From Tubulinosema ratisbonensis (Eukaryota > Microsporidia > Tubulinosematidae), in the NCBI GenBank assembly GCA_004000155.1, contig RCSS01000821.1, forward strand, positions 1 through 35,915: a stretch of DNA of 35,915 nucleotides, in the 5' to 3' direction. Made by a program: the position numbers and the translations under genes. This document shows, piece after piece, positions 1 to 35,915 of this stretch. Every line of letters begins with the position of its first letter. The first letter of the stretch is position 1. The notes below the pieces were generated by a model, which worked only from the letters and a program-made list of their open reading frames with translations, made no database searches and was not told where the DNA came from.

Positions 1-3000
1 ATTTTATAAGATTTTTTCAATCCGAAATACCTTCTATTATTAAATTATAATGTACAAAATTATTTTTTCTTAAAAAATCGCTTTGTTTAAAAAGTTTTTA
101 AATGATTTTCAAAATATATAGAATTATATGTTTTTTTAAACAAAAAAAAGTTAAAAACGTCTAAAAATTAACACGTTTAACTTCTTTGAAATTAAAAAAG
201 AAATACAAAATAGAAATATAAACTTTTTTAGTCTCGAAAAAATTAAAAAGCTTTACACTATTCTATTATTTTAATTTTTTATAAAAATTATTGTTTTTTG
301 CTTGTTACCATGTGTAAAAATTTATCTTTAAGTTTCATAATAAGATTTGAAACCACATCTTTAATAATTAATTTTACTTATAAAACGGTTTAATATTCTT
401 TCTCTCAAACATATTCAACATACTATAATATACTATAGTTTAAACTTGTTTTTATATTATTATGTATTAAACATGATTTAAGATTTTAAAATTTCAAAAA
501 TTTAACAGCTTTGAGATAATAAATAAAAAATTACTTACTTTTTAATGTACAAATCTATAAAGTTAAGAATCATTAATATTCACAACATAAAGAAAATTAT
601 AAACGCTATACAGTGTAGTTTTTTTAAATATATAAATGATGTTGATTTTTCAATATTTAACAAGCCTTTATAATATTTAGAGTTTGTTTATCTAATTTTA
701 TTTCAACTGTAGATTCATTTTTTACTATAACTATATTTTTTTATAAAAGCGAATGAATAAAAATAATTATGAAATTTACCAGTTTAAATTTTAATTTTGT
801 ATTTAGTCAGACAAAAATTTGCTACATTAGTAAAATTTTTAAAATTTAAAACATCATTTTATAAAGAGCAGAAATTTTTTTCAACAAAACTCATTAAATA
901 TTTAATTTACAAAAATACCCGAAAAAACCTTTATTTCATTGTATTGCAAACCGTTAAAATATGTAAAAACCACCCTTGCGACATCTTAATCATAAGCAAA
1001 GTAAGATTGAAATATATTTGCATTCTATCTTGATTTAACAATTTATAAAACATCTTTATTTTTTTTCATTTGTCTTTGTGATATTATAAAATCAAAGACC
1101 TTCTTATTTAAATGGAATAACATTATATTGTTTTTTCAACTATCTTGACATTTTAAATTTTCATTTTAAATTATACTTTATGTGTATTTAACAAAAAAAA
1201 ATACTCGAGTTTTATAAATAATCGCATTACAACGATTTAATGTCTTTTAAAAAAAATATTATTTGCTTTTTAATCATATAAAATTTATTTTTATGTTTTT
1301 ACAACATTAGGGTTAGGATAAATTAAGTATAATGGTAGTAAAAGAAACTAATTTTATAACTGACATCTTTCTAAATTGAAAACCAGTTATTTTTAATCGA
1401 TTTAAACCTATCTTTCTTCAATCTCTCTTAAAAACTTGTAGGATGTTTATAATTTTATATTTGTTCGCAAAAAAATGATATGTTTTGAAATTATAAGTTT
1501 TTAACTTAATTTATAAAGTTTTAGATCTTCTTTGTACCTTAAATAGTATAATAATAAGGATAAGTATTTTAAACTATAAGCTTATTAAGTGGTAAAAGTT
1601 AAAAAAGATCTAATTTTTTAAGAAAATACTAATATTTTCTTTGTTGTGTCAATTCAAATTTTTGAAGTATCTTTTTTTTCGAGCTCCATTATCCATAAGT
1701 ATACTTACATACCACTTAATGTATAATGTTTAGAATTTATATTAAACACTGTATCAGTATTATATATTATCTTTTTTTATTATTTCTACTTATTACATGT
1801 TAAATCTTTTCAATAGATTTTAGATGATGATTTTATTCAGTTTTAATATACATTTTGTAAAATTAAGCAATTAAAAATAGATTATATGATATAGTTGAGT
1901 GTTTAGTTAATCGTCATTTATTTATTAACAACGAATTTCTCTTTTTATATTTTATAAATAATTTTTAGTGCAATAAATTCAAATTTTATAAATGTTTATT
2001 TATTATGAAATGTGTTTATGATTATTATATTTTTTTATAAAGGTGTAAAAACCATATAAAATAGATTCCTTAGCATAAAGAACACTTTATTGCATATATT
2101 CATTGTGTATACCTTTATATATGACTAAATGTTTAGTTACTTTTAAAGTTTTAAATTTTGTTCAATAAATTCATATTACACAACCAAAACTGTTGAAACA
2201 AATAAGTATTAACAAAAAGGGTTATTTTATTAAATAACCTTTTTAAGGAGTAATACAGTACTAAATTTTTATACAGAAATTGTAATTTTTGCTCTTTTTG
2301 ATACATAATTATAATTAATAAATTATGTCGATTTATATATTTACTTATGCATGTCTTTATATTTTTTTTTGATAATGTATTTATAATTATATGAATATAT
2401 ATTATCAATATTTTTATCTAAAATGTTTTATATGAGTTAAAAAATGTAAAATAATTTTAATTTGTTGTATATTAAGAAATTTGTTATGGTCATAATGAAA
2501 TATGTCTGAATATTTGATTAGAATGTTTTGTGTTTTTTTATTTGGACGTTAAATAAAGATAAATTAAACCATTAAACTGAAAATATCTAAAAAACTCTGA
2601 AATTTTTTCTATAATATATTTTTACTGAGCACATGTTATTTTTTTTATTACAATAATAAAACTTCTGAATCAACTGATATTTTTAAAAAATTTGTTACTA
2701 AAACGACTTGCTTAAACAAAATAATAAAGAATTAATATACAAAATGATCTTAAATCACCATTTCTTTATAATTTTAGTGCGTTACTAGTATTAGTAAAGC
2801 GAAGGCATTTTTGATTCAATTAAACAAAGTATATCAAATAATTTTGCAAAGTATTTAGAAACTATTTTTAGTTCTTTTTATACTAAAATTTACAATAAAT
2901 TGTTTAAAACCAATATTAGATTTGTTTCACTTTATAAGATATTTTTTTAATTCTTACGATTAAATATTTTTTTAAATGTTAGTTTCAAAACTTGCAATTT

Positions 3001-4332
3001 TTTCAAATATGTAGAAAAAAAGTTTCCGAAACAAACTACCATTTTACTATAAATCTTAGACGACTTTGGACGAAGTAAGATGTTTTATGATTTTATACAG
3101 TAACTTTTTCAAATATATAATTTTTAGTTTCTATTCATTTGTATTAGAAATAATCATTATTTAAATCAAATAACATAAGTGTTCAGGAAGAAAATTAATT
3201 ATAAAAAATTTTTTGTTTAAGATGTTTATTTATTACAATTTTTACTGCCTTTTCTATTTTTAATTTATACTTATTACTCTTTTCAACAATATTTAAGGTA
3301 TCGCATTCAAAAATTACAAAAATTTTCAATATTATTTTTTTTACTTTTTTATGTAAATATACAAACACATACAATATTAAGATTTTTTATATGTTTAAAG
3401 GGCTATAAAGAATTTATTTTTTGTTTCAAATTCTTTTAACTATAAATAAACTTTTTTCATAACTTCTTATTGAAATTCAAAATACAATGAATTAATAAAA
3501 GAAATAACAGAACGTTTTCAAAATCTCAAAAACATTTTATATACAAAAGCGGGATCAGTAGTAGTTGCTATCGTATATTTTTAGATAAAAATTACCACAC
3601 ATTAAAATTTTGTAAAAAATTCAAATTATTTGTTGTAAAAGGTTTCATATGTTATATGCATGCGATTTATTCTAAATGTTTTTTGTTTTATAAATATTGT
3701 GTCTTTATAAATTATATAAAACAAAAATAAAATTTAATAATCATGATGTTTACATTTTGAAATATCTTTAAAACCAATTTTTGCATCTCTAATTTCAAAA
3801 ATTTCTAAATTTTTTTTCTCTTAGAATTTTAATATGACAATAGATTTACTAAGCTTTTTCTTGAACGAAAATTCTATTTTAAATTTGAGGGTCTAGATAT
3901 AAATTTATAATTAAATAAATGCTTAACACATAAATTATTAATTTTTAACTTTCTAAATCAAAAAAATGTAAATATAAATTTTAGACCAAAAAAAAATTTT
4001 CAGCTTCATTAGTAACCTTTTAGGTTTAAATTCATAATAAAGCAATTAAAACAGAAACACAAATATTTTTTCAATTTTTTTAATATGATTTAAGATTCTT
4101 TGCATTTACAAGACGTTTCAATTGTTATTAGGTATAAATCTAAATTTAAATCATTTTTATTTTATTTTCATAACAATTTCATTTTTTTGTCTCAAATCAA
4201 AATTTATAAAACATCAAATTTTTGTTATTTTCGAACAATTTTATTATTTTTTTACCAAGACATATTTAAGATGGTTTATTCTTATATAAATCTTTATAAA
4301 ATGTATAATTCAAAGAAAATAAAGTACACAGC
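1..4332. other. AT-rich DNA with no supported gene
   Basis: More than four kilobases of A/T-dominated sequence. The open frames here (for example around 797-1033 and 2151-2408) begin at non-ATG codons, are made almost only of A/T-rich codons and resemble no protein family. No tRNA arms, rRNA, long repeats or recognisable transposase motifs were found by eye. Confidence 0.6.
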
Positions 4333-5480
4333 ATGGAAGAACTGATCAACGCTATTAAAAATGTATATAACAAAGATGACAGCAGTGAGGTAACCATAAC
4401 AAATCATGTTAAAGGGGTGTATGATGTAAATAGTAGCATTGAGAAAAAATTAAAAATCTTATAAACGAAATTAAATGGAATTAAAAGTAGGATAGTAAAA
4501 ACTTTATATGAAATTAAAAAAAAGAAAGAAAAATAAAAGAATTTTTAATGGAAAAAGAGAGAAGACAATAGAGTCGATAGAATCAAATAATTCTTTATCT
4601 CATATAATACATATGAAAATTAAACATTAGTAAAGCAGTTTAACATTAAAATTTACATATACTGGTGATTTTAAATTCTAAAGAAAGATGAAATTAAAAA
4701 AAATTTAATGTTTAGGTAGTCGCGAGATTAGAAATGACAGTAGAGTATCACTAAAAAAACCAAGAAAAGCAGTAGAAAACTAATTTCAAGTCAAATTAAA
4801 GATAAAAACTCTATATGATTTTTTGAATATTATGCACATAGCTTTTTAGTTTTTAATCAATTCAAGTGAATAAAACTCTTCTTAATATATCAAAAAAAGA
4901 AAAGTTTGACCAAAAAATGCTTAGAGGATAAAGAAAGTTTTAGGGATTCTGAAATGTTTTTTAGATAAAGTTGGTTTTGCCTTTTTTTTAGAATTTAAAA
5001 GCAAGAGTCAAATTTAGTAAGAATCCTAATCTTAAATTTAGCTACTAAGCGAAAAATTTTCTTACCTTTCGCTATTATAAAATATAAATTAGGCTTTTAT
5101 AAAGTCAAAAATAACCCATATAATTCACGAAACTTTTTTGCTTTATTAATGATTTTTATAAATTTTTAGAACGAAAGTCAGTGAAAAGGCTGTAATTCTT
5201 ATAAACTCTAGAAGATTACTAAGACACAACAAACAATCAAATCGGTAACAAGAAGTGAACATAAAGTAATTTTTTCAGATTAAACCCTTTCTTATTAATA
5301 TTAGATTGTTTTCTCAAATAAAAAAAAGATAAAAAGATCATCTTCTGGAAACAAGCCCAAGCTATGGAAAATTTCAAATTCAGATTCTATTCGAGCAAAT
5401 TTAGAGAATGCGTGGGTTTCTTTGAAAAAATGGAAAAGAAATTTTTGATTTTATTAAATCAGAAGCTTATTTACGGTTAA
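4333..5480 (+). pseudogene. decayed coding remnant, unidentified
   Basis: The base composition changes at about 4.33 kb to purine-rich, codon-like sequence. An ATG at 4333 opens a 43-codon frame (to TAA at 4462-4464) beginning MEELINAIKNVYNKDDSSEV, and protein-like stretches continue in changing frames to about 5.48 kb, broken by many stops. The charged, helical character would suit a retroelement Gag or a lost parasite protein, but I recognise no domain. The strand and outer limits are estimates. Confidence 0.3.
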
Positions 5481-5903
5481 ATAATATTTGATTGTTTTTA
5501 TTGAAAATTCAAGTAAACTTTATCAAATAGAAAAAAATACTTTATAAAACCTTAATTATTAAAATCTTAATATCTATTTGAATTAATACCAAATGTAAAT
5601 GAAATTTCTTTGAAAATTCTAATAAAATTAAAACATCGTAGAAATTTAAAGATTTTTGAAATTTTAACAGAAGAAAACGAAAATATGTCTTTATTGCTTT
5701 TACATTTTTTTATTTTAAATAGAAACAATAAAAATTTTATACAAACTTGAAAACCATAAATATAAGTGAAATATTTTTCGTATATATATATTTTCAATTT
5801 ATAAATTTTATATGTAAAAAAAGCCTCCTTTTTTAGATAAAAAACTTAAAAATATTATGATAAAAATAATTTAAAAGTATCAAAAATTTTCACTTAATAT
5901 TTA

Positions 5904-6036
5904 GTACAGCAATGTTTTCCAAAATGGGCTTTACCCTCCTTTTGAAAAGCTAAGTAATGATGAGAGGGCTATGGAATTTATTACAAGATTTCTTGGGCAA
6001 TCGAAAGCAAAAATAGATAAAATTATAAACATATAA
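5904..6036 (+). pseudogene. short coding remnant, unidentified
   Basis: A stop-bounded frame of about 43 codons without an ATG start contains the protein-like stretch NGLYPPFEKLSNDERAMEF and ends at a TAA after KIDKIINI. Its composition is more balanced than the flanks, as expected of former coding DNA. It may be the tail of the remnant upstream or a separate transposon piece. No family was recognised. Confidence 0.25.
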
Positions 6037-6829
6037 ATAAATATTATAAATTTGTATTTGTATATTATTTGTTTAAATCTTATTTCCGAAAATAATGTCT
6101 CCATAACAAGAAACTTCTGACTAATATGCTCTCAACTATAAAATATTTTGCTGTTAGTGTTTAAAGATGCAATAAATTTTCTTATACAGTAAAATCACAC
6201 TGTGGTTTGTTGTAAATTAGCGCTCTTGGGATACGAACAGCAATACAAGCTGTCATATCTATGGAGTAAGTAATACTTCAGAACAGAACAACTTGATTAC
6301 AAGAAACTACTTTATTAGATTGCTTTATTATTTAAAAAAAAGTAAGATACAGCAAAATTATTTCTATTAGGTTATTTTTTTAGATTGGTTAATCCAATGC
6401 AAGACATCACAAATAATCTCTTATTTATTTTTTCTTCATTAAATGTTTTTTGGGTTTTTTTTTGCTATAAAAGTTATGAAATAAATATTAACAAAATAGT
6501 TCCTTTGTTCTTTTTTTGATATTAATGTTCAAACAAGAGAAAAATTTTTTTACAAATAGCATTAATACATAAAATATTGATTTATTAGATTGTTCGTTAA
6601 CAAATCAATCCTCGCATATGTAATTCGTCAAATGAAGCTAACAAGCTCTCACGACTAAATAAAAATTTTAAGAAAATTCATTACAAGTAAGAAGATAGCA
6701 GGTTGTCTATTTTTCTTAATTAAATATAATAATTTCGAAAACGTGATATTGACAAGTTCTTTCAAACTCAAACTACAAGATAGTAATATTTTAGTTGAAT
6801 TTTATAATTTTTTTTTGTTATTTGCCAAA

Positions 6830-7620
6830 TGAGGCAAACTTGCGTTATCGATGAAGAAATAGCTATACCACTTATCAGTGAAGTAATATGTACTATGTGC
6901 ATAGAACGGTTTTTAATATAACTGAAAATTTCTCGTGGAATGTTACGGTACAAAGAAGAATTGATGAAACTGCAGAAGATGTTAAAGATTTTTTAGTAGA
7001 TATTATAAACTTCTATATTTTTATACACTACACCTTAATGAATTTATTTTGCTTGGAAATGAGCATTGTTTTGGCATACGTTTGTTTTATTTAAGAAGAA
7101 CAAGCTAAGATTTTTTTTTGCAAAATAAATACAAACAATACAAAAATGGATCAACATTTTTTGCTTTAAATAATTTTTATAAAAAACATAATTTTGATAA
7201 CATTTTAGTAGTAGCCACAAAAGAAGCATTAGTAATAGTATAAGGCCATAAGAGTTTCTAGTATTCTCAAAAGGAAAGTATTATGTGTAATTGCGATACA
7301 ATGCTTTTTACATCTTCAACTTTAGGTAGCAAAAAATCTTAGCCAATAACTACATAATTCTTGACAATATGTGTTTAGAGCCATCAAGATAATTAAAAGC
7401 TTATATGTAAATGACTGATCATTTAAACAACTTTGTATCGCAAACTACGATATATATCTTCATTTGGTGTGTTATACAGAGTGAGATGGTTGTCAAAGAG
7501 TATTAATTGGATAAATTTTTTAAATACAATAAAACCATAATATATGGCTAGTTCTGAATAAGATCATCTTTATATAATCCTAATAACATTTTTTTATTTA
7601 ATAAATCACTAATAAAAAAG
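6830..7620 (+). pseudogene. decayed hAT-type transposase (ZBED5/SCAND3-like lineage)
   Basis: Several conserved stations of this transposase lineage appear in order but in different frames. At about 6910-7000 lies NVTVQRRIDETAEDVKDFLV, which fits the TV-x-RRI-x-x-x-A-x-D-I block that precedes the first catalytic acidic motif. At about 7195-7320 is a degraded block like the TDGA...MxG and downstream His/Cys region. At about 7460-7500 is VLYRVRWLSKS, matching the H-x-x-VRWLS(R/K)G motif of the family. Stops and frameshifts separate them, and the DEST-type acidic motif expected after residue DIINF is lost, so this is a dead copy. Terminal repeats were not found. The lineage is assigned from motif memory, not from a search. 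Confidence 0.5.
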
Positions 7621-7899
7621 TATATAAGGCCATTTCTAAAAATTTTAAAAATTTAACTTATATGATAAGGAAACGCACGAATCTTACAAAAAAAGGTATA
7701 CAAAATTTTTTTAAAATAACAAAATTTTTTATTTGAAAAAAATTACAAAATATTTTAGCAACTTATTGGGTAAAAAAATAGACGGGAAAACTATTTATAA
7801 CATCATTTTATTAAATGATGATTACTTTTCACACAAAAGTAGAGAGTAACAGGATTAAAAAAGTATTTTATGAAAATTTATAAGAAAATTTTTTGACAT

Positions 7900-8620
7900 G
7901 GATCTTACCATGCTTAAATAAAAATATGCCACAGGAGGACTAGATAATAAATTATAAGCGATCAAACTATTTAAGACCTAGAGATAAAAGGTTTTGAAGC
8001 TAGTGATTGGTTGCATAAATTTAAAATGTAAAATGCAATTAAGTCATGTAAATATTCAAGAAAAATAGGGAAGGAAGATTTGAAAAATTTGATAGTTGAA
8101 AATGCAAATTAACTGATATTTTTGAGAATATAATTAGAGGATAAATATAATATAAATAAAACAAGTTTAGAATATAAGATTTCTTTTTATTTTATTTTAA
8201 CATTACAGCCTTTAAAAGGAGTAAAAATTTTAAGGATAGACTTATGCTTATTTTATGTTATAATACCGATGGATCTGATATAATGTCGATTTAATAAAAA
8301 AGTAAATCGTCGAAATGTTTAGAAATTTTATGCAAATTCACATGCCCAATAGTTTAAAAAAAAAGGCTTAGGTTAATTCAAAAGAATTTCATTTTTTCCT
8401 ACTCGGTTTGAAAAAGGCTTGAAGGTACAAAATAGACATGTTGTTCTTTTGATTGATAATGCACCGATGCACAAAAAAATTTCCACTCTATTTTTAAATT
8501 AGTTCTTTTATTTCCAAACATGACTGGAATTATACAACCATTTAACGCAGGAATCATTAGTTTTTTGAAAACTAATTACTGGATTTTTTAACTAAAGCAC
8601 GAATATAAATTTATATCAAC
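7900..8620 (+). pseudogene. decayed pogo/Tigger-type (Tc5-like) DDE transposase
   Basis: Motifs of the pogo/Tigger family occur in the canonical order. GFEASDWLHKFK at about 7990-8028 matches the FxAS-GWL-x-x-FKxR end of the Tc5-type helix-turn-helix DNA-binding domain. RLMLILCYNTDGSD at about 8237-8278 matches the strand before the second catalytic Asp. HVVLLIDNAPMHKK at 8438-8479 holds the DNAPxH motif with that Asp. After one frameshift, FPNMTGIIQPFNAGII at about 8510-8560 matches the P-N-x-T-x-x-IQPxDxGII motif, but its catalytic Asp is Asn. Many stops interrupt the frame, so the copy is inactive. It lies directly behind the hAT remnant in the same orientation, which suggests nested or serial insertions. 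Confidence 0.7.
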
Positions 8621-8894
8621 AAACAATAAATATAAAATATTTTTAAGTGTTTGAATCCCAAATCCAACCATATCTATATAATTAGGACAAAATCTTAAGA
8701 AGAAGCTATTTCAAACTACTAAAAACATATNATTTTGTTTGTATTAAGTTCATGCTATCTCCTTAAAGCTATATGTTGCTTTCATTTAATTTTTTAAATA
8801 TATTATTTATATAAGAAATATCGCTTCTGTCTCGAATCAAATATTATCTCAAAGCATCATTTATAATTTTAAAAAATCCTAGCACTGGGCCAAA

Positions 8895-8975
8895 TACAGT
8901 GCAATCTCTATATGAGGTCGTGATTGTTTTTTATAAAAATTAACCTTATATAAAATTGGTTTTATATAAAATATA
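8895..8975 (+). repeat. candidate terminal inverted repeat and subterminal direct repeats
   Basis: TA at 8895-8896 is followed by CAGTGCAATCTCTATATGAG, which resembles the CAGT...CTCTATA termini of pogo/Tigger and related TA-inserting transposons. Two copies of TTATATAAAAT follow at 8946-8956 and 8962-8972. I could not find the matching inverted end by eye, so this could be a stray end or coincidence. Read left to right it would be the left end of an element lying to the right, not the right end of the pogo remnant. Confidence 0.25.
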
Positions 8976-9475
8976 AAATTATGCGATTTCAACTTTTAAT
9001 TTTTTTTAAACTCGGTCTAAATTTAATTAACAATTTTTACAGAATCATTTGTGAGCCTTTATTTTATAGATTACAGCATATCAAGATAGATCGAGTTATC
9101 TTCACTACTCTTTAGAATATAATCTTGTAAAATTGTGACGAAATTTTTGCTTTTTTTAAATTGACAAATTTAAATTTTCTTGCTCTGTAAATTGCTCTTT
9201 TTATAATAAAGTAGCATTTTATGTTATGAAAAGAAAATTTTAACAGTTCATTATCTTTTAATGTTACATAAAAATGAACATCGATCTCATGTTTTATATA
9301 GTTCTCAGCTAATATTTTATTATAAAAATTGCAATTTACTCAATAAAAAATTTTAATTTTTTAAATTTAATTATTTTTTAGAAAATCTGAGATTAATTTA
9401 TTTATTTTTTTATTCTTAAAAAATCAAAAAATTTTCATAAATAAATCAAATATTTTTTAAAAATAAACATTTTTT

Positions 9476-9964
9476 ATGGAATGTAGCATTTGTAAAGAAA
9501 AAATAGAATTACCACACATGTTACCATGTAATGATACATTCTGTTATTTATGTATAAAAAGACATTTAATGTTAAGATCATACTGCCCAGTCTGTTTTAC
9601 TATGCCTGTAAACTCATCAGATCTGATCAGTTTGGTAAAAAATGAGAATAATATGCTCCCAGAAATAAAAGTTCCACTTAAATTCAAGCAAAGTGAATCT
9701 GTGCTCAAAAGAGAACTTAAAAAATATCAGTTAATTCTTACTGGTGATTATAATAGAATGGTTTGGAGGTTAAAAGAATATTTTTTGATTTATTCAGCTG
9801 AAAAATTAAAATCACTCTCTAAATCACCAACTGACATTGCTAGGCAGGTGCATAGAAATGAAGGATTGATTTTTAAAAAAGAAATTTTGATTGATAAAGA
9901 AATGTTACGTAAATACTTTCATAAATTAAAAGAAAAAATAAAAAAATTAAAAAACAGAAATTAA
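9476..9964 (+). CDS. RAD18: RAD18-like RING-SAP E3 ubiquitin ligase (compact)
   Basis: RAD18 with RAD6 monoubiquitinates PCNA at stalled replication forks in the nucleus to start DNA-damage tolerance. At the N-terminus is a RING finger with Cys3, Cys6, Cys18, Cys23, Cys26, Cys37 and Cys40. The usual fourth ligand, His of the CGHTFC motif, is Asp20 (CNDTFC), an unusual substitution. Residues about 76-109 form a SAP-like helix-turn-helix (LKRELKKYQL, then TGDYNRMVWRLKEY) followed by the Asn/Ser-Ala stretch typical after the RAD18 SAP. The basic tail is lysine-rich. At 162 residues the protein lacks the UBZ zinc finger and long C-terminal part of fungal and animal RAD18, in line with microsporidian gene shortening. 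The start is the first ATG, immediately before the RING; no CCC motif precedes it. It converges on SEC62 with 59 nt between stops. A different RING-SAP ligase is possible. Confidence 0.75.
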   Translation: MECSICKEKIELPHMLPCNDTFCYLCIKRHLMLRSYCPVCFTMPVNSSDLISLVKNENNMLPEIKVPLKFKQSESVLKRELKKYQLILTGDYNRMVWRLKEYFLIYSAEKLKSLSKSPTDIARQVHRNEGLIFKKEILIDKEMLRKYFHKLKEKIKKLKNRN

Positions 9965-10023
9965 TTTCTATTTTTGTAAAAATAAATCAGAAAAAAATTT
10001 AATTTTTGTTGTTAAATTTTTTA

Positions 10024-10638
10024 TTAATCATCTTTTTTTGGTTTAGTGTCTACTCCATCCCTTTCCCAGAGTGGCACAAAAGATTCAAAGAATCCAACAT
10101 CAGCAAAGAAATTAGGAAATATCCAAATACCTGGAGGATTAAAGAAGAAAGTAATTATAAAGAAAATCAACCTAATAATAGCAACCACTACCAAAAAAAT
10201 GATAAACCCAATAATAGGATAAGAAGTGTACGATGCATAATGCTTTAAATTAGCAGGCCAAAGCTTAAACATTACCAAAAAAAGTGACAGCCCTAAAAAT
10301 AAAACAGAAATCAAAAGATTGTAAAAATTTGAAGGAGCTTTGATAAAAATGAAATTTTCGTTTGGTGAGAAATTACCAATCAAATTCAATTTACAAGAAG
10401 GAAGCTTTTCCTTGTCATTGTTTAGTTTTATTTTTATGATAATATCATTGTCTAACAGATAATTCATAAGAAAGACACAATCACTTTGGGAGTATTTTGT
10501 TTGGAGGATGTTTATTCCATCGGATCCTTTGAAGTAGTACACTCTTTTTGTGCCGTTTAGCAATGCTTCTTTTGTTTCTACTTTTCTAAGGAGAGATTCT
10601 AATTTAGAAATATTTATTTTCTTCTGGGATTGATTCAT
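10024..10638 (-). CDS. SEC62: Sec62, ER protein-translocation subunit
   Basis: Sec62 is an ER membrane protein that works with Sec63 and the Sec61 channel in post-translational import of secretory proteins. The 204-residue product has a basic cytosolic N-terminal domain with the family signature YYFKGSDGIN near residues 34-43, then two membrane segments at about 105-125 and 141-166 joined by a short loop that begins LWPANLK, close to the LWP motif of the family. After the second segment comes PPGIWIFPNFFADVGFFESF (168-187), the highly diagnostic C-terminal Sec62 block, then a short lysine-rich tail. The length is short compared with about 280 or more in yeast. The start is the first ATG of the frame and gives a sensible charged N-terminus. 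The import machinery it belongs to would serve the predicted secreted proteins of this window. Confidence 0.9.
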   Translation of the reverse strand: MNQSQKKINISKLESLLRKVETKEALLNGTKRVYYFKGSDGINILQTKYSQSDCVFLMNYLLDNDIIIKIKLNNDKEKLPSCKLNLIGNFSPNENFIFIKAPSNFYNLLISVLFLGLSLFLVMFKLWPANLKHYASYTSYPIIGFIIFLVVVAIIRLIFFIITFFFNPPGIWIFPNFFADVGFFESFVPLWERDGVDTKPKKDD

Positions 10639-11211
10639 GAATAAACAATGGAAATTTTTTTATAAATAAAAATATAAAAAAATTAAATTCTTTTATTTTT
10701 AATATTTTTATTTATTGCAATAATATAAAATATTATTTTTTTAAATAATAAATGTTTAATATAAATAAAGAAATATAAGGTTTTTTTAAAAAAATAGTTG
10801 TACCTAAGTGTTACGATTAATTATTTATTTAATTTACTTAATACAAATAATAAAAAATTTTTATATCGAGATGAATAAGATAAGAAAGTTTACGAGAACC
10901 CCTCCTATATAAATGTTATTCGAAGAGATTTTATGTTTCTTTACTACTTGAAATAAATTATTTAATAATAAAGAACACTAAATAATAAGATTTATACAAA
11001 TTATAAATGAATTACATATTTTTTTAGAAATTTATTTGAAAAATAAGGAGACACATTTTGTGCAATAATAAACGCACCTCTTTTAAAAGGGTAGAATATT
11101 TATATGATCTGCAAATTTTCTTGAGATGCAGCAGGAAATATAATTTATATCTTTTTGAGATTAAAATAAATGTTTTTACTTTTTTGGACCGATATACGCC
11201 AACTTCTTTAT
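10639..11211. other. intergenic, no gene seen
   Basis: This AT-rich spacer lies between the SEC62 start and the first LTR-like repeat. It presumably contains the SEC62 promoter, but I see no distinct element. The short frames on either strand near 11.02-11.32 kb run partly through the repeat and are not convincing genes. Confidence 0.5.
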
Positions 11212-11380
11212 ATTTTTTTTTGTTGCCTAAAGATAGGAAATCCATACGAAGATCTTTTGGCCATACCTTTTTTACAAGAATATTTATACCCAGCCGACGG
11301 AAACATACGGTAAAATAGGTTTACCATGCTTAGTTATAGCTTAAGATACTGCGAGCCTTTCACCAGCTAAAACCCACCCC
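11212..11380 (-). repeat. LTR-like repeat copy A (subfamily 1)
   Basis: Read on the minus strand the copy starts GGGGTGGGTTTTAGCTGG and ends CCTAAAGATAGG-like sequence read as TTTAGGCAACAAAAAAAAA. It shares GATCTTCGTATGGATTTC with copy B and, with mismatches, with copies C and D. It carries TATAAATATTC, as copy C does, which could be a TATA box. A G-run precedes TGGG, like a polypurine tract abutting an LTR. No internal retroelement region is attached, so it would be a solo LTR. A non-autonomous element with an A-rich tail is the alternative. Confidence 0.65.
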
Positions 11381-12170
11381 GTTTGTCTGTATTTATTGTA
11401 GTAACAGAACTTAAGAAATCAATGTATTACTTTATAAAGGTAATTATAAAAGATATTAAGCCAAAATAACCCTAAAAAAGCCAATCTATACTTTAACTAC
11501 AAATTAACAATAACTGTAACACAGGAATCTATCCTATATTATATTGTCATAAGCCTCAAATAATATTTTTGAATCTTTTAATCATTTTTTGAGCTTTACA
11601 TTTTTAAATTCATAATAGAACCACAATGTCACTACTTTATATAAATATATACATTTAAGAATCTCATTTTAAATTTAAAGTGTATATTAAATTCTAGTTA
11701 AAAGTGACTGTGAAAATTTTATTTAAACTTTAATTTTAATCAATCTCGACGCATAATTTTTGTCCTTTTTTATTATAAATTTTGAGTTTATCAAGCATAT
11801 AATAACCTCATTTTTATAAATTCATTATTTATCTTCATATTTCCATTTATTTGAAGCTTTTTGTTTGCAATTTACAGTTAGTTTAACTTTTTAAACCATG
11901 TAACAATTTTAAAAAGACAATAGATTGTATTTTGTTGATTATAAAAAATATGATTTTTTAAAAAATTTTATAACGCCTGTAATTTTTATGTAAGAATGGT
12001 AGTTTTATAAAAAATAAAAGGCTGAATGATATATATTTTATATGTAAACAATAAATTTTTGGCAAAAAAGTACTATTCTTTTTAATTAAGACTTTAAACA
12101 CTTCTCCTTATCTTGCTGCATCCCTTAAATGTCAATTTATTTAAAATATAATTTCTAATTCAAAGATTCT
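11381..12170. other. intergenic, no gene seen
   Basis: AT-rich spacer between the repeat and the 3' end of the 960-residue gene. No coding, RNA or repeat signal was recognised. It should contain the 3' processing signal of the minus-strand gene. Confidence 0.5.
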
Positions 12171-15053
12171 CTAATAATTTGACAGATAAGCCAATAGATA
12201 TTTCCCCAACTCATTCAATTCAATAGTTCTTGTTCGATAAAAATTCTCATTGTCATAATTGCTAATATTTTGAAAAATCCTGCAGTTTTCTTTATGAAGA
12301 GTTTTGGCTATAATACCAGAACGATTTATTTTTAAAAAACCTATTGCTTCACTAACTAAATTTGGAGTTAAACCTTCTAATTGCAAATACTTACAAGAGT
12401 TTATGTTTATTATTTGTATTGGTAAATCTTCTTTACAAGGCTTTACTTTAGTACCGTGAAATATTTTCTCAATTATACACTCATCAAAAATATAAAATTC
12501 ATCAATAAAAAAGAAATTAAGAAATGTTGCATCTTCAATGCGAACATATGACAAGAATGCTTTAAAAAATAACATGGAAGATATTTGACTATTGTCTAGT
12601 AAATTGATTGAAGCCAACGCAATAGTAAACCTCATATCCATCATAAACATATTAAAAAAATTAGACTGGGTAATCATTTCTGCTTTTTTAATGCACTCCT
12701 CTGTTCGTGACTTAATGTTTTCTCTCAAAAAATGATATTTAAATGCAATTAAAGAAAAGAATAAATGAAACATTTTAAAGGTGGCAATATCAATAGTTGG
12801 AGTTTCTACCAAAAATTCAATAAAATATTTCAAATCCGGAAAAAGGGTTAATAAAATAAGATTTGTTTCATCATTAAAAAATGTAACTGTCCAATACTTA
12901 ATAATCTTTTCCGTGCAAAATTCGCTGTTTGGCAAAAAGTTTAGGCCAAAATACTTGGAATAATTTTCTATATCTGACATGTAAATTACTCTCATTTGAA
13001 GCATAAAATTTTTATAAATTATATTAAATCGGTTAATTAGACCCTCTAATTTTTTGCTAAAATCATTTACTTCATATGAAATATCATCTATAGAATTGAA
13101 TTCTGCACTGCCAGGGTAAAAATATTTTCTTATTTTGACATTATAAATAAAAGTACAAAAGAATTTATAGATTTCATTACTTGCATCAGAATGTTTTATA
13201 TCCCCAGGATAAAAAAAGGTATCTGGAAAACTTTTTTTCATTAGAAACAGATAAATTTTTTCAAATCGAGTAAAAAATGTATTTTCGATATTATTGACCA
13301 CCTTTATTACATTTAAACATTCATACAAACCAAGGTTTAGTTTTTTTTCAAAATCATATTCTACTGATTTACGAAATGTCAACCAAATATTACTATTTGT
13401 TTTTTGCGTGAGGATGGGTAATTGTGATTGTTCTATTTTAGTTATCGTATTAAATATTAAACCCAAAAATCTTTCAAATTCTTTGGTCAGGCAGTTCCAG
13501 ATAGGATAATTATCTAAATCATGATGATTAAACTGATTTATTGAAGAAGGAATCATCTTTAGAACCGATTTCATGTGTACCCGTTTATCGGAGGAATCTC
13601 TAAAACCCGATTCAATTTCTTTTTCATTTGGAAAATTTGAATCATGCAAACAATCCTCTTCATGTATTGAAAAAGGCGAGCTACACTGAGGAACTTGATT
13701 CATAGAATCAAAACTTATGGAATCTATATTTGCATCATTGTTAGAATTTTTATCTAGTATATCGAGAAAATGAAACTGATCTTGGTTTTCATGATCGCTA
13801 GAAGAAGATGAAAACATCTTACTGCTGGAAGATGATTCTTCTACATCTGTATTTTCATCTCGTAAAATAGGTTTAATACTTTCTTGAGTTGAAGAGGAAG
13901 GCCGTAATTGACTATTTGATTTGTCTGAAATTATGATCGGAATCGATTGCGATCCTATGTTAAAAAAAATTATATTATCTTTGGAAGAATGTTGCGAAAT
14001 TAGGTTGGTACTTGAGAAATCATTACCCAAAGGTAAATTTTTTAAAGATTGGTGTATATTCTGCGATGATCCATCAAGTATTTTTGCCCCTTTAAAATTT
14101 ATAAGATTAGGTTTAAGATTGTTTTGCTTTGAATTTGTTGGCGTTGTTTGTAACGGGAGTTCTTCTGTACTTATTTTCTGAAGGCTTTCGATTTTTTGCG
14201 TTGATTTTGTGAATGCAAATTGAACAGGTGTTTTAGATATAAAAGTAACATCGTTTTTTTCGTTTATCGCACAATTTGGACTGTTTATCTTTTCATTCAT
14301 TTTAAAAGTATCATTAACACTTAACTCATTTTCTTCTTCAAATATACTTAACATAGGAAGACCATAGCTGTTTGGAATTTCGGGGTTCTTTTCAGCATCT
14401 TTAATAATATTACTGATGTATTTATTATTTTTACGAGAACTCAATGATTCATTTGTCGTTTCTTTGTACTGAAATTTTTCTAATGTTGTTGGGTAATAGT
14501 CTACAATACTTTGAGGAACCACTTCATTTAAAGACGCTTGTAGACAGATTTCTTGTTCCTTAGAGGCTTTGTTGTCAAACAAAGCCTTGCATTCATTAGC
14601 CAAATCCTTTTCTAACATCTTAATTCTATTTTTATCAAATCCAACAGCATCTTGAATATCAATCTTAGGCGATACGGGTGATTGAGTCAATTGTGAATTT
14701 AATTGCAAGAAATAGCTCTGATATGTGGGTAAAAAGCTCTCGTCTTTATAAGATGTTAAGTTAGCGATTGCGTCTATTTCTTCATCTCTTTGATTTTTCG
14801 TAACATACGATTTTGTATTGTTTGAGGTTTCATGATTTGGTTTTTTGAAAGCTCCGTCACTTCCCGAGCTCTTTAACGGCAGTTCGGGTTTTAACTTTCT
14901 TACGTACTTGCGTTTTGGTCGTGGTTCTGAATCGTCATCTACCTCAACGGGTTTAGTTCTTTTAGTATGTTTACGCGGCGGCAAATAATCTGGATCCTTT
15001 TTTTTCGATAAAATGACAATCCCAAGTTGCATTAAGAACAAATAAAGTTTCAT
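12171..15053 (-). CDS. large predicted secreted protein with basic NLS-like clusters, unknown function
   Basis: No family was recognised in this 960-residue protein. I start it at the ATG at 15053, not the in-frame ATG four codons earlier, because TCCCCAT sits directly before it, the arrangement seen at other genes of the window. This gives MKLYLFLMQLGIVILS, a plausible signal peptide. Next come basic clusters RKHTKRTK (about 27-34) and RPKRKYVRK (about 45-53), which resemble nuclear localisation signals, the second also an AT-hook-like RPK core. Residues of about 60-530 are polar and likely disordered, with a serine-rich acidic tract near 400-425. From about 530 to the end the sequence becomes aromatic- and leucine-rich, consistent with an all-helical globular domain with several WLTF- and YFxxLNFLP-like segments. 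Signal plus NLS suggests export to host nuclei, as inference only. If the hydrophobic start is not a signal, it could be a parasite nuclear protein. Confidence 0.8.
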   Translation of the reverse strand: MKLYLFLMQLGIVILSKKKDPDYLPPRKHTKRTKPVEVDDDSEPRPKRKYVRKLKPELPLKSSGSDGAFKKPNHETSNNTKSYVTKNQRDEEIDAIANLTSYKDESFLPTYQSYFLQLNSQLTQSPVSPKIDIQDAVGFDKNRIKMLEKDLANECKALFDNKASKEQEICLQASLNEVVPQSIVDYYPTTLEKFQYKETTNESLSSRKNNKYISNIIKDAEKNPEIPNSYGLPMLSIFEEENELSVNDTFKMNEKINSPNCAINEKNDVTFISKTPVQFAFTKSTQKIESLQKISTEELPLQTTPTNSKQNNLKPNLINFKGAKILDGSSQNIHQSLKNLPLGNDFSSTNLISQHSSKDNIIFFNIGSQSIPIIISDKSNSQLRPSSSTQESIKPILRDENTDVEESSSSSKMFSSSSSDHENQDQFHFLDILDKNSNNDANIDSISFDSMNQVPQCSSPFSIHEEDCLHDSNFPNEKEIESGFRDSSDKRVHMKSVLKMIPSSINQFNHHDLDNYPIWNCLTKEFERFLGLIFNTITKIEQSQLPILTQKTNSNIWLTFRKSVEYDFEKKLNLGLYECLNVIKVVNNIENTFFTRFEKIYLFLMKKSFPDTFFYPGDIKHSDASNEIYKFFCTFIYNVKIRKYFYPGSAEFNSIDDISYEVNDFSKKLEGLINRFNIIYKNFMLQMRVIYMSDIENYSKYFGLNFLPNSEFCTEKIIKYWTVTFFNDETNLILLTLFPDLKYFIEFLVETPTIDIATFKMFHLFFSLIAFKYHFLRENIKSRTEECIKKAEMITQSNFFNMFMMDMRFTIALASINLLDNSQISSMLFFKAFLSYVRIEDATFLNFFFIDEFYIFDECIIEKIFHGTKVKPCKEDLPIQIININSCKYLQLEGLTPNLVSEAIGFLKINRSGIIAKTLHKENCRIFQNISNYDNENFYRTRTIELNELGKYLLAYLSNY

Positions 15054-15060
15054 ATGGGGA
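15054..15060 (-). promoter_or_regulatory. CCC start-codon motif of the 960-residue gene
   Basis: On the minus strand TCCCCAT immediately precedes the chosen ATG. CCC-like motifs just before start codons are known in microsporidia, and C-runs are rare in this AT-rich sequence, so the motif helps to choose the second in-frame ATG. Confidence 0.5.
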
Positions 15061-15065
15061 AGCAT

Positions 15066-17772
15066 TATTTATTTTATAAATGATTTTTGTTATCAAAATT
15101 ATTTTCTTATCATTTTGTTTCAATATTAAACGTAATATCTTAAAATTTAATAGAAAAATTTTTTTACAAATAAAAATTTATTCCGTCTTACAATTCTTGT
15201 TTTTTTCTCAAAGAATGTAAACATGCCTTATTCTTAAAAAGATATTTGTTAAACAGAAAAATTTTATATGAAGATATCAGATTTCAAATCTAAACAAAAT
15301 TAATTTTAGATTTTAAAAATTTACTACACATGATACTTAAAAAAGTGCTTAAACATCCATTGTTGAATTAATTTATTGGTTTTTGCTGCTATTTAGTTTT
15401 TCGCAAAGAAGAAAAGACCTTCTTAATTGCATAAATAAGTTATCAAACAAAGAAAAATCAGAATCAAAGCAAATTAAAAAATATTTAGGCATTGAATTCA
15501 TCCTATCAAAATAATTCTTGTATTTTAAATATTTACAATACTAAAAACACATAACTTTATTATTAATATGTTTTGAATTTTTTGAATTACGATATAACCA
15601 CTACTTTTAATCAAATATTATTGAATTTTTTTTCAATACAGTAAATTATTTTCAGACTTGTACAAAGGGTAATCTTAATTTTATTTGATTTCATAAGAAA
15701 CAGAATTCTAAAAAGGAATTTATTTTAATTGCACAGAAATGTATGAAAAAATTCGAATAAATTTTTTTTTGCAAATAAATAAGGTATAAACTATTTTTTG
15801 ACTAAATTCAATTAATTAAATTATAGATGATTTGCTTTTCGATATCTATTTACATATATATCTTTTAAATCTATTTAATTTGTGTTTAAAAATGTTCTTA
15901 TAAGTTTTCTAATTGATAGGCTGTAATAATAAAAATACATTTTTTTAAACTTTTCAATAATGAAAGGAATGTTTTATTTATTATCTTAAGTAGAGCATAC
16001 ATAAATTTCTTTTGTTATGGATAGAATGATTAAATAACTATTTGTAGAAATGTTGAAATATAACAGAATATTTTATTGGTAGAATATACAAAACAACCAT
16101 CTCTAGAATGTGAAAAAATATGTAATATCATTACTATTTCTATAATAAACAATATATATAGGCTATGAAAATTCATTTTAATTTTTTTCACATACATGAT
16201 TTTACAACTAATTTTAAAAATTTCAAATGTCACTCAGGTTGTAAGAAATCTATTTTTTTATGTCATTGTTAAGAAAATTTTTAACTTTTTATTTTTACAG
16301 TGATAAAAACATTTTTACAAACTGTAATCTAAATTATTTTCTAATTTATAAAAGTTTAAAAGATATTAAAGTTACATGCTTTTTTACCACTTTAGAAATC
16401 TTCTTATTCTTTTCTACAGATTTAGTTTAATTCATTTAATACTAATATTTCTAAAATTAAATGAGACCTTTAATTTATAGATATTTTTAGAGTGCAGAGA
16501 GCGTTTGAAGTAATTTATTTGCTAAATTTGTTGTGAAATTAAACCACACGTTTTAAAACTTTTTAAGTATTTAAAAAAATAACATATCAAATAAATATCT
16601 ATTCAAATAAAAATTTTCCCCTAAAAAATAGAATTATGAGACGAACAAATAAGGAGGAAATAAGTAAGTATAAGATTTATAAAACAAGTAAAGGTAAGAA
16701 AATGCAAATATTTTCAACAAGTATTTTTTTAATGATCAAATGCCTAGTGTACATGATATAACACCAGGTAAAATAATATATTTTTCTGAATTTAGTCGAT
16801 TTTATAAAACTTTTTATATTTAAACATAAGAATTGTTTTCTGAAAAAAAGTTATCGAATTTCTTTTTCTTGTATTTTTGTCTAAGGATAAGAAATGTATG
16901 TAAACATCTTCTTTTGTTTGGATTACTTTACCTGTTTTTGTAATTTAATAAAGAGAATTTTTAAGTTCGCGTTTAAATATTCGTTAGTTTTATGTTTTTA
17001 AATAAGTTTCTTAAATCATAACCTCGTAGCAAATAACGAAAAACAAATTATACAAAACTAAGTGATCGCCTCATTATAAAAATAAAAAAAAATTATGTAA
17101 AAATTTTTTAATCGCATTTTTTTGCATTAAGATTTAATTAAAATTTAATTTTAGTTTTTTTGTAACTGCGATTTAGATGCTATAAAATGAAAAGAGATTT
17201 TTTATGAAAACAAATTTATACTTTGTTTTGATTTTTCAATTCTTAAGTTCATTAGTATTCTATGACTTATATTTTTTTTTGAGTAAATATTTTTTAAAAA
17301 TTTTCATGTTTTATATTTGATTAAAACAATTAACTAAAAAATGAAATAATAATTTTTTTATTTAAGCACTTGTGTTGAAATATTTTTTACTCATTTTAAT
17401 AAAAATATTAGATTTGTTTTTTAACACAAAGCCTGAATTATCCTTGGTTATGACAATAACAAACTGTTAATTAAATTACTAGATTTTATAAATTATTTTG
17501 CTTTTGTTTTATACGTCATCATATAAAAGGGGTTTATGTATTTTTAGTTATAACCAATAATTTACAAATAATCCCAAAGTTTTCGTACTATTTTATAAAT
17601 TTTATTTTAAATTTTTAACAAAATTAATATCTTTCTTTGATTAAAAATATAATCTGATTATTTTATTTTTTTATTAATTTAAAATAATTTAAAAAAATAC
17701 AACATTAATATCTAAAAGTAAAAAAATATTTAGACAGTAATTTATTAATAAATTAAAGAATATTCTTTTAAT
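15066..17772. other. long intergenic stretch
   Basis: This AT-rich region has no confident gene. A 53-codon stop-bounded frame near 15346-15510 (+) has no ATG and resembles a decayed fragment at best. The only ATG-started candidate worth noting, at 16636-16761, is listed separately. No RNA gene or transposase motif was recognised. Confidence 0.5.
16636..16761 (+). CDS. possible 41-residue small membrane protein
   Basis: An ATG is preceded by TTTTCCCCTAAAAAATAGAA, so a CCCC motif lies about 17 nt upstream. The frame encodes a very basic first half (MRRTNKEEISKYKIYKTSKG) and a hydrophobic second half ending in IFLMIKCLVYMI, like a tail-anchored peptide. The sequence is more coding-like than its flanks. 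It contains GTAAGTATAAG, which resembles a splice donor, so it could instead be a decayed or spliced gene start. Support is weak: length and composition only. Confidence 0.2.
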   Translation: MRRTNKEEISKYKIYKTSKGKKMQIFSTSIFLMIKCLVYMI

Positions 17773-18084
17773 TTAAAACCCACCTGTTTGGGAAGCAACA
17801 ACTTCTAATTCATCATCATCGTTCAACCTTAAATCAAAAGGTGTAACACCATGACCAACAATTTTACCCTTATAAATTAATCTCATATCATTTTTAGACC
17901 TTCCTGTTTCCTTAGCAAAAGAATCAAGTATCCTGCCAAAAGTAACGTTGCTTTTTGTTTTAAATTTGATTGATGGACCATCCTGCTCTTTTATTGTTAA
18001 GTTAATTGACTTTGTTTCTTCGTTTTCATTGTTAGATTCTTCATAATTATTTGAAATACTTTTTTCTTCTAAATCCTTAGTCAT
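17773..18084 (-). CDS. SMT3: SUMO (Smt3) ubiquitin-like modifier
   Basis: SUMO is conjugated to lysines of target proteins, mostly nuclear, by the E1-Ubc9-E3 cascade. The 103-residue product has an acidic disordered N-terminus (about 1-25) and a beta-grasp domain (about 26-97) with INLTIKEQDGPSIKFKTK, the GRSKNDMRLIYKGK segment and the TPFDLRLNDDDELEVV segment, all where SUMO has them. It ends QTGGF, so only a single Phe must be removed by a Ulp protease to expose the Gly-Gly used in conjugation. Length and domain match the family. The start is the first ATG, preceded by CCCTTAA on the minus strand. The LTR-like copy B lies about 215 nt upstream of its start. Confidence 0.95.
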   Translation of the reverse strand: MTKDLEEKSISNNYEESNNENEETKSINLTIKEQDGPSIKFKTKSNVTFGRILDSFAKETGRSKNDMRLIYKGKIVGHGVTPFDLRLNDDDELEVVASQTGGF

Positions 18085-18091
18085 TTAAGGG
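18085..18091 (-). promoter_or_regulatory. CCC start-codon motif of SUMO
   Basis: CCCTTAA immediately precedes the SUMO ATG on the minus strand, in an otherwise A/T-only context. It fits the CCC motif seen before four other starts in this window. Confidence 0.5.
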
Positions 18092-18097
18092 AATAAT

Positions 18098-18200
18098 TAA
18101 AATAAATAATAAAATAAAAATTAAAAATTAAAACGAAAATTAAAAAATAAAACAACAAAAATAAAATGAATAAAAATAAAAATAAAAATAAAGACAAAAA
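18098..18200. repeat. A-rich simple sequence upstream of SUMO
   Basis: On the plus strand this is an almost pure A/T tract built of AAAAT-type units, ending in tandem AAAAATA repeats near 18170-18192. It lies immediately upstream of SUMO, so on the coding strand it is a long T-rich tract that may be part of the promoter. It is otherwise simple sequence. Confidence 0.6.
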
Positions 18201-18299
18201 ATTTTTTCAGATTTGTTTTATGAGCATTTTATTAATTTCATTTTTTATCATTTATTAAACCTTTATAAAATATAATATTTTAAGTATTTTTTTTAATTT

Positions 18300-18454
18300 C
18301 CTAGGTATAAGAAATCCATACGAAGATCTTTTCGCTATATCTATATATAAAGTATGATGCTTAGTTAAAAGAAACATAAGGTAAAAAAAGTTTCCATGTA
18401 ATTTAGTACAGCTCAAGATACTACGAACCTTTCACCCGCTAAAACCCACCCCCG
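18300..18454 (-). repeat. LTR-like repeat copy B (subfamily 2)
   Basis: On the minus strand the copy begins ACGGGGGTGGGTTTTAGCGG, runs through GGTTCGTAGTATCTTGAGC and ends GATCTTCGTATGGATTTC then TATACCTAGG and an A-rich tail. It matches copy A over its whole length but has CTTTTAACTAAGCATCATAC followed by TTTATATATAG in the middle, which it shares with copy D and not with A or C. No internal element region adjoins it. It lies upstream of SUMO on the same strand, so LTR promoter activity could touch SUMO; that is speculation. Confidence 0.65.
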
Positions 18455-19140
18455 TTTTTTTTAAAATTAAATTTGTGGCTATGGCAGAAGAGGTTTTGGG
18501 CGTTTAGTTTTAAGAATTAAATCTTTGGTTATGTTTGTTACAAACAGGTTATATCCTATAAATTAACTTTTGTAGTATTTTTGTTAGTACAGAATATTTT
18601 AACTTACAAATATAAAATTTTTGACAAGTTGCATTCCATTTATTCTTTTTAATTTTTTTTAAGTTTTCCAAGGCTTTTTTTATTAATATGAGATTCATTA
18701 TTCTCACTATCATATTCGACCAAATAATTGATTGAAAAGTCCTATAATAATAATTTGAATTGTGTCAATAAACAAATTTTAGCAAAACAAGTTTGTCATA
18801 CATCTTAATAAATTGTTGAACGTGATTTTATATGAAGCCTGTTAAACAAAAGACCTATTATTTATAATTTTGTAAGAATACGCATCTTTATATAATATAG
18901 ACTTAATTTTTTAGTAGATTATAATATAAGTGCATAGCAGATATATGTTTTAATGATCTATGATGGTCAATAAACAATACTGAAGTATCTATTTTATATT
19001 AAAAAATTTGATTGTCTAAAAAAATCTTATCAAAAAATTTGAGGCGATGTTTCCTCTAAACATATGCATATAAAATAAAATTACAACAATTATCATGAGT
19101 AGACAACTGTATCCAAAAAAGAGCTTAGAGTATAGTTTTA
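18455..19140. other. intergenic, no gene seen
   Basis: AT-rich sequence between the repeat and the Tc1/mariner remnant. It may contain that element's left end, but I could not recognise a terminal repeat. Confidence 0.4.
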
Positions 19141-19149
19141 TATGAACAA

Positions 19150-20095
19150 AAATTGAGCACCCGGAAGATAGCATAAATTATGCGAAGAAAAGATCAGACA
19201 ATTATAAACACCATACAACATTTGAAAAACATTATTTTTAATCAACCAGGTAATAATAATTATCCTCAGGATAGTAGATAAATGAATTTATAACAAAATT
19301 GAAAAACTTAAGAAATTCGACAAACCACTTTCTTCGCGAAAAATCGCTAACAAGGTTCAGAATGAAAACGGGATAGAATATCATTAAATAAAAAAAATGT
19401 CTTTAAAAAAATATTTACGATTATTCTTATACGAAACCTTTTCCTTTTTACATTAAATCAAAAATTAAAAAGGGGTTCTGCAACTTAAAATGGATACAAA
19501 TGATAGAAGAAAAACAAGAAAATTAATTTTAGCGATAGAATTAAAATTTTCTTTCTATATTCTAATGTAAATGTTTATGTGTGGCGAAGAAAGGTAAAAA
19601 AGCAGGTAGCAGATACCTTTAAGTCTACTCTAAAATTTGGCGTAGGATCGCTAATTATATGGGGATGTCTTTCGTATAATGGAGGTTGAAGAATATATTT
19701 TATTTATGGTATAATAGATAGAAGTAAATATTGTAATATTCTCTTTACAAACTTGATGTCTTCTAAATCCTTTAGGTTGATTCATTCATCTTTATTCAAG
19801 ACAACGATCCGAAACATAAATCTAAGATTGCATAAAATTTTTTAAAGTTAAAAAACATCGAAAATTTTACAAACGCTTGCTCAAAGTCTTGGAATTAACC
19901 CAATCAAAAATCTTTGGAGGGTAATAAAGTTAAATTGGTCAAATTAGAGCTCAAAAATATATTGGCTAAAAGAGGCTGTATTGAGAGCTTGAGACGCTAT
20001 TCCTTCAGAATTATGTCCAAAACTTGCTTTTATCTTTAGAAAGAAAACGCTTGAGTTGTATAGGAACAAAGGCAGATACATTTACTATTAAAAAA
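19150..20095 (+). pseudogene. decayed Tc1/mariner transposase
   Basis: Tc1-type motifs occur in order. A degraded helix-turn-helix region at about 19330-19400 reads like SLRKIANKVQNENGIEYH. At about 19563-19690 is VNVYVWRRK then KFGVGSLIIWGCLSYNGG, matching the VWR and GG-S-x-x-WGC-x-S-x-x-G motifs. FIQDNDPKHKSKIA at about 19791-19832 carries the second catalytic Asp (Q-D-N-D-P-K-H). NPIKNLWRVIK at about 19893-19930 corresponds to the DLNPIENLW motif. Stops and frameshifts are frequent and the first catalytic motif (FSDES) is lost, so the copy is dead. Terminal inverted repeats were not identified. This is the third DNA-transposon type in the window. Confidence 0.8.
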
Positions 20096-22196
20096 CGATG
20101 ATAAATTTTTTATTTAACAAAAGCAATTATAAAGTTATCAAAATATTTTTTTAATCATAAATTTTTTTTAAAAGATATATTATTCTATAAATAAGATTTT
20201 TTTATACCTTTGATTAGGTTCATTTTTATAATTTATTGACTAGATGTGAGTGATAAGCTCTTAATTTTACATACCGCATGTTTAAATAAAAAATATTTAA
20301 TCCGAGGGCGAAGGCAGAATCTAATTTTTTTACTAGGCAAGAATATCATCAAATTCTCAAAAAAATTATTTATTTTAACTACTTATCATGTCAAAAAGGC
20401 ATGTGTCTTGTAATAATTATTTTTCATTTTAAGTGGGAGTTTACCTAAAAGTTCTATTGTCATATCCCCTTGTTAAAAACTCTGTATTTTTTTTAGTTAT
20501 AAAAAATTAAGCAATCATAGTAAAACAGCACATATCGAATCTGACCATTAACTAGGAAATTTTTGCTACTTAGTATATTTCTAATGTAGGGTAGTCATAA
20601 ATAAATGTCAAAATTTCATTTTTAATAATAAAACTAAAAACAAATGATATACTTAATAATTATCAGGAAGTTTTGTGGAACAAATTAGCAATTTAAATAT
20701 TAATTTGATTATCAAATCACAACCTCCCATCTAAAAAGTATTAAAGCTTAAGATATTTTTTCCACTAAAATTAACACTGAACTTGTTTTTTATAAAACCA
20801 CAAATAAACTTTCAAAGAATTTATTAAGAGGGCTTTGAATTTCGCTTTCTAAGGCTCAAAAACTTCAATAATAATTAAAAAAAATTAAATGATTACTTAT
20901 ACAATAATAAATCAAATAGATTATTTCAGTAAAGGTCAATTGTTTCTAATTAAGAAATTATCTAAAAATCAAATTAATAAGCGATAAATTTAAAAAATGG
21001 CTCAAAAATTTACAAGAAAAAAGAAAATTTAAAAAAAATGAAAAAAATTTTAGATTAAGCAAAACACGTAAATATTTTGAATAGCCGTTTTATTTGCTAA
21101 AAATTGGAAATAAGTAAACATTTTAATTTGAATTTTAAAATTAAATACTTATCCAAAAAAATATATGAAAATACGCCGAATATATAATGAAGATTAGGTT
21201 ATCTATTTCTAAAATTTGGCTAATACTTTTAATTTTGGGCAACATTCCTTTAACAGTTAATATTCATCAAAAATAATAGGGGGTTTCTTAATTTTTTTCT
21301 TACGCGCTTAGCTTTTGCATTAATAAAACTTAAACTTAATTAGTAAAGTGATATTATGTAAAAAGTTAAAAACATGATAACATCATTAATTTTTAAAATA
21401 ATGGATATAAACATATAGCATCAAAGAAATTTTAAACAGGTAATTCAACTGTGAGAAATTCGTTTTTAGTAAAAAATTCCGAAGACACATAACTTGTAAA
21501 AGATTTTATCATAATTCCTAACAAATGCCTTTATAAATTATAGTAGATTGTCTTTTTTTGCAATTAAATATAAACTTTCTTTAGAATTAAACCAATTCTA
21601 AAAAATATAATTAAATTAAGTGTTTCTTTAAACTGTGAATTGCTTTTCTATTTCGGCATTCTCCCCATTAAAGTATGGATAAATTATGTTAGCAATCTTA
21701 GTAAATAAGTGAATATTTTTTATCTTAATTAAAATAAGATTCTTATATTCGTAAATTAAATTTTTCTAAAAAGCTATTTGTAATCTGTGACTAAACACAA
21801 TAAGCTTCACACCCCTTGGATGATGTGTATCTCGGTCAGTTTTATTGTTAAAGAAGTTATAATTGTAAAAAACCATTGAATTTAAAATAATTTTTTAATA
21901 GTTTTACTCTAAATCGCCGCTTCGGGATACATCGAACATTGATCACCATTTACATTTTTTGGTTTTTTCTAAACCAATGACTTCAGCAACTGTATATAGC
22001 CACCATACATAACAGAACTGATGTAAAAAATTTGTGTTTTTAAACAAAATAAAAATAGAAAAAATGACATTGAAAAAAGTTTTTAAATACATAAAAAGCT
22101 TATGCTATATTTTTATTTTTAAACTTAGAAGCGTTATTTACTAAGAAAATTATGTTAAATTTGAATGAATGGAAAAAAGAAAATCATTAACATATT
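20096..22196. other. long intergenic stretch with faint coding remnants
   Basis: Mostly AT-rich with no confident gene. On the minus strand at about 21770-22030 there are short protein-like frames, one containing NNKTDRDTHHPRGVKLIVFS, another containing VAEVIGLEKTKKCKW, separated by stops. They are richer in G/C than the flanks and may be pieces of a lost gene or transposon. I recognise no family. Confidence 0.35.
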
Positions 22197-23051
22197 TTAC
22201 TCAAATATAAACTTTAAACTTTTAAGAATGTCATATTTGTAAGCATATAAAAATTTTTCAGAAAATTCATCGCTAGCAAATAAAAATTTTTCCGAAATTG
22301 CCAATATACAAACATATCCTTCGTAAATATTTTGAAATGGAACAAAATTTTCATTCCACAATCTTATACCTTCCTTCAATTTATTTCTTGAATAAACTGA
22401 AGCGGTTCCTTTTCTAGTCAAAATATTTTCTGGGCTTTCTAAACCACATAGGTTGTATTTCTCAAATCCACTAGATAAAAAATTTAGAGCAGCCAAAAAC
22501 GTGCTCATTTTTTTAATATCATTGTTAAATCCCTCGCTTGCAAAATTAAATATTTCTTCGAAAAAATCATAATCATCGGGGATCTTTAATTTAGACCGTT
22601 TTCTCTTAATAAGTTCTTCTATTTTTGTTTTGTATAAATCTATATTTTCAGAGATCGTTATGGGCTTGAAGATACGTGAATCTAACAACATTTTATCTAA
22701 AACTTCGCTTCTACTTTTTGTAAAATCTTCAAGTTCATCAGATAAGTTATCGCTTATACAGTTTGTCGATTCCTCCAAATCCATGCCATCAAATTGATTT
22801 GGGATACGATTTATTTTAGTTAAATCGGACCAATATCTTTTATTAAATAATTGCACATAGCCACGTTTTCCCCAAATCTGGTCAACATTTTGGTAGAATA
22901 TCTCCGAGATTGTTCCATTATTATCAAAAATATAAAAATCATATAAGTCTGCTTGGGCTAAATTTATTTATGAATTATGATTCTAAATTAAATCGTTCTG
23001 AGATAATTCGATGAATTTATTTAAAGTTATAACTTCTTGGACACATAAATT
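22197..23051 (-). pseudogene. probable pseudogene of an unrecognised protein (or spliced gene)
   Basis: The frame is open from 22967 to a stop at 22197 (256 codons) but has no ATG near its start; the GTG at 22856 and the first in-frame ATG at 22784 both lie inside protein-like sequence (upstream: ADLYDFYIFDNNGTISEIFY and NVDQIWGKRGYVQLFNKRYW). Further upstream the same frame stays protein-like to 23051 (VQEVITLNKFIELSQNDLI) but is broken by TAG at 22983-22985 and TAA at 22968-22970. That pattern suggests a recently inactivated gene. Alternatives are a small intron, since ATAAATTTAG precedes CCCAAG, a sequencing error, or a shorter live gene from 22784 (195 residues). The product is helical, with basic ELIKRKRSKLK and Phe-rich segments, and shows no membrane segment. 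Function unknown. Confidence 0.55.
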
Positions 23052-25457
23052 TTAATAAATGGGATTTATTAATAATTTTGAATATCTCACGAGTTAATAA
23101 AAAAAATCATATCTTGAATCCTATTTTTGTGAAGAGTTTAAAGAAAAATACATTTTATTTTTAACAGTAATTTGTATAGACGCAAAAACACGTGCCTTTA
23201 TAACATACTAGAAAATCTTAAATGCATATGTTCTCAGAATTGTAACAGATATTTTTATAAAGAAATAAATATCAGTATTATCAATTGAACTATGGGTTTT
23301 AACATAAAAATTAAATTACCCCTTAAAGATTTTTACTTGTTTTGTACCAATGAAAAAATTTGTAAAAGTATAATTGGAAAATGAAAATTTTGACAGGAAA
23401 CTATCTCATTTCAAGAAAAGCTTACAATCTATTTTGAATTAAAATAACAAAAATCCCGGATTATTTGCGCTCCTGGTAAAATTATTTTGCATTTATTTTT
23501 TAAGCATTCTACAAAAATAAATACAATGTTTTAACTCAGGTAAATGTATAAAAACCCAATACTATAAACTTTACATATTATTTTCTAATTCTCACTGTTA
23601 TCAACAAAATTTTTTAAAAACACATAATTTTAAATTTTTTGATTAGCAATCATAATAAAATTTTTTTGCTTTGATTTTTATTTACTATTTAGACGTTTCA
23701 TAATGATAGAAGTTAATTAATTAAAAAAAACTTTTCTTTAATCAAAAGAAATATCCTTAAAATTTTAATTGTAGAAAAGATAGTTTATTTTTGCAGTTTA
23801 TGGGGAAAACTTTTTATGACTTTAAATTATTTACTAATATGTATGATTTGTCTTAATCAATTCTAAACATTAATGTATATTTAAGCATCATAATCTTTAG
23901 TTTACGGATACATCAAGCTTTGTATACACTAAAATTTATCATATGTGGTGTTCAACATCTTAATCTATTACATTTTTCAAGATTATATCACAAGATAGGA
24001 GTTACTCATGAAAAAAAATTTCAATACCGCTTTAAAATAAGAAAAAAACTTATTTCATACAAATCACAAAATTAAAAAGAATCAAGTGTAACTATACAAA
24101 AAAATACAATTTTACTGCATTTTCATAGATAAATGAAAATATTTTGGTATTATGATTTATAAAAACCGGCCTGATTTAAAGTTTTGGTAACATTCATTTT
24201 TTTAGTATTGTTATTATTAAAGATATCTATCATACTTCAAATAAAATTTACTATAAATAATGGTTTTTATCAGTTTGTGATGTAGATTTAAATTTTAAAG
24301 GATTTGGGCGGTGAGATAATATTAATTATTTATGCTGTACATAAAAAGGTCTGAAGTTTCAAAATTTATAGTTAATATGAGAAACTAGACCGATCTATGG
24401 ATTAATTGTAAAATAATGGAATTTTTAGAAGATAGCTAATATTTGGATTTAAATTGTTTTTAAAGTATATTTTAATAGAAACAATTAATTTAATAAATAA
24501 TCTTGAACGACAATTAAGGTAACAATACAGAGAATTTATTTAAAATTGGTGTATTTACGACAAATCCTAATTTTCTGGTTGTATTATTGATATAATTTAA
24601 CTTAACAATATTGTTTTTGTTATTTAATATTTTTAGGCTCTTTCTTATATTTAAAATGATATTTAAAAAACTGTGATACATAAAATTTTTTCATGAAATT
24701 TTTAAAATGGATTTAAAAATTTTAGCGTGATACAAAATATATTAAAATAGAGATATTAGACAATTTGATCAAATTTCCTACGAGATATAGCAATTTTTAT
24801 GTAAAAATTATAGTCTGCTCATATTATTTAAAATATTGTTTTTTTGCTTAATTAATATATTTTTTATTTTTCCGTTGTAATAAAGATTAATAGATTTTAG
24901 ATCATCAGAAAAATATGTTTTTTGAATATTTTATGAAAAAAAAAACAGTAAACTTTGAGTAAAAAATTAGTAAAATAGATATCTAATCAAATTTTTTATT
25001 ATACAGTTTCATTGTGATAAATAAAATTTTAGCATATTAGCAAAGCGTTAAAAATTTCAAATTCGTTATGAATTAATCAAAACTCCTTTTTAAATTTTAT
25101 ATTCTTTATTTTCCTCTTTTAAAATCATAAATTAAGTTTTGAAAATTTGAATTTTAGAATATATGCACATATTAATAAACAAAGATATAATATTTTATGT
25201 GTGATAATTTTTTTTTAAATTTTATTTTAAAGATTTAAATTTAAATATAAAATTTTTTACTTGCTGATTATAATATCCTAAAGTAGAATATTCTTGAGAG
25301 ACATTTTTAAATTTAAATGGCGATAAAACTCTCAATATAGTATCAATATATTTATCATAATTGTTTAAAAAGTAAGAAAGTGGGGTCATCACAATAACTT
25401 TGTTGTCTTATCAGGAAAATTAAAAAATTTTATGATAAAATTAAAAAATTTACCCAT
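23052..25457. other. long intergenic stretch, nothing recognised
   Basis: About 2.4 kb of strongly AT-rich sequence without a supported frame, repeat or transposase motif. It should contain the promoter of the TBC gene at its right end, where only the CCC motif at 25453-25455 stands out. Confidence 0.5.
25453..25457 (+). promoter_or_regulatory. CCC start-codon motif of the TBC gene
   Basis: TTTACCCAT directly precedes the ATG at 25458, the same CCCAT-ATG arrangement as in the 960-residue gene. It favours this ATG over internal ones. Confidence 0.5.
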
Positions 25458-27050
25458 ATGTCTAAAATGCCGAAAGTAGTAAATTGTTACATTGGCGAAG
25501 TTCAAAAGATGCAGCCTAAAAAACGACCTTTAGATGCATATAAAAGAAATCTTTGCGAGCTTGATTTACAAATGCAAAGAAATTTTGCACAAAATAAGTT
25601 TTTCAAAACTTATGTTTCTTTTTTTATATTTTTATTCTCTTTTAGTAATGTGTATTGTCAAAATGGTGGTAATTTTGATTCTACATTATCTGACTATGTA
25701 ATCATATCACACAGTGATCTAAATTCCTACTACGATAGCCAATCTAAGGATAGAGAAATGTTTACCGACACTAAAAGCGCTAATGTTGAGAGTAAAGATA
25801 CTGAAAACTTTTTAAAGATTGTCAATAGTAATATATCTGACAATAAAGACAACAAAATGAGTACTAGAAACAGTGATGAATCAGAGCGAAACAGTGCAGA
25901 CTCTAGCGTTGCTGATGAGCAAATGGTTGAATTTAGTTCTGAATTTGAAAACATATCAAAAGATAGTTTGTCAGATGAAATGAGTATAATCCCTTACACC
26001 GATATGTTTCAAAACGAAAACTGTTGTCATAACGAACAAAAAAATATTCAACAAAATGTTACTTTATATGAACGACAAAAAGCTATCGAGAACGCTTCTT
26101 TTTTTGAACCTTCTCAAGATGTTTTTCCATTAGAAAAAAAATTTAACGACAATATTTCGCAATATGATAATTTAGTTGAACAAGCTATCTTTGAAAAAAA
26201 TGTTGATGCTTTGAAATTAAGTTCTTTTAATGGTTTTCCATCTCAATATCGCAGCGCTGCTTGGAAATTATTATTGAATCCAAAAAAGATTCATCTTTTA
26301 TCTCGCCCTGTTAGTTATTTACATAAAGAAATCGATAACATTCTTAAGGATTTGCCTAGATTACCTAAAATCGAATTAATCTTTGGCGAACAATATAAAA
26401 ATTATTTTACATTAAAATTACTCAATTTTTTGAAAAAGTTTATAGCCGTGAGACCAGAAATTGGTTATTACCAAGGATTGGATAACATAGCATTTGAGCT
26501 TTTGGTATATTTGCCCAAAGATGATTCTTTTGAAGATTTGCGTTTAGAAATGTTTGTAACAATGATTGATGAAATTTATGAACATTTCGTTTCTGACAAT
26601 TTTAAAAATTTTGACGATTTTGCTGCAAAAACAGAAGATATTATAAAGCTTTATCGTCCAGATCTTTATGAAAAAATCGATTTTGATTCATTTAAGTGCT
26701 CAATATTATTTGATTACTATGTAACTTTATTTTGTAGAATGGATGTTGGTAAAGCAATAAGATTTTTAGATGTTTATTGTTCATATGGAAATATCAGCTT
26801 ACATTTTTTTGCATTGGGAATTTTAGAATATTTTTCTGAAAAAATTAACGAAAATTATCTGACGGTAGAGAGTAGATTACTTTTTATTATTGATTTAAAA
26901 AATAATTTGGTTCAAACTATTGATATTGATGAAGTTATGAAAATTACTAAAAAATATATTTTAAATTATCAAGAAGAGCACATTAAGCCCGAAGAGAAGG
27001 GATATTTTTCGGTACTAGGATTGTTTTACTCAAGGTTGATAGGCAATTAG
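25458..27050 (+). CDS. TBC-domain RabGAP, possibly secreted or membrane-anchored
   Basis: TBC proteins switch Rab GTPases off by accelerating GTP hydrolysis and so control vesicle traffic. The TBC domain spans about residues 254-500, with GFPSQYRSAAWKLLLN at its start. Both catalytic fingers are intact: IxxDxxR at 295-301 (Arg301) and YxQ at 337-339 (Gln339, in GYYQGLDN), so the protein should be active. Before it, residues 70-240 are acidic, Ser/Asn-rich and likely disordered. At 52-66 lies a hydrophobic run (VSFFIFLFSFSNVYC from 53) that is unusual for a RabGAP. Starting at Met39 (25572) it would be a classical signal peptide; starting at Met1 it would be a signal anchor. The CCC motif supports Met1 (530 residues). 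The gene sits near two other predicted secreted-protein genes on the same strand. Export to the host is inference; anchoring to a parasite membrane is the alternative. Confidence 0.9.
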   Translation: MSKMPKVVNCYIGEVQKMQPKKRPLDAYKRNLCELDLQMQRNFAQNKFFKTYVSFFIFLFSFSNVYCQNGGNFDSTLSDYVIISHSDLNSYYDSQSKDREMFTDTKSANVESKDTENFLKIVNSNISDNKDNKMSTRNSDESERNSADSSVADEQMVEFSSEFENISKDSLSDEMSIIPYTDMFQNENCCHNEQKNIQQNVTLYERQKAIENASFFEPSQDVFPLEKKFNDNISQYDNLVEQAIFEKNVDALKLSSFNGFPSQYRSAAWKLLLNPKKIHLLSRPVSYLHKEIDNILKDLPRLPKIELIFGEQYKNYFTLKLLNFLKKFIAVRPEIGYYQGLDNIAFELLVYLPKDDSFEDLRLEMFVTMIDEIYEHFVSDNFKNFDDFAAKTEDIIKLYRPDLYEKIDFDSFKCSILFDYYVTLFCRMDVGKAIRFLDVYCSYGNISLHFFALGILEYFSEKINENYLTVESRLLFIIDLKNNLVQTIDIDEVMKITKKYILNYQEEHIKPEEKGYFSVLGLFYSRLIGN

Positions 27051-27749
27051 ATTAAATAAATTATTTTTTAAATTTTATATTCCCAACCTATAAACATTTT
27101 AAAAACATAAAAATTTTTTATTATAAAGATATTTATTTGTCTAAATTTATAGTTAAATCATTTTATTAATATTTTTAATTAGGTAATTTTAAATCAGCGT
27201 TGATATCTTATTGAAAATTTTGTTGTATATAAATTAATAAAACAGAAAAAGGCATCTTATTATAAATAATAAAACAATTTTAAAAAGTGAACAAATTTCT
27301 CTTTTAAGGTGATATATGCTATAACTTTATATGTTACCTATTAATTAATATTTTTATCAGTTAGATTTCTTTTACCTTTTATAAAAATTTATAATTTTTT
27401 TTCTTTTTAAATATAAAAATTTATTGAATTTTTAGTTTTTTATTATTTGCTCTTAGTCTTTCTATTCTTCGTTTTATAATTCTATCAAAAAATATTTTTT
27501 AAATTTACGAATTGCCTCTTATCACTTTGCTCAACTTTAAATAAAATTTTTTATCTAGAATAATTCATTTGATTCTTATTTACTTGATTTGTAAAAAATT
27601 TATTTTCCCGGATTAAAATATTCATCGTAAAAATTTTTAAAAAATTTTAAATATCCAAAAAAGTTTGATTGCTATTATACTTTATTAAATATTAAGAAAA
27701 AATTTTTATCAAAATTTTTGATAAGTTTAATTTTTTAGCCCCTAATAAA
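27051..27749. other. intergenic, no gene seen
   Basis: AT-rich spacer between two same-strand genes. It contains no repeat or frame I would support. The CCCC motif at 27739-27742 at its right end belongs to the next gene. Confidence 0.5.
27739..27742 (+). promoter_or_regulatory. CCCC start-codon motif of the 198-residue gene
   Basis: AGCCCCTAATAAA precedes the ATG at 27750, with the C-run 7 nt before the start. It stands out in a sequence of A and T only. Confidence 0.45.
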
Positions 27750-28346
27750 ATGTTGATTCTTTCTATCCTTTTAATTTCAAAATGTGCTCCTGTTCAAAGT
27801 CCATATTTCTTTCAAGAACATTCAACGGCTTCAAATTATCCTTTAGAGCTATTTCGCTATCATCCAACCCAATCAAATTACTTGAGGTATCATCCTACAG
27901 CACAGTTTAGATATCCAATGTATGTGGACCCAAATCAATATTACGTGAATGTTGGTTTTAGAGGTACAGCAAGACAACCCTCTTCTTTTAACCTACAGAA
28001 CTCACCTTTTGTGCCAGACTTAATGACTCTTTATAATCCACTTCATTCACAAACATCCTTAAACACTAATTCATGTTTTCATAATATTCCACTTGAAGTA
28101 AATAATAACACGGCCAAAACCCCCACACTTAATAATGATCATTTATCTTTTAATGCGTTCACTTTTTTTCACCTTTCAGAAACGGAGACTCAAGCTTTAG
28201 CTCAATCAAATCCCCAAAATGCAGCTTTTTTTAAAATTTTAAAAAACAAACCAGATATTTTCAGAGAATATTTATTTCTTCGTGATGATGAATGCGAAGA
28301 ATCTCTAAAATGTACATTGATTTTTATAGATGATTTACTCGGTTAA
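27750..28346 (+). CDS. predicted secreted Tyr/Pro/Asn-rich protein, unknown function
   Basis: No family was recognised. The 198-residue product starts MLILSILLISKCAPVQSPYF, a short signal peptide with likely cleavage after APVQS. The N-terminal half is rich in Tyr, Pro, Asn and Gln and contains an imperfect repeat, FRYHPTQSNY, then LRYHPTAQF, then RYPMY, reminiscent of low-complexity structural proteins. The C-terminal half (about 130-198) looks like a small folded helical region with SETETQALAQ, a Phe/Lys segment and an acidic end with two Cys in DDECEESLKC. It lies 0.7 kb downstream of the TBC gene on the same strand. A spore-wall or polar-tube role would fit the composition but has no direct support. 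The start is the first ATG after the CCCC motif. Confidence 0.75.
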   Translation: MLILSILLISKCAPVQSPYFFQEHSTASNYPLELFRYHPTQSNYLRYHPTAQFRYPMYVDPNQYYVNVGFRGTARQPSSFNLQNSPFVPDLMTLYNPLHSQTSLNTNSCFHNIPLEVNNNTAKTPTLNNDHLSFNAFTFFHLSETETQALAQSNPQNAAFFKILKNKPDIFREYLFLRDDECEESLKCTLIFIDDLLG

Positions 28347-29039
28347 ATTTTTTTTTAAAAATTATCATCTTAAATTTAAATTTACACAACTTTTTTGATA
28401 AAAATAATTAAATTTTTAATTAAAATAATAATTTTTTTACGAAAATATTATATTGTTATTGTTAAATTTTGGTGTTTATTAAAATAATTTTAATTTTACA
28501 AATCTAAGAGTTGTTTTTAATTTCGTATTAAAGTGTATTGATTTAGTGTTCCATTATTTATTATTTTGTAGCTTGGTTTTTATTTGCAATTAAAAGATAA
28601 TAAAATGTTTTTAACACCTTTATTTATTGCCAGGATTGGGCTGATTATTGTAGAAACATTTATAAAATTTTTTATTTTGCTGTCTTGTGTATAAGTGCCG
28701 TGACTATATTTTATTTACAATCAAATCAATAAATTACGTGAACGGAATATTCAGCAAAAGCTATATAATAAAATAATTAATAAATATGATTTAAATTAAT
28801 AAGCAATAAAGAACTCAAAATCAAGCTTGGAAAATATAAAAAACACCCAAAATACAATAAAATATTATATATCCTCGTCATTTTAAACTTTAGTTATAAA
28901 GTAAATAATTAAGTTCGAAAACAAATGCTTTAAAGTGATTTTATTTATATTTTCTTTAAAAAAATTTTCAAATTATTTTACAACTTTAAATGCTTTTTAT
29001 TTCATATTAAAGATTATCAATTTTCGTTTCTAGTAAATT
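28347..29039. other. intergenic, no gene seen
   Basis: AT-rich spacer downstream of the 198-residue gene. No coding or repeat signal was recognised before the retroelement-like remnant that begins at about 29.04 kb. Confidence 0.5.
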
Positions 29040-29750
29040 TGATCCTTATTGCATCTTTTCTAATTTAATTTTTACAATAAGAGATGGAGACTAAGTTTTG
29101 ATTTAGAAAAGTAGACTTAAAATCAGAATTCCATCAAAAGATGACATAGTGGTTCTTGATATTTGTTAGTCTAAAATGTCATTATATTACCCAAAACGAA
29201 TAGGAATTCTGGTGTTGGAATTAAATGAATTTATCTAATTATCATAAAAACAATGTTAAATTCTGCTAGAAGGTCTGAAGAATTTTTTAGCTGATTAAAT
29301 ATTGCAAAAATGTGTCTATCTTTTACAAAAATAAGCACAATAAATGATCAAAATACCTTTTTATAAAAAATTAGTCTTACGAAGATTATGAAGACCAACA
29401 CTTTGTACATTCCTTAAATTGCTTGACCTATATAGAAAATACATCTTGATTCTTTTGCATTTTAGAATTCTTCTCCGAAGGCCTTGATTGCAAAAAATTT
29501 GAAATCGCTTTTGATAGTTATTGAGAGTGGCATTTATGTTTTTAGAGTTTTTATCATATTAATATAGGTTTAGTTTTTTAATTTTTATAGGAATGGAAAG
29601 AACAGGAAATTCATGACTATTTTTAAAAAAATTGTATAAAGTTTTCGAATGGACTAATCACAACATTCAAAGTACCATCTATACATCAAAATAAATTTTG
29701 TCTTAGCTGAAAATCATGTATTCAAAAAAAAAGAATATTATGATTTCATT
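29040..29750 (+). pseudogene. heavily decayed retroelement-like (reverse transcriptase?) remnant
   Basis: Richer base composition than the flanks and many short protein-like runs in changing frames. At 29106-29147 RKVDLKSEFHQKMT resembles the F-x-K-(L/V)DLKSG(F/Y)HQI block of Ty3/gypsy reverse transcriptases, which includes the first catalytic Asp. I could not find the YLDD block, so the assignment rests on one motif. It could be a remnant of the same element family as the integrase at 32 kb. Confidence 0.3.
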
Positions 29751-29755
29751 CAAAA

Positions 29756-30160
29756 TCAATTCTTATTGTATTTCCAGGGGATAGTGATAGAATATCTCAT
29801 TCTAAATGTATTATATAGGTTGTAGAATAACTTAATGGTTTCAAAAATATATGATTTCGGGGTCTTTTTTTCCTTATAACTACTAACTACCCTATATATG
29901 GGTTCAAACTCTCCAACGGCCAATGTATTTTCCTCTATTGCGACTTTTAATGCTTTATTAACAATAATTTTAATGATTTCGGTCCTGTTGTCAATAAGTC
30001 TTTCTATAAATTCGATTTTGATTTTTTTTAAAATCTCTTGTCTTTCAGTTTAGTTATAATGTAAAATAATAACACCGAAACTTAAAAAAATAGCTTCATT
30101 TTTTCTGTGGATAAAGCGCTAACTTTACATCGTTCAACTATAAACCTTAAATTAATCTTT
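29756..30160 (-). pseudogene. unidentified coding remnant with a 97-codon open frame
   Basis: On the minus strand, 30049 to the TGA at 29756-29758 is open for 97 codons but lacks an ATG start. It has strongly protein-like sequence, including IERLIDNRTEIIKIIVNKAL and EENTLAVGEFEPIYRVVSSY. Upstream, other frames remain protein-like to about 30160 (CKVSALSTEKMKLFF), as if a stop and a frameshift had broken a longer gene. No domain was recognised. It may belong to a transposon or be a decayed host gene. Confidence 0.4.
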
Positions 30161-30998
30161 GTGTTATTTTTTTAGAAATCCATATTTACAGATCAACATT
30201 TCTGTTGCTTTTTATAACATACATAGCCATTGATTAATAATTACATAAATATTTTTTTAATTTTTTAAAATTAAATAGCTGTTGCAGAAAATTCCGTACA
30301 CCATAATTCTTTATTTAGTTTTCATAATTTGATTGCTAAGATTTCTTTGCTTTTAAATGTTTTTTATCCATATCTATTTTTTCTTAATAACTGTAATGTA
30401 TTTTGTTATTTAAATTGTTTCAATTTAAAATCATAATTTTAAAAAAATATTTTTAGATCTAATTTTTTTAATAAAAAAGAATATAACTATCTCCCAAAAC
30501 ATATAGATAATCGTATTTATGTATAAAAATTTTGATTTATTTAAAACATATGATTGTAACATTCAACATAATATGATTTTTTTATTATTTGAGATAAAAA
30601 TTTTATATTTCAATTTATAACCTGTTTTGGATTTTCATAACACATTAAATTTTCAATAATCAAATAATTAATATTGAATTGAATATTTTTAAAATAGATT
30701 TTTAAGGTTTAATATTCGTAAGCTAATTCTATTTCAAATCTAATATCTTTTTTAGGTAATTTTATTAAAATTAAAATCATTAAAAAAAGAAGGGGGTTAT
30801 TTATAGATTAATCTTTACTAAAATGTACGAAAAAATCTTATAAAATATTTTCAAAACCTTTATTCTTACAATTTTAATATTTAATAATATACCTTTTGAA
30901 CATATAAATCATGTAAAATTTTCAATTAATTCTTAGAAGAATTCTTAAAAATGTTCTCAGAAAATCATATATAATGTTTGACTTTAATTTAACCCATA
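30161..30998. other. intergenic, no gene seen
   Basis: AT-rich spacer leading to the 283-residue gene. The only notable site is AACCCAT at 30991-30997, directly before its ATG. Confidence 0.5.
30993..30998 (+). promoter_or_regulatory. CCC start-codon motif of the 283-residue gene
   Basis: TTTAACCCATA directly precedes the ATG at 30999, nearly the same sequence as at the TBC gene (TTTACCCAT) and at the 960-residue gene (TTCCCCAT). Confidence 0.5.
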
Positions 30999-31850
30999 AT
31001 GATATTATTTATATTTTTTTTAAAAATTAATACCACAAGTTTTTATTCTTCAGTTTATAACTCATTCCAACGTGCAAATTCATACATCACACAATTATCA
31101 TCTATATTTTTTGAACGAGATATTCATGAAAAAGATCTTGAATCAAACATTGAAGATAAATATACTTTCGGATTGACAGACTTTTATTTAGAAGATGATT
31201 ATTGTATAGAATTGTTTGGTAAATCAAAAAGTGACCAGGTATACAAATTTTACACTCTTTATTCACCAAGTGATTCTCAGAATTTTGAACAGGATAAGGA
31301 ACTCATTTTGCTATTTAATGCAAATGATTTGTCTTTTTTACAAAAAATGTTCAAAGATAGAATTTATCCTTCGGATGAAGAAGAAAAAAATAAATTTGTA
31401 CAAAAAATTTTAAGAGAAAATTATGAAAATAAAAGTGTCTCAGCAGAAGAAATCAGAAAAACTACAATTGAAAACAACAAAAACAAAAAATTTATGTCTT
31501 TAAACGATAACGAAGCACAATTTTTGGTTCAAATACAAACAAAATCTAGCGCATTCGCCCCTGACACAAAAAACAAGCCAGGTTCTTTAGAGATATTAGA
31601 TCAATTAGTTTATCAAAAATCAATAACAAAATTGAAAACGGGAAAAGATTTCGCTAAAAATTTAGAAGAAATAGTTTCTGTTGAAGATTATATGATTCTT
31701 CAAGATAATTTAAACGAAATGATGTGTAGGGTTTTAGAAAAGAAAAAATATAATTTAGGCGCGATGGTACATGGTGTAGAGATTTTATTTAGGTTTAATG
31801 GCAAGTATTTCTTTTTATCTAAGGCAGAAGTTGTTAATAAAGATGATTGA
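30999..31850 (+). CDS. predicted secreted protein, unknown function
   Basis: No family was recognised in this 283-residue protein. It begins MILFIFFLKINTTSFYSSVY, a short hydrophobic signal-like segment with likely cleavage near FYS. The remainder is hydrophilic, with no second membrane segment. It has a region of mixed strand and helix (about 50-110, containing YTFGLTDFYLEDDYCIELFG), a lysine/asparagine-rich middle (about 125-170) and a C-terminal part (about 200-283) ending in the aromatic FNGKYFFLSKAE segment. There are only two Cys. The start is fixed by the CCC motif and by the lack of coding character upstream. Its stop is only about 110 nt from the truncated gypsy integrase, so an insertion or rearrangement lies very close to its 3' end. 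Confidence 0.75.
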   Translation: MILFIFFLKINTTSFYSSVYNSFQRANSYITQLSSIFFERDIHEKDLESNIEDKYTFGLTDFYLEDDYCIELFGKSKSDQVYKFYTLYSPSDSQNFEQDKELILLFNANDLSFLQKMFKDRIYPSDEEEKNKFVQKILRENYENKSVSAEEIRKTTIENNKNKKFMSLNDNEAQFLVQIQTKSSAFAPDTKNKPGSLEILDQLVYQKSITKLKTGKDFAKNLEEIVSVEDYMILQDNLNEMMCRVLEKKKYNLGAMVHGVEILFRFNGKYFFLSKAEVVNKDD

Positions 31851-31960
31851 GGAGACATCGATTAAAATAAAGTGCATTTCTTCTATTTTCTAATTCATAA
31901 ATAATTACAATTTTATTTTCATTATATTTATAGTATAAAAAATATTATCCTGAGACATAA

Positions 31961-33031
31961 NGAAAAGATGAAGATTACNACNCAAAANTAAAAAATTTGC
32001 ACGAATACCTCGGTCATGTGGNAATAAGAAAACTCTATTACACAATAAAAGATCATGAAAGAATCCCCAANCTACAAAAAATAATAACCGANGTAATAAA
32101 CAATTGCAAATATTGNCAAAANGCAAAAGAAACNAAAATTAAATANGGAAAAATTCAAGGGAATCTCATTTCAACAATCCCTTTCAAATTTATTTCCACG
32201 GNTATTCTAGNCCCCCTGNATNTAAGAGATATTCTAAAAACAAATNTTCCAAGTANAATATATCTTCTAACAATCACAGATCTATGCACAAGATGGACTG
32301 AAATAGGANTTTTGAAGGATTTGACATCTAAAACTACCACACGAACATTTGAAAATATATGGTTAAAGAAAATGATAAATCCAGACAAAATTCTTTCAGA
32401 CCAAGGGAAACAATTTACCGGATTGCCATTTATAAACATGTGCCAGAGAAGAAAAATCAAACAAATTTTTACTACACCTAATAACCCAACAGGAAACGGA
32501 GTTTCCGAAAGAATAAACCTAAGTATTTTGGAATTTTTAAGAATGAAAATCCCACACCAAAATGTTAAATCACTGATCGAAAAGATTAAGATTAAAATAA
32601 ATTATACTTTCCACAGAGTACTTAAAACATCACCTTTTATCTTAAAATTCGGATACGACCCTCTAACAAAACAAAAGAAGAACAGAAAAAAATTGTTAGA
32701 AATGTCAATTCAAGCAAACTTTTTAAACGCAAAAAAGAACAACCAATTAAAAAATAGAACAAGAAAAAAGTTTAATTATAAAATAGGAGATTTGGTAATG
32801 ATAAAACTAAAAAGACAACGAAAGCTAGATGAATGTTTCGAAGGACCAGGCAAAATCATAGCAATAAAATATAATCAGAATAATCTTAAAATACTCATTA
32901 ACAAAAAAGAAAAGTGGATTAATGTTAAAAATTTAAAACCCTGGAGAGGAGTAGAGTGNGGTACATTAGGTAACCANGTTAAAACTAACCAATCAGCAAA
33001 TAACAAAAAATTATTAAATAAAAATATTTAA
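31961..33031 (+). pseudogene. 5'-truncated Ty3/gypsy retrotransposon integrase
   Basis: Integrase joins retrotransposon DNA to the genome. The open frame begins after a stop at 31958-31960 with no ATG. Near its start is an HHCC zinc module (HEYLGH, a later His, then NCKYxQ, where the last Cys codon is TGN at 32114-32116). The catalytic core has the first Asp codon as GNT (32201-32203, unresolved) in a T-x-IL-x-PL motif, the second Asp in LSDQGKQFTG and the Glu in GNGVSERIN. The C-terminal part has IGDLVMIKLKRQRKLDECFE then GPGKI, the GPY/F-type module. Protease, reverse transcriptase and RNase H are absent upstream, so the copy is truncated. Twenty ambiguous bases fall in it, 18 of them before 32310, which suggests merged copies or poor reads. 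LTR-like copy C starts about 60 nt after the stop. Confidence 0.85.
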
Positions 33032-33093
33032 CCCCAAGGGAACCAGATGAGAAAACAAATGAACAAATTAAATAAAAGTTTTTTTAACAGTCT

Positions 33094-33223
33094 TGTTTTA
33101 GGTGTGAAACACAGCAATATTTTACTGTATGTCTCCGTCAACTACGTATAAATATTCTTATAATGAAGGTATGGAGAAAAGATCTTCGAATGGATTTCCC
33201 ATCCCTAGGCAACAAAAAAAAAT
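33094..33223 (+). repeat. LTR-like repeat copy C (subfamily 1), next to the integrase
   Basis: Begins TTTTAGGTGTGAAACACAGC, contains CCGTCAACTACGTATAAATA then TTC, and ends GATCTTCGAATGGATTTCCC followed by ATCCCTAGGCAACAAAAAAAAA. Over the second half it matches copy A closely, including the TATAAATATTC box. About 35 nt present in the other copies between CAGTA and ATTTTAC are missing. Its place directly behind a gypsy integrase is where a 3' LTR would be. Confidence 0.7.
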
Positions 33224-33664
33224 AGTATTTAAAATGCTGGTGTCTTGTTTAGATCCAATGAAATTTCAAGTTTTTTAAAGGGAATGGGGCAAAATAAAAA
33301 TGATTATAAAACTATTGGGGTGGTAGGAAATTTTTTTTAAACAAAAACCTTTATTAATGATGTCTCTTTATAAAAAACTCCCAAAGAGGTTTTACAGAAT
33401 AAAAAAGAGAAGTGAATAACAAACGAATTTTATGAATTATATTTAAATATTAGCTGCAAGCCTAATACGTTTGAAAGAGCTAACAATTTTTTTATATTAA
33501 TGCAAATTAGAAAGCTAAAGTGCAACAAAATATTAATTACAAGACATTAATTTATTATTTTTTATTAGATTTAGCTTTTTTTACAATATAGGATGATTTA
33601 ATAAATTTTAACTGTAACTAGAGCCTTTAAGGTAAGCCAGACTTGGCCAATCAATAAAATGTAC
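33224..33664. other. spacer between two LTR-like copies
   Basis: AT-rich sequence with no recognised frame or motif. The two flanking copies have the same orientation but belong to different subfamilies, so they are unlikely to be a pair from one insertion. Confidence 0.4.
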
Positions 33665-33829
33665 AAGTGAATTCTGGTAAGAGAAAAACTAGCAGTATCT
33701 TTAGCTATACCTAATTATGTAAAAACATATTTTGCATTATTTTTCTTTTAACTAGGTATTATACTTTATATAGAAGATACAGCGAAATATTTTCGTATTG
33801 ATATTCTATCCCTAGATGACAAAAAAATC
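33665..33829 (+). repeat. LTR-like repeat copy D (subfamily 2, degenerate)
   Basis: It contains GCAGTATCTTTAGCTATACC, then CTTTTAACTAGGTATTATAC and TTTATATAGAAG, which match copy B, and ends ATTCTATCCCTAGATGACAA followed by an A-run. The GATCTTCG core of the other copies is eroded here. This is the most diverged copy, so it is probably the oldest insertion. Confidence 0.55.
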
Positions 33830-35915
33830 AAAAATAACCATTTTGAAAAAATTTTTAAGTCTAATTTGTGGTGGGTCTTTTTTGTTCTTTTGGCTTATCA
33901 AATGGTTCCGTCATCACTTTCTTTGTTTTTTATTTGTAAATTACATCGAAACAAAATATTAAACTAGTATTCTGTAAAATAAAATTTATACCTAATTCCT
34001 ACTTAAAAATGTTTTCAATTTATTATTGCCCGATAAATTATATCTTTGATCGGATTTTTGCTATTTGTATTAGTGAAATTTATGTTTATCATGAACCCAT
34101 TGCAATTTAAAATCTCTTTTATATTTTGGTACAATGTAATTGGATCAATGATCTTTTAATTAACAATGTTATAAACCCTTTTAAAAAGGTCCGATAATTA
34201 TTAGATTATCAAGCATTAAATTTACAAATACTTTTCAAAATTAAAATTTTATATGTTTGAGTTGGATGTGCTACTGGTGTGGTTGCGTTTATTGTTTTTA
34301 ATTAAAGAATATTTTATGGAATTCGAGTTTCATTAAATTTGACTTTAAATACTTTTACAGGAGATAAATGGTCAAATGGTATTTATTGCCTTTTTAAGAC
34401 GATAAAATCTTTTCATTCACTCCTTTTTAGCTGCCAATTATCTAGCAGTTAAAACATGTTTGTATAAAAATTTTTCCAACATTACTTTAAAAATATATAA
34501 TTTCTAAAAACAAGAAAAAATTTAGTTAACAGTTAAACTTCTGGCATTTCTGAAAAATTCTGCAATCAAAATAAAAGTAAACAATCGGAGAAAGCCCCTC
34601 AAAAAATAAAACTTTAAGAGTTTATGAAACAGAACTTTTAATAATTTCAAAATAAAGTAATAACAAAAATAATAAATTCAAAAACTAATATATAATAAAA
34701 AAATGAACAACTATTTAATCCGCCATGCTAGAAGAAACAAGAATAAATAAAACCCTTAAAAGAGTTTTTAAAAATTACAGTATCACAAGTTGCCCAGAAC
34801 TCAGATAAAGGAGACCCAAGTCTTCTATCTGACCTTCGAATAAGCAATTTCTATTTTAAGTATTTTCTGGTTAAAGGATAGCTTTCGGCAAGCAGTTGAA
34901 AAATACAATTTTTAATAAAAAAATTATATTTGAATGACAAATATGCAATCACTGATTTGTTTTAAATGAAATGTAGTGCCTTATATACTGGAAATCCGCC
35001 CATATTTAAGATATTACTTTATTAACTTTTGTCTTTGTGCGATTTATAAAAAGTTGTTAAATTTGTATCACTGTAATAGTTTATTTCTTCAGTTTAATGG
35101 GGTTCTTTTTTTCAAATAAATGTTTTTTTAATTAATTTAACATTCAGATATAGAAATATTTTTTGTCTTGTATAAAAATTAGATTTTGTATTTATGAAAT
35201 AAAAATCGCCAAACAAAATATTATGTGAAAAGTTACCTAAAAGGTGTTAATTTGGTTTAAACATTTCTTTATTTAATATCCAATAATAAAATTCAAGATT
35301 CTAATTGCATTAGAATTGTAAAAATAATTAATTTTAAAGTTACTTTATCATTACTAAATAAATTTAATATTATATAAAGGGGGTGCAAGTTAACTATATT
35401 TATAGTTTTTTGTTGTTTTTCAACTAAAGATTCAAAATATCTTAAGTTTTGGTCTTTTTGATATTAAAAAATTATATATTGTTTCATTTTTTATTTTCTT
35501 AGCTTATATTTTAAAATAATTAATTATTAATTTCACAGATTAGTTTTGTGTTTTAATATAAAAAAGGATTATTAAAATATTTTTTAAACTATTGTTTTAT
35601 ATTTAACCAGTCATAAATTATTTGAAGATGAATAAGTTTTAATCCTTGAAATTACTTTTGTTTTCAAATTTAGCATGGTTAATCAATTTTATAATTAATA
35701 AAATCTTTACAAAAATAATCAGAAATTGTAAAATCATCCCATATGTACAAAAAAACACATTATTAAATTTTATTTTCGTTTATTAAAACATTTTAACCAC
35801 AAAAAAACAAATAATTTATTACAAAGTGATAGCACGAATCGTCGATTTAGGATCACCAATAATTTTCAAATTTTAAATAGCTTAAACTCATGCGTATTTA
35901 ATAATCATGCTAAGC
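33830..35915. other. AT-rich DNA with no supported gene
   Basis: Two kilobases to the window end with little structure. Apart from the short remnant listed at 34747 nothing was recognised. A stop-free frame runs off the right edge from about 35720 (+) without an ATG and with no family resemblance, so I do not call it. Confidence 0.5.
34747..34881 (+). pseudogene. short coding remnant, unidentified
   Basis: A 45-codon stop-bounded frame without ATG includes VAQNSDKGDPSLLSDLRISN and ends KYFLVKG. Its composition is clearly more protein-like than the flanks. It could be a fragment of a transposon or of a lost gene. No family was recognised. Confidence 0.25.

Follow-up and report, generated by a model that had tools for sequence, protein, structure and literature searches.

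We identify in Tubulinosema ratisbonensis, a microsporidian of Drosophila, a divergent TBC-domain protein of 530 amino acids that is probably a catalytically competent RabGAP, judging from its sequence and modelled fold, and that most plausibly (probability roughly 0.7) acts inside the parasite on the parasite's own vesicle traffic, without a signal peptide. Its coding sequence occupies positions 25458..27050 on the plus strand of the window, by which we mean the whole 35,915-nucleotide stretch of DNA analysed. It was delimited by the ORF call, the domain match and an analysis of the start codon, which places Met1 at its initial ATG. A preliminary description of this DNA had presented the gene product as an active RabGAP that is exported; the predicted GAP part agrees with the domain, the catalytic fingers and the fold, while the signal-peptide and export part does not agree with the favoured start at Met1.

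Residues 263-463 (26244..26846, plus strand) match the RabGAP-TBC family PF00566 with 60.6 bits and an E value of 2.3e-16 (curated cut-off 25.2), and Pfam yields no accessory domain in the protein. In a phmmer alignment with human RabGAP1 (4nc6), ILKDLPR at residues 295-301 is paired with ITRDINR and GYYQG with GYCQG. The Arg finger, Arg301, which closes the first of these motifs (26358..26360, plus strand), and the Gln finger, Gln339, which closes YYQ at residues 337-339 (26472..26474, plus strand), therefore occupy homologous positions and are not chance motif matches. The reading frame, the TBC domain and both the IxxDxxR and YxQ fingers are thus all present as first described. The TBC fold was also recovered in a moderate-confidence predicted structure of the domain; a full-length single-sequence model was set aside (mean pLDDT 35.7). 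Taken with the domain and the fingers, this fold predicts that the protein would stimulate GTP hydrolysis by Rabs.

By sequence, the best solved relatives are TBC domains of the RabGAP1/TBC1D4/TBC1D1/USP6NL type; similarity is weak, the top five scoring about 21 to 32 bits. The protein resembles RabGAP1 in the homologous placement of its fingers, and this type as a whole in its predicted all-helical TBC fold. In contrast to these relatives, it carries a 235-residue N-terminal extension that is unmatched among the frames examined. Gyp8 and TBC1D20 are membrane-anchored Rab1 GAPs with a C-terminal transmembrane anchor. Membership in that group, suggested by YYQG, was rejected: a C-terminal hydrophobic anchor is absent, the best 15-mer within residues 464-530 having a mean Kyte-Doolittle value of 1.14, and TBC1D20 is not among the nine sequence matches at E <= 10. 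Toxoplasma gondii likewise has its own set of TBC proteins, 18 in number compared with at least four TBC-like genes in T. ratisbonensis, and ten of the Toxoplasma proteins have both fingers; transmembrane domains are among their extra motifs, and they sit in the secretory pathway and on cytoplasmic vesicles (PMC11101121, in its available text).

The published draft genome of T. ratisbonensis comprises 952 contigs totalling 7.56 Mb, with a G+C content of 23.2% (available part of PMC6675976). Of this length our searches covered roughly half, 236 contigs amounting to 4.12 Mb, so gene counts are lower bounds: at least four TBC-like and at least three Rab-like genes. Two TBC genes other than the one studied exceed the PF00566 cut-off. 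The gene on contig C227 is USP6NL/RabGAP1-like by its solved relatives; that on C74, where ORF L002 is identical to TUBRATIS_007440, is Gyp1/TBC1D22-like by solved relatives and TBC1D13-like by the names of retrieved relatives. A diverged TBC-like ORF on C34 was found through its similarity to the studied protein, whose TBC part is 23% identical to it over 185 residues and 25% identical to the C227 protein over 213 residues. This C34 ORF (L017:1453-2316, minus strand, 287 aa) keeps YIQG, but in the alignment its Arg is displaced by one residue from the Arg-finger column (VIEDEVIR), so that this TBC protein may lack catalytic function. A fourth PF00566 place, on C61, was dropped, scoring 21.5 bits, under the cut-off, in a 569-aa ORF with neither finger motif. 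Among nine Ras-superfamily places in the genome, three are Rabs by best solved relative: a Rab5/Ypt51-like gene on L005 (C184), and Rab11/Ypt31-like and Rab1/Ypt1-like genes on L006 and L007 (C151), the last two being convergent neighbours. The other six appear by inspection to be of Rho, Ran, Arf/Sar and SRP-receptor types. Because a parasite with its own Rabs would need its own RabGAPs, a parasite-internal role calls for no extra assumption. No match to a microsporidian SSU rRNA model was obtained in the 4.12 Mb searched.

The preliminary description had proposed that initiation at Met39 (25572..25574, plus strand) would give a textbook signal peptide. In microsporidia, CCC-like or GGG-like motifs just 5' of the start codon serve as start signals, E. 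cuniculi 5'UTRs are shorter than 7 nt, and an AAATTT-like element lies 5' of ribosomal-protein genes, in Anncaliia algerae too (PMC2803860, available part). Met1 is immediately preceded by AAATTTACCCAT, with an AAATTT-like element at 25446..25451 and a CCC-like signal at -5 to -3 (25453..25455), both on the plus strand, and the 33 nt from -40 to -8 are 97% A+T. Met39 has no CCC in its 40 nt of upstream sequence, which contain 12 G or C (70% A+T). Counting from Met1, it is the fourth in-frame ATG and the fifth overall, two in-frame and one out-of-frame ATG lying between the two candidates.

We gauged the CCC signal in twenty 10-kb stretches of the T. ratisbonensis genome, scoring positions -12 to -1 before first ATGs and before in-frame internal ATGs of the first 100 codons. 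In ORFs of at least 200 aa, CCC precedes 19 of 58 first ATGs versus 0 of 78 internal ones; the corresponding figures are 20/66 versus 1/95 for ORFs of at least 150 aa and 8/34 versus 0/44 for those of at least 300 aa, and CCC lies within 12 nt at 202 of 10000 random positions in these stretches. Since 39 of the 58 first ATGs have no CCC, its absence before Met39 cannot by itself decide the start. Composition bears on the same question: G+C is 33.3% in codons 1-38 (114 nt) but falls to 21.1% over the 114 nt upstream of Met1 and to 16.1% over the next 186 nt upstream. None of 47 comparable stretches upstream of ORFs reached 33% G+C. In Markov simulations of presumed nearby intergenic DNA, 33.3% was reached in 2 of 5000 runs, and 131 of 5000 runs were stop-free over 38 codons. 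Codons 1-38 look coding by composition, and together with the start signal this makes Met1 the likely point of initiation; a Met39 start was rejected on the two taken together, which leaves the textbook signal peptide unsupported.

The hydrophobic run from which a signal peptide had been read does lie at residues 52-66 (25611..25655, plus strand), as originally reported: in a Kyte-Doolittle scan its best 15-mer starts at residue 53 with a mean of 1.73. It is, however, not exceptional for the T. ratisbonensis proteome. An equal or stronger run occurs in the first 100 residues of 21 of 52 ORFs of at least 200 aa including the TBC protein itself (20 of 51 others), a comparison that took 52 of 63 such ORFs after 11 with X within this region had been left out. 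Shuffling residues 1-100 reached this strength in only 118 of 3000 trials, a point against our favoured reading, and shuffling the whole protein reached it somewhere in 559 of 1000. With translation from Met1, 51 residues precede the run, and it most likely does not serve as an N-terminal signal peptide. Behind it follows a linker of residues 69-235 (25662..26162, plus strand), whose best match to the other stop-free frames examined has an E value of 2.7. The linker had been called long, acidic and disordered; its acidity is evident in residues 69-215 (29 D/E, 13 K/R), while its disorder we infer, the first ~235 residues probably being mostly disordered. We also considered whether the N-terminus was fused from a neighbouring secreted protein. 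This was rejected, as residues 1-68, 1-235 and 69-235 gave a best match of E 0.28 against 1535 stop-free frames, each 40 aa or longer, taken from the window and the fetched loci, the TBC gene itself being excluded.

Three other explanations of the run were weighed against a RabGAP that acts inside the parasite. In one, which we consider rather unlikely, residues 52-66 would form a recessed signal or signal-anchor for translocation into the parasite ER, and the TBC domain, released into the host cytosol or facing it, would inactivate host Rabs. That a canonical two-finger TBC RabGAP should be exported through such a recessed, non-N-terminal signal to switch off host Rabs is, as a whole, improbable. 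The run is single, with basic residues before it (11 K/R and 4 D/E in residues 1-51) and the acidic tail after it, a signal-anchor pattern. By the positive-inside rule, such flanks would put the TBC domain on the lumenal or exported side if the run inserts. By inspection, V-Y-C after the run is compatible with signal-peptidase cleavage. Over 15 and 11 residues the run (1.73 and 2.19) also equals the run at the N-terminus of neighbouring ORF 30999 (1.64 and 2.18), which by its position is likely a signal peptide. Because that run is no stronger, strength alone does not settle the signal question and position weighs most; here the 51 residues ahead of the run count against export, whereas the neighbours 27750 and 30999 have a hydrophobic stretch at residue 1 and CCC before the ATG. 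We also counted runs of 1.7 or more in 72 ORFs that are at least 150 aa long and contain no more than 5 X: 40 lack such a run, 17 have exactly one and 15 have several. The TBC protein's run is the weakest of the 17 single ones, and seven of these reach 1.97 to 2.33 at 78 or more residues in, which further weighs against export. Over 21 residues, the length of a membrane span, the run of the TBC protein scores 1.06 and is surpassed by residues 436-456 inside the TBC domain (1.23), and a crude, position-independent sum over 19 residues with the Hessa scale comes to +5.15, which disfavours insertion. There are precedents that make export conceivable: otherwise cytosolic proteins carry signal peptides in microsporidia (PMC6460350, in the part available), and exit of Nematocida parisii uses host RAB-11 (cited in the accessible text of PMC5423893). 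Additionally, Pi17063 of Phytophthora infestans, a secreted effector, works as a RabGAP, and its conserved arginines matter for that role (available part of PMC12315501); it shares with our protein its origin in a eukaryotic pathogen, but it is an RXLR effector and an atypical GAP, whereas the T. ratisbonensis protein is a canonical TBC protein that is probably not secreted. A recessed signal is possible, its support lying in the run itself and the flanking charges. Export as originally put forward relies on initiation at Met39 and is not supported, given the start signal and composition that disfavour that codon.

A membrane-anchored parasite RabGAP, to which we likewise give a low probability, would have residues 52-66, perhaps 47-68, in an internal membrane and the TBC domain facing the parasite cytosol, as an N-terminal counterpart of the C-terminally anchored TBC proteins. 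TBC1D20 is an example of a TBC protein with a transmembrane segment. Others occur in the Toxoplasma set (PMC11101121, available text), and the position of one run ahead of a long linker would suit an anchor; against this, the run contains serine and is short for a spanning segment, and its flanking charges favour the opposite orientation. Far less probable still is that the run results from a short intron having been overlooked, namely a 48-nt in-frame GT...AG segment at 25598-25645, ending TTCTCTTTTAG, whose excision would remove it. Splicing machinery is probably present, since the genome contains a Prp8-type PROCN domain (C7:19810-20718, minus strand, within a frame of 1381 aa) and a match to U6 RNA (L038, C15:13838-13935, minus strand), and this segment is one of six in-frame options among 23 candidates. 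However, its 5' site, GTTTTT, fits the consensus GTAAGT at three of six positions, inspection finds no TAA branch-point-like stretch just ahead of the AG, and the best 5' site (GTAAAT, 5/6) belongs to two candidates that break the frame. We therefore set it aside as a weak in-frame option.

Several other ORFs lie in the window. Those at 27750-28346 and 30999-31850, both on the plus strand and with no Pfam match, begin with a hydrophobic stretch and have CCC a short way ahead of the ATG; judged by position, they are stronger candidates for secretion than the TBC protein. A 964-aa ORF at 12171-15065 (minus strand), likewise with no Pfam match, carries a hydrophobic stretch beginning at residue 5 (15-residue score 1.98). 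An integrase-core-like stretch with ambiguous bases (32372-33031, plus strand; rve, E 3.5e-4, below the family cut-off) is probably part of a retroelement. Pfam also identifies a RING-finger protein (9476-9964, plus strand), Sec62 (10024-10638, minus strand) and a SUMO-like protein (17773-18084, minus strand).

Two protein searches for orthologs returned just the TBC protein itself. A third gave 14 proteins, most of them related to the C74 gene or named TBC1D13, and missed two of its four own queries (L001 and L017), so the absence of orthologs says little. In the literature searched we found no report of a microsporidian RabGAP or of its export, nor, in a search for microsporidian and other parasite cases, of exported parasite RabGAPs. 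Silkworm host TBC proteins are named in the tables of one microsporidia-related paper, in the part of it available, and neither "TBC" nor "GAP" occurs as a whole word in the main text of the paper on Nematocida host-exposed proteins (PMC5423893).

For the RabGAP acting within the parasite, we propose that translation begins at Met1 and that the TBC domain would bind a parasite Rab in its GTP form, for which the Rab1-, Rab5- and Rab11-like proteins of the same genome are candidate substrates. Insertion of Arg301 and Gln339 would then accelerate GTP hydrolysis and switch the Rab off, while the N-terminal extension of ~235 residues may help to place the enzyme, either by contacts with other proteins or by residues 52-66 weakly touching a membrane. 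GAP activity, substrate, disorder and a location inside the parasite are each what we infer here.

In summary, if the protein is an ordinary RabGAP, the few traffic regulators of this reduced parasite gain a divergent TBC member. A further lesson is that, in microsporidia, a signal peptide that depends on a downstream Met should not be called until the start signals have been examined. Should the protein be exported after all, a fly parasite would possess a RabGAP directed at its host, and parasite control of host Rabs would be testable in Drosophila cells; such a protein would provide a eukaryotic-parasite parallel to the bacterial effectors that inactivate Rabs, and its recessed signal would be of a type new to microsporidian secretion.
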